A DNA stretch of 64,000 nucleotides from Gemmatimonadota bacterium (GTDB taxonomy: Bacteria; Gemmatimonadota; Gemmatimonadetes; Longimicrobiales; Gaopeijiaceae), in NCBI GenBank assembly GCA_022823145.1, contig JAJDXS010000075.1, positions 62,001 to 126,000 of the forward strand. Reading direction: 5' to 3'. Positions within the stretch are counted from its first letter, which is position 1. Each line of letters opens with the position of its first letter. The notes beneath the pieces were generated by a model. It was given only the letters and a program-made list of their open reading frames with translations. It made no database searches and was not told the origin of the DNA. A program made the position numbers and the translations under genes. Below are positions 1-64,000 of the stretch, one piece after another.

Positions 1-1020
1 CAGTCCACGACGGTGCTGCTGCCACCGGCTCTGGCCACCGGCAACCTCGAGATCCGCACGGGAGCCATGGTGCGCCAGGTCACCGTCGATTCGCAGGGGC
101 GCGCAACCGGCGTTCACTACATCGACAAGGCGACCCTGATCGACGAGTTCGCCTCGGCGCGCGTGGTCGTGCTCGCCGCGAGCGCCTGCGAGTCCGCGCG
201 CATCCTGCTGAACTCGACCGGCGCCCTCTTCCCGAACGGGCTGGCCAACAGTTCGGGCCTCGTGGGCAAGTACGTCATGGACACGGTCGGCGCGAGCGTG
301 TATTCCCAGATCCCCGCTCTGGAGTCGCTGCCTCCGCACAACGAGGACGGCGCCTCGGGCATGCACATGTACATGCCGTGGTGGCTCTACGGCGAGCAGC
401 TGGCTGGCCGCCTGGACTTCCCGCGCGGCTACCACATCGAGTTCGGCGGCGGCCGGCGCAGCGCGCCCGGCTTCGGTGCCTTCGCGGGGCTGGAACCCCT
501 CACGGGCGGCAGCTACGGCCAGCGATTCAAGGACGACTGCCGCCGCTACTACGGCAGCTTCATCGGCTTCGACGGCCGCGGCGAGATGATCCCCAACGAG
601 GACTGCTACTGCGAGATCGACCCGGACCGCGTGGACAGCTACGGCATCCCGGTCCTCAGGTTCCACTGGAAGTGGGCGGAGCACGAGCTGCGCCAGGCCG
701 TGCACATGCAGCAAACTTTCGCCGAGATCGTCGACGAGATGGGCGGCCAGCTGCTGTCCACCGTACACACCGACGGAGCGCAGGCCATCTCGAAGGGTGG
801 ACAGATCATCCACGAGGTGGGCGGCGCGATCATGGGCGAAGATCCGCGTACCTCGGTGCTCAACGAGTTCTGCCAGTCGTGGGACGTGCCCAACCTCTTC
901 GTCACCGACGGCGCGCCCTTCGTTTCCAACGCCGACAAGAACCCGACGCTCTCGATCATGGCGATCGCGTGGCGCGCCAGCGACTACATCGTCGAGCAGC
1001 TCAGGCAGAGGAGCATCTGA
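1..1020 (+). CDS. GMC family oxidoreductase, C-terminal part (5' end cut by window)
   Basis: The frame is open from base 1, so the flavin-binding N-terminus lies outside the window; 339 residues remain. The C-terminal block carries the GMC substrate and C-terminal domain: an HEVGG segment near residue 275 and the closing NADKNPTLSIMAIAWRAS segment, which in this family holds the catalytic His/Asn pair and the last FAD contacts. GMC enzymes oxidise alcohols or sugars with FAD. The stop TGA overlaps the ATG of the next gene (TGATG), which encodes a gluconate-dehydrogenase-subunit-3-like protein, so the two are translationally coupled and probably form one sugar or polyol dehydrogenase complex. 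Substrate is not determinable from the sequence. Family assignment is secure; the pairing as a complex is inferred from known gluconate 2-dehydrogenase organisation. Confidence 0.9.
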   Translation, partial: QSTTVLLPPALATGNLEIRTGAMVRQVTVDSQGRATGVHYIDKATLIDEFASARVVVLAASACESARILLNSTGALFPNGLANSSGLVGKYVMDTVGASVYSQIPALESLPPHNEDGASGMHMYMPWWLYGEQLAGRLDFPRGYHIEFGGGRRSAPGFGAFAGLEPLTGGSYGQRFKDDCRRYYGSFIGFDGRGEMIPNEDCYCEIDPDRVDSYGIPVLRFHWKWAEHELRQAVHMQQTFAEIVDEMGGQLLSTVHTDGAQAISKGGQIIHEVGGAIMGEDPRTSVLNEFCQSWDVPNLFVTDGAPFVSNADKNPTLSIMAIAWRASDYIVEQLRQRSI

Positions 1021-1793
1021 TGAGCGACGAGCGGCTCAAGCGCGGAGCGGCGGCGGCCTCGGCCGGTGCGGCCGAAGCGGCGAGACAGGAGGATGGCCCG
1101 GACCGCGTCGACAACAACATCTCGCGCCGCGGCGCCCTCAAGGTCATCGCCGCTGGGGCGGCTCTGGGCGCGGCCGCGTCGTGCGCACCCGAAGACGCGG
1201 CCCGGTCCGCCGAGACCGCCCACGAGGCGCTCTCCGGCTTCGAACCCCTGCCCCCGAGCAATCCCCTGGCCGCGGGCACGGCCGCGGATCCCGACCTGCT
1301 GGCCCCTGTCGTTTCCTGGGAGATGGTGCTCACCGACGAGGAGATGCGGCTGGTGGCTGCGTTCTCCGACGTGATTATCCCCGCGGACGAGCGTTCGCCT
1401 GCGGCCAGCGAAGTGGGCGTCCCGGACTACGTCAACGAGTTCGTTTCCGCACCCGCCCACACGGAACAGCTCACCCGGCTGCGCGGCGGGCTTGCCTGGC
1501 TGAACCGCGAGGCACGTGAGCGCTTCGGAGCGGTGGACTTCCCCACGCTTGCCATCGAGCAGCAGCACGAGATCTGCGACGAGATCTGCTTCGAGCCCGA
1601 CGCGCCCGCGGAGTTGAAGCCGCAGGCCCGCTTCTTCGACGCCTTCCGCGACATGGTCTCCACCGGGTTCTGGACCACCGAGGAGGGCATGCGCGACCTG
1701 GGCTACGTGGGGAACATCCCGCTGCCCAGCTTCGACGGGCCTCCGCCCGAGGTACTGGAGCAGCTCGGGCTGTCGGGGGAGGATCTGGTCTGA
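1020..1793 (+). CDS. Gluconate 2-dehydrogenase subunit 3-like protein with Tat/lipoprotein signal
   Basis: The ATG at 1020 overlaps the upstream TGA, so I prefer it over longer in-frame extensions that are shadows of the GMC gene. The 257-residue product has a long polar N-terminus, then a twin-arginine segment (ISRRGALKVIAAGAAL) and an AASC lipobox, suggesting Tat export and lipid anchoring. The mature part contains the subunit-3 signature: a helix around EEMRLVAAFSDVIIPADE followed by an acidic helical domain ending in FDGPPPEVLEQLG. In gluconate 2-dehydrogenases the small subunit accompanies the FAD-bearing GMC subunit and is needed for its export or activity. Here the GMC gene directly precedes it. 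The Tat signal on the small subunit may carry the folded flavoprotein partner out by hitchhiking; that is inference. Confidence 0.85.
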   Translation: MSDERLKRGAAAASAGAAEAARQEDGPDRVDNNISRRGALKVIAAGAALGAAASCAPEDAARSAETAHEALSGFEPLPPSNPLAAGTAADPDLLAPVVSWEMVLTDEEMRLVAAFSDVIIPADERSPAASEVGVPDYVNEFVSAPAHTEQLTRLRGGLAWLNREARERFGAVDFPTLAIEQQHEICDEICFEPDAPAELKPQARFFDAFRDMVSTGFWTTEEGMRDLGYVGNIPLPSFDGPPPEVLEQLGLSGEDLV

Positions 1794-1850
1794 GAGGCTC
1801 CGGACGCGCAGCCGGCAACCTGGTACGCTGCGACGTGACTGACCGCCGCC

Positions 1851-3020
1851 TCAGCTCTCTTCCACCTCCGTGCCTTCGTTCAGAATCGCGACGTACTGGT
1901 CGTAGACGAACAGCCGACCGCGCTGCCTGCCGGTTACTTCGCGCGCGATTCCCCGGTCAACCAATACCTTCATGGCTGCCGACGCTCCCGAGAAGGAGAG
2001 ATTTGCGCGTTCCGCAGCCGCCGTGATCGACAGAATCGGCCTCTCGCGGAGCGCGGCGTATACGCGCAGAGCCGATCCGGCGCGCCGCCCGGACTGTTCG
2101 ATGGCGCTCCGGTCGTTCGCGAACAGTTCCAGTAGCCGCCTGGTTGTGTGCACGGCTCCGTCAGCCACCACTCGAACGCCCTCCAGGAAGAAGGCGACCC
2201 AAGCCTCCCAGTCGCCTGAGGTGCGCACCTGGTCCAGGAGCTCGTAGTAGGTGCCCTTGTGTTGCTTGAGATACAGACTCAAGTACAGGAGCGGCTCCTG
2301 CAGAACGCCAGCATGAAGGAGCAGAAGGGTCACCAGCAGTCTTCCGACCCTTCCGTTGCCGTCCAGGAAGGGGTGGATGGTCTCAAACTGGACATGTGCC
2401 AGCGCGATGCGGACCAGGGTGGGCAGGTCGTCGCCCTGGTCGTGCAGAAACAGCTCCAGGTCGCCCATACAGTCCTGGACGGCCGTGTGCGGCGGAGGCA
2501 CGAACGTGGCGTTGCCCGGCCCGGTTCCACCGATCCAGTTCTGCGACCGACGGAAATCGCCCGGATCCCTGGTGCTGCCGCGTCCGCTTGATAGCAGTAC
2601 GCCATGAATCTCCCGGATGAGGCGGTTCGACAGAGGGAAGTCGTCCCTGAGCCGACGGTGTGCGTGTTCCATCGCCGCCACGTAGTTCGCGGTCTCAACC
2701 ACATCGTCCAGGGGAATTCCGGGAGCTTCCTCGATCTCGTGAAGCAGCAGGTCCGACAGCGACGATTGCGTTCCTTCGATCTGGGAGGAGAGCACCGCCT
2801 CCTTTCGGATGTAGACGTACGTTACCAGGGTGCGGTCGGGGAGCAGGCTGGACATTCCGTCAAGGCGGCCGAGGCTCATCGCAGCGGCTTCCAGGGTCGA
2901 GCGAAGCGGTCCGTCCAGCACCAGCGGAGGACGCGGCGGGAGCGGTGTCGGCACAAATGCCTTCACCCGTTCGCCACCGGTGACGGTGACTTCGTATCTT
3001 CCGGCAGGTCCTCGATGCAT
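1851..3020 (-). CDS. Fic family protein (AMPylase-type) with N-terminal inhibitory motif and C-terminal winged helix
   Basis: The 389-residue protein carries the Fic core HPFLDGNGRVGR (residues 216-227), matching HPFx(D/E)GNGRxxR, whose His is the catalytic base for transfer of AMP to a target hydroxyl. An SSQIEG segment (residues 78-83) matches the (S/T)xxxE(G/N) inhibitory helix placed N-terminal to the core, i.e. a self-inhibited class II Fic. The last ~70 residues resemble a winged helix-turn-helix (AAERANLSFSGASAAMKVLVDRGI), typical of the Fic/DUF4172-like regulators. Start: the frame is open far upstream, but the ATG at 3020 gives the normal length and places the AT-rich repeat region upstream. 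No adjacent toxin-antitoxin partner gene is seen. The repeats at 3035-3203 may be its operators. Confidence 0.88.
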   Translation of the reverse strand: MHRGPAGRYEVTVTGGERVKAFVPTPLPPRPPLVLDGPLRSTLEAAAMSLGRLDGMSSLLPDRTLVTYVYIRKEAVLSSQIEGTQSSLSDLLLHEIEEAPGIPLDDVVETANYVAAMEHAHRRLRDDFPLSNRLIREIHGVLLSSGRGSTRDPGDFRRSQNWIGGTGPGNATFVPPPHTAVQDCMGDLELFLHDQGDDLPTLVRIALAHVQFETIHPFLDGNGRVGRLLVTLLLLHAGVLQEPLLYLSLYLKQHKGTYYELLDQVRTSGDWEAWVAFFLEGVRVVADGAVHTTRRLLELFANDRSAIEQSGRRAGSALRVYAALRERPILSITAAAERANLSFSGASAAMKVLVDRGIAREVTGRQRGRLFVYDQYVAILNEGTEVEES

Positions 3021-3034
3021 CGGGTGTTCGCGCC

Positions 3035-3203
3035 TTATTCTGGAAAAACGAATGAGATGCCACGTTATTCTGTTTTGCTTCCCGAAACAGAATAACGAAT
3101 ATGATGACGCCGATGAAGGGGGGCGTATACCGACCAAGGCGCTATTCTGATTTTCACAATAGCCGGATTCACTATTCCGTTTTAGAACATAACTCACAAT
3201 AGC
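3035..3203. promoter_or_regulatory. Cluster of TATTCTG-type repeats, likely operator region for fic and the Sel1 gene
   Basis: Copies related to TTATTCTGNTTTT occur at 3035-3043 (TTATTCTGG), 3065-3076, inverted at 3084-3095, 3143-3154 (TATTCTGATTTT) and 3173-3183 (TATTCCGTTTT). A second element, TCACAATAGC, is repeated exactly at 3154-3163 and 3194-3203, and GCTATT/AATAGC arms flank 3141-3163. Spacing of the last copies is about 30 bp. The array sits between the divergent fic and Sel1 starts. Binding by the winged-helix part of the Fic protein would be autoregulation, which is inference. Confidence 0.55.
3064..3096. repeat. Perfect 12-bp inverted repeat in the fic / Sel1 divergent intergenic region
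   Basis: GTTATTCTGTTT (3064-3075) and its exact reverse complement AAACAGAATAAC (3085-3096) are separated by 9 bp. The stretch is AT-rich in a GC-rich window and lies between divergent genes, where an operator is expected. It is not followed by a T run, so a terminator is unlikely. Confidence 0.75.
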
Positions 3204-3204
3204 A

Positions 3205-3927
3205 ATGTGGAAGACCATCCATCGCAACCGGGTCCAGCCGGTTCCTCCGCTCGTCGCCGCCTGGCTCGTCGCCACTGCCGGTTGCGTTTCGCAGCCCGCC
3301 GAACCCGACCCCATCCTGCTCGAGGCGGCCGACTGGTATACCGGGGTGGCGGGCGCGGTGGACGACAAGCGGGCAAGGGAGCTGTTGGAGGAAGCGGTGG
3401 CCGGCGGCGGCGGTCTCGCCACGATGTGGCTGGCGCGCGTGCACTCCACCGGGCGGATGGGGTTCCCGCGAGACGAGGAGAGAGCCCGGCGGCTGGCGGG
3501 TTCGGTGGTCCGCGAGGTGCAGCGCGCGGCGGAGTCGGGCGTGCTCGAAGCCGTCTTCCTGATGGGCACCGCCTACGACGAGGGGCTGGGCAGGCCGGTC
3601 GATGCCGAAAGGGCGGCGGTGTGGCATCGCAGGGCGGCGGAACGCGGGCATGTGCTCGGGGCGCACGTCCTGGGGAACCAGTACGCGGAGGGACGGGGCG
3701 TCGCCGAGGACCCCGCCCTGGCAGTCGAATGGTGGACGCGTGCGGCGGAAGAGGGCGACGCGATCACGCAGCTCCGGCTCGGCGAAGCCTACGAGGCCGG
3801 GCGAGGTGTTGAACAGGATCGGGATCGCGCCCTCGATTGGTATGGACGGGCCTCTCGCGCGGGGAACCAGCAGGCGAGTGAAGCGCTGGCGCGTCTGGAA
3901 GCCGGGCAGGAGCCGCCACGCAGCTGA
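3205..3927 (+). CDS. Sel1-repeat (TPR-like) lipoprotein
   Basis: The 240-residue product begins with a signal peptide ending in a lipobox (ATAGC, Cys near residue 27). The rest is alpha-helical Sel1-like repeats, visible as recurring ...LMGTAYDEGLGRPVDAERAAVWHRRAAERG, LGNQYAEGRGVAEDPALAVEWWTRAAEEGD and LGEAYEAGRGVEQDRDRALDWYGRASRAGN type units (only the pattern matters: G-Y-x-G-x-G-V spacing). Sel1 proteins act as scaffolds for protein-protein contacts, often in the periplasm. The ATG at 3205 is 2 bp after the second TCACAATAGC repeat. Its divergence from the fic gene across a repeat-rich region suggests shared control. No partner protein can be named. Confidence 0.82.
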   Translation: MWKTIHRNRVQPVPPLVAAWLVATAGCVSQPAEPDPILLEAADWYTGVAGAVDDKRARELLEEAVAGGGGLATMWLARVHSTGRMGFPRDEERARRLAGSVVREVQRAAESGVLEAVFLMGTAYDEGLGRPVDAERAAVWHRRAAERGHVLGAHVLGNQYAEGRGVAEDPALAVEWWTRAAEEGDAITQLRLGEAYEAGRGVEQDRDRALDWYGRASRAGNQQASEALARLEAGQEPPRS

Positions 3928-4068
3928 CACCGGACCGGCTGACGGCCATCAGCGGACGACCGCTGCCGCCGTGCAGGTTGCGGACCGCGCCCGGTCAGTA
4001 ATGCGCTTTCCATTGCGGGCGTACCGAACTGTGAGGTAAGCCACCGCCCCAATGAGAGGATCGATCGC

Positions 4069-5277
4069 ATGACCCGGACACTCCTTCCTGCGTGCCTCGG
4101 GGCACTATTGATCGCGCCGGACGGCCGTGCCCAGGAAACGGTCGAACTTCCACGCGAGGATCGACCCCTGGCCGCGCAACTCGTCGAAGTCTACCGCATA
4201 GGGTCGGTCGATGCGGTCGCCGAATGGCAGGTCCTGGGCACGGTTCCGGCTGCGGGCTTCGACGAGGCCGGGAACCTGTATTTCCTGGACGCCCCTGCCC
4301 GTGTAGTCGTTGTGGACCCAGGCGGCAGCTTCCTGGGCCAGATCGGCCGTCCCGGCGAGGGCCCCGGCGAGTTCCGCAGACCAGAACAGCTGGACGTCTT
4401 GCCGAGCGGGCGAATCGTCGTCACCGACTCCTTTGTCTTTCAGATCTTCGGCGCCGACGGCGTGTTCGAACGAACGGTGAGCGTGAGGGTCGACGGATCG
4501 GATATCTCGGATGTTGGTGCTTTTGTGCGGGCCGCGAGCTTTGGCGCGCGCCCGGCCCGCGATGGCGCTGCCATCTTCTCGGACGGCATCCGCAAGATCA
4601 TGCGCACCGACCTGTCGTCGGAAGAGGCGCGGATCGACACGTTCGTGGAAGCGTGGGCGCCGCCGGGGACCGAAGGAGTGGTATCCGGGAGTGTGGCCGA
4701 TGTGATGAGCGGCGCATTGTGGGGACTCGAGCCACCCCTCGTTTTCGACGCGCTGCCAGGGGGTAGGGTCGCGTTTTCGGACTCCTCCGCCTATGCGATC
4801 AAGGTCACCGGGCCGTCCGGCGAGTTGCTTCGGGTTCTGCGCCGGCCGATCGACCCGGAACCGGCGACCGACCGCGCCAGACAGGCGGAAAAGGACCGCG
4901 AACTGGCGAAGCTGGGTTTGGCGCGGGACCCGAGTGGCCGGGTGCCTCCGAACATCCAGGCGCTGGCCGGGGTATTCCGTGCGGCTCACACGAGAGCCAT
5001 CGAGAACATGCAGTTCTTCCCGGAAGTGCCGGTGCTGCATGCGCTGCGCACCACCTGGGAAGGAAACCTCTGGGTCCAGCGCCGCGGAGAGGAACCCGAC
5101 GTGGATCGTGGACCGATCGACGTGCTGACTCCGGACGGGCGCTATCTCGGCACGCTCGACCAGGGAATGCGGATGCCCGACGAATTCGGTCCTGACGGCC
5201 TGGTCGTCTTCCTCGAAAGGGACGAATTCGATGTCCCGGTCGTCGTGGTGAAGAGGCTGCCGCCGGGAATCCGGTGA
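4069..5277 (+). CDS. 6-bladed beta-propeller (NHL-like) secreted protein
   Basis: The 402-residue protein has a short N-terminal signal ([17 protein letters not shown]...RAQ) and then repeating propeller blades with the pattern [23 protein letters not shown] and [28 protein letters not shown], characteristic of NHL/6-bladed beta-propellers. A GAGAGGAT ribosome site precedes the ATG. Such proteins are abundant in Gemmatimonadota and Bacteroidota and are usually periplasmic or surface binding proteins without known enzymatic activity. The gene is not in an operon: the Sel1 gene ends 141 bp upstream and the next gene is convergent, with a terminator between them. Function unknown. Confidence 0.7.
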
Positions 5278-5307
5278 GAGGCGCAGGGCCGGTCGCGCAG
5301 CAGCCGG

Positions 5308-5348
5308 AAAAAACCGTGCCCCGGCCCGGCATGACGCCGGACCGGGGC
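5308..5348 (-). terminator. Rho-independent terminator of the TonB receptor operon
   Basis: A 13-bp stem with one mismatch (5318-5330 / 5336-5348, loop ATGAC) is followed on the minus strand, after ACGG, by six T residues (5313-5308). It lies 23 bp beyond the receptor stop codon. It may also slow plus-strand transcripts from the propeller gene, though these lack a T run. Confidence 0.8.
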
Positions 5349-5370
5349 CGTTGCCCGGGGTGTGTTCAGC

Positions 5371-8265
5371 CTACCAGCTGTAGCCGATCCGAGTGTAGTA
5401 GTAGCCGCCGTTGAAGCCGAACGGCGTGAACTGTCCGAAACGGTTGCCGACGCCGGCGGCCGCGCCCGGATACTCCTCCGGGTAGGTGTTCAGCACGTTT
5501 GTGCCTCCGACCGTGAGCGTCCAGCTGTCGGCGAAGGTGTGGGCCGCCTCCATGTCGAAAAGGATGCGGGACGGATAGTCGATGGTGTTGGAGGAATCCG
5601 TCTCGTAGTAGGGCTGCTCGCCGTCGAAGTAGCCGCCCCAGTAGCTGCCGCGCACCAGGAAACGGGTGCCGCCCGCGAAGACGTGGTTCATCGCGATGTT
5701 GCCGCGCACGTTGGGCAGTCCTTCTTCGAGGATCCGGATCCGGCGATCGGTCAGGGTAACCGGGTTGAATTCCGTCACAGTGGTCCGGGTCCAGTTCCAC
5801 GCGCTGCTGAGGGTCGTGGTGGCACCGCCCGCTCCCTCGATCTCGTACGCGCCCACCAGGTCGATCCCTCCGGTGCTGGTTGCGAAATCGTTGATGAAGA
5901 AACGGAACCGAGCGAGCACGCCACCCGGCCGTATGATGCCTTCGTCAATAAGCTGAGTGATCTCAGCCGGGCTGAGGCTCCGGTCCGCGCTGGTCGTCAG
6001 ACGGTCCGACACATTGATCTGGAAGAAGTCCATCGAGAAGCTGAACGGACCGTTGTCGTAAACAGCGCCCATCGCCAGGTTGACGGAAGTTTCCGGCTTA
6101 AGCGCCTGGCCGCCGAAGTTCATCGCCAGCGGAGACGTTGACGGAATCGTCCCGTTGTTGGTCAGATCGTCAATGACCGGATCATAGATCGTGGAGATGT
6201 TGAACGCGTTCTGCTGCCCCGGCGTGGGCGCGCGGAAGCCGGTACTGGCGCTGGCTCGGAGGCCAAACTGCTCGCTCACGCTAAGGTGTCCCGCAACCTT
6301 GCCGTTGAACGTTGTTCCGAAGTCCGAGAAGTTCTCGAACCGTCCGGCCACACCGACAGTCCAGTCACCCCCGGGTTCACGGATCTCCATATCGCCGTAG
6401 ACGGCAAAGTTGTTCCGGTTCCAGTTACCCACGGTAAGCGGTCCGAATCCCGTGAACCCGTTGGAGCCGGGCGTGAATCCCTGGGTGGCCAGCGGCCCCT
6501 CCGTCCACGACTCCGTGCTTCCCTGGAAGATCTCGAAGCGCTCGTTACGCCACTCGGCGCCCCCTGCGACGTTGACCATCTCGCTCATCGCGTACGACAG
6601 ATCGAAGTTGAGGTTGACCTCCTGCTGGTCGTAGATCCCCGGATTGAACCAGGGCGTGCAAGACTGGTTGGGCACGACAAACGAGATCGTTCGGTCAGAG
6701 CCGGCGCACGGCTGGTCCGGCCCGAGTGAGGCGTTGACCGTGTTGTACATGTAGAAGTCCATGTTGGACTTGCCCCAAGCCGCGCTCGCGTCCCAGCTCA
6801 GGTCGCCGCTGGTCCCCTTCAGACCCGCTACTGCGGAGGCGTCGAAAACGTACGCCCCAAACTGCGGGGTGAACCCTCCGGGGAAGAGTTTCCGGAAGGT
6901 GAAGCAGTTGGGGTCAGCCATGACATGGTTGAACGCAGCCATGTTGTCCGCGTCGTTCATCACCACGCCATCGCCGGTGACTCGGACTTCCGGACACATC
7001 GCCGAGCCATCGAGCTCCCCGTCCTGCGCGTCGAGCATGTCGCCGACCAGGAGGATCCGGTCTCCGGCAGCGTTAGTGGTTCCGAACACGCCGCTCCGCG
7101 TGCCCGGATTACGGAAGTAGAAGCCGCCTTCGACCTGCTTGCTCACGTAGTTGCCGTGGCCGTAGAACTGCGTGTTGTCGTTGAAGAGGTAGCCCATGTT
7201 CGCCCACAGCTTGATCTCGTCGGAGATCTGGGGCGAGCCCCAGACCTGCGCGGGATTCCGAACGGACGTGTTGCCGGCGCCGAGCAGCGCCAGTGCGTCG
7301 TTGCGCTGGGTGCTGCGATCGGTGGGGTTGGCGTTGCCGTATTCGCCGGTCAGGTTCAGGAACCCGGTCTCGCCGAGAGGCAGGCCGATGTTCCCGGACA
7401 GCGTGTACATCTCGCCGTCGCCCGGGAACGAGCCGTCTTCGAATGGTGCGCTGGTCTCCCCGAGGGGATACCCGCCGGTCTTGATCTCGATTGAGCCGCC
7501 GGAGCGGTCGTTCTTCAGCACGAAGTTCATGACGCCCGCAATCGCGTCGGAGCCGTACTGGGCCGACGCGCCGTCGCGCAACACTTCGGCCTGCTCAAGC
7601 GCCAGTCCGGGGATGAGCGCGATGTCGGGGCCCTGGGAGCCGTCCGCAAGTCCGTTGCCGTACCACGTGATCACCGCCGTGCGGTGGCGCCGCTTTCCGT
7701 TGATCAGCACCAGCGTGTGATCGGGGGCGAGACCACGCAGATTCGCGGGCCGCGCGAAGGTGGCCGCGTCCGAAATCGGCTGGATGTTCACGTTGAACGA
7801 CGGCACGACGTTGCGCAGCAGGTTGGCGAAGTCGGTATCGCCCTGCTGAACGATCTCGCGCGTCGGGATCACGTCGACGGGAACCGGCGACTCGGTGACG
7901 GTGCGGGGCCGCGCACGGCTTCCGACGGCCACGAGTCCTTCCAGTTCAAGCGCTGTCTCGGCGAGCGCCACGTTCAGAGTGGCGGCCTGGCCATCGGTGA
8001 TGGTCACCTGCCGCCGCTCGGTCTGGTAGCCGATAATGACGACCACGACTTCGTGCGTTCCCGCGGGGATGTCACCCACCTCGTAGGCGCCGTTCGGACC
8101 GGTGATGGCCCCGAGCGACAGGTCCGGCAGGCTGACCTGTGCCCCTGCGAGGGCACTCCCCGTGCCAGCCGCGGTGACCGTCCCCTGCAGGCTCCCCTGC
8201 GCGGCCACCGCACCGGCCTGTGCGAGGGTGAAGAGTGTGGCAATGACTGCTGCGCTTTTTACCAT
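5371..8265 (-). CDS. TonB-dependent outer-membrane receptor with carboxypeptidase-regulatory-like N-domain
   Basis: The 964-residue protein starts with a signal peptide (ends AVAAQG), then a ~80-residue carboxypeptidase-regulatory-like fold (LQGTVTAAGTGSALAGAQV...), a TonB plug (EIVQQGDTDFANLLRNVVPSF; NLRGLAPDHTLVLINGKRRH) and a large beta-barrel ending in aromatic GYSW. This is the SusC-like/CirA-type architecture for energised uptake of large ligands. The start at 8265 is chosen because AAAGGAG precedes it by 7 bp and a signal peptide follows; the open frame extends further upstream into the aminotransferase gene. It lies 17 bp after the aminotransferase stop, so both are one operon. The ligand is unknown; the linked periplasmic aminotransferase hints at an amino compound. 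Confidence 0.92.
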   Translation of the reverse strand: MVKSAAVIATLFTLAQAGAVAAQGSLQGTVTAAGTGSALAGAQVSLPDLSLGAITGPNGAYEVGDIPAGTHEVVVVIIGYQTERRQVTITDGQAATLNVALAETALELEGLVAVGSRARPRTVTESPVPVDVIPTREIVQQGDTDFANLLRNVVPSFNVNIQPISDAATFARPANLRGLAPDHTLVLINGKRRHRTAVITWYGNGLADGSQGPDIALIPGLALEQAEVLRDGASAQYGSDAIAGVMNFVLKNDRSGGSIEIKTGGYPLGETSAPFEDGSFPGDGEMYTLSGNIGLPLGETGFLNLTGEYGNANPTDRSTQRNDALALLGAGNTSVRNPAQVWGSPQISDEIKLWANMGYLFNDNTQFYGHGNYVSKQVEGGFYFRNPGTRSGVFGTTNAAGDRILLVGDMLDAQDGELDGSAMCPEVRVTGDGVVMNDADNMAAFNHVMADPNCFTFRKLFPGGFTPQFGAYVFDASAVAGLKGTSGDLSWDASAAWGKSNMDFYMYNTVNASLGPDQPCAGSDRTISFVVPNQSCTPWFNPGIYDQQEVNLNFDLSYAMSEMVNVAGGAEWRNERFEIFQGSTESWTEGPLATQGFTPGSNGFTGFGPLTVGNWNRNNFAVYGDMEIREPGGDWTVGVAGRFENFSDFGTTFNGKVAGHLSVSEQFGLRASASTGFRAPTPGQQNAFNISTIYDPVIDDLTNNGTIPSTSPLAMNFGGQALKPETSVNLAMGAVYDNGPFSFSMDFFQINVSDRLTTSADRSLSPAEITQLIDEGIIRPGGVLARFRFFINDFATSTGGIDLVGAYEIEGAGGATTTLSSAWNWTRTTVTEFNPVTLTDRRIRILEEGLPNVRGNIAMNHVFAGGTRFLVRGSYWGGYFDGEQPYYETDSSNTIDYPSRILFDMEAAHTFADSWTLTVGGTNVLNTYPEEYPGAAAGVGNRFGQFTPFGFNGGYYYTRIGYSW

Positions 8266-8282
8266 CTTCAGCTCCTTTGCTG

Positions 8283-9422
8283 TTAGATCCAGCCCTTGTT
8301 GCGAAAGTCCCGCAAGGTCTCGCAGAAACGCCCCATGTCCTCGGGAAGCCCGAAGGAGAGGCGGTTCCAGTCCAGCTTCGGCGGAAAGTCCCGCCCCACC
8401 AGGAACCCCGCATCGGCCATCCGGTTCCGATATGTCGCCAGATCGCCGTTGATGCGGTGCATCAGGAAGTTGGCCTGCGTGGGCATCCGCTCGAGTCCCA
8501 ACTCGTCGAGAGTCGCTTCGACCATCTCGCGGGACCGGTGGTTCACCTCCCGGCTTTTCGCGATAAGCTGCTCGTCGCGGAAGGACGCTCCGGCCGCGGC
8601 GATAGCGATCTGGTTGATGTTGTTCCGGGATGCGAAGTCGGTCAGCCGAGCGGCCGTGTCCGGGTGTGCGATCCCGTAGCCCAGGCGCAGACCCGCCATG
8701 CCGTAGATCTTCGAGAAGGTCTTCACGACGACGACGTTGCGCTTCCTGTGGATCCAGGGCAGCGAACTCCACATCCGGTCGTCCTCCACGTACTCGATGT
8801 ACGCCTCGTCGGAGAGGAAGAAGACGTGCTCGGGGGCGTCGGCGATCCAGGCGTCGATCGACGCACTGGGCGTGACCGTGGCGGTCGGGTTGTTGGGGTT
8901 GCAGAGGTAGACCAGGGCGGGGTGCCCGGAACTCTCCGCAGCCTCGCGCATGCGGTCGAGGTCGTGCTCCTGGTTGGCCGTCAGCGGCACCTTGACCAGC
9001 TCGTAGGCCTCGGTGCGCTGGTAGTTGGTGACCGCCTCGTAGGTGGGATCCGCCATGACCAGCTTGGCACGCGGGGCGGCGTAGGCCTGAACCACCATCT
9101 GGAGAACCTCGGCCGAACCCGTGCCCACCACGACCTGGTTGTCGGCCACCTCGTGCGCCGCGGCCAGCTTGGTGACGAGTTCGGCCTGCTGGTCCGAAGG
9201 GTAGCGGTTCGCGATCGAGATGGCCTCGATCACGGCATCCCGGGCCGCCGGAGAGATCCCGAGCGGGTTCTCGTTGGAGTTCAGACGCACGGCACCGCTG
9301 CTGGTTCGCCTGCCCGGCGCACCCATGAGCGCCGAAACGGGGGTTGGCGAGACGCCCAGGGTTCCGGTCCCCGCGACCAGCCCCGAAACGGCCCCTGCCT
9401 TGATGAAGTCACGACGGTGCAT
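8283..9422 (-). CDS. Tat-exported PLP aminotransferase (class I/II, HisC-like)
   Basis: The 379-residue protein begins MHRRDFIKAGAVSGLVAG, a twin-arginine signal, so the folded PLP enzyme should be exported. The body is a fold-type I aminotransferase: RLNSNENPLG (substrate-binding N-terminus as in histidinol-phosphate aminotransferases), YLCNPNNPT (PLP-binding Asn), a SDEAY segment and KTFSKIYGMAGLRLGYG with the PLP lysine. GGAGG lies 8 bp before the ATG at 9422, which decides against the upstream in-frame ATG at 9446. Immediately downstream (17 bp) is a TonB receptor. HisC itself is cytosolic, so this is not a histidine biosynthesis gene; the exported member probably acts on an imported amine or amino acid. 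Substrate unknown. Confidence 0.85.
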   Translation of the reverse strand: MHRRDFIKAGAVSGLVAGTGTLGVSPTPVSALMGAPGRRTSSGAVRLNSNENPLGISPAARDAVIEAISIANRYPSDQQAELVTKLAAAHEVADNQVVVGTGSAEVLQMVVQAYAAPRAKLVMADPTYEAVTNYQRTEAYELVKVPLTANQEHDLDRMREAAESSGHPALVYLCNPNNPTATVTPSASIDAWIADAPEHVFFLSDEAYIEYVEDDRMWSSLPWIHRKRNVVVVKTFSKIYGMAGLRLGYGIAHPDTAARLTDFASRNNINQIAIAAAGASFRDEQLIAKSREVNHRSREMVEATLDELGLERMPTQANFLMHRINGDLATYRNRMADAGFLVGRDFPPKLDWNRLSFGLPEDMGRFCETLRDFRNKGWI

Positions 9423-9451
9423 GGCTGCTGCCTCCACGATGTGCACTTTTG

Positions 9452-9475
9452 TTGATTCAGTCGACTGTTTGTCAA
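9452..9475. promoter_or_regulatory. Palindrome near transcription start, possible operator
   Basis: CAGTCGACTG (9458-9467) is a perfect 10-bp palindrome flanked by TTGATT on the left and TTTGTCAA on the right, giving an imperfect 24-bp dyad. It falls at the expected start point of the promoter at 9479-9508, a normal repressor site position. Confidence 0.35.
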
Positions 9476-9478
9476 TTC

Positions 9479-9508
9479 ATTATGGCGACGGTACAACCTA
9501 CCGGACAA
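9479..9508 (-). promoter_or_regulatory. Candidate sigma-70-type promoter for aminotransferase-TonB operon
   Basis: On the minus strand TTGTCC (9508-9503) is followed after 18 bp by CATAAT (9484-9479). The aminotransferase ATG lies about 50 bp further down. Position and AT content fit; no experimental support. Confidence 0.4.
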
Positions 9509-9570
9509 CCGTTCGAGTGTCCTGCACGCCCATATTCGGGGCGTAATCGGCTTTTGTTCGGTGTTGACAC

Positions 9571-11245
9571 CTACTGCGACGCCAACAACGGGTCCATCTC
9601 GCCAGTCATTTCCCAGCGTGTGAGCACCGTCGGGATGACCCCCGCCGTGAAGAAGCCGTCGAAGAAGCGCTGGACGCTGAAGGCGGGGCCCTGCTGCAGC
9701 GCCCACTCGCCCATGAGCGCCTCGATCTCGACCTTGCCCGTCAGGTAGCTGGTGCCGTATCCGGGCTGTCGCAGGTAAAGGTGCTGTTCGTTGCGCACGA
9801 GGTCGGCGTCGGGGAGCCAGCCGCGCGGGGTCCAGGGTGGTGGCGTGGGCGACGGCCTCCTCCATGTCGAAGACGTTGCCGTGCAACTGGAGACCGCTGA
9901 GGGCGCGCGCGGCGCGCTGGGCGAGCAGGATCCAGACGAGCTCGCGCGACCTGGGTTTCCCCTCGAAGAGGCCCGCGTGCATCATCATCTCCTCCATGCC
10001 GGTGGCGAGCCCTTCGGAGCGCGCGTCCCAGATGTTGTAGAGGAGCGGCACGCGGCGTACGGAGCTCGGGTGCGGCGCCTCGCGCATGGTCGCGAGTTCG
10101 ATCCAGTGGTGGAGGTGCGTCCTCATGACGACGGGGTCGCGGTAGTTAACCTCACTGAAGAAGTTGCGGATCTGGCCGGGTTCCGCCGGAGTAAAGGCGC
10201 CGTTCCTGGCGCGGATCGCCGGGTCCATCCAGGGTTGGACCGTCTGGATCCGGCCGTCCTCGAGAAACGCCACGTACTCGGTCACGGCCTCGTTGAGCTG
10301 CCGGTCGTAGTCCGCCTCGGTCCGGATCCGTTCGAGCACGGGGAGGTCGCGGTTGCGATGCTCCTCGAGACGCAGCGACGCGTGGGCTCTGGCAAGCTCA
10401 CGCCGCATGAGCGTCACCTGTTCCTCCCAGGAGAAGGGCACCAGGTGGACGTTGTGCATGTACCACGTGTAGTTGTCGCTTCCGATTCCGGACGTGCCCG
10501 TCTTCGTGTCGGCCAGGCCTTCGATCCAGTCGTGGAATTCGTCGGTTGCGGCGCGTGCGTTGGCGATGGCCTGGTCGAGCGCCGCACTCGTGCCCGCGAC
10601 CTCCAACGCCAGGGCCTCCAGATAACGCGCCTGCGCCCGGAAGGAACGCAGCCCCGCGACCCACAGGTCGTACCCGTCGCCGGTGAGGTTGTCGCGGGCC
10701 CGGGACAGCAGTTCGGGGATGGCCCCGATCCTCTCCGCGAGTTCCGCGGCGTCCTCGGGCGACAGCGGGTAGTCGTAGGTCCACAGGTCGATCCAGCCGT
10801 CGATCGTGGGCCCTTCGTGCGCGGGCACGTCGCTCTCCGCGTCGTACACGCTGGCGTAGAAGGCCGGGTCGCGGGCCCAGGGACGGCGCACCCGGTGGTC
10901 GAAGTCGAGGCCGTTCATTTCGGCCCGCACCAGGTGCCAGTCGATCTGCTGGTAGACGGTCCACTCCGCCCGATTCAGCGCTTCAAGGCGCGCGCGCCAC
11001 TGGGGCAACCGGGCGTGCTGGGCAGCCATGGCGCCGATCGAGTAGTCGGGCACGCCGCGGATGTACTCGGGAGCGGCGAACTCGCGCCATTCCTGGAAGA
11101 GCGTCTCGAGATCCTCGTAGCTGCCGCCGACGGCCTCCGTGGGCTCATCGGCCGGCTGGCAGGCCGCTGCAATGGCCATGCACGCCGCAGCGCACCCCCG
11201 GAGCCGGGCCCGGGCCGCATCTGAACGACCTGTTCCGCGTTTCAT
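9571..11245 (-). pseudogene. DUF885 family lipoprotein, interrupted by a frameshift
   Basis: The N-terminal frame (start 11245) codes a lipoprotein signal (lipobox AAAC) and most of a DUF885 protein. At 9827-9830 the plus strand has GGGG (CCCC in the gene); with three C's instead of four, the reading becomes LDPRGWLPDADLVRNEQ and continues as LYLRQPGYGTSYLTGK to the stop at 9571, which is the expected DUF885 C-terminus. As sequenced, the first frame instead runs on into nonsense. DUF885 proteins are predicted zinc peptidase-like; the usual HEAxPGHH motif appears degenerate here (THLHHW). Upstream DinB-like gene ends 14 bp before the start. Either a genuine pseudogene or a single-base assembly error in a homopolymer; the rest of the gene is intact, which favours error or recent mutation. 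Confidence 0.8.
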
Positions 11246-11259
11246 CGTTGCCTCAACGG

Positions 11260-11853
11260 TCACATGGACCAGGGCGGCACCACTCCGTTGCTGCGCGCGT
11301 AGGCGATGGACTGGCCGAGGTGCTCGTGGCAGTGGGCCAGCGTGAAGGTCATGGCGCCGCGTACGCTGTTCGGTCCGAAGAGGTCCACGGCCTCTCCCCA
11401 GGCGTCGTCGCCGGTCGCCTCGATGCCAGCGGCCATGTAGTCGAACGAAGCGCCGAGCGCCTCGACCACGGTCGCCTTGTCGGTGATCGACTCGGCATCC
11501 TGACCGTACCAGGCGGCATCGGTCCCCTCGGGCGGTTCCGTTCCCATCACCGTCGAGACGAGACCGAAGTTCGCCGCGACGACGTGCATGTACACCTCGG
11601 ACACGGAGCGCACGCCCTCGGCAGGCCGCCAGCCGTAGTCGGACTCGGGCATCGCCTCGGCCAGACCGACGTATTTCTCGCGCAGGGTGGCCAGATCGTT
11701 GAGAAGTTCGGACTGAACGGTGGAGGAGGGAGCTTCGGCTTCCTCGGCGGCCATCTCGCCGGCCGGTTCGCCTTCGCCCATGTCCGCCGCCGGGGTGCAG
11801 GCCGCCAGGGGGACCAGCATTGCCATCACGGGCAGGAGGAATCGTGTTCTCAT
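11260..11853 (-). CDS. DinB-like lipoprotein
   Basis: The 197-residue product has a signal peptide with lipobox LAAC (Cys 19), an acidic linker rich in Ala/Glu, and a DinB/YfiT-type four-helix bundle: helices starting ELLNDLATLREKYVGLAEAMPESDYGWRP, VSEVYMHVVAANFGLVS and FTLAHCHEHLGQSIAYARSNG. The His in VYMHV and the HCHEH motif fit the metal-binding His triad of the DinB superfamily. An AAGGAG site lies 7 bp before the ATG. The downstream DUF885 gene starts 14 bp after its stop, suggesting a two-gene operon for exported hydrolase-like proteins. DinB-family members include thiol-dependent transferases; function here unknown. Confidence 0.82.
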   Translation of the reverse strand: MRTRFLLPVMAMLVPLAACTPAADMGEGEPAGEMAAEEAEAPSSTVQSELLNDLATLREKYVGLAEAMPESDYGWRPAEGVRSVSEVYMHVVAANFGLVSTVMGTEPPEGTDAAWYGQDAESITDKATVVEALGASFDYMAAGIEATGDDAWGEAVDLFGPNSVRGAMTFTLAHCHEHLGQSIAYARSNGVVPPWSM

Positions 11854-11915
11854 CGGGCATCTCCTTTTCAGGTCGTGTGATCGATACTCAATAGACCGTG
11901 CCGCACGGGATCGTG

Positions 11916-13115
11916 CTATGCCGCGCCGCTCCACCAGTGCGACGGCTTCAGACGCTCGCCGCGGCCGCCGACGCGGTCCAGCCACAGCGCAAGCCGCCTC
12001 AGCCGCGTGCCCGCCAGCCAGCGCCACACCCGGCTCCACCGCTGGCGGTAGTCCCGGTTGTAGGGGCAGACGCGCACGCAGATCGAGCAGTCGGTGTTCT
12101 GGTTGGCCCAGAACCGGAAGCACTTCTCGGCGTCCGTGGTCCATTTGCGAATACCCTGGATGTTCGACCGGTTGTGGACCAGGGTGGACGGCTCGCCGTC
12201 GGCGATTGCCCTGGCCGGGCAGCCCTGCGTGCAGGCGCGGCAGATGTCGCAGGTCTCCTTCACGCCGAACCGGACCGGCCGGTCGTGGGCGAGCGGCATG
12301 TCGGTGAAGACCTTGCCGAGACGGACGCGCGGCCCGTACTCGCGGGTGATGAGGAGGCCGTGGCGGCCGTATTCGCCCAGCCCCGCATTGATGGCCAGCG
12401 GGATTGCGAGTGCCGAGTCGTTCATGCTGGCCACCGCGCGATACCCGAGATTGGTGATGTACTGCGCGACCGCCAGCAGCACGATGGTGTCGCGGGAGTA
12501 GGTGGCCCCCGTGGCGGTCCCGCTCAGGGCGGAGGGCGCCGTCCGCAGGAGTTCCCGGTCCATCGACTGCGCGATCACGATGACGTTTTCGAGATCGGTG
12601 GAGATCTCCTGGGGTTTCTCGGTCTCGTTTTCGCGGCTGTAGGCGTGCGTGTACAGCCATCGTTCGTCGTTGCCCGTGATCCCCACCAGGTCCGCTCCCA
12701 GGGTCTTCGCGGCGTGCTTGATCTCGCGGGCCATGTCCTCCGGAGACGACACGGGCAACGTGGTGCCGGGACCCTCGCGTACGACGGTGTACGGATCCAG
12801 AAACCCCTCGCGGCGGTCGTCACCGTCACGCAGTTCCGCGAAGATGTCCGTCACATGCCAGGAAGCGTTGCGGAGCGCATAGTCGCGCTGTGTGAAGCCC
12901 TCGACGGCACGCCATGTCAGCTTCGGCGTGCGGTACGTCTCGTAGAACATGTCGGAGCGGTGCGTTCGCACGGCCGGGTCCCAGAACGAGCGGCAGAAGA
13001 TGTCGTCCTTCTGCGAGAAGCGCTCGAAATCGCGCCGGATATCGAAGCCGGCTTCCTCGTCCGGGACTGGGGAAGCTCGACCGCGGTCCGGACCGGGGGT
13101 GGGTGAATCGTCCAT
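11916..13115 (-). CDS. Reductive dehalogenase-like (RdhA/QueG superfamily) 4Fe-4S protein, cytosolic
   Basis: The 399-residue product has two 4Fe-4S motifs near the C-terminus: CDICRACTQGCP (Cys 289, 292, 295, 299) and Cys 332 with CSICVRVCP (343, 346, 350). The spacing EKCFRFW...CSICVRVCP and the preceding GLGEYGRHGLLITREYGPRVRLGKVFTD block match reductive dehalogenases rather than epoxyqueuosine reductase. Rdh enzymes use cobalamin to remove halide from organohalides. There is no Tat signal and no RdhB membrane anchor nearby, so it resembles the cytosolic, non-respiratory type. The ATG at 13115 is the only ATG near the start; a TTG at 13124 is possible. Cofactor and substrate are inferred from family; no corrinoid genes are present in the window. 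Confidence 0.72.
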   Translation of the reverse strand: MDDSPTPGPDRGRASPVPDEEAGFDIRRDFERFSQKDDIFCRSFWDPAVRTHRSDMFYETYRTPKLTWRAVEGFTQRDYALRNASWHVTDIFAELRDGDDRREGFLDPYTVVREGPGTTLPVSSPEDMAREIKHAAKTLGADLVGITGNDERWLYTHAYSRENETEKPQEISTDLENVIVIAQSMDRELLRTAPSALSGTATGATYSRDTIVLLAVAQYITNLGYRAVASMNDSALAIPLAINAGLGEYGRHGLLITREYGPRVRLGKVFTDMPLAHDRPVRFGVKETCDICRACTQGCPARAIADGEPSTLVHNRSNIQGIRKWTTDAEKCFRFWANQNTDCSICVRVCPYNRDYRQRWSRVWRWLAGTRLRRLALWLDRVGGRGERLKPSHWWSGAA

Positions 13116-13148
13116 CGGGCCCAATCTAGGTGCCGGGACCCCCGTGCG

Positions 13149-14966
13149 TCACGGGCCGCGGGAGGCCGTGGCAGGGGTGAGTTCCTCGCCCGGATTGATG
13201 AAGCGGTTCATCTCGATCCGGTACTGGCGGTCGTGCAGTTCCTTGTAGCGGCCGTCCAGCGCGATCAGTTCGGCGTGCGTGCCGCGCTCCACCACCTTGC
13301 CGTCTTCGATGACGAGGATCTGGTCGGCGCTGCGGATCGTGGAGAGGCGGTGGGCGATGACGAAGGTCGTGCGCCCGGTGCGCAACGTGCGCAGCCCCTC
13401 CTGGATCTGCGCCTCGCTTTCTGAGTCGAGGCTGGAGGTGGCTTCGTCGAGGACCAGGATGCGCGGATCGGCCAGGATGGCGCGGGCGATCGCCAGGCGC
13501 TGGCGCTGGCCGCCCGACACCTTGACGCCGCGCTCGCCGATGATCGTGTCGTAGCCTTCCGGGAAGGCGGTGACGAATTCGTGGCAGTGCGCGAGCCGGG
13601 CGGCATTCACCACCTCTTCACGCGTCGCGCCGGAGCGTCCGTAGCGGATGTTGTACTCGACGGTGTCGTCGAAGAGGAAGTTGTCCTGCAGGACCACGCC
13701 GACCTGGCGCCGGTAGTCCGCAAGGCGAATGCCGGCGAGGTCGCGCCCGTCCACCAGAACCCGTCCCGAGTCGGGCCGGTTGAACGAGAGCACGAGACTG
13801 GCCAGCGTGCTCTTTCCCGACCCTGACGACCCCACGAGCGCGGTGGTGGAACCCGGGGGCGCGTGAAGCGAGACGCCCTTGAGGACCGGAATCTCCTTCT
13901 CATAGGAGAACCACACGTCCTCGAAATCGATGTGTCCGTACGTGAGGCCCAGCGGCGCCTTGTCCGCGTCGGCGTCGATTTCGGTCGCCATCGTGCGTAT
14001 CTCGCGGATGCGGTCGAGGCCGGCGAACGCCTCGGTGATCTGCGTGCCGATCGACGCCATCTGCACGAGCGGGTTGATCATCCATCCGGTGAAGAGGACG
14101 TACATGATGAGGTCGCCGATGGTCATTTCACCCGCGAGGACCGACGAACCGCCCGCCACGATCATCATCGCGCCGATGGCGCCGATGACGACCGACGAGA
14201 ACGCCGTCACGGCCGAGACTCCGGTGACGGACCTGGCCACGTTGCGGAGGAGCCGGTGGGCGCCGCGCGCGAAGACCAGGTTCTCCTTGCGCTCGGACGT
14301 GTAGGCCTTGACGATCCGCACCCCCGAGAGGCTCTCGCCGAGCCTGCCCGTCACTTCGGCGTTGATCTTGCCGCGCTCGCGGAAGAGAGGCCGGAGGCGG
14401 CGGAACGCGAAGGCCATGGCGCCGCCGAAGACGAGCAGGACGCTGACCGTGTAGATCGTGAGCGACCAGTTGAGGAAGAGGAGGACGCATAGCGAAAGCG
14501 CCGCGGTGAGCAGGCCGCCGGTGAGCTGGACGAGACCCGTACCGACCAGGTTCCGGATGCCCTCCGCATCGGTCATGATGCGCGAGATGAGCACGCCGGA
14601 CCTGGTCGAGTCGAAGTAGTTGACGGGCAGGCGGGCGACGTGGGCCTGTACCGCCTTGCGCATTTCCGTGATCGCGCGCTGGGCCGCGACTCCCAGGATC
14701 TGCGACAGTGCGAACGAACTCCCGCCCTGCAGGAGCGCGGCCACCGCGACACCGATCGCGAGGGGGAGCAGGAGTTCCGTGCGTCCCTCGCCGAGCACGT
14801 CGTCGATGAGGAACTTGGAAGACGCCGGGATCGCCATGCCCGCCACGCGCCCGACCACCATGACGACGAGTCCGAACGCGATCCGCCGCCGGTAGCGCCA
14901 GATGATCTCGCGCGCCTCGCGCCACACGTTCGCCCGCTTGAGTCTGCTCTTTTCCTTGTCCGGCAT
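13149..14966 (-). CDS. ABC exporter, fused permease and ATPase (MsbA-like)
   Basis: The 605-residue protein has an N-terminal six-helix ABC transmembrane domain (first helix near residues 28-50) and a C-terminal ATPase with Walker A GSSGSGKST, signature VSGGQRQRLAIARA, Walker B ILVLDEATSS and switch His in FVIAHRLSTI. This is a homodimeric type IV exporter, half-transporter form, like MsbA (lipid A flippase) or multidrug exporters. It stands as a single gene: the RdhA-like gene ends 33 bp downstream and the TPR gene stops 145 bp upstream. Lipid A genes occur elsewhere in the window (Kdo transferase), but not adjacent, so I do not assign msbA. Confidence 0.93.
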   Translation of the reverse strand: MPDKEKSRLKRANVWREAREIIWRYRRRIAFGLVVMVVGRVAGMAIPASSKFLIDDVLGEGRTELLLPLAIGVAVAALLQGGSSFALSQILGVAAQRAITEMRKAVQAHVARLPVNYFDSTRSGVLISRIMTDAEGIRNLVGTGLVQLTGGLLTAALSLCVLLFLNWSLTIYTVSVLLVFGGAMAFAFRRLRPLFRERGKINAEVTGRLGESLSGVRIVKAYTSERKENLVFARGAHRLLRNVARSVTGVSAVTAFSSVVIGAIGAMMIVAGGSSVLAGEMTIGDLIMYVLFTGWMINPLVQMASIGTQITEAFAGLDRIREIRTMATEIDADADKAPLGLTYGHIDFEDVWFSYEKEIPVLKGVSLHAPPGSTTALVGSSGSGKSTLASLVLSFNRPDSGRVLVDGRDLAGIRLADYRRQVGVVLQDNFLFDDTVEYNIRYGRSGATREEVVNAARLAHCHEFVTAFPEGYDTIIGERGVKVSGGQRQRLAIARAILADPRILVLDEATSSLDSESEAQIQEGLRTLRTGRTTFVIAHRLSTIRSADQILVIEDGKVVERGTHAELIALDGRYKELHDRQYRIEMNRFINPGEELTPATASRGP

Positions 14967-15073
14967 TTCCCTGTCCCGCGCCTTCCCCTCCCCGGGTCGA
15001 TCGGCCGACCGTCACCTGACGGATCGCGCGTGAACGGTAGCGCGGAAGACGCCGGGGACCAAGCAGCGTTGGG

Positions 15074-15102
15074 GGGGGACCCCTGGCAGGGTGGGGTCCC
15101 CC
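15074..15102 (-). terminator. GC-rich hairpin after the TPR lipoprotein gene
   Basis: A perfect 10-bp stem (GGGGGACCCC at 15074-15083, GGGGTCCCCC at 15093-15102) with a 9-base loop lies 9 bp past the TPR stop. There is no T run, so termination would be weak or Rho-assisted. Confidence 0.45.
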
Positions 15103-15110
15103 GGCCGGTT

Positions 15111-15929
15111 TCACCGACGGCGCGCGACCGTGTCGGCGGCTTCGCCCGGGCACCCCCACAGCTCCTCCAGGTACGCCTGGGCGATCGCGTCGGTGTCGAC
15201 GCCGTCACCGATGCCCGCATTCGCGAGCGCGCTGCCCAGGTTGTTGAGGAAGGTCGCGTTGGTGGTGTCGAGGCGCACCGCGAGGGCCAGTGGGCCGACC
15301 GCTTCCTCGTGGTCGCCGTTCTCGGCCAACGCCCGGGCCAGCGTGCGTTTCGCCGGCACGTCGGCGGGGTCCAGTTCCTCGGCGATGCGGGCGTGTCCCT
15401 CCGCCGCGGCGGACTGGCCCAGTTCGATCAGGACCCGCGCGAGGTTCACCCTTCCCCTGACGTGGTCGGGATCGATCAGCACCGACTCCATCAGGTGGGC
15501 CTCGGCGAGATCGAGGTAGCCGCCCTTCCAGGCCGAGAGTCCCAGCATGTAGTGCCCCCGGGGATCGGTCGGCCGGCGTTCCACGTAGCGCCCGAACAGG
15601 TCGACCGCCTCGCCGTAGCGGCCCTCGAGGAAGGCGGCTTCGGCCTCGCCCCAGGTGACGGGGGGCTCCTCGGGCTCAAGGGGCAGGACGGAGGTCGCCG
15701 CGTAGGTGGCCGGTGCCATCGGGCCTGTCTCCACCGGTATCGCGGGCCGTGCCGTCGGGGCCTGGGCCGCTGCCATGCCGATCACCTCCGTCGAGCCGTC
15801 CGCGCGTTCCGCGGGGCGGTTCTCTCCACCGCACGCCGCGGCCAGCAGCAGCACGGCGAGCGCCAGTCCCGCCGCGATCCACCGCAACACCGTCTCCGAG
15901 CGGTTCCGTTCGATTCCTCTGCTTTCCAT
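15111..15929 (-). CDS. Tetratricopeptide-repeat lipoprotein
   Basis: The 272-residue product has a membrane-targeting N-terminus ending in a lipobox (LAAAC, Cys 33), a Pro/Ala-rich linker, and about five TPR-type helical hairpins (AEAAFLEGRYGEAVDLFGRYVERRPTDP, GHYMLGLSAWKGGYLDLAEAHLMESVLIDPDH, NLARVLIELGQSAAAEGHARIAEELDP). TPR lipoproteins usually serve as assembly scaffolds in the envelope. GGGAGG lies 5 bp before the ATG. It is the last gene read before the ABC exporter and follows the two-component operon by 275 bp, the longest gene-free stretch in the window, in which I see only weak promoter-like sequence. Confidence 0.85.
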   Translation of the reverse strand: MESRGIERNRSETVLRWIAAGLALAVLLLAAACGGENRPAERADGSTEVIGMAAAQAPTARPAIPVETGPMAPATYAATSVLPLEPEEPPVTWGEAEAAFLEGRYGEAVDLFGRYVERRPTDPRGHYMLGLSAWKGGYLDLAEAHLMESVLIDPDHVRGRVNLARVLIELGQSAAAEGHARIAEELDPADVPAKRTLARALAENGDHEEAVGPLALAVRLDTTNATFLNNLGSALANAGIGDGVDTDAIAQAYLEELWGCPGEAADTVARRR

Positions 15930-16204
15930 CGTGGCCTCCCAGCCTGGTGCCCCGGCGGCGCGGCGGGCCGATCCCGACCGCGCCGCGCGGGGCGATTGAA
16001 GTCGGCCGTGAGGGGTGGCAACCAGCAGGCCAGGGTGCGGGAGGAGCCCGGGAGATGGTATCTAAATCGCTGCCGTGCAGTGGATTGCCAGTAACGCGAA
16101 GAGTGCGGGGCCGTGGAGCGCTGCGCCGCGCTCGTGTCCCTCGGTACACAACGCAGTGCGGGGCGCGTGATCTGCGGTCCACACGCCTCGCGTGACCCGG
16201 ATTG

Positions 16205-17635
16205 TCAGCGGGCCGGGCGGCGCACTCCCAGGCGGTTCATGATCTTGATCAGGCTCGAATGGTCGGAGAGGCCGAGGGCGCGGGCGGTGCGGCCGATGAC
16301 CCAGTCATTGGCCTCCAGGGCCTCGAGGACGATCGCGCGCTCCGCGGCCCGCTTCTGCTCGCGGTAGCCGCGCTGTGGCGCGCCGGTTGGGGCTGCCGTG
16401 TGGTGGCGCGCCCGCGCGGCGTCCGTGGGAGCCGCGGACGGGCGTGCCAGATCGGGAGGAAGATGCCCGACGTCCAGGGTGGGGTCGTCCGACGCGATAA
16501 TCATGCGTTCGATGGTGTTGCGGAGTTCGCGCACGTTGTTGCGCTTCCAGGCGCGAGTGCGCAGGCGGGCGAGCGCGCCGTCGGTCACGGGGCGGGGCGC
16601 GCGTCCCAGCCGGGCGGGGAGCGTGCGGGCGAAGTGCGCGGCAAGGAGGGGGATGTCGTCCGGGCGGGCGCGCAGCGGAGGGACTCGTATGACGTGCACG
16701 TTGAGGCGGTAGAGGAGATCGTGGCGGAAGGCCCCTCGGTCGGCCTCGGCATCCAGATCGCGGTGCGTCGCGGCGACGATGCGGGCCCCGACGGTGATGG
16801 TGTCCTCGCCGCCCAGGCGGATGATCTCTCCGCCCTCCAGCACGCGCAGCAGGCGCGCCTGCACGGATGCCGGAAGTTCGCCGATCTCGTCCAGGAAGAG
16901 GGTCCCGGAGGTCGCCCGCTCGAATGCGCCGCGGCGTGCCTTCAGCGCCCCGGTGAACGCACCCCGGTCGTGGCCGAAGAGGTCGCTGTCCACCAATCCC
17001 TCCGCCATGCCCCCGCAGTTGACGGCCACGAACGCCTCGTCTCGCCGCCCGCTCAGGCGGTGCAGTTCCCTCGCGACCAGCTCCTTGCCCGTGCCGCTTT
17101 CGCCCAGAACGAGCACCGGGCTGGGGATGTCGGCCAGGCGCGCAATCGCCGCGCGCACAGTCTGCATCGGTTCGCTCTCGCCGATCAGGGGGGAACCCGG
17201 CGCCACCCGCTCCTCGAGTTCGTCCAGGCGTTGCCGCAGGTCCGTCTGCCGCAGCGCCAGCCTCACTTCGTGCACGACGCGCTCCATGGGCTCGGCCTTG
17301 TCGATGAAGCTGAAGGCGCCGAGGCGGACCGCTTCCACGCAGCGATCGAAGCTGCCCGTACCGGTGTACACGATCACCGGAACGTCGATTTCGCGGTGCT
17401 GCACGGCGCGGAGCACGTCGAAGCCGTCGAGCCCGGGCATCTCGAGGTCGAGGATGACGCAGTCGACCACTTCGCGCGTCAGGATCTCGAGCCCCTCCGC
17501 GCCGCCGGAAGCCACGCGCGTACGAAAGCCCCCCAGCCGCTTCAGGTCGTAGGCGTACTGCTCGGCCAGAGGCCGCACGTCGTCGATGATGAGGACCAGG
17601 GCACCGCCAGGTCCCGTCCGCCGCCGCGAGGTCAT
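16205..17635 (-). CDS. Sigma-54-dependent response regulator (NtrC family)
   Basis: The 476-residue protein has a receiver domain (DD at residues ~18-19, phospho-Asp in VILDLEMPGLDG), a central AAA+ domain with Walker A GESGTGKE, the GAFTGA loop that contacts sigma-54, Walker B TLFLDEIGELP, and an arginine-finger region, then a Fis-type helix-turn-helix (VIGRTARALGLSDHSSLIKIMNRLGV). It activates RpoN promoters upon phosphorylation. Its ATG overlaps the sensor kinase stop by 4 bp (ATGA), so kinase and regulator are translationally coupled. Its targets are not identifiable from the window. Confidence 0.95.
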   Translation of the reverse strand: MTSRRRTGPGGALVLIIDDVRPLAEQYAYDLKRLGGFRTRVASGGAEGLEILTREVVDCVILDLEMPGLDGFDVLRAVQHREIDVPVIVYTGTGSFDRCVEAVRLGAFSFIDKAEPMERVVHEVRLALRQTDLRQRLDELEERVAPGSPLIGESEPMQTVRAAIARLADIPSPVLVLGESGTGKELVARELHRLSGRRDEAFVAVNCGGMAEGLVDSDLFGHDRGAFTGALKARRGAFERATSGTLFLDEIGELPASVQARLLRVLEGGEIIRLGGEDTITVGARIVAATHRDLDAEADRGAFRHDLLYRLNVHVIRVPPLRARPDDIPLLAAHFARTLPARLGRAPRPVTDGALARLRTRAWKRNNVRELRNTIERMIIASDDPTLDVGHLPPDLARPSAAPTDAARARHHTAAPTGAPQRGYREQKRAAERAIVLEALEANDWVIGRTARALGLSDHSSLIKIMNRLGVRRPAR

Positions 17636-19359
17636 GGTGTCCCCTCCGCCAGGGCCGCCTTCAGGGTCACAACCACGCGCGTGCCGCGCCCCCGGGCACT
17701 CTCCAGGGCGATCTCGCCGCCCACGTCCCGCACAAGTCTGCGCGCGATCGCGAGGCCGAGTCCCGTGCCTCCCGTCCGCGTGGTGAAGAATGGTTCAAAG
17801 ACGCGGCCCTGCGCCTCCGCGGGGATCCCCGGGCCGTCGTCGACTACGGCGAGGCGATGGCGAATGGCCTGTCCGCCGGCGCGCTCGGACCCGACCGACA
17901 GCCGCACTTCCCCCTCTTCGCCGGCCACTGCCGTCACCGCGTTCGAAACGATGTTCTCAACGACTCTTCTGAGTGAAAGAGCGTCCATCTCCACCAAGGC
18001 GGGCTCTCCACCCGGGTCGGCGGTGAAGCGGACCCCGGTGCGAAGGGATCGCTGGGCCTCCACGACTGCCCGGACCACCGCGCGCAGGTCGGAGCGGTCG
18101 CGGGCACCATGGACGGCCACCGCCCTGTACTGCTCGGCCAGCTCGCCCAGGTAGTCGAGGCTTGCCGTCAGGGTCGGCGCGCGCGCGTCGAACGCCTCGA
18201 CAAGTTCGTCCGGTCCGTCCCCCCGCGCTTCGCCGAGATGGCTGACGACGTTGCGGATCGGCACCAGTCCGTTGCGCACGTCGTGATTGACCTGCCGGGC
18301 GAACTCGCCCAGCGTCGCGCGTTTTTCGGCGTCCCTGACCTTCGCCACACCGTCGCGGATCCGCCGCAGCATACCGTTCAGGAAGAAGCCCAGGCGGTCC
18401 AGCTCCCGGGCGCCGCCGCGGGGGAACGCGGTATCGAGCCGGCCCAGATGTACGCCCCTGGCCGTGGACGCCAGTCGCTCCACCGGGTCGGAGAATCGCC
18501 GCGCCATGAACCCGCCCAGCACGATCGCGACCAGCGCCGCCCCCGCAAGAGAGAAAAGGAGCACGCGGTCGAAGGACCGGGTCATGTCGGCCAGCAGAGG
18601 ATCCCGCCAGGCGATCACGAGGTCGACCGGCACGATTTCGCCGCCCGGCAGTCCGTACGCACCTCCCTTCCACAGCACACGCCCGATCGCGCGCCGTCCC
18701 TGGAACTCCGCTCCCGCTTCGTCCGCCGCTCCGCGCCCCGGCCCCGCGACCAGCAGCGCATCCGCGCCACCGCCCGCCTCCGCCAGCAGCGAGACCTCCC
18801 GGCCGGCCGGCAACACCCCCAGCGCGGCCAGTTCCTCGCCCACGACCCCGATGACTTCGACGCCTCCCACGTCGAACCGGCGAGCCAGGGTGAAGACGGT
18901 CCCACCCGAATCCGGGAACGCCACCCTGGCGACCACCGGCGCCCCCGCCCGGTCGGCCTGCTCCACGAGTCCGGGACTGTGCCGTCCCGCATCGCCGGGG
19001 AAGTGGCTGGCCGCCAGGATCGTGCCGCCCGCGTCCAGCAGGTAGGCCACGTCCAGGCCGCTGGCGGCCGCAAAACGGGCGGCGGCCTCCTGCAGGACGG
19101 GGCCGCTTCCCGTCCGCGCCGCGATCCGCACGGCGTTGTCGTCGGCCAGGAGGCGGCCGAGCGCATTCAGGCGGTCGTCCAGGAAGGCCGCGCCGGACAC
19201 CCACGCGGCGGTCAGGCGGTCGGCGCGCTCGCGCATTCGCTGCCCGTTGGCCTCGGTGAGACGCTGGACCCCGGCGTATCGCACCACCAGCCCGAGACAG
19301 AGCACGGGGATCCACGCCACGACGATCCCGGCGATCACGAGGCGGCGGCGAAAACTCAT
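17632..19359 (-). CDS. Membrane sensor histidine kinase
   Basis: The 575-residue protein has an N-terminal transmembrane helix (residues ~7-28), a large periplasmic sensing domain with PDC/Cache-like character, a second helix (LLFSLAGAALVAIVLGGFMA), a HAMP linker, a DHp helix with the phospho-accepting His in QVNHDVRNGL, and an HATPase with DDGPGIP and GTGLGLAIARRL. The ATG at 19359 overlaps the upstream lipoprotein stop by 4 bp, which decides the start over a longer in-frame extension. It forms a pair with the sigma-54 regulator downstream. The lipoprotein upstream is a candidate accessory sensor. Confidence 0.93.
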   Translation of the reverse strand: MSFRRRLVIAGIVVAWIPVLCLGLVVRYAGVQRLTEANGQRMRERADRLTAAWVSGAAFLDDRLNALGRLLADDNAVRIAARTGSGPVLQEAAARFAAASGLDVAYLLDAGGTILAASHFPGDAGRHSPGLVEQADRAGAPVVARVAFPDSGGTVFTLARRFDVGGVEVIGVVGEELAALGVLPAGREVSLLAEAGGGADALLVAGPGRGAADEAGAEFQGRRAIGRVLWKGGAYGLPGGEIVPVDLVIAWRDPLLADMTRSFDRVLLFSLAGAALVAIVLGGFMARRFSDPVERLASTARGVHLGRLDTAFPRGGARELDRLGFFLNGMLRRIRDGVAKVRDAEKRATLGEFARQVNHDVRNGLVPIRNVVSHLGEARGDGPDELVEAFDARAPTLTASLDYLGELAEQYRAVAVHGARDRSDLRAVVRAVVEAQRSLRTGVRFTADPGGEPALVEMDALSLRRVVENIVSNAVTAVAGEEGEVRLSVGSERAGGQAIRHRLAVVDDGPGIPAEAQGRVFEPFFTTRTGGTGLGLAIARRLVRDVGGEIALESARGRGTRVVVTLKAALAEGTP

Positions 19360-20498
19360 CGGCGCGAGGTCTCGAAGAGGGCGGTCTCGCCGACCAGCAC
19401 CACATTCGTGCCCGGCGCGCCCCCCCGCGGCTCCCACCCGGCCAGCTCGCGCAGGACCTCGGCGTGGAGCGAGCAGGGGTGCCCGGGACCTCCATGCACC
19501 GCAACAACGGCGGCGACATCGGTCGCCGCGCGCCGGGGCCCCGACCCGGTCCTGGGCCGCACCACGGGTCGCACCGAGAGCCGCCCCTCCGTCGCTGCCA
19601 GGGCTCGGACCAGCGCACCGGCCCGGTCACCGCGCATCGCCATCGAGACGACGCGCTCCGCGATCTGCCCCGCGGCCCGGTCGTCTCCGGCGTAGCTGAC
19701 CGTGGCCGAAGCCGGGCCGACGTCGCGCCCCGTACGCCCGGGGGCCGGCTCGTCACCGCCAGCACCCCCGCCGCACCTCGCCACGAGAGCGCTCCACCGC
19801 ACCCCCGTCAGCCTCCTCGCGCCGGGCGCGCCCCATTCCACCCAGTCGGTGCCGATCGCGCCGCCGACCTCGCGCGCCTCCTCCGCCTCGACGGCACCCG
19901 CAAACACCACCAGGTACAGCCGGTCGAACGCCACCAGCCGAACGGGGCGGCCCAGCGAGCGCGCGTACTCCACGGAGGCGTCGTGGCGCGTCAGCACGCG
20001 CGACCCGGCGTCAATGGCGTCGCGCGCGTCGTGCACACCGCCCCCCTCCACCGCCAGCGCCACCCCCGACAGGCGGCGATCGGCGAACACGCGCTCCGGC
20101 TCGTCCGGCGCCTCCCCCGGCGATGCCCCGAAGCGCACCTGCACGCGACCGCCCGACAGCACCGTGATGTTTTCTATCCGGTGGCCCAGCCAGGGAGGTT
20201 CCCCCAGCGGCGGCCACGCCGATACCAGCTCCACGCCGACCGGCCGCGCCGCGGCTGCCGCAAACTCCAGGGTGACCACGCCCCCCTCGCGCGACCATTC
20301 CGCCCTGCCGGCCACGACGCCACCGTCGCACCCGATCCGGAGGAGGGCGGCCGGATACCCCGCTCCGACCTCGCCGGCCGCACACTCCGCGTCGGCGGCC
20401 GGGACGGGAGCACCACTGCCGGGCACCGACGACCCGCACGCCGCATGCAGCGCGCAACCGGCGAGCCACATCCAGCATGCCGTGGAATGGCTGTTCAT
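19356..20498 (-). CDS. Lipoprotein of unknown function, first gene of a two-component operon
   Basis: The 380-residue product has a lipobox (LHAAC) and a mature part rich in Gly, Ala and Arg with no family I can name. Sections such as VEYARSLGRPVRLVAFDRLYLVVFAGA recall periplasmic solute-binding proteins, but similarity is slight. The start at 20498 is set by GGAGG 7 bp upstream; an ATG two codons earlier is too close to it. The stop overlaps the sensor kinase ATG (ATGA), and the kinase overlaps the regulator, so the three form one unit. The likely job is ligand capture or modulation for the kinase; this is inference from position. Confidence 0.7.
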   Translation of the reverse strand: MNSHSTACWMWLAGCALHAACGSSVPGSGAPVPAADAECAAGEVGAGYPAALLRIGCDGGVVAGRAEWSREGGVVTLEFAAAAARPVGVELVSAWPPLGEPPWLGHRIENITVLSGGRVQVRFGASPGEAPDEPERVFADRRLSGVALAVEGGGVHDARDAIDAGSRVLTRHDASVEYARSLGRPVRLVAFDRLYLVVFAGAVEAEEAREVGGAIGTDWVEWGAPGARRLTGVRWSALVARCGGGAGGDEPAPGRTGRDVGPASATVSYAGDDRAAGQIAERVVSMAMRGDRAGALVRALAATEGRLSVRPVVRPRTGSGPRRAATDVAAVVAVHGGPGHPCSLHAEVLRELAGWEPRGGAPGTNVVLVGETALFETSRR

Positions 20499-20579
20499 GG
20501 GCATTCCTCCCTGCGGGACAGGGTGGCGGGCCGGAGCATCGCTGGCCATCCCCGCGACTGCCCGGCTACAATCGGAAGC

Positions 20580-21479
20580 ATGGAAAGCTCATCGCCAAAC
20601 CGCAAAGTCGTGCTGCCGGGCCCGGCGGTCTCCGCCGAGTGGCTGGCCGCCCGTCTCGACCGGCCCGGTCTCGTCGTCCTGGACGGATCCTGGTACCTCC
20701 CCGGGTCCGGACGGGATCCGGAGCGCGAGTTCACGGAACGCCGGATTCCCGGTGCGCGCTTCTTCGATATCGATAGGTGCAGCGACCCGGACGCGGCGTT
20801 GCCGCACACGGTGGCGCCACCGGACCACTTCCGCCGGTGCGCGGAAGAGGCGGGCGTCTCCGCAGGCTCCGCCGCAGTGGTCTACGACGCCTCCGGCGTG
20901 AACCTCAGCGCCGCGCGGGTGTGGTGGAACTTCCGCTACTTCGGACACGAAGACATCGCCGTGCTGGACGGCGGCCTGCCGCAATGGGTCGCCGCCGGGA
21001 ATCCCACCGAGTCGGGCGCTCCCGTGCGCACGCTCGAGGCACCGGCGCCGTTCGTCCCCAGGCCCCGGCCCCACCTGATCCGCGACTTCCGCGACGTGTT
21101 GCGGGCGATCCACGCCGAAGGGGTGCAGATCGTCGACATGCGTCCGCGCGGCCGGTTTGCGGGCACGGAACCCGAACCGCGGGAGGGGCTGAGGGGAGGG
21201 CATGTGCCAGGGAGCAGGAACGTCCCCTACGTCGACCTGGTGGACAGCGCGACGGGTCTTGCGATCGACCTCGAGGCCTTCCGCCGGCTTGTGGCCGAGG
21301 CGGGCATCGACCCGGCGAACGAACTGGTGGGGACCTGTGGTTCGGGGACCAGCGCCTGCGCCTTCGCGTGGCTGATGGCCCGCGCCGGGAAGGGCGACGT
21401 GGCGATCTACGACGGATCCTGGTCGGAATGGGGCGGGCGCGACGACCTGCCGATCGAAACGGGTCCGCCCGACGACTGA
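20580..21479 (+). CDS. sseA: 3-mercaptopyruvate / thiosulfate sulfurtransferase (tandem rhodanese)
   Basis: The 299-residue enzyme has two rhodanese domains. The C-terminal active-site loop CGSGTSAC matches the CG(S/T)GxTA pattern of 3-mercaptopyruvate sulfurtransferases rather than the CRKGVTA of thiosulfate sulfurtransferases. The N-terminal, inactive domain starts VSAEWLAARLDRPGLVVLDGSWYLP. It moves sulfur from mercaptopyruvate to a thiol or cyanide acceptor. The ATG at 20580 faces away from the two-component operon. The 3' end overlaps the convergent lipoprotein gene by 73 bp. The specific symbol follows the active-site loop; the alternative is a general sulfurtransferase. Confidence 0.88.
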   Translation: MESSSPNRKVVLPGPAVSAEWLAARLDRPGLVVLDGSWYLPGSGRDPEREFTERRIPGARFFDIDRCSDPDAALPHTVAPPDHFRRCAEEAGVSAGSAAVVYDASGVNLSAARVWWNFRYFGHEDIAVLDGGLPQWVAAGNPTESGAPVRTLEAPAPFVPRPRPHLIRDFRDVLRAIHAEGVQIVDMRPRGRFAGTEPEPREGLRGGHVPGSRNVPYVDLVDSATGLAIDLEAFRRLVAEAGIDPANELVGTCGSGTSACAFAWLMARAGKGDVAIYDGSWSEWGGRDDLPIETGPPDD

Positions 21480-21892
21480 TCGGAACGTTTGTTTGCGATA
21501 ATCGTCCCGCGCTGTGGCCCCAGTATCCAGTTGCCGGAAAGGAAATCGCCGTCTCTGGCGAGGCGCAGGATGAGCGGATGCTCACCCGTAATCGCGTGAA
21601 CGGTCATGTGATCCTCGCCCGCCTCGAGGTTGGTCACGCGGGCTGCGACGCCGGTGATGTTGATCATCCCCGTGTACCCCCCGGGCTCGCCGCGGATCTC
21701 CATCGATCCTTCCGAGACCATCGTCGCCGAAGACATCGTCAGATCGTACCTGCCGACCGGATCGAAGGCAGCCGCGGTCGGCGATGCGGCGTCGCCCGAG
21801 GGCCCGGGCGTGGCGCAACCGGCGGCAACGAGGACAACGCAGAGGACGGTGGCGACGGGACCGGCACGCCTTGCCGCCACCCGAAGCCTCAC
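21407..21892 (-). CDS. Small lipoprotein of unknown function
   Basis: The 161-residue product has a signal peptide and lipobox (VAAGC, Cys 26) and a small beta-rich domain (VGRYDLTMSSATMVSEGSMEIRG, GMINITGVAARVTNLEAGEDHMTVHA). The GTG at 21892 overlaps the TGA of the upstream gene (GTGA), which supports this start. The domain appears complete at GTIIANKR; the last ~25 residues are Ser/Pro/Gly-rich and lie over the 3' end of the convergent sulfurtransferase gene, so they may be a run-on past a lost stop. Function unknown. Confidence 0.72.
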   Translation of the reverse strand: MRLRVAARRAGPVATVLCVVLVAAGCATPGPSGDAASPTAAAFDPVGRYDLTMSSATMVSEGSMEIRGEPGGYTGMINITGVAARVTNLEAGEDHMTVHAITGEHPLILRLARDGDFLSGNWILGPQRGTIIANKRSDQSSGGPVSIGRSSRPPHSDQDPS

Positions 21893-22152
21893 CCCGCGAT
21901 CGCGGCCGTCGTGACCCAGGCGCCCGCCTTGCGGAGGCCGGCCATCACCCAGTCGCCCACCCTGACCAGGACGTCGAGCACCAGGGTTTCATCCAGGATC
22001 CCTAGCCAGATGGCCACCGCCGTCAGAATCGCCACCACCGCAACCGCTTTCAGGACAGCCCGCAGGAACTCCCTGAGCACCAGGCAGACGATCGCCACCA
22101 CGATCAGGAGGATCACCACCTGGCCGACAATCGCGGAACCCAGCTCGTTCAC
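21889..22152 (-). CDS. Small membrane protein, 87 residues
   Basis: The protein starts at a GTG (22152) with GGAAG nearby and has two strongly hydrophobic segments (IVGQVVILLIVVAIVCLVL and AVLKAVAVVAILTAVAIWLGI) and an amphipathic C-terminus. No family recognised. It is translationally coupled to the small lipoprotein downstream through a GTGA overlap, so both may act together at the membrane. Confidence 0.6.
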   Translation of the reverse strand: MNELGSAIVGQVVILLIVVAIVCLVLREFLRAVLKAVAVVAILTAVAIWLGILDETLVLDVLVRVGDWVMAGLRKAGAWVTTAAIAG

Positions 22153-22225
22153 GGCGTCACTTCCGGCATTGCGCTTGCGATGCTACCAAACCCACCGACA
22201 CATGCGTGGGATACACCAAACTGCA

Positions 22226-22262
22226 AAGAGGGGCAGCCCCGGGACAACGGGCCACCCCTCTT
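22226..22262 (-). terminator. Hairpin terminator of the HU gene
   Basis: AAGAGGGG (22226-22233) pairs with CCCCTCTT (22255-22262), with an inner GCCC/GGGC pairing. On the minus strand it ends in TTTGCAGTTT, a short T-rich tail. It lies 29 bp past the HU stop codon. Confidence 0.65.
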
Positions 22263-22290
22263 CGTCTTCCCGAAGGGCCGGGAGAGTCGC

Positions 22291-22575
22291 CTACGAGACC
22301 CGGTCCTTGAGGTTCCTGGCAGCCTTGAAGGCGGGGTACCTCCTGGCTGCGATGGCAATCGATTCGCCGGTCCGCGGATTCCGACCGGTCCGCGCCGCCC
22401 GCTCCCGCGTCTCGAACGTGCCGAACCCCCCGATCGACACCTTTTCACCGGCATCGAGCTGGCCGGCGATGACCCCGTGGTCGGGGTTGAAGAGTACGTC
22501 CACAACGTCGGCCGCCTGAGCCTGCGTCAGGTCGGACCTGCTCGCGAGCTTCCTGGCCATCTCGGACTTGTTCAT
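22291..22575 (-). CDS. HU/IHF-family DNA-binding protein
   Basis: The 94-residue protein matches HU throughout: MNKSEMARKLA at the N-terminus, GEKVSIGGFGTFETRERAARTGRNPRTGE in the beta arm with the IGGFGTF and GRNPxTG signatures, and a C-terminal helix PAFKAARNLKDRV. HU bends and compacts DNA in the nucleoid. AAGGAG lies 8 bp before the ATG. A sigma-70-type promoter is seen about 90 bp upstream and a hairpin terminator follows, so it is a monocistronic gene. Confidence 0.95.
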   Translation of the reverse strand: MNKSEMARKLASRSDLTQAQAADVVDVLFNPDHGVIAGQLDAGEKVSIGGFGTFETRERAARTGRNPRTGESIAIAARRYPAFKAARNLKDRVS

Positions 22576-22663
22576 GCAGCTGCTCCTTGGTTGGTTGACC
22601 CGCTCGAACCCGGAGCCGGGTCTGGGCGGTGTGGGTGCGCGCCGGGCGCGGTTGGTAGGCGTT

Positions 22664-22692
22664 GTATAATGTCAATCCGGTTCGACGTTCAA
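22664..22692 (-). promoter_or_regulatory. Candidate promoter for the HU gene
   Basis: On the minus strand TTGAAC (22692-22687) and TTATAC (22669-22664) are 17 bp apart, a near-consensus sigma-70 pair. The HU ATG lies about 80 bp below the expected start point. The opposite strand reads TATAAT at 22665-22670, which could serve the alcohol dehydrogenase, but I see no good -35 for it. Confidence 0.5.
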
Positions 22693-22805
22693 CTTTGCCC
22701 TCGTAGACGCCGGAAACAGTCTGGAAGAAAACCGCCCAAAAGGGAAGCGCCCGAGAGAACGGCGGCGACCAGCGGGGCGATCCAATTCTGCACGGAGGAG
22801 GTGCC

Positions 22806-23846
22806 TTGAGAGCTGCGATCTATCGCGAATACCGGGGGCCGATCGCAATCGAATCGTTCCCGGATCCCGAACCCGCCCCGGACGGCGTCGTGCTGAAAGT
22901 GGAGGCCAACGGGATCTGCCGCAGCGACTGGCACGGCTGGGTGGGACACGATCCCGACATCGTGCTCCCGCATGTGCCTGGCCACGAAATCGCGGGGGTG
23001 GTGGAGGAAACAGGATCGGAGGTGAGGCGCTGGCGGCGAGGCGATCGCGTGTCGGTGCCGTTCATCGCGGGGTGCGGGCGGTGCCGTCCCTGCCGGGCCG
23101 GCAACCAGCAGGTCTGCGCGCACCAGTTCCAGCCGGGGTTCCATGGCTGGGGCGGCTTCGCGGATCGCGTGGCGCTGCGCCAGGCCGATCTGACCCTCGC
23201 CGCACTCCCCGACGACCTCGACTTCGTGACCGCCGCGAGCCTGGGCTGCCGGTTCGCCACCTCCTTTCGGGCCGTGCAGGCACAGGGACGCGTCACCGCG
23301 GGCGACTGGGTGGCCATCCACGGCTGCGGCGGGGTGGGCCTGGCCGCGGTCATGATCGCCCGCGCACTCGGGGCGAACGTGGTCGCCGTCGACATCCGCG
23401 ACGAGGCGCTGGCGATGGCGCGCGAACTGGGCGCGGTCGCCTCGGTGAACGCCGACGAGTGCGTCGATGTACCGGAGGCGATCCACGACCTGACCGGCGG
23501 CGGGGCCCACGCCTCGGTCGACGCGCTGGGCCACCCCGACACCTGCTTCAACTCGGTCGCCTGCCTGCGCAGACGCGGACGCCACGTCCAGGTGGGCCTC
23601 ATGACGGGCGATCACCGCAACGCGCGCGTCCCCATGGATCGGGTCATCGCCTGGGAGCTGGAAATGGTGGGGAGCCACGGCCTGCAGGCCTGGGAGTACG
23701 ACCGCATGCTGCGCATGGTCGCGTCGGGGTTCGTCGACCTCGACAGACTGGTGACCCGGACGGTCACCCTCGAGGAGGGCATTGACATCCTCACGGGCAT
23801 GGACGACTACGCCGTCCTCGGGGTGAACGTGATCGACCGGTTCTAG
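22806..23846 (+). CDS. Zinc-dependent alcohol dehydrogenase (MDR family)
   Basis: The 346-residue enzyme has the catalytic zinc ligands in GICRSDWH and the GHE of PGHEIAG, the structural zinc cluster CGRCRPCRAGNQQVC, and the NAD-binding GCGGVGLAAVMIA. It oxidises alcohols or reduces aldehydes with NAD(P). The start is a TTG at 22806 preceded by GGAGGAGG, a strong ribosome site that decides it. The gene stands alone; the neighbours are the divergent HU gene and the convergent metalloprotease. Confidence 0.92.
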   Translation: MRAAIYREYRGPIAIESFPDPEPAPDGVVLKVEANGICRSDWHGWVGHDPDIVLPHVPGHEIAGVVEETGSEVRRWRRGDRVSVPFIAGCGRCRPCRAGNQQVCAHQFQPGFHGWGGFADRVALRQADLTLAALPDDLDFVTAASLGCRFATSFRAVQAQGRVTAGDWVAIHGCGGVGLAAVMIARALGANVVAVDIRDEALAMARELGAVASVNADECVDVPEAIHDLTGGGAHASVDALGHPDTCFNSVACLRRRGRHVQVGLMTGDHRNARVPMDRVIAWELEMVGSHGLQAWEYDRMLRMVASGFVDLDRLVTRTVTLEEGIDILTGMDDYAVLGVNVIDRF

Positions 23847-23864
23847 TGTAATGTCAACATTACA
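23847..23864. repeat. AT-rich palindrome TGTAATGT-CA-ACATTACA, copy A
   Basis: A perfect 8-bp inverted repeat with a 2-bp centre lies directly after the alcohol dehydrogenase stop, in the convergent gap before the metalloprotease stop. An inverted, 17/18-identical copy occurs at 46675-46692, also in a convergent gap. A TACA-TAT-TGTA dyad overlaps it at 23861-23871, resembling BlaI/CopY-type cores, but no such regulator is in the window. Confidence 0.55.
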
Positions 23865-23891
23865 TATTGTAGTATTGGTTTTACATTCTGA

Positions 23892-26405
23892 TCACCATTC
23901 TCCGAACGAGCAGAACGGCAGCAGCTGCCCGATCCAGTCCCGCGCCGGGGTGCCGATGGGCGCGCCGGGCGGTGCCTGTTGCGTCGTTGTCGGCGCCCAG
24001 GCCCCATGGGGACGGTTTTCGAACCGTTCGATGTCGCGCGCCAGCAGCGCGAAGTGGGCCGCCGTCGCGCCGGAGCCGTCCGAACGGCTCACCGCCATCT
24101 CCCTGAGCATGCGGAGCCTCTGTTCGGCCACCGCCCGCACCTGCGGCATGGGGGCGCCCCCCGCGAGCCCCATCAGCCCGTCGGCGACCACACGGCCCAC
24201 CGCGCGCCGCACCTCCGCCTCGTAGGGCGAGTCGCCCCCGTCCGGCTCGGACACGGCGACCAGTGCGCCGATCACGTCGCCCAGACCCGGCAGCGACGAG
24301 TCCAGCACGTTCTGCTCCAGGAGCCGCGCGGCGCGGCCGGGATCGAACACCTCGCCCACCACGTGCCCCGCGGCGACCACCGCCGGCGACACCGCGTCGA
24401 ACATGCCGCCCGTGTAGCGCGGGAAGAGCTCGCGCGTGCGCCCGTAGCCGGAGGGCCGGGGCGGCAGCCGGTCCAGCACGGTGGCGGGCACGGTCAGTTC
24501 GGCGGGCTGGATCGCGCGCACGAGGGCGTCCAGCGCCCGTTGCTGCTCGGAGGCCGAAGCCGGGCTGACCGGATCCATGCCGTCGCCCCTGGTGGCGTAG
24601 GTGTAGTGCAGCCCGCCAAGCACGGACGCCGCGGCGGTCACCTGGTAGCGGTGGTGCAGATAGAGCGGCACCAGCACCTCCTCCATCTGCGCCATGGGCC
24701 TGCCCGTGCGGATCGCTCGCTCGCCGAAGCGCTCCAGCGCGGCCCGGCGCACGTCCAGCATGCGGTCCAGTTCGGCACCCGCATCGGTCCCGTTCGACCA
24801 CTGATCCACCCTTGCGTGCGTAGAGACGTCCTGGTTGGTCATGTAGCGGATGTCGTCCTCCCACGCCTCCTCGAGGATGCGGTCCAGCTCCGCCTTTTCG
24901 TCGGTCCCGGGCGGGAAGTGCGAGTACCCGTAGCGGATCGCGACCATGTCCCACTCGCCGATGTCGACGTCGTAGACCTCGGAGTAGTCGAAGTCGGTGC
25001 CGTCGTGCGTGACCAGCGGGTGCGGGTAGTCGAGCACCGAGATCCGGCCAGCTTCGCTGTCGTAGTAGTTGTGCCCCAGCCCCAGCGTGTGTCCGACCTC
25101 ATGCGCCGAAAGCTGGCGGATGCGCGCGAGCGCCCATTCGGCGAGGTCGGCCGCGTCCTCATCGCCGTTCTCGTAGGGCGCGAGCAGGCCCTCGGCGATC
25201 AGGTAGTCCTGGCGTACCCGCAGCGACCCCAGCGTCACGTTCCCCTTGAGGATCTCGCCGGTGCGCGGATCGGTGATCGAGCCGCCGGTGCTCCAGCCGC
25301 GCGTGGAGCGGTGGACCCAGTTGATGACGTTGTAGCGCACGTCGTGGCTGCTCACGTCCTCGGGCCGGATCTCGACCCGGAAGGCGTCGATGAAGCCCGC
25401 CGCCTCGAACGCCTGGTTCCACCACCTGGCCCCGTCGAGCAGAGCGGAACGCACCGGCTCCGGCGTCCCCGGATCGAGGTAGTAGACGATCGGCTCGACG
25501 GGTTCGCTCATCGCGGCCGTCGGGTCGCGCTTTTCCAGCCGGTGGCGGCGAATGAACCGCTTCGTCATCGGCTCGTCGAGCGCCGCGGAGTAGTCCTGGA
25601 AGGACATGGCGCCGTAACCCGAGCGCGAATCGTGGGCGCGGGGCGTGTATTCGCCCAGATCGGGCAGCCTGATGAAGGAGTGGTGCATGCGGACCGTCGC
25701 CGCCGCGCCGGACGCCGCAACGTTCCCCACGCCCTCGAAGGCGCCACCACCGCCTCCGCCGAAGAAGCCGCCACCCTGCCCCCCGCCCTGTCGCACGAAG
25801 GTCAGCGAGGCTTCCATCTCGGTGTTCTCGGGGAAGTTCATCACCATCGGCAGGTAGACCGCGCTGCGGCTCGCGTCGAGCCGGTAGGTCCCGGGCCTCA
25901 TCCGCCCCGCGAATCCGGCGATGTCCTGCAACAGGAACGGCGTGAAGTCGATCAGCACGCGGCTGCCCGTGGCGGCCGCGGCCTCGAACCCCCACAGCGT
26001 GGACGGCGCGAACGCGTCCTCCACCGCCTTGCGCTCGGCTGGATTGTCGCTCGACGCCCGGAACCGGTAGTTGGGCTGGATCATGAGCACCTTCGGGCCG
26101 ACGCGGTGGAAGCGCACCACGCGCGACCCCGCCAGCTGTCCGCGGTCGATGCCGATGTCGTTCGAGCCGAGCCCGGCGCCGATCCCCGACGCGTGCAGAA
26201 CATCGGTGTCCCACTCGGCGATCTCCAGCCAGATCCTGCCGCCCGCGTTGTCCCAGTACATGGGCAGGAAGCCGTCCATCAGCTCCATCGAGGCCGTCCT
26301 CTCCTCGATCGTCGGCAATGCGCCGGCGTCACTCTGTCCGCGCTGGGCCGCCAACGCGGCGGGCATCAGCGCCAACGCCACCATGGTCATCGGGAATCTC
26401 TTCAT
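23892..26405 (-). CDS. Secreted zinc metalloprotease (DUF5117/DUF5118 type)
   Basis: The 837-residue protein has a signal peptide (MKRFPMTMVALALMPAALAAQ) and a central HEVGHTLGLGHNY motif, the extended HExxHxxGxxH zinc site of metzincins, inside a metalloprotease region that continues to DFDYSEVYDVDIGEWDMVAIRYGY (Met-turn-type region). The N-terminal half matches the DUF5118/DUF5117 organisation seen in large exported proteases of Gemmatimonadota and Bacteroidota. A Gly-rich loop interrupts the N-terminal part. It is probably periplasmic or secreted. The gene lies 21 bp downstream of the class V aminotransferase gene and could be co-transcribed with it. Confidence 0.9.
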   Translation of the reverse strand: MKRFPMTMVALALMPAALAAQRGQSDAGALPTIEERTASMELMDGFLPMYWDNAGGRIWLEIAEWDTDVLHASGIGAGLGSNDIGIDRGQLAGSRVVRFHRVGPKVLMIQPNYRFRASSDNPAERKAVEDAFAPSTLWGFEAAAATGSRVLIDFTPFLLQDIAGFAGRMRPGTYRLDASRSAVYLPMVMNFPENTEMEASLTFVRQGGGQGGGFFGGGGGGAFEGVGNVAASGAAATVRMHHSFIRLPDLGEYTPRAHDSRSGYGAMSFQDYSAALDEPMTKRFIRRHRLEKRDPTAAMSEPVEPIVYYLDPGTPEPVRSALLDGARWWNQAFEAAGFIDAFRVEIRPEDVSSHDVRYNVINWVHRSTRGWSTGGSITDPRTGEILKGNVTLGSLRVRQDYLIAEGLLAPYENGDEDAADLAEWALARIRQLSAHEVGHTLGLGHNYYDSEAGRISVLDYPHPLVTHDGTDFDYSEVYDVDIGEWDMVAIRYGYSHFPPGTDEKAELDRILEEAWEDDIRYMTNQDVSTHARVDQWSNGTDAGAELDRMLDVRRAALERFGERAIRTGRPMAQMEEVLVPLYLHHRYQVTAAASVLGGLHYTYATRGDGMDPVSPASASEQQRALDALVRAIQPAELTVPATVLDRLPPRPSGYGRTRELFPRYTGGMFDAVSPAVVAAGHVVGEVFDPGRAARLLEQNVLDSSLPGLGDVIGALVAVSEPDGGDSPYEAEVRRAVGRVVADGLMGLAGGAPMPQVRAVAEQRLRMLREMAVSRSDGSGATAAHFALLARDIERFENRPHGAWAPTTTQQAPPGAPIGTPARDWIGQLLPFCSFGEW

Positions 26406-26426
26406 CCTGGCCTGTCCTCTCTTGCG

Positions 26427-27578
26427 CTACCTGTGGTCCGACGGCAGCAGAGCGCGCACGATCCCGGCTACCCGTTTCATCTCTTCGTGTGTGTTGTAGA
26501 GGTGCGGCGAGGCGCGTATCCGGCCGCGCCTGAGCGAAACCACCACGCCCGCCTCCGTGAGCCCGTCGAGCAGCTCCTCTGCGTCCAGTCCGGAGTGCCG
26601 GAAGGTGACGATGTGCCGCCGCAGCCCGGACTTGGGCAGGACCTCGCACCCCAGGGCCTCCAGCCGTCCCGCCAGATCGTCGACGAGAGCGCGGACGTGC
26701 CTGGAAATCGCCGCGATTCCGGCCTCTTCCAGCATCTCGAGCGCCGCGGAGAACCCCGCGATGAGCGGATACGCCAGGCTGCCTTCCTCGTAGCGGCCGG
26801 CATCCCCCAGCAACTCGAAGTGCACCCGGTCGAAGTTGAAGTTGTCCGTGGTGCTGCGCCAGCCGAGCAGCGGCGGATGGATGCGGCCGATGACCGTGCG
26901 ATCCACGAAGACCGCGCCGATTCCCATGATCCCGAGCATCCATTTGTGGCTGTCCGCCGACAGAAAGTGGATCCCCGCCGCCTTCACATCGGTGGGCAGC
27001 GCCCCGACCGTCTGAATGCCGTCGACGCAGAAGATCGCGCCGCGTTCCCGGCAGAGCGCCCCGAGGGCCTCGAGATCGGTCACCGCCCCGGTCGCGTACT
27101 GCGCGGAACTGACCGCAAGCACGCGCGTCCGGTCGGTGAATGCGCAGGCCGCATCGTCGACCGTCACGGTCCCCCCGTCCGCCACCGGAATCACGTCGAG
27201 CGCCGCGATGCCGCGACGGTCCAGGTCCATCCAGGGGTACACGTTCGACGGGTACTCGACCGAAGCCGCCGCTGCGACCCGGTCGCCGGGCCGCCAGTCG
27301 AGCCCCGCCGCCAGCAGCGAGAGGCCGTGCGAGGTGTTGCGCACGAACGCGACCTCCGCGGGGTCACACCCGATCAGCCGCGCGAACCGCTCCCGGCATT
27401 CGGTCGCGACCGCTTCCCAGTCGTCGAAGCTGGGCCGGCCGACCTCCGCCAGCGAGCGCATGAAGCGGTAAACCGCGTCCACCGCGCGCGTCGACGTGGG
27501 CGACACCCCCGCATGGTTGAGGAAGATGTGCGTCTTCGAGACCGGGAACTCGTCCCGGAAGGAGTCGAGAGTTGTCAT
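26427..27578 (-). CDS. Class V aminotransferase (cysteine desulfurase / isopenicillin-N epimerase-like)
   Basis: The 383-residue protein is a fold-type I PLP enzyme of class V: FLNHAGVSPTS at the N-terminus, NTSHGLSLLAAGLDW for the phosphate grip, VDGIQTVGALPTDV and the PLP lysine in SADSHKWMLG. It lacks the extended Cys loop of IscS/SufS (no Cys near the expected C-terminal position), so an aminotransferase or lyase role rather than sulfur transfer is likely. The ATG at 27578 is chosen because the family N-terminus begins there; the frame is open further up. It may be cotranscribed with the metalloprotease. Confidence 0.85.
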   Translation of the reverse strand: MTTLDSFRDEFPVSKTHIFLNHAGVSPTSTRAVDAVYRFMRSLAEVGRPSFDDWEAVATECRERFARLIGCDPAEVAFVRNTSHGLSLLAAGLDWRPGDRVAAAASVEYPSNVYPWMDLDRRGIAALDVIPVADGGTVTVDDAACAFTDRTRVLAVSSAQYATGAVTDLEALGALCRERGAIFCVDGIQTVGALPTDVKAAGIHFLSADSHKWMLGIMGIGAVFVDRTVIGRIHPPLLGWRSTTDNFNFDRVHFELLGDAGRYEEGSLAYPLIAGFSAALEMLEEAGIAAISRHVRALVDDLAGRLEALGCEVLPKSGLRRHIVTFRHSGLDAEELLDGLTEAGVVVSLRRGRIRASPHLYNTHEEMKRVAGIVRALLPSDHR

Positions 27579-27650
27579 GATGCCGAATTCGGTTTGCGTG
27601 ATCCGCTCCGAGCGGGTTGTCCGCCGGATCGTCTTGCTGGGCTGCAAGGG

Positions 27651-28748
27651 TCAGCGTCGCCGCCGGCCCGCGACCACTTCGCGGTAGACCTGCAGGTTCC
27701 CCTCCACCATGGCGTCCACCGAGAAGTGCGCCTCGATCCGCTTGCGGGCGCGCAGACCCATCGCCCGGGTCGCTTCGGGGTCGCGCGCGAACCTCGCGAT
27801 CGCGTCGGCGAGCGCACCGGCGTCACCGGGGGCGCACAGAATCCCGGTCTTTCCGTCCTCGATGATCTCGGGAATGCCCCCCGCGCGGCCGCCCGCCACC
27901 GGAATTCCGGCTGCGCCGGCCTGCAGCGCGGCCACACCGAGCCCTTCCTTCAGCGCCGGATGCACCGAGAAATCGAACGCACCCAGCCACTCGTGAAGGT
28001 CGTCGCGGAAGCCCGCGAAGCGGATCTGGCCGCTCACTCCGACGGACTCGGCCAGCGCGGCCACGTTCTCGCGCATCGGCCCGCGGCCGAAGAGGACCAC
28101 GGAAGGCGTGAATCCCCGGCACTTCAGGATCGCCAGCGCCTGGACCAGCACCCAGTGCCCCTTTCGCGGAACGAACTGGGCCACCATGGCTCCGGCCGGC
28201 TCGCCGGCGCGAAGATCGAACTCGAGGTCCAGCGCCGCGCGGCTCCTTGGCGTCAGCCATTTGGACGCATCGACCGCCGAGTGCACGAGCGAGATCTTGT
28301 CCTCCGGCACGCCCTGTTCGATCAACACGTCCCGCACCGCAGCCGAGATGGCCACGATGCGCCGGTAGAGCGCGTACTTGGCCCCCACGACCCAGTCGAC
28401 CTCGCGATTGTCCACCCTGCGCGTCAGGACCACCGGCGCGCGGACCGCCGCCCCCGCCACCCCGCCCAGCGTATCGGCGCCCCGGCGCGAGTGCAGGTGG
28501 ACGACCTCGACGTCACGCCGGCTGAACCGCCACGCCATGCGCGCCAGCCCTGCCGGATCGGCTTCCCCGCGGAACGGGAACTCCTCGACGCGCAACCACC
28601 GATCCCGCGCCACCTCCGCGATCTCGGATCCGCGCGGCACCATCAGCACCGACTTGACGCCGCGTTCCTCGAGCCCCTGCGCGAGATAGAGCACCTGCAG
28701 CGCGCCCCCGTAGAGATGCCGCCCGGTCTCGACATGAATGACGCTCAC
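27651..28748 (-). CDS. Glycosyltransferase family 4
   Basis: The 365-residue GT-B enzyme starts SVIHVETGRHLYGGALQVLYLAQGL, has the donor-binding C-terminal region HPALKEGLGVAALQAGAAGIPVAGGRAGGIPEII (EGLG...Q...E), and is of normal GT4 length. The GTG at 28748 overlaps the TGA of the GT9 gene (GTGA), which selects this start. GT4 enzymes add sugars to lipid-linked or LPS cores from nucleotide-sugars. Its coupling to a GT9 enzyme and proximity to the Kdo transferase place it in LPS or glycolipid assembly. Confidence 0.9.
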   Translation of the reverse strand: MSVIHVETGRHLYGGALQVLYLAQGLEERGVKSVLMVPRGSEIAEVARDRWLRVEEFPFRGEADPAGLARMAWRFSRRDVEVVHLHSRRGADTLGGVAGAAVRAPVVLTRRVDNREVDWVVGAKYALYRRIVAISAAVRDVLIEQGVPEDKISLVHSAVDASKWLTPRSRAALDLEFDLRAGEPAGAMVAQFVPRKGHWVLVQALAILKCRGFTPSVVLFGRGPMRENVAALAESVGVSGQIRFAGFRDDLHEWLGAFDFSVHPALKEGLGVAALQAGAAGIPVAGGRAGGIPEIIEDGKTGILCAPGDAGALADAIARFARDPEATRAMGLRARKRIEAHFSVDAMVEGNLQVYREVVAGRRRR

Positions 28749-29929
28749 CCGGCCGCCCCCACCTCCGCACGCCCGATGCCCGTCCCATCCGCGCATGCCG
28801 GTGTCCCACGAATTTTCTGCGGAACCGGTGGTGCGGCCCGGTCCTCGAGGCGCGCCGCCACCGCGGCGAACACCTCGCCGACGGCGATGTCGTCCATGCA
28901 GTCGATTCGTCCGTCGCAGACGAGCCTGCCCCGGCACGGGGAACAGCCGCGCCCCGAGTGCAGGATCGTGGCCCGCGGTCCCGGCGGGTCCAGATACGGC
29001 GTGTTGGACCCGAAGAGAAGCACCGCGGGCCGGTCGAAGGCGTGCGCCATGTGGCTCAGCCCGGTGTCGACGCCGACCAGAACGCCGCACCGGGCGACCA
29101 CCGCGGAAGCCTCGCCGAGCGTGGTGCGCCCAACCAGGTCCACAACCGGCCCGGCGCTGGGCGTGGGCTCGGGCAGCGCGTCCAGGATCCGGTCCGCAGC
29201 GGCGCGGTCGGCGGGGCCGCCGAGCAGCACGACCCCCACACCGAGGCGGGCCCGCACCTGCTCGATCAGCGAAGACCAGCGGTCCTCGAACCAGTGCTTG
29301 TGGAAGCGCGTGGTGAAGGGACAAGCCGCCAGGAAGCCGTTCGTGATCCCTGCACCCGCCAGCAGCCGCCCCGCATTGTCCGCCTCTTCCGCACCGCGGG
29401 GGATCTCCAGGGGGAACGGCCCGGTCGCCAGACCCAGCCGCTCGGCAAGGAAGCGGTACTCGGAGGCGATCAGGCGGTCATCGCCCCCGCGCTCCACCAC
29501 CTGCGTCATCAGGCAGCGCGACCCCTCGCGCGACCGCAGCCCGATGCGCACCGGAGCGCCCGAAAGGAAGGCGGCGACCCCGCTGCGCAGCAGGCCCTGG
29601 ACGTCGATCGCGACATCGAAGCGCCGGGCCCGAAGCGACCCGAGGAACTCCACCAGCGCGTGGGCGAGCGCTCCCCAGCGCCCGGTGCGGAGCAGGCGCT
29701 TCCACGCCGCGCGCTGCCACACGATCACCTCGTCCAGGTGGGGGTTGTGCCGGATCACGTCGGCGGTGCGCTCCTCGGCCAGCCATGCGATGAACGCGTC
29801 GGGGTAGCGGCGTCTCAACGCTCCCGCAAGCGGCGATGCGAAGACCAGGTCGCCACGCGCGGACAGCCGCACCACAAGGATGCGTCCGGCGCTGTCAGGA
29901 ATCATCTGCGGAAGGTTATGATTGGCCAT
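28745..29929 (-). CDS. Glycosyltransferase family 9 (heptosyltransferase-like)
   Basis: The 394-residue product matches ADP-heptose:LPS heptosyltransferases: RILVVRLSARGDLVFASPLAGALRRRYP at the start, FTTRFHKHWFEDRWSSLI and GVDTGLSHMAHAFDRPAVLLFGSNTP (the GxDTGxxHxA donor site). Near the end four Cys residues (CSPC...CDGRIDC) may bind metal, as in other GT9 members. Two ATGs are possible: 29929, used here, and 29905; neither has a convincing ribosome site. It overlaps the downstream GT4 gene by 4 bp. The divergent Kdo transferase starts 15 bp away, which points to a shared LPS core locus. Confidence 0.9.
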   Translation of the reverse strand: MANHNLPQMIPDSAGRILVVRLSARGDLVFASPLAGALRRRYPDAFIAWLAEERTADVIRHNPHLDEVIVWQRAAWKRLLRTGRWGALAHALVEFLGSLRARRFDVAIDVQGLLRSGVAAFLSGAPVRIGLRSREGSRCLMTQVVERGGDDRLIASEYRFLAERLGLATGPFPLEIPRGAEEADNAGRLLAGAGITNGFLAACPFTTRFHKHWFEDRWSSLIEQVRARLGVGVVLLGGPADRAAADRILDALPEPTPSAGPVVDLVGRTTLGEASAVVARCGVLVGVDTGLSHMAHAFDRPAVLLFGSNTPYLDPPGPRATILHSGRGCSPCRGRLVCDGRIDCMDDIAVGEVFAAVAARLEDRAAPPVPQKIRGTPACADGTGIGRAEVGAAG

Positions 29930-29944
29930 TCCACCAACAACACC

Positions 29945-31171
29945 ATGACCGGACAGATACGCAACCTCGTCCTGGGGCTGGGATTCGCCCTTCACCTGCT
30001 GCGAAAGCGCCGGGCGACCGGTGCCTGGAGAACGGACGCGCGCACCCGCGACGGCAGGATCGGCGACGTGCCCCGCCATGCGCCCGGTCCAAGGATCCTC
30101 GTGCACGGGGTGAGCGTCGGAGAGACCAACGCGCTGGAACCTCTGGCCGACGCGCTGGCGTCCTCGCCGGCGAAGCCCGATGTGGTGGTGAGCGCCAGCA
30201 CGGAGACCGGTTTCGCGCGGGCCCGGCGGATTCACGAGGGCCGCCGGGAGGTGGTCCGGTTCCCGCTTGACCTCACCTGGATGGTCGACCGCTTCCTCGA
30301 CGGTCTCCGCCCCGATCTGGTCGTCCTCGCCGAACTGGAACTGTGGCCGACCTTCCTGGCCTCGTGCGCGCGCCGCGGCATACCGGTGTGCGTGGTCAAC
30401 GCCCGCATGTCGGCGCGCAGCTTCCGCGGGTACCGGATGTGGCGCCTCCTCGCGCGCCGCATGTTCTCGCGGCTGGCGCTGGTGGCCGCTCAGACGGAGG
30501 TCTATCGCGAGCGTTTTGCGGCGATGGGAGTGCCGCGCGAGCGAACGCTCGTAATGGGCAACCTCAAGTGGGACGCGGCACTCCGGGCGCCCGACCCCGA
30601 GGCGGCACGGCGGCTTGCAGCCGACATGGGGATCGACCCTTCACAGCCCCTGATCGTCGCCGGGTCGACCGGCCCGGGCGAGGAAGCCGCGCTGCTGCGG
30701 GATCTTCCCGGCCGGTGCCAGCTCCTGCTCGCGCCCCGCAATACCGACCGCTGGGACGAGGTCGCGCGGCTCCGCCCCGGGATGACACGGCGCAGCGCCC
30801 CTCTGCCCGGCGATCACGACGTCTTCCTCCTCGACTCGATCGGCGAGCTCACCTCCGCCTACCTGCTGGCGGATTTCGTGTTCGTCGGCCGCAGCCTCGG
30901 CCCGATGGGCGGCTCCAATCCGCTCGAATCGGTGGCGCTCGGCAAACCTACGGTCATCGGACCGCACCACGAGAACTTCGCGGGCGTGGTGGCCGACCTG
31001 GTTGAGGCGGGCGGATTGGTCGTGAGCGCAGAGCCCATGAGGTCGATCGGCAGGTGGCTGGCGGTTCCCGGGGCGGCCGAAGCGGTCGCCAGGGCGGGCC
31101 TGCGCGCCGTCGAGCAAAACCGGGGAACGGCTGCGCGCACGGCCGAGCGGGTCCTCCGTCTGCTGGACTGA
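29945..31171 (+). CDS. waaA: 3-deoxy-D-manno-octulosonic acid (Kdo) transferase
   Basis: The 408-residue enzyme matches KdtA/WaaA along its length: HGVSVGETNALEPLADAL (the SVGE motif with the catalytic Glu), LVVLAELELWPTFLASCARRGIPVCVVNARMSARSFRGY, and the donor site SLGPMGGSNPLESVALGKPTVIGPHHENF. It adds Kdo to lipid IVA in LPS assembly at the inner membrane. The start at 29945 places a hydrophobic membrane-contact helix first; an upstream ATG at 29918 has GGAAGG too close. Only 15 bp separate its start from the divergent GT9 gene, so its promoter must lie inside that gene or be shared. Confidence 0.93.
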   Translation: MTGQIRNLVLGLGFALHLLRKRRATGAWRTDARTRDGRIGDVPRHAPGPRILVHGVSVGETNALEPLADALASSPAKPDVVVSASTETGFARARRIHEGRREVVRFPLDLTWMVDRFLDGLRPDLVVLAELELWPTFLASCARRGIPVCVVNARMSARSFRGYRMWRLLARRMFSRLALVAAQTEVYRERFAAMGVPRERTLVMGNLKWDAALRAPDPEAARRLAADMGIDPSQPLIVAGSTGPGEEAALLRDLPGRCQLLLAPRNTDRWDEVARLRPGMTRRSAPLPGDHDVFLLDSIGELTSAYLLADFVFVGRSLGPMGGSNPLESVALGKPTVIGPHHENFAGVVADLVEAGGLVVSAEPMRSIGRWLAVPGAAEAVARAGLRAVEQNRGTAARTAERVLRLLD

Positions 31172-31260
31172 CTTCACTCCGGCAGTACCAGTGTCGGCCG
31201 GACCCTTCCGGGGCACGCCGCACTGCGTTACTTCTCCGGCAAATCCACGGCCTTCCAGAA

Positions 31261-32514
31261 CTAGAAGAAGAAGTTCAACGACGTGTACACGAACTGCGGT
31301 ATGCTGCCGTACTCCGAGCCGAAGCGCGGGATTCCGCCGTCGAGCGTCGCGTCTTCGCCCACCCCCGTAAACGCGCCGATCCGGAAGCTGGCGCCTTGCG
31401 TCACCGAGTAGCTCAGCCCCGGGCCGAACATGAACGACGCGTCCCGCAGGCTGCCCAGGAAAAGCGTGCTGGCCGACACCAGCGGATGGAGCTGCCACGA
31501 GAGCTGGAGGGCGCCCGTGTCGCGGCCCAGCACCTGCATTTCGCCCTGCGCAAACGCGCGGCTGGTGGCGGCGGCCACGAGGTCGTCCAGCGACTCGGCC
31601 CCCGCCTCGTCCCGCTGGTACTCGATGACGACGTAGAGGTCGCGTCCCGCGATGGGGAAGGTACGGTCGAGGCCCACGGTTCCCCGCACCACCAGCCTGT
31701 CGTCGAAGTCGCGCACCGCCGCTTCGGTCCGTAGCGCCCACAGCCCCACAGACCCGCTCAGCGACGCCGCCGCGCCGAAGGTGTCGTGCACGAGGCCACC
31801 CCATACGCCCAGGTCCCACCCGCCCCGGTTGGTGGTCGCGCGCCCGAGCAGCGTCAGCGTTCGCGCGCCGTCCAGGCCCACTCGGGCCGGCCGCGCGACG
31901 ACCTCGAACTGAGTGAATGCGCCCCGGTAGTACCGCAGTCGCGCCGCGTCGACACCCACCCGGTACTCGCGGAACGGGTCCGCGGGGTCGAAGGGCGAGA
32001 AGGGGTCGGAGGGTGTGAGGAAGAGGGTCGTCGCCCACGAAACGGGCTGTCTTCCGACCACGAGGTCGGCGTTGTCGCCCAGGTTGAAGCGAGCGCTCAG
32101 GCGGTCGAAACGGTGACGCCACTCGATGCCGTCCACCGTCTTCAGGTCGCCCCCGAGTTCCAGCCAGTCTCCACCGGAAGCGGTCCCCGCGGCCGCCGTG
32201 AAGAACTGCGCGCCCAGCACTCCGGGTTCGCGCAGCGACAGGGTGTGCTCGTAGGCGAAATCCAGCGCCGCCGGACCCGCGTCCCCCGTCCACATCACAC
32301 GAAACCGGTGAAAGCCCGAGCCGCTGGCGGGGCTGAGCACGCTGTTCCCCACCCGCGTCCACACGTTCAGGTAGCTGCCCGAAAACCCCGATCCCTGACC
32401 CTGCGCCGATACCGGCCAGAGGCCCTGAAACAGCAACGCCGCGCACGCGAGCATCCGCGCGCCCGGCAGCCGCCGGGACGGGCCCGCGCGGCGACGATCG
32501 CGGGCGCCGCACAT
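31261..32514 (-). CDS. Outer-membrane beta-barrel-like protein, last gene of the LolA-like export operon
   Basis: The 417-residue protein has a signal region and ~14-16 amphipathic beta-strand segments (NVWTRVGNSVLSPASGSGFHRF, LDFAYEHTLSLREPGVL, ARFNLGDNADLVVGRQPVSW) and ends in aromatic NFFF, all features of outer-membrane barrels. No named family recognised. Its ATG overlaps the ATPase stop by one base (TGATG), so it belongs to the same operon. It may be the outer-membrane exit or insertion partner of the ABC machine; this is inference from gene order. Confidence 0.75.
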   Translation of the reverse strand: MCGARDRRRAGPSRRLPGARMLACAALLFQGLWPVSAQGQGSGFSGSYLNVWTRVGNSVLSPASGSGFHRFRVMWTGDAGPAALDFAYEHTLSLREPGVLGAQFFTAAAGTASGGDWLELGGDLKTVDGIEWRHRFDRLSARFNLGDNADLVVGRQPVSWATTLFLTPSDPFSPFDPADPFREYRVGVDAARLRYYRGAFTQFEVVARPARVGLDGARTLTLLGRATTNRGGWDLGVWGGLVHDTFGAAASLSGSVGLWALRTEAAVRDFDDRLVVRGTVGLDRTFPIAGRDLYVVIEYQRDEAGAESLDDLVAAATSRAFAQGEMQVLGRDTGALQLSWQLHPLVSASTLFLGSLRDASFMFGPGLSYSVTQGASFRIGAFTGVGEDATLDGGIPRFGSEYGSIPQFVYTSLNFFF

Positions 32515-33212
32515 CAGCCGGAAGCCTCGTGGTCGCTTTCGATCCGCCCGTCGACGAGCCGGATCAGCCTCCGGGCCCGCTCCATGACCCTGGGATCGTG
32601 GGTGGAGAATACGAAGGTCGTCCCCTTGGTGCGGTTCAACCGCTCCATCACGTCGAGGAGTGCTTCGGCGGTGTGCGAGTCGAGGTTGGCCGTGGGCTCG
32701 TCCGCCAGAACCAGCGCGGGCTCGCCGAGCACCGCGCGCGCCACCGCCACCCGCTGCTGCTGGCCCCCGGAGAGCTTCGGCGGACGGCGGTCCTCCAGTC
32801 CCTCCAGGCCGATCTCCCGAAACAGCTCGCGCACCCGCTCACGGCGCTCCCGGGCGGGGACCCCTTGCAGAAGGAGGGTGAATTCGGCGTTCTCCAGCGC
32901 GCTCAGGACCGGAAGCAGGTTGTACGACTGGAAGACGAAGCCGATCCGGTGCATGCGCAGGTTGGCCAGCCTGCGGTCGGAGAGCGCGGATATCTCCTCG
33001 CTTTCGATCCAGACCTTGCCCCGCGTGGGACGGGTCAGGCCGCCCACCAGGTTCAGCATGGTGGTTTTGCCCGAACCGGACGGGCCCGCCATGGCCACGA
33101 ACTCCCCGCGCGAGACGGTCAGGTCTATCCCCCGCACCGCTTCGACGGGCCGCGGGTCCTGCGGGTAGATCTTCCAGAGACGCTCGGTCCGCACTGCATG
33201 CTCATTGCTCAT
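32514..33212 (-). CDS. ABC transporter ATPase (LolD/MacB type)
   Basis: The 232-residue ATPase has Walker A GPSGSGKTT, signature LSGGQQQRVAVARA, Walker B ALVLADEPTANLDS and the switch His in STHDPRV. Length and the absence of a permease domain match LolD/FtsE-type subunits that work with FtsX-fold permeases. It lies 4 bp after the first permease stop codon and overlaps the barrel gene by one base. It powers mechanotransmission rather than classical transport, by family analogy. Confidence 0.93.
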   Translation of the reverse strand: MSNEHAVRTERLWKIYPQDPRPVEAVRGIDLTVSRGEFVAMAGPSGSGKTTMLNLVGGLTRPTRGKVWIESEEISALSDRRLANLRMHRIGFVFQSYNLLPVLSALENAEFTLLLQGVPARERRERVRELFREIGLEGLEDRRPPKLSGGQQQRVAVARAVLGEPALVLADEPTANLDSHTAEALLDVMERLNRTKGTTFVFSTHDPRVMERARRLIRLVDGRIESDHEASG

Positions 33213-33216
33213 ATGC

Positions 33217-34473
33217 TCATTCCACCTTGACGGACTCGGCAGGATCCAGGGCGGCGGCCTGCCAGGCGGGGAAGACGGAGGCGGAAACTCCGATGACCGC
33301 GATGAAGAAGAGGCTCTGCGTCAGGTGCCTGACGTCGATGACCGGGTACATGATCGGGTTGAAGACGATGCCGGCGAAGCTCAGGTTCTCCGGCATGAGG
33401 CCGGTGAGGTCGAGCCCGTTGCGGAAGAAGACCCACACCAGGGCAAACCCAAGGGCCACGCCGATAACGCCGCTGGCGGCCGTGACCAGCACGCCTTCGA
33501 GGAACACGACCAGGCCGGTCTGGCGGGAACTCAGGCCCAGGGCGCGGAGCAGGCCAAGTTCCCGCTTCCTGTGCAGCACCGACATGAAGACTGCGTTCAG
33601 GATGGCCAGCGCCACGATGGCGAAGAGGATGAGGTGGAAGGCCCAGTCGCCTGCGTCGTCGATCCGGACCGCCGAGTAGAGTTCCGGGGACGCCTCCTCC
33701 CAGGGCGTGACCTCGACGCCCGAGGACTGCAATGCCGCGGCCGCCGCCTCGTGCACCTGACCGGTGAAGGTCGAATGCGGAAGGAGGGTGGCGACGCTGG
33801 TGGCGCCCTCGACGCCGAGCCAGTCCCGCGCCGTCCCGAGGGGGATGTGCACCAGCACGTCGTCCATTTCGGGCACGCCGGTGCGGAACATGCCCACCAC
33901 CCGCACAAGTTGCCCTTCGATGTCTCCCGACGCCCCCTGTGCGGTCAGGACCATGCGCGATCCGATGCGGAGGCCCAGGCGCAGTGCCATGCCCTGGCCG
34001 ATGAAAGCGTGGAGGCGGTCCCCTTCCTCCAGGTAGCGCCCGTCCAGCACGTCGGTGCCCAGGCGCGAGAACGCGAGTTCGGCGGCGGGATCGACACCGT
34101 GTATCCAGGCCGGGATCGCCCCGTCGGGTGAAGAGGCGAGTCCTCGTGCGCTCACCCGCACCGAAGTCAGCACCGCCTCCGGCAGCCCTGCGCGCTCGAC
34201 CGCCGCGAACGCCGCCTCCACCTGGTTTTCCGACAGCCTGTCCTCCAGGCTCTCGCTGTTGCGGTAGCCGGGGGCGTTGAATACTACGTGTCCGCTCCCC
34301 AGGCGGACGCCCGAATCGATCCAGTCCTCGTGCGCTCCGTCGGAGAGCGTGCGCGACACGATCAGCAACGCCAGCCCGATCGCCATGGCCGCGGCGGTCA
34401 GCGCAGCGCGGCGCATCTCCCTGCCCAGGTTGCGCAGCGCGAGCCATGCGAGCGTCGGGAGGCGGGACGTCAT
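33217..34473 (-). CDS. FtsX-fold ABC permease (LolC/LolE/MacB type), second copy
   Basis: The 418-residue protein has one N-terminal transmembrane helix, a large periplasmic domain (residues ~50-270), and three C-terminal helices with the FtsX pattern (FAIVALAILNAVFMSVLHRKRELGLLRALGLSSRQTGLVVFLEGVLVTAASG). Its ATG overlaps the first permease stop by 4 bp. Two different FtsX-fold permeases with one ATPase is the LolCDE arrangement. The periplasmic domains are where substrate proteins such as LolA dock. Confidence 0.9.
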   Translation of the reverse strand: MTSRLPTLAWLALRNLGREMRRAALTAAAMAIGLALLIVSRTLSDGAHEDWIDSGVRLGSGHVVFNAPGYRNSESLEDRLSENQVEAAFAAVERAGLPEAVLTSVRVSARGLASSPDGAIPAWIHGVDPAAELAFSRLGTDVLDGRYLEEGDRLHAFIGQGMALRLGLRIGSRMVLTAQGASGDIEGQLVRVVGMFRTGVPEMDDVLVHIPLGTARDWLGVEGATSVATLLPHSTFTGQVHEAAAAALQSSGVEVTPWEEASPELYSAVRIDDAGDWAFHLILFAIVALAILNAVFMSVLHRKRELGLLRALGLSSRQTGLVVFLEGVLVTAASGVIGVALGFALVWVFFRNGLDLTGLMPENLSFAGIVFNPIMYPVIDVRHLTQSLFFIAVIGVSASVFPAWQAAALDPAESVKVE

Positions 34474-35732
34474 CGGCTCGCCAGCGCGTCGGCGGGAGGC
34501 ACGCGGATGGCGCGCCAGGCGGGGTAGAGCGCCGATGCCACGCCCGTGCCGACGAGCGCGACCGCGCTAACCAGCGGACCGTCCCAGGAGTACTCCACGG
34601 TCAACAGCGGCTGCATCGCGGACCCCATGAAGGAGTAGGTGCCGATGAAGGAGCTGAGGTCGAGGGGGAACTCGTGGAAGTACACGACCACCGGGGCCGC
34701 CAGCAACGCCCCCGCACCCAGGGAGACGAGACCCAGGAACAGTCCCTCGCAAACCACGATGCGCACGATCGAGCGTCCCGAGGTTCCGAGCGAGCGGGCC
34801 ACGGCGAACTCCCGCCGGCGCTCGAACGTCGCGAGGAGCATCGTATTGGCAACGCCGAAGATGGCCATTCCGAAGATGATCATCGCAATGATCCCGTTGG
34901 CCGCCCCCATCATGCTGGTCATGAAGTAGAGCTGTTCATGGAAGACCGACCACGGCTCTACGACCAGGCCGTCCGCAAGTCCCTCGACCGCTTCCTCGAC
35001 CCGGGCGGCCACCAGGTCCGCCTGATCGGTGCGGTCGACCGAAATCGCGACCTCGTGGATGCGGCTTCGGTCCATCGCCATCAGGTCCTGCAACGACCCC
35101 AGATCGACCAGGACGTAGGCGTCGTCGAATCCTCCCATACCCAGGCGGAAGACCCCCGACACGGTGAAGAGTTCGTTGCCCATCGATCCGTCCGCCGCCG
35201 GGGCGACAACCACCACCTCCTCACCCGGCGCGGCCCCGATCGTCCCGGCCATCGCGTTGCCGATCGCGATCTCGCCCGGGCCCGGCATCCCGCCGACCAC
35301 GAACGAGGCGCCGAAGCGGCCGACTCCTTCCTCGCGGCGCGGATCGATGCCCATGAGCACCGCCCCCGCCGTCTCGTCGCCGGAGCTGATCAGCCCGCCC
35401 CCGTAGGCGCGCGGCGCCACTCCGGTCACGCCCGTGACCGACCCGGCCGCGCCGACCAGAGCCGCCAGGTCGAGACCCTCCCGGCCCCCCATCGTGTCGT
35501 GCATGCTGCGCTCGGGCCGGTAGTCGTCGGCGTGGATCTGCACCTGGCCCGTGATCACGCGGGTGCCGTTCGAGACCAGCTGCTCGAGCATCCCGTCCAT
35601 GAGTGCGATCATCAGGACCGCCGCCACGAAGCCGAACGACAGCGCCGACGCGGTGATCGCCGTGCGGCGGCGGTTCCGCCACAGGTTGCGCCAGGCCATC
35701 CGCCACCAGATGTCGTTGTCGCGCCTAGCCAT
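34470..35732 (-). CDS. FtsX-fold ABC permease (LolC/LolE/MacB type), first copy
   Basis: The 420-residue product shares the layout of the next gene: a first helix (TAITASALSFGFVAAVLMIALMDGM), a periplasmic domain and three C-terminal helices (IIAMIIFGMAIFGVANTMLLATFERRREFAVARSLGTSG). The two permeases are paralogous but clearly different, consistent with a heterodimer. It starts 8 bp after the LolA-like gene. I do not name it lolC/lolE since the substrate is unproven. Confidence 0.9.
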   Translation of the reverse strand: MARRDNDIWWRMAWRNLWRNRRRTAITASALSFGFVAAVLMIALMDGMLEQLVSNGTRVITGQVQIHADDYRPERSMHDTMGGREGLDLAALVGAAGSVTGVTGVAPRAYGGGLISSGDETAGAVLMGIDPRREEGVGRFGASFVVGGMPGPGEIAIGNAMAGTIGAAPGEEVVVVAPAADGSMGNELFTVSGVFRLGMGGFDDAYVLVDLGSLQDLMAMDRSRIHEVAISVDRTDQADLVAARVEEAVEGLADGLVVEPWSVFHEQLYFMTSMMGAANGIIAMIIFGMAIFGVANTMLLATFERRREFAVARSLGTSGRSIVRIVVCEGLFLGLVSLGAGALLAAPVVVYFHEFPLDLSSFIGTYSFMGSAMQPLLTVEYSWDGPLVSAVALVGTGVASALYPAWRAIRVPPADALASR

Positions 35733-35740
35733 CGGCGGGT

Positions 35741-36502
35741 TTACCTGCGGGCCCGAAGGTTCCGCAGGCTGAAGAAGTCCTCCTCGAGCCCGACGTCGAA
35801 CTCGAGTTCCAGGTAGATCACGACCGTGCGCTCTTCGCCTTCGGTGGGCTCCATCACCATCCGGGCCGGCAGCGTCCTTCCGCCCAGAACCCTGAAGTCC
35901 GAGAAGTTCATGGTGCGCACGAGGCTCCCGTCCTCATCGTAGTAGCGCGCCCAGATCGGCATCCGGTCCCTCTTGCGGATCTGCTGTTCGATCCGGCCCC
36001 AGATGACCGGCGCGTCGGGCTTTGGCGTGAGCGTGAATTCCCACACGTCCACGCCCTCGCGCGGACCGTTGTGCGAGATGACGATGTCGTAGTCCTCGAT
36101 GAGCCGGCTCTCCTTCACCAGGTCGTCGTTGGTGAAGTGGGAGCCCATCCACGAGCCGAGCATCATCGACGGCGGCACCTTGATCGTGCGGTCGACGTTC
36201 GGCAGGTAGTTCCAGACCTCGTTGTCCACCATCAGCGTCGCCGTGCCGGCCTCGCGGGCGGGAGTCTCGACCCGCACCAGGGAGTGCTCGGTTCCGAGCG
36301 ACCAGATCCGCATCTCGAGGGCCCGGGACCAGTTCTCTGTGTCGATCTCCATGCGCATCAGCCCCGCGCTGGATTCACCCCGCATCATTCGGTCGAATTC
36401 GTCGATGATCTCGAGTGCCAGCGGGTCGGTCTGCGCACGAGCGGGACCGGTCAGAAGCGCGAGGGCCAGCCCCGTCAACGCAAGGCTCCGGAGTATCTTC
36501 AT
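35741..36502 (-). CDS. Outer-membrane lipoprotein-sorting protein (LolA/LolB-like fold)
   Basis: The 253-residue protein has a signal peptide ending ARAQ and a LolA-type beta-sheet sequence (MRMEIDTENWSRALEMRIWSLGTEHSLVRVETPAREAGTATLMVDNEVWNYLPNVDRTIKVP, ending ...LEEDFFSLRNLRARR), typical of the COG2834-like lipoprotein-sorting family. It is the first gene of an operon with two FtsX-fold permeases, a LolD-like ATPase and a barrel protein. The likely job is to receive a lipid or lipoprotein from the ABC complex and pass it across the periplasm. It is not the housekeeping LolA with certainty, as such paralogues are common. Confidence 0.88.
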   Translation of the reverse strand: MKILRSLALTGLALALLTGPARAQTDPLALEIIDEFDRMMRGESSAGLMRMEIDTENWSRALEMRIWSLGTEHSLVRVETPAREAGTATLMVDNEVWNYLPNVDRTIKVPPSMMLGSWMGSHFTNDDLVKESRLIEDYDIVISHNGPREGVDVWEFTLTPKPDAPVIWGRIEQQIRKRDRMPIWARYYDEDGSLVRTMNFSDFRVLGGRTLPARMVMEPTEGEERTVVIYLELEFDVGLEEDFFSLRNLRARR

Positions 36503-36690
36503 GATCGTCCCCCTGTTCCGGGACGGCCGCCGGGACGGCCGATTTCAACTCTGCAAATGCCGTGGGCGCCGGGACACACGGGCCGCGCAGCGCCCTTTAA
36601 TACTGGCCCAAGTCGGGCCGGAACACTATTCTCCCGAGTCCTCCGGGAGCCGGATCCGCTCCCTCACATTCCTCCTGACGAAAGCAACCG

Positions 36691-37248
36691 ATGGCCGCCA
36701 TCGCCGCCCTCTGGCTCCCCATCCTCCTATCGGCCGTGGTGGTCTTCATCGTGAGCGCGGCGGTCTGGATGGTGATGCCCCACCACAAGAACGACTTCGC
36801 GCCCGCGTCGGACCAGGATGCCCTGATGGACGCGGTGCGCGGCAGCACCCCCGGACCCGGGATGTACTATTTCCCGTGGGCCACGGGAGGGGAAAACTCG
36901 CCCGAATACAGAGAGATGGCCCGGACCGGACCGGTGGGCATCCTGCGCGTGCGGGATCCCGAGGCGGTGCTGAACATGGGTCCCGCGATGCTCAAGTCGG
37001 TGGCGCTGTACCTGGTGGTCAGCGTGTTCGTCGCCTACCTGGCATCGGTCGCGCTGGGGCCCGGCGCCGCCTACCTGTCCGTCTTCCAGGTCACCGGCAC
37101 AGCGGCCTTCATGGCCTACGGCTTCATCGGCTACCAGGAAGCCATCTGGTTCGGCCTCCCCGCCAGGGTCGCCTTCAAGCACAGTCTCGACGGACTCGTC
37201 TACGCACTGCTCACCGCCGGCATCTTCGGCTGGCTCTGGCCCTCATAG
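36691..37248 (+). CDS. Four-helix membrane protein of unknown function
   Basis: The 185-residue product has hydrophobic segments at residues ~5-27, 110-130, 135-155 and 165-184 with a soluble loop (KNDFAPASDQDALMDAVRGSTPGPGMYYFPWATGG) between the first and second. I recognise no family with certainty; the loop pattern recurs in uncharacterised membrane proteins. It is followed by the OsmC-family gene after 15 bp, so they may be cotranscribed. Function unknown. Confidence 0.75.
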   Translation: MAAIAALWLPILLSAVVVFIVSAAVWMVMPHHKNDFAPASDQDALMDAVRGSTPGPGMYYFPWATGGENSPEYREMARTGPVGILRVRDPEAVLNMGPAMLKSVALYLVVSVFVAYLASVALGPGAAYLSVFQVTGTAAFMAYGFIGYQEAIWFGLPARVAFKHSLDGLVYALLTAGIFGWLWPS

Positions 37249-37263
37249 CCCACGAAAAACCCA

Positions 37264-37725
37264 ATGAGCGACACTGTCTACCAAGCAAGCGTGCGCATCG
37301 AGCGCACCCGGGGGCCGCACCGGCTGGCCCACCTCCCGGCCCATGAAGGCCCCGTCGAATTCGGCGTCCACGGGGCGATCGCGGAACACTACGGGGTCAG
37401 CGGGATCGTCACCGAGACCACGACCACCCTCGACTACGTGATCGCTGCTACCGGCGGCTGACTCGTCGGTACCTTCGGAGGCGTGCTGGAGGCACGCGGG
37501 ATCGATGCGTCGGGCGGAAAGCTCACGGCGGATGTGCAGGGGAAGGTCGGCAAGGAGGAGGGTGTCCTGGTCATTCGCCACATCCACGTGAAGTACCTGC
37601 TGCAGGCGGATGGCGGCGACCCGGCGGCTGTCCAGCGGGCGTTCGACCTGCACCCCATGCGGTGTCCCGTCTACCGGACGCTGCACAAGTGCATCGAGAT
37701 CACGACGGAACTGGCCGTTGTCTGA
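37264..37725 (+). CDS. OsmC-family peroxidase-like protein, probable selenoprotein (TGA at codon 66)
   Basis: The frame 37264-37725 codes 153 residues if the in-frame TGA at 37459-37461 is read as selenocysteine. The sequence on both sides is one continuous OsmC/Ohr-type protein: TTTLDYVIAATGG-U-LVGTFGGVLEARGID and, near the end, RCPVYRTLH with Cys 134. In OsmC proteins the first catalytic Cys sits exactly where the TGA is, and the second Cys is in the C-terminal CPV motif. A hairpin (GCGTGC/GCACGC, loop TGGAG) begins 19 bases after the TGA, fitting a bacterial SECIS. OsmC enzymes reduce organic hydroperoxides. Alternative: a nonsense mutation or base error of TGC/TGT to TGA. No selA/selB/selC are in the window. 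Confidence 0.72.
37481..37497 (+). promoter_or_regulatory. SECIS-like stem-loop downstream of the OsmC in-frame TGA
   Basis: GCGTGC (37481-37486) and GCACGC (37492-37497) form a 6-bp stem with loop TGGAG. The loop begins 25 nt after the TGA and has G at its second position, as known for bacterial SECIS elements (short apical loop with a G among its first two bases, within a few tens of bases of the UGA). The lower stem is not obvious. Confidence 0.6.
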
Positions 37726-37864
37726 CCCGGCACCGACGGTAAGCCCCCGGCGCGGGACCCGTCCTGAACCTTTGACAGCGGGCGTGCCGTAATGCTCACT
37801 TTGTTTCCCGCGCGCTCGGCGCCGGCACTCCACGAGAAGGAACAGAACGGAAGGAACCAACGCC

Positions 37865-37927
37865 ATGGTCCAGATCCTCAAGACCGTCGTGCGCGCAGTC
37901 CTGAGGTGGCTGCTGAAGAAGATCTGA
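37865..37927 (+). CDS. 20-residue cationic amphipathic peptide
   Basis: A very short ORF codes 20 residues with Lys/Arg at positions 6, 10, 14 and 18 (plus 19) and hydrophobic residues elsewhere, so one face of a helix is basic and the rest apolar. GGAAGG lies 10 bp before the ATG. It ends 2 bp before the GTG of the cytochrome-barrel gene. It could be a membrane-active or antimicrobial-like peptide, a small membrane-bound regulator, or a translated leader that couples to the cytochrome gene. Nothing in the sequence settles this, and chance cannot be excluded. Confidence 0.45.
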   Translation: MVQILKTVVRAVLRWLLKKI

Positions 37928-37929
37928 GG

Positions 37930-39135
37930 GTGCGTCCGACCCGGCCGCTCCGCGCCCTCGTGGCCACCGCGGCCGCCACGGCGTTCCCCCTCGCCATCGC
38001 CATTCCCGCCACCGCCCAACTCCCCCTCGCCGCCAACGGCGAAGACCTCGCCGACGCCGCGGGCGACGTCATCTACGCCGCTTCCTGCGCCAACTGCCAC
38101 GGCCTCGACGGCACCGGCCTGCCACCCTCCCTGCTCGCCTTCGAGGAGGAGGTCCCGGACTTCACCGACTGCGACTTCGCCGCCCGCGAGCCCGATGGCG
38201 ACTGGATCGCGGTGGCGCACGAGGGCGGTCCCGTTCGCGGCTTCAGCGAGATGATGCCGGCGTTCCGGGGCGCCCTCACCGAGGAGCAGCTGGGCCGCGT
38301 GATGGGCTACATCCGCACCCTCTGCACCGACGACAACTGGCCGCGCGGCGAACTCAACCTGCCCCGGCCCCTTCTGACCGAGAAGGCGTACCCCGAGGAC
38401 GAGTGGGTGGTGGAGCTGGGTGTGGATCTGGAGAGCGACGGTGGCGCCTCGGCAGCGTACGTATACGAGCAGCGGTTCGGTCCGCGCAGCCAGGTGGAGA
38501 TTGTCATCCCCTACGGATGGCGCAGTGGCGTCGCGCGCGACCATGGCCACGACGATCACGACCACGACGGCCACGACGACGAAGCAACCGGCGACGGCCT
38601 GCGCCATGGCCTCGGCGATGTCGTGGTCGGTGTCAAGCACGCCCTGCATCACGACCTCGACCTCGGCAGGATCTTCTCGGTCGGCGGCGAAGTCATCCTC
38701 TCCACCGGCGACGAGGGCGCCGGGCTGGGAGCCGCCGGCAATGCGCTCGAGGCTTTCGCGTCCTACGGCCAGATCCTTCCCGACGACGGTTTCATCCAGA
38801 CGCACACCGGCTTCGAGGTGCCGCTCTACGACGGCGCGAGCGAGGCGTTCGGCCGCCTGGTCCTCGGACGGAGCTTCACGGAGGGCCAGTGGGGGCGCAC
38901 CTGGACCCCCATGCTCGAGATACAGCTCAAGCGCCACTTCGAGTCGGGCGCGGCGACGACACTCGACCTCGTGCCCCAGGCGCAGGTCTCGCTCAACACC
39001 AGACAGCACGTCCTGGCCAACTTCGGCCTGCTGATACCGGTGACGGGAAACGCGGGGGAGACGGCCAGGTCCGTGCGGCTGGTCACGTACCTCCTCCTCG
39101 ACTGGTTCGACGGCGGCTTCTTCGAGGGGTGGTGA
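37930..39135 (+). CDS. Cytochrome c fused to an outer-membrane beta-barrel domain
   Basis: Starting at the GTG at 37930, the 401-residue protein has a signal peptide (RPTRPLRALVATAAATAFPLAIAIPATAQ), a monoheme cytochrome c domain with CANCH (near residue 58) and a Met ligand in SEMMPAF, then a ~260-residue barrel-like part ending in FFEGW. A His/Asp-rich loop (HGHDDHDHDGHDDE, near residue 200) may bind metal. The upstream in-frame extension lacks a signal character and overlaps the small peptide ORF. The pentaheme cytochrome gene follows after 2 bp. A heme domain joined to a barrel would suit electron passage across the outer membrane; this is inference. Confidence 0.8.
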   Translation: MRPTRPLRALVATAAATAFPLAIAIPATAQLPLAANGEDLADAAGDVIYAASCANCHGLDGTGLPPSLLAFEEEVPDFTDCDFAAREPDGDWIAVAHEGGPVRGFSEMMPAFRGALTEEQLGRVMGYIRTLCTDDNWPRGELNLPRPLLTEKAYPEDEWVVELGVDLESDGGASAAYVYEQRFGPRSQVEIVIPYGWRSGVARDHGHDDHDHDGHDDEATGDGLRHGLGDVVVGVKHALHHDLDLGRIFSVGGEVILSTGDEGAGLGAAGNALEAFASYGQILPDDGFIQTHTGFEVPLYDGASEAFGRLVLGRSFTEGQWGRTWTPMLEIQLKRHFESGAATTLDLVPQAQVSLNTRQHVLANFGLLIPVTGNAGETARSVRLVTYLLLDWFDGGFFEGW

Positions 39136-39137
39136 CG

Positions 39138-40847
39138 ATGTCAGGACAATTACGCACTTTGCGAGTTCGTTGGCCCGCCCTCGCGGCCCCGATCTGCCTC
39201 GCGGCTGGCGGCCTCCTCATCGGCGCCGGCACTCCGGCAACGTCGGCCTACAACGCGGCCGGACCGCCCGCTTCCTCGCCAGCGGACACGACCGAGCCGG
39301 CCGACCACTTCCGCACCGCCGACCGGTGCATCGCCTGCCACAAGGACGTGACCGCCGCCGGCGGCGTCGACGTCTCGATCGGATTCGACTGGCGCGCCTC
39401 GATGATGGCCAACGCCGCCCGCGACCCCTACTTCCAGGCGGCGGTGCGGCGCGAGATCATGGACTACCCCGAGGCCGCCGCCGAGATCGAGGGCGAGTGC
39501 GCGCGCTGCCACATGCCCATGGCGACCATCGCCGCGCTTCAGGAGGGACGACCGGGCGAGGTGTTCGCGAACCTGCCGATCGCGGGCGCCGAGGGACCCT
39601 ACGCCGATCTCGCCGCCGATGGGGTCTCGTGCTCGCTATGCCACCAGATCCAGCCCGACGGCCTGGGCAGCGAGGAGACCTTCACGGCCCGTTTCGACGT
39701 TTCAGCTGAAACGCCTCCCGAGGGCCGTCCCGTCTTCGGCCCCTTCGAGCCCGACGAAGGCGGCGTCGGAATCATGCATTCGGCGACCGGCTTCCGCCCC
39801 ACGCTGGGTGAACACGTCACTTCGTCCGGGCTGTGCGCGTCGTGCCACACCGTGATCACCCACCCCGTGCGGCCCGGCGGGAGCGGCCCGGCGTTCCCGG
39901 AGCAGGCGCCCTACCTGGAGTGGCAGGCCAGCATCTACGCCGAGGGCGCCGAGCGGGAGCACAGCTGCCAGGACTGCCACATGCCCGAGGTCGGCGAGGA
40001 AGTCCCGGTTACCCGCGTGCTCGGCCGCGCCCGTCCCGAGGTCTCCCGCCACGTTTTCCGCGGCGGCAACTTCTTCATGCTGCGCATGCTCAACCGCTAC
40101 CGGGAGGAGCTCGGCGTCACCGCGCTGCCCCAGGAGATGGAACTCGCGGCCCAGCGCACCGCCGACCACCTGCGCACCGCCACCGCCACCGTCGAACTCA
40201 GCGGTGTGGGTTTGGGCGGAGGACGCCTCGAGGCTACGGTGACGGTGCGCAACCAGGCCGGCCACAAGTTCCCGACCGCCTACCCGTCCCGGCGGGCGTG
40301 GCTGCGCTTCGCGGTCACGGACAGGTGGGGAGACCGCGTGTTCGAATCGGGCGCGCTGTCCGCCGACGGCCGCGTCGCGGGCGACGACCACGACGCCGAC
40401 GGCGCCGGCTACGAACCGCATCACACGGTCATCACGTCACCTGACGAGGTGCAGGTCTACCAGGGCGTCATGGTCGACGGCGACGGCACCGTCACCACCG
40501 GACTCATGTCGGCGCACCAGTGGGTGAAGGACAACCGCATCCTCCCCGACGGCTTCGATCCAGCGCGCGCCGACGCCCGCGTGCAGGTGGTCGGGATCGC
40601 CGCGGAAGACCCGGACTTCGTCGCCGGCTCCGACCGCGTGCACTACACGGTTCCCGTGGACTCGGCGGATGCCCCCTTCGCCGTCGAAGCCGAGCTCTGG
40701 TTCCAGCCGATCGGCTACCGCTGGGCGGAGAACCTGGCCAGTTACGACGCGACCGAGACGAGGCGTTTCGTCCAGTACTACCGCGAGATGGCGGAGGGGT
40801 CGGCGCTGCTGCTGGCACGGGCGGAGGCAGCCAGCGAGCCGAACTGA
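39138..40847 (+). CDS. Pentaheme cytochrome c
   Basis: The 569-residue protein has a signal peptide or N-terminal anchor (PALAAPICLAAGGLLIGAG) and five heme motifs in the first 300 residues: CIACH, CARCH, CSLCH, CASCH and CQDCH. The C-terminal part is beta-rich (ATVTVRNQAGHKFPTAYPSRRAWLRF), with HKFPTAYP as found in multiheme cytochromes related to the c554/nitrite-reductase families. The ATG at 39138 lies 2 bp after the cytochrome-barrel gene. It is likely periplasmic or surface-located and works with that gene in electron transfer. No terminal oxidase or nitrogen-cycle reductase genes are nearby to fix a pathway. Confidence 0.9.
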   Translation: MSGQLRTLRVRWPALAAPICLAAGGLLIGAGTPATSAYNAAGPPASSPADTTEPADHFRTADRCIACHKDVTAAGGVDVSIGFDWRASMMANAARDPYFQAAVRREIMDYPEAAAEIEGECARCHMPMATIAALQEGRPGEVFANLPIAGAEGPYADLAADGVSCSLCHQIQPDGLGSEETFTARFDVSAETPPEGRPVFGPFEPDEGGVGIMHSATGFRPTLGEHVTSSGLCASCHTVITHPVRPGGSGPAFPEQAPYLEWQASIYAEGAEREHSCQDCHMPEVGEEVPVTRVLGRARPEVSRHVFRGGNFFMLRMLNRYREELGVTALPQEMELAAQRTADHLRTATATVELSGVGLGGGRLEATVTVRNQAGHKFPTAYPSRRAWLRFAVTDRWGDRVFESGALSADGRVAGDDHDADGAGYEPHHTVITSPDEVQVYQGVMVDGDGTVTTGLMSAHQWVKDNRILPDGFDPARADARVQVVGIAAEDPDFVAGSDRVHYTVPVDSADAPFAVEAELWFQPIGYRWAENLASYDATETRRFVQYYREMAEGSALLLARAEAASEPN

Positions 40848-40854
40848 AGACCCG

Positions 40855-42804
40855 CTACACCCGCCCCCGGAACTGCTCCAGTGCCTCCGGGTTGGCCAGC
40901 GCCTCCACGTTCTTCACCGGCTCGCCGTGCACGACCGCCGTGACGGCCAACTCCACAATCTTGCCGCTGCGGGTCCGCGGGATGTCGTCGACCTGAACGA
41001 TTCTGGCGGGCACGTGCCGCGAGCTCGCCTGCGTCCTCAGCACCGTGCGGATCCGGTCGCGCAGCGCGTCGTCGAGACGCAGCCCGGGCGCCAGCCGGAC
41101 GAAGAGCACCATGCGCGTGCCCTCGCCCCGGCGCTGGCCAACCGCGAGCGCCTCGGCCACCTCGGGCATGCCCTCGACCGGGCGGTAGATCTCCGCCGTG
41201 CCGATCCGCACGCCGTGCACGTTCAGCGTGGCGTCGGAGCGGCCGTGGATCACGTACCCGCCCGTGCCGGTCTTTTCCGCGTAGTCGCCGTGATGCCAGA
41301 TCCCGGGAAACCGCTCGAAGTAGGTGCCCAGGTAGCGGCTCCCATCGTCGTCGTTCAGGAAGCCCAGCGGCAGCGACGGGAAGGGCCGGGTGCAGACGAG
41401 TTCGCCCTTTCCCTCCTCCATCGAAGACCCGCCGGGCGAAAAGACGTCAACGGCCATTCCCAGCGCCGGCCCCTGGATCTCGCCCGCGCGAACCGGCCAG
41501 CCGGGGATCGCCCCGACGAAGCACGCGCAGAGGTCGGTGCCACCCGAGATCGACACGAGGTGCACATCGCGCTTGACGTGCTCATAGACGTACTCGAAGC
41601 CCGCCGCCGCCAGGGGCGATCCGGTGCAGAGCAGCGTCCGCAGCGACGACAGGCGGTGGGTGTCGCAGGGGCTGACGCCCTCCTTGCGCAACGCCCCGAG
41701 GTAGCCGGGCGAGACCCCCATCAGCGTCATTCCGGTGCCGTCGGCGAAGTCGAAGAGGGCGTCGTTGCCGGGGTGCACGGGCGATCCGTCCCACAGCAGG
41801 ATCGTCGCCTCGGACGCGAGCGCCGATACAAGCCAGTTCCACATCATCCAGCCCAGCGTGGTGAAGTAGAAGACGCGGTCGCCCGCCTTGATGTCGCAGT
41901 GGAGCTGGTGCTCCTTGATGTGCTGCAACAGCACACCGCCCGCGCGATGCACGATGCACTTGGGCACGCCCGTGGTGCCCGAGGAGAAGAGGATGTAGAG
42001 CGGGTGATCGAAGGGAAGCCTCACGAAATCGATCTCGCGGGCCTCGAAGGGGCGGATGAAAGTGTCGAACGGGACACCGTCGGGGATGGCAGGCGCCTGG
42101 CCCGGATTCGGCACCACGACCGTGCGCTCGACCGTGGGCAGCCCGTCCAGGATCTCCGGCACGCGGGACAGGGTCTCGAAGCGCCTGCCGCGGTAGCCGT
42201 ACCCGTCCGTGACGAAGAGGAGGCGGGGGCCGACCTGGCCGAAGCGGTCGATCACTCCGCGCGCGCCGAAGTCGGGTGACGCGGTGGACAGGACCGCGCC
42301 GATCGAGGCGGCCGCGAGGAGGACCGCGACCGCCTCGGGCACGTTGGGAAGCAGCGCGGCGACACGGTCGCCGGGACCGACGCCCGCGTCGCGCATGGCC
42401 TGGGCGAGGCGCGAGGTGATGTCGTGCAGCTCCCGCCAGCTCACCACCCGGCGCCGGCCGTCCTCGGCCCAGGCGATGATGGCGGGGTCGTCCGTGCGGC
42501 GGCGCAGGAGGTTCTCGGCGAAGTTGAGCCGCGCGTCCGGGAAGTAGCGGGCGCTGGGCATGTGATCGCCGTCGACGAGCACGCGGCCGCCGCGCTCGCC
42601 GACGATGCCGAACCAGTCCCAGGCCGCGCTCCAGAAGGCCTCCTGGTCCTCGATCGACCAGCGCCAGAGGGCGTGGTAGGGGTCGGGGGGGCGGGGAAGG
42701 TCGGGGGAAGGGCCGCCCTCTTCCGCCAGCCAGGCCGCGAAGGCGGCGAGATTGCTCGCACGGGTGCGTTCCCGTGACGGGATCCAGAGCGGCTTCGCGG
42801 TCAC
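40855..42804 (-). CDS. Acetoacetate-CoA ligase
   Basis: The 649-residue enzyme is of the ANL adenylating family: P-loop [62 protein letters not shown] and the C-terminal lysine region [12 protein letters not shown]. Length and the N-terminal [22 protein letters not shown] match acetoacetyl-CoA synthetases rather than acetyl-CoA synthetases. It activates acetoacetate with ATP and CoA. The GTG at 42804 overlaps the MFS exporter stop (GTGA), which fixes this start and couples the genes. It may serve ketone body use or supply of acyl-CoA units. Confidence 0.92.
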
Positions 42805-43958
42805 GGCCGCGGAGCGGGTGCGGGTCTCGCCCCTGCCAGCGCCAGGATTGCGAGGAAGGCACAGAGGGTCGACGCAATGGCGACCGTCGCCAGCGTCCCG
42901 GTGTGGAAAACGCTGAGCGCCGTGCCAGCCGCGCCACCCAGCAGGAATTGCAGGCTCCCCGCGACTCCGGACGCGGTCGCACGGATCCCGGGGAAGTACT
43001 CCAGATAGCAGGCGGCCGCGTTGCCCGTGATCATGCCCAGCACGCCGGACGATGCCATCAGAAGCGCGACGACAATCGGCAGGGAGGGCGTCATCAGGGT
43101 CACGTGCGCGAGCAGCGTCCCCGTTGCGAGGAATTGCAGGACACAAGCCCTCCGGGTGACCAGATGCGCGTCATGCTTCCGGAGGAGTCGAAAGTTGATG
43201 ACGGTGCCCAGCACCAGCGCGACGACGTTCGCGGCGAGGAATCCGCTGAATTGGGTCGGACTCAGGCCGAACCACACCGTATGGATGAACGCTCCATCGT
43301 TCACATAGACCAGCAGGCATGCGGTCGAGCAGGCCAGGCAGAAGACGTAGCCCAGTGCGCGGGTGTGGCCGAGTGCCTTCCGGTAGCCCCGAGTCGCCTG
43401 GCGAAGCAGGGATCGCTCGGGCGCCGCACCGGTTTGCGGAACCGTCTCGGGAAGCCATGACCACAATGCGCACCCCGCCGCCAGGCAATACAGCAGAAGA
43501 GCCAGGAAGGTTGATCGCCAGCCGAAAGCCATCGCCAGCGCCGCCCCGGAAATCGGGCCGATCAGCCGGGGGACCGCCTGGACCGCGCTTATGGCGCCGA
43601 GCACCCGCGCCCCGCGTTGCCGTTCGAAGAGGTCGCCGACCACGGCGCCGATGTTGACGAACGCGACCCCCGCTCCCACGCCCTGCAGCGTCCTGAGCAC
43701 GAAGAATGACTCGACGGATCCGGAGAACAGGATGCCGGTCGTGCCGATGGCAAGAATTGCCATACCGGTCATGGCTGTGCTCCTCCGGCCGTACCGGTCG
43801 GCGATGGGAGCACCAGCGAACTGCCCCAGTCCCAGCCCCAGCAGAAACACGCCCACCGACACCTGGATGCGCGGAACGTCCACGCCGAAAGCCAGCGCGA
43901 TTTCCGGAAGGGCGGGCAGGTACAGATTGATGGCCAGCGGCACCACCATGGTCAACAT
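42801..43958 (-). CDS. MFS transporter (Bcr/CflA-like)
   Basis: The 385-residue protein has about 12 hydrophobic segments and the Bcr/CflA-type start VVPLAINLYLPALPEIALAFGVD followed by GQFAGAPIADRYGRRSTAM (motif A between helices 2 and 3). These are proton-driven drug or metabolite exporters. The reading frame stays open ~45 codons upstream of the ATG at 43958 with no ATG, GTG or TTG, and part of that stretch (TRKLLVALA) looks like the natural N-terminus, so the true start may be an unusual codon or the start has been lost. It is translationally coupled to the acetoacetate-CoA ligase. Confidence 0.87.
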   Translation of the reverse strand: MLTMVVPLAINLYLPALPEIALAFGVDVPRIQVSVGVFLLGLGLGQFAGAPIADRYGRRSTAMTGMAILAIGTTGILFSGSVESFFVLRTLQGVGAGVAFVNIGAVVGDLFERQRGARVLGAISAVQAVPRLIGPISGAALAMAFGWRSTFLALLLYCLAAGCALWSWLPETVPQTGAAPERSLLRQATRGYRKALGHTRALGYVFCLACSTACLLVYVNDGAFIHTVWFGLSPTQFSGFLAANVVALVLGTVINFRLLRKHDAHLVTRRACVLQFLATGTLLAHVTLMTPSLPIVVALLMASSGVLGMITGNAAACYLEYFPGIRATASGVAGSLQFLLGGAAGTALSVFHTGTLATVAIASTLCAFLAILALAGARPAPAPRP

Positions 43959-44087
43959 GGCGAGCGCGACAAGGAGCTTGCGGGTTCCCGGCCCGAAAAC
44001 AGCGCCGTGGCCCCGCGCCGACTCGCTCAGGACGGGCTCCGGAACAGCAGGCTGGCGTACACTATCCGCGCGCCCGGCCCCTCGTCC

Positions 44088-45680
44088 TCATCCGCCCGAT
44101 GCCGCCGCGCGCTGCCTCTTCTGCTCCTCCACCATGCGCGCCACGTCCTCGAGCAGCTGCCTGGCGTCGTAGATGATCCCGTCCTTGATCGTGTACTTGA
44201 TCCCGCCGATGCGCTCCTTGACGCCCGTTTCGGGGTTGAGGCGCTCGTGGCCCGTGCCGTACAGAACCTTGAGGTTTTCGATCGGGTTCTCGGGCGAGAT
44301 CACGAGGTCGGCCAGCAGGCCTTCGCGCACGATCCCGAATTCGGGCATCTGGCCCTTGGGGTCGAAGATGGCTTCGGCGCCGTGCATGGTCGCGCCGCGA
44401 ATGACCTCGAGCGGGTGGAATCCGGCCTCCTGGAGCAGCTCCATCTCTTCGATGGTGGAGAAGCCGAAGAGGTTGTAGATGAAGCCGGCGTCGGAGCTTA
44501 CGGTGACGCGGCCACCCATGTCCTTGTAGTCGTCGAGCAGCGCCATCCAGATGTGGTAGAAGTTCTTCCACCGGATCTCGTCGTGAGTGGTCCAGTCGTA
44601 GTAGTACGAACCGTGGTTCGCGCGGCTGGGCTCGTAGAAGTCCCACAGGCTGGGCAGCGTGTAGCGCTCGTGCCATTCGGCGGTGCGGGCGCGCATCACG
44701 TCCCGGCTGGCCAGGTAGGCGGTCATGGTGGGGTCGAGGATGACGTCGTACGACAGGAGTTCCTCCAGCATCGCGTTCCACTCGTCGCTTCCCTGCGCGT
44801 GGATCAGGTCCCACTGGGCCGCGACCTGGCCGAAGCGGTGCTGCTCGTTGGCGTAGTTCATGTCGGACGGCCATGGCTGGACGTCGTGGTCGTCGTACAG
44901 CGCCTCGAAGAGCCCGTAGAAGTGCGTGACGGTGCCGAGGCCGAGGCGCGCGGCGTCGATGGCGTTCATCTGCGCGACCCCGAGTTGCGCGAGGTGGGCC
45001 ACGCTGCCCATCCCGAGCTGGTTGGCCTCGTCGAGGAGCGCCTCCATGATCTCGGGCGCGTAGGCCACGAACTTGATCCCGTCGATGCCCCGGTCGTGCG
45101 CCGAGCGGACCCAGTCGCGGGCCTGTTCCGGCGTGAATACGGGTCCGCGGTCCCAGCCCTGTCCCGGACGCTGGTACACGAACATGCGCGGCGCCGTGAT
45201 CTCGTTGTTGTTGGCGCGTTCGCGTTCGGAAAGCGAGAAGTCGACCGGGCCGTACTCGATGCCGCGTCCGGCGGTGACGCCGTGCGCCATCCAGAGCTTG
45301 TAGACGTACTCGGCCTGCGGGGTCTTGGGGAGGCCGCCGGTATGCAGGTGCAGGTCGACGAAGCCTGGCAGGACGTACATGCCGTGTGCGTCGATTTCGT
45401 GGTCGCCCGGGGCGGGGCGGCGGGATTCGTCGATGGGCAGGCCCGGGTAGCCGACTCCCGCGATCTGCGCGATGCGGTTGCCCTCGATGACGATGTCGAC
45501 GGGGCCGCGGGGAGGCGCACCGGTGCCGTCGATGACGATCGCGCCGCGGATGACGAGCCGGTTGAAGGGGCCGTCGCCCTCGGCGCGGTCTGGTGCCGGT
45601 TCGACGAACTGGGCAGCGGCAAGGGTGGGGAGGAGGGCGAGGGCCGCCGCGAGAGCGCACCCGGCGAGTCGAGGAATCAT
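44088..45680 (-). CDS. Exported amidohydrolase
   Basis: The 530-residue protein has a signal peptide (MIPRLAGCALAAALALLPTLAAAQ) and an amidohydrolase/imidazolonepropionase-like metal-dependent hydrolase body: LPGFVDLHLHTG (HxH metal site), KFVAYAP, VAHLAQ, THFYGLF and VSSDAGF (Asp of the site). It cleaves amide or related bonds in the periplasm; substrate unknown. GGAG is 11 bp before the ATG, rather far. It stands alone, divergent from the plug-domain protein; the 223-bp gap between them holds no feature I could identify. Confidence 0.9.
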   Translation of the reverse strand: MIPRLAGCALAAALALLPTLAAAQFVEPAPDRAEGDGPFNRLVIRGAIVIDGTGAPPRGPVDIVIEGNRIAQIAGVGYPGLPIDESRRPAPGDHEIDAHGMYVLPGFVDLHLHTGGLPKTPQAEYVYKLWMAHGVTAGRGIEYGPVDFSLSERERANNNEITAPRMFVYQRPGQGWDRGPVFTPEQARDWVRSAHDRGIDGIKFVAYAPEIMEALLDEANQLGMGSVAHLAQLGVAQMNAIDAARLGLGTVTHFYGLFEALYDDHDVQPWPSDMNYANEQHRFGQVAAQWDLIHAQGSDEWNAMLEELLSYDVILDPTMTAYLASRDVMRARTAEWHERYTLPSLWDFYEPSRANHGSYYYDWTTHDEIRWKNFYHIWMALLDDYKDMGGRVTVSSDAGFIYNLFGFSTIEEMELLQEAGFHPLEVIRGATMHGAEAIFDPKGQMPEFGIVREGLLADLVISPENPIENLKVLYGTGHERLNPETGVKERIGGIKYTIKDGIIYDARQLLEDVARMVEEQKRQRAAASGG

Positions 45681-45903
45681 GGGACAGACATCTCCAGATG
45701 GCGGTTGATCGCTTGTCGACAGCAAGCTGGGCTGACAGGGGCGCCTGCGCCACCCGCCGGCCTGCCCGGCACGTCGGGCATGCGGACGGTCCAACGGAAC
45801 CTTAGGATACCGGTCAGGGTATTTTTTGCACAGGCCAGTCCATCGCTGCCCCGCCCATCCAACCGGGGAGACCCGGCAACCACTTCCGAACCGAGCCTGC
45901 CGC

Positions 45904-46647
45904 ATGTCAAAGCCGCGCCTGATCAATCTCATGCCGTCGCTGGTCGTTCTGTGCGCTTTCGCCGGGTTTCCGCACCGGGCTGACGCACAGCAGACGCCTG
46001 TATGCGAAGACGACGAGGCCCGAATCGTCGGGGTGGTCGTCGATGCGAGCACCGAAGCGCCGCTGGAAGGCGCATACGTATCGGTCGCGGCGTCGGATTG
46101 GGGGTCTCTCACCACCGACGACGGCCGATTTCTGCTCTGCGAGATCGGCTCCCGCACCCATGTCGTAACGGTCGAGCGGCTCGGGTACGAGACGTTGATC
46201 GTCGCGATTGAGGCCGACGCCTCCGGCAACACGGTGCATCTGCGCATCAGACCCGATCCCATTCTCCTGGAGGGCCTCGAGATCGTGACGAACCGCTTCG
46301 ACCGGCGGCGGCGGGCTTCCGCACACATCGTCTGGGCGTACGACCAGGAGGAACTCGCGAGCAGCCCCTACTGGACGGCTGCCGATTTCGTGGACTCACG
46401 GCCCGGGGTGTTCACGACACCGTGCGGGATCAACCGGTGCATCTACAGTCGTGGCGGCGTGGTCGAGCCGACGGTCTATCTGGACGAGTTCCCGCTGATC
46501 GGAGGATGGGCCCAGCTCGAGTCGTTGCCGACCAGCCAGCTCTACATGCTCGAGGTATACCGGAGGGGGACGCACATTCGCGCGTACACACATGGATTCA
46601 TGGAGCGCGCTGCGAAGGTTCGTCTGGCGCCGTTGCCGATCTGGTAG
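45904..46647 (+). CDS. Carboxypeptidase-regulatory-like plus TonB plug-like protein without barrel
   Basis: The 247-residue protein has a signal peptide (ends ADAQQ), a carboxypeptidase-regulatory-like domain (ARIVGVVVDASTEAPLEGAYVSVA...LTTDDGRFLLCEI) and a TonB plug-like part (EELASSPYWTAADFVDSRPGVFTTPCGINRCIYSRGGVVEPTVYLDEFPLIGGWAQLESLPTSQLYMLEVYRRG) that stops without a beta-barrel. Such stand-alone forms are common in this phylum and are probably soluble periplasmic binding proteins or relics of receptors. Three Cys in the plug part could form disulfides. It is followed by an AT-rich palindrome gap. Confidence 0.8.
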   Translation: MSKPRLINLMPSLVVLCAFAGFPHRADAQQTPVCEDDEARIVGVVVDASTEAPLEGAYVSVAASDWGSLTTDDGRFLLCEIGSRTHVVTVERLGYETLIVAIEADASGNTVHLRIRPDPILLEGLEIVTNRFDRRRRASAHIVWAYDQEELASSPYWTAADFVDSRPGVFTTPCGINRCIYSRGGVVEPTVYLDEFPLIGGWAQLESLPTSQLYMLEVYRRGTHIRAYTHGFMERAAKVRLAPLPIW

Positions 46648-46674
46648 AGATATCGTAATGACAACATGACATGA

Positions 46675-46692
46675 TGTAATATTGACATTACA
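46675..46692. repeat. AT-rich palindrome, copy B (inverted relative to copy A)
   Basis: TGTAATATTGACATTACA is, as its reverse complement, identical in 17 of 18 positions to the copy at 23847-23864. It too lies in a gap between convergent genes. Upstream AT-rich bases TCGTAATGACAACATGACATG resemble it in part. Confidence 0.55.
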
Positions 46693-46727
46693 TCTGCAGT
46701 TCGGCGATTGTGCCTGTTGGACGCGTT

Positions 46728-48452
46728 TTAGTGCGCCCACCCAAGCCCTTCCCTGAGTTCGCCCACGAAGCTGCGCAGTCCACGGCGGACCACCGAGCGA
46801 AGGAAGAGGCCGGCAAGCAGCAGCAGGCTGACCTGCTGGAGCAGGCTGGGCAGCTCCTCGGTGAGTTCCGCCAGCGAAGGAACCGACAGGGCGCCGTAGG
46901 CCGTGTTGACCGCGATGCCGGACGTGACCGCGAGCGTCACCATGACCGCGGCGAAGGAAACCGCGGCGCGTCTCCCGTGGAGGCTGCTCAGCAGACCCAG
47001 CGTGGAGACGTTGGTGGCCGGTCCCGTGATGAGAAAGGCGATGCCCGCGCCGGGAGACAGCCCGGTGGCCAGGAACGCAGCGACCAGCGGTGTGGCCGAG
47101 GCCGCGCACACATAGGTCGGGAACCCCAGGAGGGCGAACAGGAGGACATCCGCGACCGGCGGCAGACCGCCCAGCCAGCCACTCTCCAGCAATGGGGTCA
47201 CGAGGGCCGCCACGCCGAGCCCGAGGAGGATCCAGGGCGCCGTGTGGTCGACCACCTCGCCGGTTCCGGTCCGCAGCGCAGCGGCAAGCCGGCGGGATGT
47301 GCCCGGCCCCTCGCTCGTCACGTTCGCCGGTTCGGGGCCGTGCTCCGCCGCCTTCAGTCGGCCACCCACCCACCAGCCCACAAGCAGCGCCACCAGGGCC
47401 GCGGTAACGAGACGCAGCACGGTGACCTGAGGGCCCAGCAGCGGGATGGACAGCATGATCGCGTCGACGCCGAGTTCGGGCGTGGCCACGAGAAAGGCCA
47501 TGGCCGCGGCCGGGGGGGCGCCGCGTTGGATCAGACTGCGGTAGAGGGGCACCACCCCGCACGAACAGATCGGGAAAGGCAAACCGATCAGCATGCCCCG
47601 TCCCGCCTGGGAGATGCCGCCTCCACGTTCCATCCAGCGCACGGATCGCTCCGGCAGGAACGCACTCATGAGGCCCGCGCAGAGGTACGCCAAAAGCAGC
47701 GCGGGTGCGCTCTCGGCCGACAGGACGTACAGCCGGTGGAGAAACCCCCCGGCCCCGTCCGTCTGCGCATCCATCCGCACGACGAAACAGGCCAGCAGGA
47801 TCGCCACGGCGATGATCGCACCCCAACCTTCGCGGCGACGGCTCAGCGCCCCCGCGGCCGCCGCGCGCTGATGCATCACGACGTGGACCAGCGATCCTCC
47901 CACGGCGGCCTGGAACAGCTTGACCCCTCCCTCTCCGGCCGCGGTCCATGCGGCCTCTCCACCGAGCGCATACCCCAACACGGTCGAGGCCATGAGCGCG
48001 ATCAGGGCCCCGATCGCAGCCCGCCGGTCCATCTCCTTCGTGACCAGCCACCACACCGCCGCGCCGACCGGCAACCGGTGCAGCACGACAGCCAGGGGGA
48101 GCGAGACGGGCCCATCGGCCGGGAGCGTCGCCAGCGCCGCCCCGTCCACCGCCGCGTGAATGGCAACACCCGAAAGGCCGGCCAGCAGGGCCCAGCGGTG
48201 GGTCATCCCGCCCGCGCCCCGGGTGGATCGCTCGACCGCAATCGGAAGCGCCAACCCGGCCGCGAGGGCGAGGAGGACACTCCAGTCCCCCTTTCCCAAG
48301 GCCGACGGCACGAATTCCAGGAAGATCAGCCCCGGAATGGCGGCCATGACGAGCCCGTCGAGCACAGGGCCCAAATCGATTCGACCGCGCGGCGCCTCGC
48401 TGAGCAGAGGTCCGACCGCGAGGGTCAGGAGTGCGGCGATCAGGAATGGCAC
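46728..48452 (-). CDS. ZIP-like and SO_0444-like fused metal permease
   Basis: The 574-residue protein has an N-terminal half with the ZIP signature pair HAAVDGAAL and VLHRLPVGAA (helices IV and V, with the usual Glu of HExP replaced by Arg) and a C-terminal half with SO_0444-type permease motifs: GLPFPICSCGVVPLYRSLIQRG, FLVATPELGVDAIMLS and FPTYVCAASATPLVAAFLATGLSPGAGIAFLITGPATN. SO_0444 proteins export Cu/Zn; ZIP proteins move zinc-type metals. The GTG at 48452 is the only fitting start before the first helix. It is divergent from the PKS gene across a hairpin-forming region. Metal specificity is inferred from family. Confidence 0.78.
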   Translation of the reverse strand: MPFLIAALLTLAVGPLLSEAPRGRIDLGPVLDGLVMAAIPGLIFLEFVPSALGKGDWSVLLALAAGLALPIAVERSTRGAGGMTHRWALLAGLSGVAIHAAVDGAALATLPADGPVSLPLAVVLHRLPVGAAVWWLVTKEMDRRAAIGALIALMASTVLGYALGGEAAWTAAGEGGVKLFQAAVGGSLVHVVMHQRAAAAGALSRRREGWGAIIAVAILLACFVVRMDAQTDGAGGFLHRLYVLSAESAPALLLAYLCAGLMSAFLPERSVRWMERGGGISQAGRGMLIGLPFPICSCGVVPLYRSLIQRGAPPAAAMAFLVATPELGVDAIMLSIPLLGPQVTVLRLVTAALVALLVGWWVGGRLKAAEHGPEPANVTSEGPGTSRRLAAALRTGTGEVVDHTAPWILLGLGVAALVTPLLESGWLGGLPPVADVLLFALLGFPTYVCAASATPLVAAFLATGLSPGAGIAFLITGPATNVSTLGLLSSLHGRRAAVSFAAVMVTLAVTSGIAVNTAYGALSVPSLAELTEELPSLLQQVSLLLLAGLFLRSVVRRGLRSFVGELREGLGWAH

Positions 48453-48492
48453 GTTTGGGGCGATCGCTATATTGGCCGTTAGCGGCGACGGG

Positions 48493-48533
48493 GTTGTCGG
48501 GAACTCTTTCGCGAGTTCCGTGATCCCGACAAC
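48493..48533. promoter_or_regulatory. Nested inverted repeats between the permease and PKS genes
   Basis: GTTGTCGGGA (48493-48502) and TCCCGACAAC (48524-48533) form an outer 10-bp dyad; inside, GGAACTC (48500-48506) and GAGTTCC (48513-48519) form a second. The element lies between divergent genes, in the 5' leader of the permease and 49 bp before the PKS start. It may be an operator or a metal-responsive leader structure. Confidence 0.4.
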
Positions 48534-48581
48534 AATACAACCTGTGCGCCGGTCTGCCTCAAGACGCCTGGAGTTTGCATC

Positions 48582-58832
<10,251 letters not shown>

Positions 58833-58903
58833 GCGAAGGCCGTTGTCCAGCGCGGATGCATCGCCGGCCGAATGCAGCGGGGATTGTTCCGCGGACTGCC
58901 AGA

Positions 58904-59824
58904 CTAGATCAGCCCCCGCTCCTTGAGGAATTCGCACATCGCCTCAACGCACTCCTCGGGCTTCTCCAGCTGCAGGAAATGGGTTGTCTCGGGTATGAAA
59001 TCGTAGTCGACGGTCTGGATGTGGCTGAGATTGAACGTGGGCAGATACGCATACGGCAAGGTGGGATCGGACCCTATAACCTTCGTTGGACACGGGAGTT
59101 CCCCGAAATCCACCAGGAAGGCGTAGGTCCTGATATACGCGATGATCTGCGCCTCGTACTCCGGAGGACATCGCAGCTCGTAGCCCCCCTCGCCCGGAGC
59201 CTCGGTCAGTACGGTTCTGGCCATCAGTTCCGTCGCGCCGGGTACAGCTCGCAGCAGTAACGGGAGGTAGCTCAACAGGTCGGTGAAGTCGCTTCGTTTC
59301 TGGAACCGTTGGGCGCGTCGTCGTGTCATCCCCGCCGTGCGCTCGGCAAGCGCGTCGTAGTCCGGGTCGTCCGGACCCGGCCTGTAGAGGGGTGGATCGA
59401 ACAGAACCCAGGCCGACAGCGTGCCCGTGCGCCCGGTGGAGAGCTTCGACGACAGAAGTGTCGTCAGCGCCGAGAGGGAATGGAACACGCCGATCGTCGG
59501 TCGATCCCCGTACTTGCCCGCCACCGCGGCTATAACCTGCTCCTGATCACGGACCAGGTTGGGCACATTGTGCTCACTACGGGCACCGATCGCGTTCCAC
59601 CCGTGGTTCCTCAGATCGTAGACGAGCAGATCGAACTCGTCGACGAGCAGCGACCAGAACGGGTAATAGAGATCGATCGCAAGGCCGTTGCCGTGGCACA
59701 GAAGGAGCCGGGGTCCGGCGGGATTGCCGTGTCTGCGCACGATGGTGATGCTGCCGTCGTCGTGACGGACATGGCACACAGCACGTGGCTCAGGCACCTC
59801 CCATACGGCTCGTGGTGAACTCAC
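58904..59824 (-). CDS. Alpha/beta hydrolase
   Basis: The 306-residue protein has an oxyanion CHGNG, a nucleophile Ser 116 in GVFHSLSA (GxSxx, not the strict GxSxG) and a late His 282 (TTHFLQLEKPEE), which fits an alpha/beta hydrolase triad. The GTG at 59824 has GAGGGG 9 bp upstream. It is convergent with the PKS and lies 82 bp after the ACP gene on the same strand. As the PKS lacks a thioesterase, this enzyme may release the product; that is inference from location. Confidence 0.85.
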   Translation of the reverse strand: MSSPRAVWEVPEPRAVCHVRHDDGSITIVRRHGNPAGPRLLLCHGNGLAIDLYYPFWSLLVDEFDLLVYDLRNHGWNAIGARSEHNVPNLVRDQEQVIAAVAGKYGDRPTIGVFHSLSALTTLLSSKLSTGRTGTLSAWVLFDPPLYRPGPDDPDYDALAERTAGMTRRRAQRFQKRSDFTDLLSYLPLLLRAVPGATELMARTVLTEAPGEGGYELRCPPEYEAQIIAYIRTYAFLVDFGELPCPTKVIGSDPTLPYAYLPTFNLSHIQTVDYDFIPETTHFLQLEKPEECVEAMCEFLKERGLI

Positions 59825-59905
59825 ACCTCGGCACCCCTCTGGCTCCTGCGGACACGATCGGGGGTTGCCCGGCGCCCGGGCAGGGCGGCCGGGCGGAGAG
59901 CGGGG

Positions 59906-60136
59906 TCAGCCCATCTTCGAGTCCAGATGTGTGACGAGTTCTCCGAAGGTTCCGATCTTGCCGCAGTCCTCGGGCGGAATCGAAACGTCGAACTCGCGCT
60001 CCACGATCCTCATGAACGCGACCGCGTCCACCGAGGAAATGCCCGAGTCGGCAAATCCCCCGTCAAGACTCGGCTCATGGCCAAGATCCAGGTGTTCGTC
60101 GATCAATGCTCTCAGTCGGCTCTCGGTTCCGGCCAT
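59906..60136 (-). CDS. Discrete acyl carrier protein
   Basis: The 76-residue protein has the ACP helix II with a phosphopantetheine Ser 35 in SGISSVDAVAFM and the normal four-helix length. The Ser-Val rather than Asp-Ser-Leu context is seen in some stand-alone and PKS carriers. AAAGGAA lies upstream. It precedes the hydrolase gene and faces the PKS, whose last KS-AT lacks an ACP, so this protein may supply it in trans. Confidence 0.85.
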   Translation of the reverse strand: MAGTESRLRALIDEHLDLGHEPSLDGGFADSGISSVDAVAFMRIVEREFDVSIPPEDCGKIGTFGELVTHLDSKMG

Positions 60137-60339
60137 CGGTTGCTGTTCCTTTGCGTTTGGAATGGGACGACGTGAAAAACCAGGTCGGTCGGATAGTGCG
60201 CTGCCCCCCTGCCGATGTCAAGCCGGCGGCGTCGCATCCGGTCGCTATCGTCAGCGTGATGGGTCTGCTATTGTGGGCATCCGATCATCCCGCTGCCGTC
60301 ACGACTATCTCCGAGCCCCCAAGGTCGAGCAGGGTCACC

Positions 60340-62085
60340 ATGACCACCACGCCCGCTTCGGCGCCGCCCGCCGGCCCCACTGTCCGCTACCAGCCCGACG
60401 ATACACCACCGCTCAGGCTCGCGGTGGGTGTCGGCCTGCAGCTGGCGGTGCTTAACATCGCCGCCGTGATGTTGATCCCGATGGTCGTGATGAGAGCTGC
60501 CGGGATGTCCGACTCCTACTTCGCCTGGGCGGTGCTCGCCTCGGTGACCGTCTGCGGTCTGACGACCGTGGTCCAGGCCTTGCGCGCCGGTCGCTTTGGT
60601 GCCGGACACGTGATGGTCATGGGAACCTCCGGGGCGTTCATTCCGGCCTCGATCATGGCGCTCGTCGAGGGCGGGCCATCCCTTCTTGCCACGCTCGTCG
60701 TCATGTCGGCGCTCGTCCCGCTAGTGCTGTCGTGGCGCCTGTCCCTGTTTCAGCGGATCCTCACGCCGGCGGTATCCGGCACCGTGATCATGCTTATCCC
60801 GGTCACGGTGATGCCGTTCGTCTCCGGTCTCCTTTCCGGTGTCCGGGAGGGCGCCGGCGCGCCTGGCGCGCCACTGAGCTTTCTGGTGACGGTGCTCGTC
60901 ATCGGCGGACTGGCCCTGAAGGCGACGGGGTCGCTACGGCTCTGGGCCCCCGTCATCGGTGTGGTCGCGGGCTCGGCGATCGCGGCCTACCACGGCCTTT
61001 ACGACCTGGAGCGCGTCGCCGCCGCTCCATCGATCGACCTGCCACGGCCCCAGGCGCCCGGTTTCGACCTCGGGTTCGGCCCGGACTTCTGGACGCTTCT
61101 GCCCTCGTTCCTGCTGGTGGCCGTGATCGCCGCGGTACGCACGATGAGCAGCGCCATCGCCGTTCAGCGGGTGTCGTGGCGCCGGAAGAACCGCGCGATC
61201 GACTTCCGCGCCGTTCAGGGTGCGGTCTCCGTCGATGGCTTGGGCAATCTCCTTGCCGGCCTCGCCGGGACGGTCCCGGGCAGCGCGACCACCACTAGCG
61301 TGCCGCTGACGCAGCTCACCGGAGTCGCGGCCCGGGCCGTCGGGATCGTTGCCGGCGCGGCGTTCATCGCGCTGGCTTTCCTTCCCAAGGCATTCGCGGC
61401 CATCCTCGCGATTCCGGATCCGGTCTTTGCGGGCTACCTGGTCGTTCTGTTGGCGATGCTCTTCACGATCGGCATGAAGATCGTCGTGCAGGACGGGCTC
61501 GGCTACCGCGACGGCCTGATCGTCGGCATCGCCTTCCTGGCCGGCGTGAGCTTTCAGTACGGCATGATCTTCCCGGAGCACGTCTCGGGGTTCGCGGGCG
61601 GGCTCCTCGAGAACGGCATGAACGCGGGCGGCCTGGCCGCGATCCTCATGACCCTGTTCCTGCGCGTCACGGACCCGCGCCGCAGTCGGATCGAGACTGG
61701 ATCCGACCCGTCGGATCTGGTGGCAATCAGAGGGTTTCTGGGCGACTTCTCATCGCGCAACGGCTGGGGACGGGAGATGGCCAACCGTCTGGCGGCCGCG
61801 ATGGAAGAGACGCTGCTGACCCTGGGCGAAGGCGCCGCGAACGCCCGGCGCCGGCTCCAGCTCACGGCGCGCAGGGACGGCGACAGCGCGGTCCTGGACC
61901 TCTTCGTCGCGCCCGTGGGCGACAACCTGCAGGACCGGGTCGCCCTGCTCGGGGAGGTGGAAGACGACACGCCCGTCGCACGCGAAGTCTCTCTGCGCCT
62001 CCTGCGCCACCTCGCGTCGTCGGTGAGGCACCGACAGTACCATGACACGGACGTCGTGACGGTGCGTGTCGAGGCACCGCTCTAA
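60340..62085 (+). CDS. NCS2-type xanthine/uracil permease with C-terminal HATPase-like domain
   Basis: The 581-residue protein has the NCS2 transporter fold in its first ~440 residues: about 12-14 helices with QLAVLNIAAVMLIPMVV, GTSGAFIPASIMAL, PVTVMPFVSGLLSG and TVPGSATTTSVPLTQLTGVAARAVGI (equivalent of the Q/N-G-T signature region). Residues ~450-581 are an extra soluble domain with MANRLAAAMEETLLTLGEGAANA, the N-box-like start of an anti-sigma/HATPase_c_2 fold. NCS2 proteins import purines or pyrimidines with protons. The ATG at 60340 is chosen as the first in frame before helix 1. Regulation of transport by the added domain is inference. Confidence 0.82.
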   Translation: MTTTPASAPPAGPTVRYQPDDTPPLRLAVGVGLQLAVLNIAAVMLIPMVVMRAAGMSDSYFAWAVLASVTVCGLTTVVQALRAGRFGAGHVMVMGTSGAFIPASIMALVEGGPSLLATLVVMSALVPLVLSWRLSLFQRILTPAVSGTVIMLIPVTVMPFVSGLLSGVREGAGAPGAPLSFLVTVLVIGGLALKATGSLRLWAPVIGVVAGSAIAAYHGLYDLERVAAAPSIDLPRPQAPGFDLGFGPDFWTLLPSFLLVAVIAAVRTMSSAIAVQRVSWRRKNRAIDFRAVQGAVSVDGLGNLLAGLAGTVPGSATTTSVPLTQLTGVAARAVGIVAGAAFIALAFLPKAFAAILAIPDPVFAGYLVVLLAMLFTIGMKIVVQDGLGYRDGLIVGIAFLAGVSFQYGMIFPEHVSGFAGGLLENGMNAGGLAAILMTLFLRVTDPRRSRIETGSDPSDLVAIRGFLGDFSSRNGWGREMANRLAAAMEETLLTLGEGAANARRRLQLTARRDGDSAVLDLFVAPVGDNLQDRVALLGEVEDDTPVAREVSLRLLRHLASSVRHRQYHDTDVVTVRVEAPL

Positions 62086-62181
62086 AGGCCGTTTCGGGCG
62101 CGAGGTGCCTGCCACATTCCGCGTTGACTAGCTTGGAGAGTCGCTTCATTCCCAAAGCTCCCCGGGGGGCGCGTCTTCCGA

Positions 62182-64000
62182 TGCGAACCATCACACCACT
62201 CGTTGCCGTCCTCGCGTTGGCCGCCGTCGCAGCCTGCGGCGAAGCGGGTCCCCCCGTGCCCGCCTCCCTCTCCCTCTCCCCGACCTCGCTGAGCTTCAGC
62301 TCCCTGGCCGACACCGCGCGCCTCGCCGCGACCGTCCGGGACGAGAGCGGTGAAGTCATTCTGGAGCCCGCCATTGCGTGGATCTCCCTGGACGCCGCGG
62401 TGGCCCGGGTCGACGCGCCAGGGCAGGCTCCCGCCGCTCTGGTCACCTCGGTAGCCGACGGCAGCACCACCATCACGGCCACCGCAGGGGCAGCGACCGC
62501 CACCGCGACCGTGCAGGTCGAACAGGTTGCCACGACCGTGGCGGTCACCGCGCCCACGGACTCGCTCATCGTCGGCGACTCGGTCCGGATGACCGCCGAG
62601 GCTTCCGATGCGGTGGGCTCGGTAGTGGCCGGCGCCCTCTTCTCCTGGGAATCCAGCGACCCCTCGATTGCCACCGTCGATGGCGATGGATGGGTGCGCG
62701 CCCGTGCCCCGGGTCCCTTCGAGATCACTGCCACCCTCGGCCCACTGAGCGCCTCGGCAACGCTGACCTCGCTCCCCCTCCCCGAACGCCGGGTTCTGCA
62801 GGCCATCTACGAGGCCACCGGCGGCGCGCTCTGGAAGGACAACAGCAACTGGCTCTCGGACGCCCCGCTCGCCGACTGGCACGGCGTCCACCTCAACGAC
62901 GACGGATACCTGCAACACCTGCTCCTGACCGACAACGGCCTGATCGGCACGATCCCGCCCGAAATCGCCAGCCTCGCCCACCTGGAGTCGCTGCACCTCG
63001 GGCTCAACAGCCTTGCCGGCCCACTTCCGCCCGAAATCCGCCACCTCAAGCGTCTGAAATCGCTCGAGCTGACCTACAACGCCCACACCGGCCCGATCCC
63101 GCCCGAAATCGGCGAACTCACTGCCCTGGAATGGTTCGGCGCCTTCGGCAACCGGTTCAGCGGCGAGATTCCCCCCGAAATCGGCAACCTGACGCGGCTC
63201 GAGTCGCTCGACCTCTGCTACAACCGCCTCACCGGCCCGATTCCGCCCGAAATCGGCGACCTCACCAGCCTCAGGCGCCTCGCAATCTGCGGGATCGACG
63301 CCAACCCCACCGAAGGCAACCGCCTGAGCGGCGAGATTCCGCCCGAAATCGGCAACCTCACCAACCTGAGCCTGCTCAGCCTTGGCGCCAACGTCCTCAC
63401 CGGCCCGATCCCTCCCGAAATCGGCAATCTCACCCGGCTCGACTCGCTCCTCCTGTACAGCAACGAGCTCACCGCCATCCCGCCCGAGATCGGGAACCTC
63501 GAGAGCCTCGAGTGGCTGATCCTCTACGGCAATCGCCTGACCGGCCCGATCCCTCCCGAAATCGGCGACCTCGAAAACCTGCGCGTACTCAACCTGGGCT
63601 GGGGATGGGCCAGCGGACGCAACCTGATCTCCGGCTCCATCCCGCCCGAGATCGGCAGCCTCGCACACCTTGAACGCCTGGACCTGGGCGGCAATCGGCT
63701 TTCCGGCCCGATCCCTCCCGAAATCGGCGGCCTGCGCGCTCTCACGAATCTCGAACTGGGCTCGAACATGCTCGAAGGGTCGATCCCCGCCGAAGTCGGC
63801 AATCTCACCCGCCTGACCTCGTTCGCGGTCTGCAAGAACAACCTCGACGGGCCGGTCCCGGCCGAGCTGGGCAATCTTACCCGTCTGACTCAGCTCTTCC
63901 TCTGCACCAACGGACTCTCGGGTCCGTTGCCGCCGGACCTCGGCAATCTGCGCCCGTTGCGCCGCCTGATCGTGGCCGGGAACCGCCTGACCTCCGCCGT
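62182..64000 (+). CDS. Lipoprotein with bacterial Ig-like domains and plant-type leucine-rich repeats (3' end cut by window)
   Basis: The frame is open from the ATG at 62182 to the window end (606 codons). It has a lipoprotein signal (lipobox VAAC, Cys 19), two BIG2-type Ig domains (~29-114, 115-198), an LRR cap (ALWKDNSNWL) and then at least 14 LRRs of 24 residues with the plant-type consensus LxxLxLxxNxLTGPIPPEIGNL. The repeats are also visible as near-identical DNA units (GGCCCGATCCCTCCCGAAAT type). It is a likely surface-exposed binding or adhesion protein, possibly for eukaryotic or glycan targets. The real end lies beyond the window. Confidence 0.9.
62940..63960 (+). repeat. Tandem LRR-coding DNA repeats, about 72 bp or multiples
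   Basis: A core like GGCCCGATCC(T/C)CCCGAAATCGG recurs through 63090, 63235, 63400, 63545 and 63705, in step with the protein repeat. High identity between units suggests recent expansion or homogenisation and may allow repeat-number variation. Confidence 0.7.

Follow-up and report, generated by a model that had tools for sequence, protein, structure and literature searches.

A predicted OsmC-type selenoprotein gene of Gemmatimonadota with relatives in Acidobacteriota and Chloroflexota

OsmC-like selenoproteins have been predicted from marine metagenomes, as the preliminary description of this DNA had noted: three sequences were reported from the Sargasso Sea in 2005 (PMC1088965) and five from the Global Ocean Sampling in 2008 (PMC2398784), both sets with the motif UxxT. 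The Sargasso paper also gives Cys homologues of the OsmC-like proteins, 10 in the Sargasso data and 17 in genomes (PMC1088965), and OsmC-like selenoproteins are also named in two other papers (PMC9312934; PMC13188914). This kind of selenoprotein is known but thinly documented. In the literature on OsmC selenoproteins or selenocysteine and on Gemmatimonad selenoproteins, judged by titles, we found no paper title on this gene in the phyla treated here.

The locus described here lies in a stretch of 64,000 nucleotides (the window) from a Gemmatimonadota draft genome of 4.49 Mb in 83 contigs. Two open stretches (37264-37461 and 37483-37725) share the same frame with a single TGA between them, and read-through gives a protein of 153 residues that matches the Pfam OsmC model PF02566 over residues 53-149 (E 8.9e-14, 52.2 bits vs a cut-off of 27.5). 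The frame and the domain match together bear out the earlier reading of one OsmC-type protein across TGA codon 66. Gene callers split 37264-37725 at the TGA, as had been anticipated for standard gene finders, and the second stretch opens with a GTG start at 37483. The features of the locus are as follows.

36691..37248, + strand: upstream membrane-type protein of 185 aa, context only; upstream in 13 of the 80 named loci (best 80 of at least 426)
37264..37725, + strand: predicted OsmC-type selenoprotein gene, 153 residues, coordinates with the terminator included; PF02566 match; internal TGA common to relatives
37432..37434, + strand: codon GAC of Asp57, the invariant acid nine residues before the predicted Sec; aligns with Glu of PDB 1ukk
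37459..37461, + strand: TGA codon 66, read as probable Sec; all 116 distinct coding sequences have TGA here; aligns with Cys of PDB 1ukk
37481..37497, + strand: predicted bacterial SECIS hairpin, in which 37481-37486 pairs with 37492-37497 around the loop 37487-37491 (TGGAG); evidence from covariation, a codon-redraw control and a published model
37663..37665, + strand: codon TGT of Cys134, the second residue of the predicted redox pair; unchanged in all 21 rows of alignment A1
37723..37725, + strand: terminating TGA of the OsmC-type gene; the best hairpin 3' of it is weak (-3.6 kcal/mol)

Like the marine OsmC-like selenoproteins, the predicted protein combines an OsmC domain (COG1765 / PF02566) with Sec at the redox position and a SECIS element just downstream. 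The motif around the predicted Sec is U66-L-V-G-T70 (U-x-x-G-T, with Thr at +4), which is one residue longer than the marine UxxT when compared with the printed motif rather than with the sequences; it may represent another branch or a loosely written motif. While the marine surveys hold three and five sequences, the gene is matched in 111 of the 196 related genomes analyzed here (E 0.001 or better) and, unlike the Sargasso set with its Cys homologues, no close Cys homologue was found among the relatives searched.

In alignment A1, which holds 21 rows of relatives, U66, C134, D57, R20, G69 and T70 are invariant. The profile of these relatives finds the Thermus OsmC protein of PDB 1ukk (E 7.5e-06), whose two Cys meet U66 and C134 and whose Glu meets D57, while R20 is placed outside the structural match. 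The likeness to this distant protein, which has Cys in place of Sec, is one of fold, seen by profile match over residues 56-148 only. E. coli YhfA (PDB 1ml8), a member of the OsmC superfamily, gives a profile match at E 0.0047; YhfA proteins are described as having neither the Arg nor the Glu that stand next to the reactive Cys (PMC8945050). The NCBIfam models NF008009 and TIGR03562 match weakly, far under their curated cut-offs (13.7 vs 138 bits and 16.9 vs 85.8 bits, respectively). The lipoyl-dependent peroxidase Ohr likewise has a two-residue redox pair in an OsmC fold (PMC8945050); the window protein gave no match to an Ohr model or structure. The preliminary description had the TGA replacing the peroxidatic Cys, with the resolving Cys134 kept. 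Cys134 is indeed present, and the TGA column holds Cys in 1ukk and TGC both in the ordinary OsmC gene of the same genome and in that of a relative. The column is thus a Cys column in distant OsmC proteins, and the role names ‘peroxidatic’ and ‘resolving’ are carried over from OsmC/Ohr.

A 6-bp stem with a G-containing loop of 5 nt was found at 37481-37497 as had been claimed, with 19 bases separating it from the TGA. It passes a published model of bacterial SECIS elements (stem of 4-16 bp, loop of 3-9 with a G among its first two bases, distance of 16-37 nt to the UGA, MFE <= -7.5; PMC13188914) with 7 pairs and the loop GGA (or 6 pairs and the loop UGGAG), at 26 nt and -9.7 kcal/mol. The same model also accepts 129 of the 1,188 TGAs on both strands of the window, 61 of the 129 at -9.7 kcal/mol or lower, so that the hairpin alone proves little. 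The window further contains 112 read-through frames with a single TGA and at least 60 codons on either side (46 on the + strand, 66 on the - strand). A hairpin plus an open frame, both common in this GC-rich window, was therefore rejected as proof; the features listed in the preliminary description are present as described, but taken alone they are not beyond chance. The reality of the gene, at the level of sequence, rests on OsmC homology and on conservation over relatives.

Folded alone, the 45-base stretch is no better than its shuffles (z -0.29) and has a different minimum-energy fold, and an Rfam search of 37200-37800 gave one sub-threshold chance match only; in a 60-base context, the stem has a pairing probability of 0.99-1.0. 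All six stem pairs form in 82 of 96 distinct 45-mers and fail in 14. In a codon-redraw control, in which each protein was kept and synonymous codons were drawn anew (500 trials, all 96 sequences), all six pairs formed in a mean of 4.3 and a maximum of 12 sequences with each gene's own codons, and in a mean of 4.0 and a maximum of 14 with pooled codons. Covariation was analyzed in alignment A2, consisting of 39 of the 96 45-mers picked for spread. Here, 95.3% of the cells pair, and both sides have changed in two of the pairs, in 5 and 7 sequences (12 cells). None of 500 shuffles reached 12 cells changed on both sides, the covariation score beat 500 of 500 shuffles, and slid structures scored lower; two of the five measures in this shuffle control were unremarkable (205 of 500 for pairs with a both-side change and 500 of 500 for further pair types). 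RNAalifold recovers the same stem with one closing pair added. The stem reads GCGUGC/GCACGC in the window, GCGCGC/GCGCGC in most relatives and GCGCAC/GUGCGC in a second branch, whose member in the source genome (L093, see below) carries the swapped pairs GCGCAC/GTGCGC.

Across the 96 distinct sequences, Val/Ala, Ala/Ala and Ala/Val occur at residues 72 and 76, each with matching codons, and Val/Val never does. From these covarying residues, the hairpin appears to constrain the protein. A contiguous hairpin of at least six pairs is missing in 12 of the 96, namely in all nine distinct Chloroflexota sequences and in three from Gemmatimonadota. The Chloroflexota members concerned (L119, L121, L126, L127, L130, L131, L137, L140, L155, L157 and L166) have the TGA and lack a contiguous stem where it usually lies; for one Chloroflexota sequence, which L126, L130 and L140 share, a bulged stem is predicted.

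Each of the 111 matching genomes has at least one match with the TGA, 103 of them among the matches listed and eight by separate search. The 150 matches listed, from 103 genomes, comprise 149 that hold one TGA and a fragment (residues 1-48) that ends before the codon; in the other eight genomes, the best matches all have the TGA in column 66. In a named genome collection with at least 426 matching loci, the best 80 belong to Gemmatimonadota (48), Acidobacteriota (19), Chloroflexota (11) and Actinomycetota (1), with one unplaced, and the closest among them is that of Gemmatimonadota MAG SB0664_bin_10 (97% identical). No match was found in plasmid records, and three pattern matches in viral contigs included no relative. 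The preliminary description had held that a selenoprotein of this type would be notable in this lineage. This goes too far: in Gemmatimonadota the subfamily normally carries TGA, which also occurs in its Acidobacteriota and Chloroflexota members.

The source genome encodes the factors for Sec insertion that the preliminary description had proposed to look for. We found selA (506.7 bits vs a cut-off of 267.9), selB (305.3 bits vs 242.25, along with seven lower-scoring matches, probably to further GTPases from its superfamily), a tRNA-Sec (78.1 bits vs a gathering score of 47; called SeC with anticodon tca by ARAGORN) and selD (381.3 bits). The selD gene (L049, 1465-2526) has an in-frame TGA of its own in SHGAGUACKLG, with a hairpin of -10.2 kcal/mol. 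Over the 196 relatives, the OsmC-type gene and selA occur together in 106 genomes, the gene alone in five, selA alone in 37 and neither in 48 (Fisher p 1.3e-16, a value that ignores shared descent); one of the 143 genomes counted as selA-positive lies below the family cut-off. In all five genomes with the gene only, tRNA-Sec scores over the cut-off, and these drafts are 73-95% complete. As a separate observation, tRNA-Sec is matched twice above the cut-off in relative G124 (66.8 and 53.5 bits, on C7 and C403), which has no selA match.

Taken together, the conserved UGA, the Cys column, the covarying hairpin and the Sec factors in the genome support the earlier reading of a probable selenoprotein, and we consider 37264-37725 to be very probably (roughly 96%) a real selenoprotein gene encoding a Sec-containing, OsmC-type redox enzyme. 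Of the findings that the preliminary description had named as refuting it, neither a missing selB or selC nor a column devoid of Cys in homologues was encountered. That the TGA is a sequencing error or marks a decayed gene would be in line with the draft state of the source genome (83 contigs) and with the frame being split by gene callers, but the TGA is present in all of the best 80 of at least 426 named loci and in 111 of 111 matching relatives. Beyond the codon and the hairpin, dN/dS is 0.08-0.45 in seven of eight pairs, the eighth being saturated, and the internal TGA is constant where the terminators vary: of the 116 distinct coding sequences, including that of the window, 55 end with TGA, 43 with TAG and 17 with TAA, one being cut off. 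Error or decay is hence extremely improbable; a base error in particular is excluded in practice, because the TGA recurs in many separate assemblies. An internal TGA that acted as a free stop should drift like these terminators, and its constancy argues against a true stop that would leave a 65-residue protein, whether by itself or accompanied by another one initiated within the gene. The GTG start at 37483 and the use of TGA at the gene's own end would agree with such a stop, but neither TAA nor TAG occurs at the codon in any of the 116 sequences, unlike the expectation for free stops, the split would fall within the OsmC domain (residues 53-149) at the redox residue, and the hairpin covaries, leaving this reading with a negligible probability as well.

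The UGA could also be read through as Cys, Trp or another residue, for example by a mischarged tRNA or by weak near-cognate decoding. Sec as the inserted residue is predicted from sequence, and five of the 111 gene-bearing genomes have no detected selA. However, these five are the incomplete drafts with tRNA-Sec noted above, and the gene otherwise follows selA. Free decoding as Cys would not explain why no Cys codon is seen at this column in the subfamily, and the window gene and 54 others of the 116 end with TGA, so that TGA is not a general sense codon. We therefore regard read-through with a residue other than Sec as very unlikely.

For the selenoprotein reading, a mechanism can be proposed. 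SelB would bring Sec-tRNA to the UGA at 37459-37461, aided by the hairpin at 37481-37497, and the second TGA (37723-37725), which is followed by no strong hairpin, would end the protein. By analogy with the OsmC/Ohr family, the selenolate of Sec66 would attack a peroxide or similar oxidant and Cys134 would then form a selenenylsulfide with Sec66. A lipoyl-type or other thiol donor would reset the Sec66/Cys134 pair, perhaps lipoylated proteins as for Ohr/OsmC (PMC8945050). Reduction of peroxides or disulfides is accordingly put forward by analogy as the putative activity of the enzyme.

The neighbors of the gene are common to close Gemmatimonadota. Among the best 80 of at least 426 named loci, clusters of shared neighbors stay almost wholly within one phylum, so we inferred no partner and rejected gene context as a functional clue. 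The product of 36691..37248 has no Pfam or NCBIfam match. Several other frames were observed nearby. A tiny reading frame at 37865-37927 encodes MVQILKTVVRAVLRWLLKKI, and similar peptides (xxRAxLRWLLKK) lie downstream in six of the 80 named loci (best 80 of at least 426). A downstream frame at 38403-40847, following a frame with a cytochrome c domain (37792-39135), has five CxxCH haem motifs and is likely a multihaem cytochrome. On the - strand, an ABC ATPase, a MacB/FtsX-type permease and a LolA-like lipoprotein-sorting protein are grouped at 32514-36502.

The source genome has two further OsmC genes, one on contig C14 with a TGA and one on contig C4 without it, which has TGC in the reactive column. 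The C14 gene (L093; G000:C14:30615-30911) is OsmC-type and about 34% identical to the window protein, with the TGA in the same column. In a tree built by a quick method, 21 L093-type rows from relatives form one branch (support 100), and the Chloroflexota (11 rows, support 99) and Acidobacteriota (19 rows, support 76) are each set on one side of a branch; no order of descent was drawn because 46 of the 105 inner branches are open.

No Cys codon was seen at the Sec position of the subfamily in the 116 distinct sequences, the matches listed together with the eight re-searched genomes, or the best 80 of at least 426 named loci. A Cys form would match equally well, since the query bears Cys at this codon. 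The nearest Cys relative among the matches examined is the ordinary OsmC gene L183 with codon TGC (31% identity across residues 52-152, E 1.3e-5), which is one of two weak matches without TGA in the eight re-searched genomes, the other being L184 (E 3.0e-4). Further weak matches without TGA may be present among the remaining matches beyond the 150 listed. The 48 relatives with neither the gene nor a detected selA gave no match at all, neither a TGA nor a Cys form, and loss therefore seems to win over reversion.

These observations lead us to suggest, tentatively and at a little under even odds, a Sec-obligate OsmC branch distinct from the marine UxxT group. It would consist of two paralogous Gemmatimonadota subfamilies, one of them also present in Acidobacteriota and Chloroflexota. 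Sec would have become fixed early in this branch and would not be replaceable by Cys; on losing the Sec system, a lineage would lose the gene rather than revert. New with respect to the described OsmC-like selenoproteins are the breadth of the family, its pair of branches and the finding of no Cys form, for which mainly Gemmatimonadota were searched. OsmC-like selenoproteins, rarely seen so far, thereby gain a wide range of hosts among bacteria of soil, groundwater and the sea, and ordinary gene calling is shown to split them. A branch that is truly Sec-obligate would offer a natural setting in which to ask why Sec is retained.
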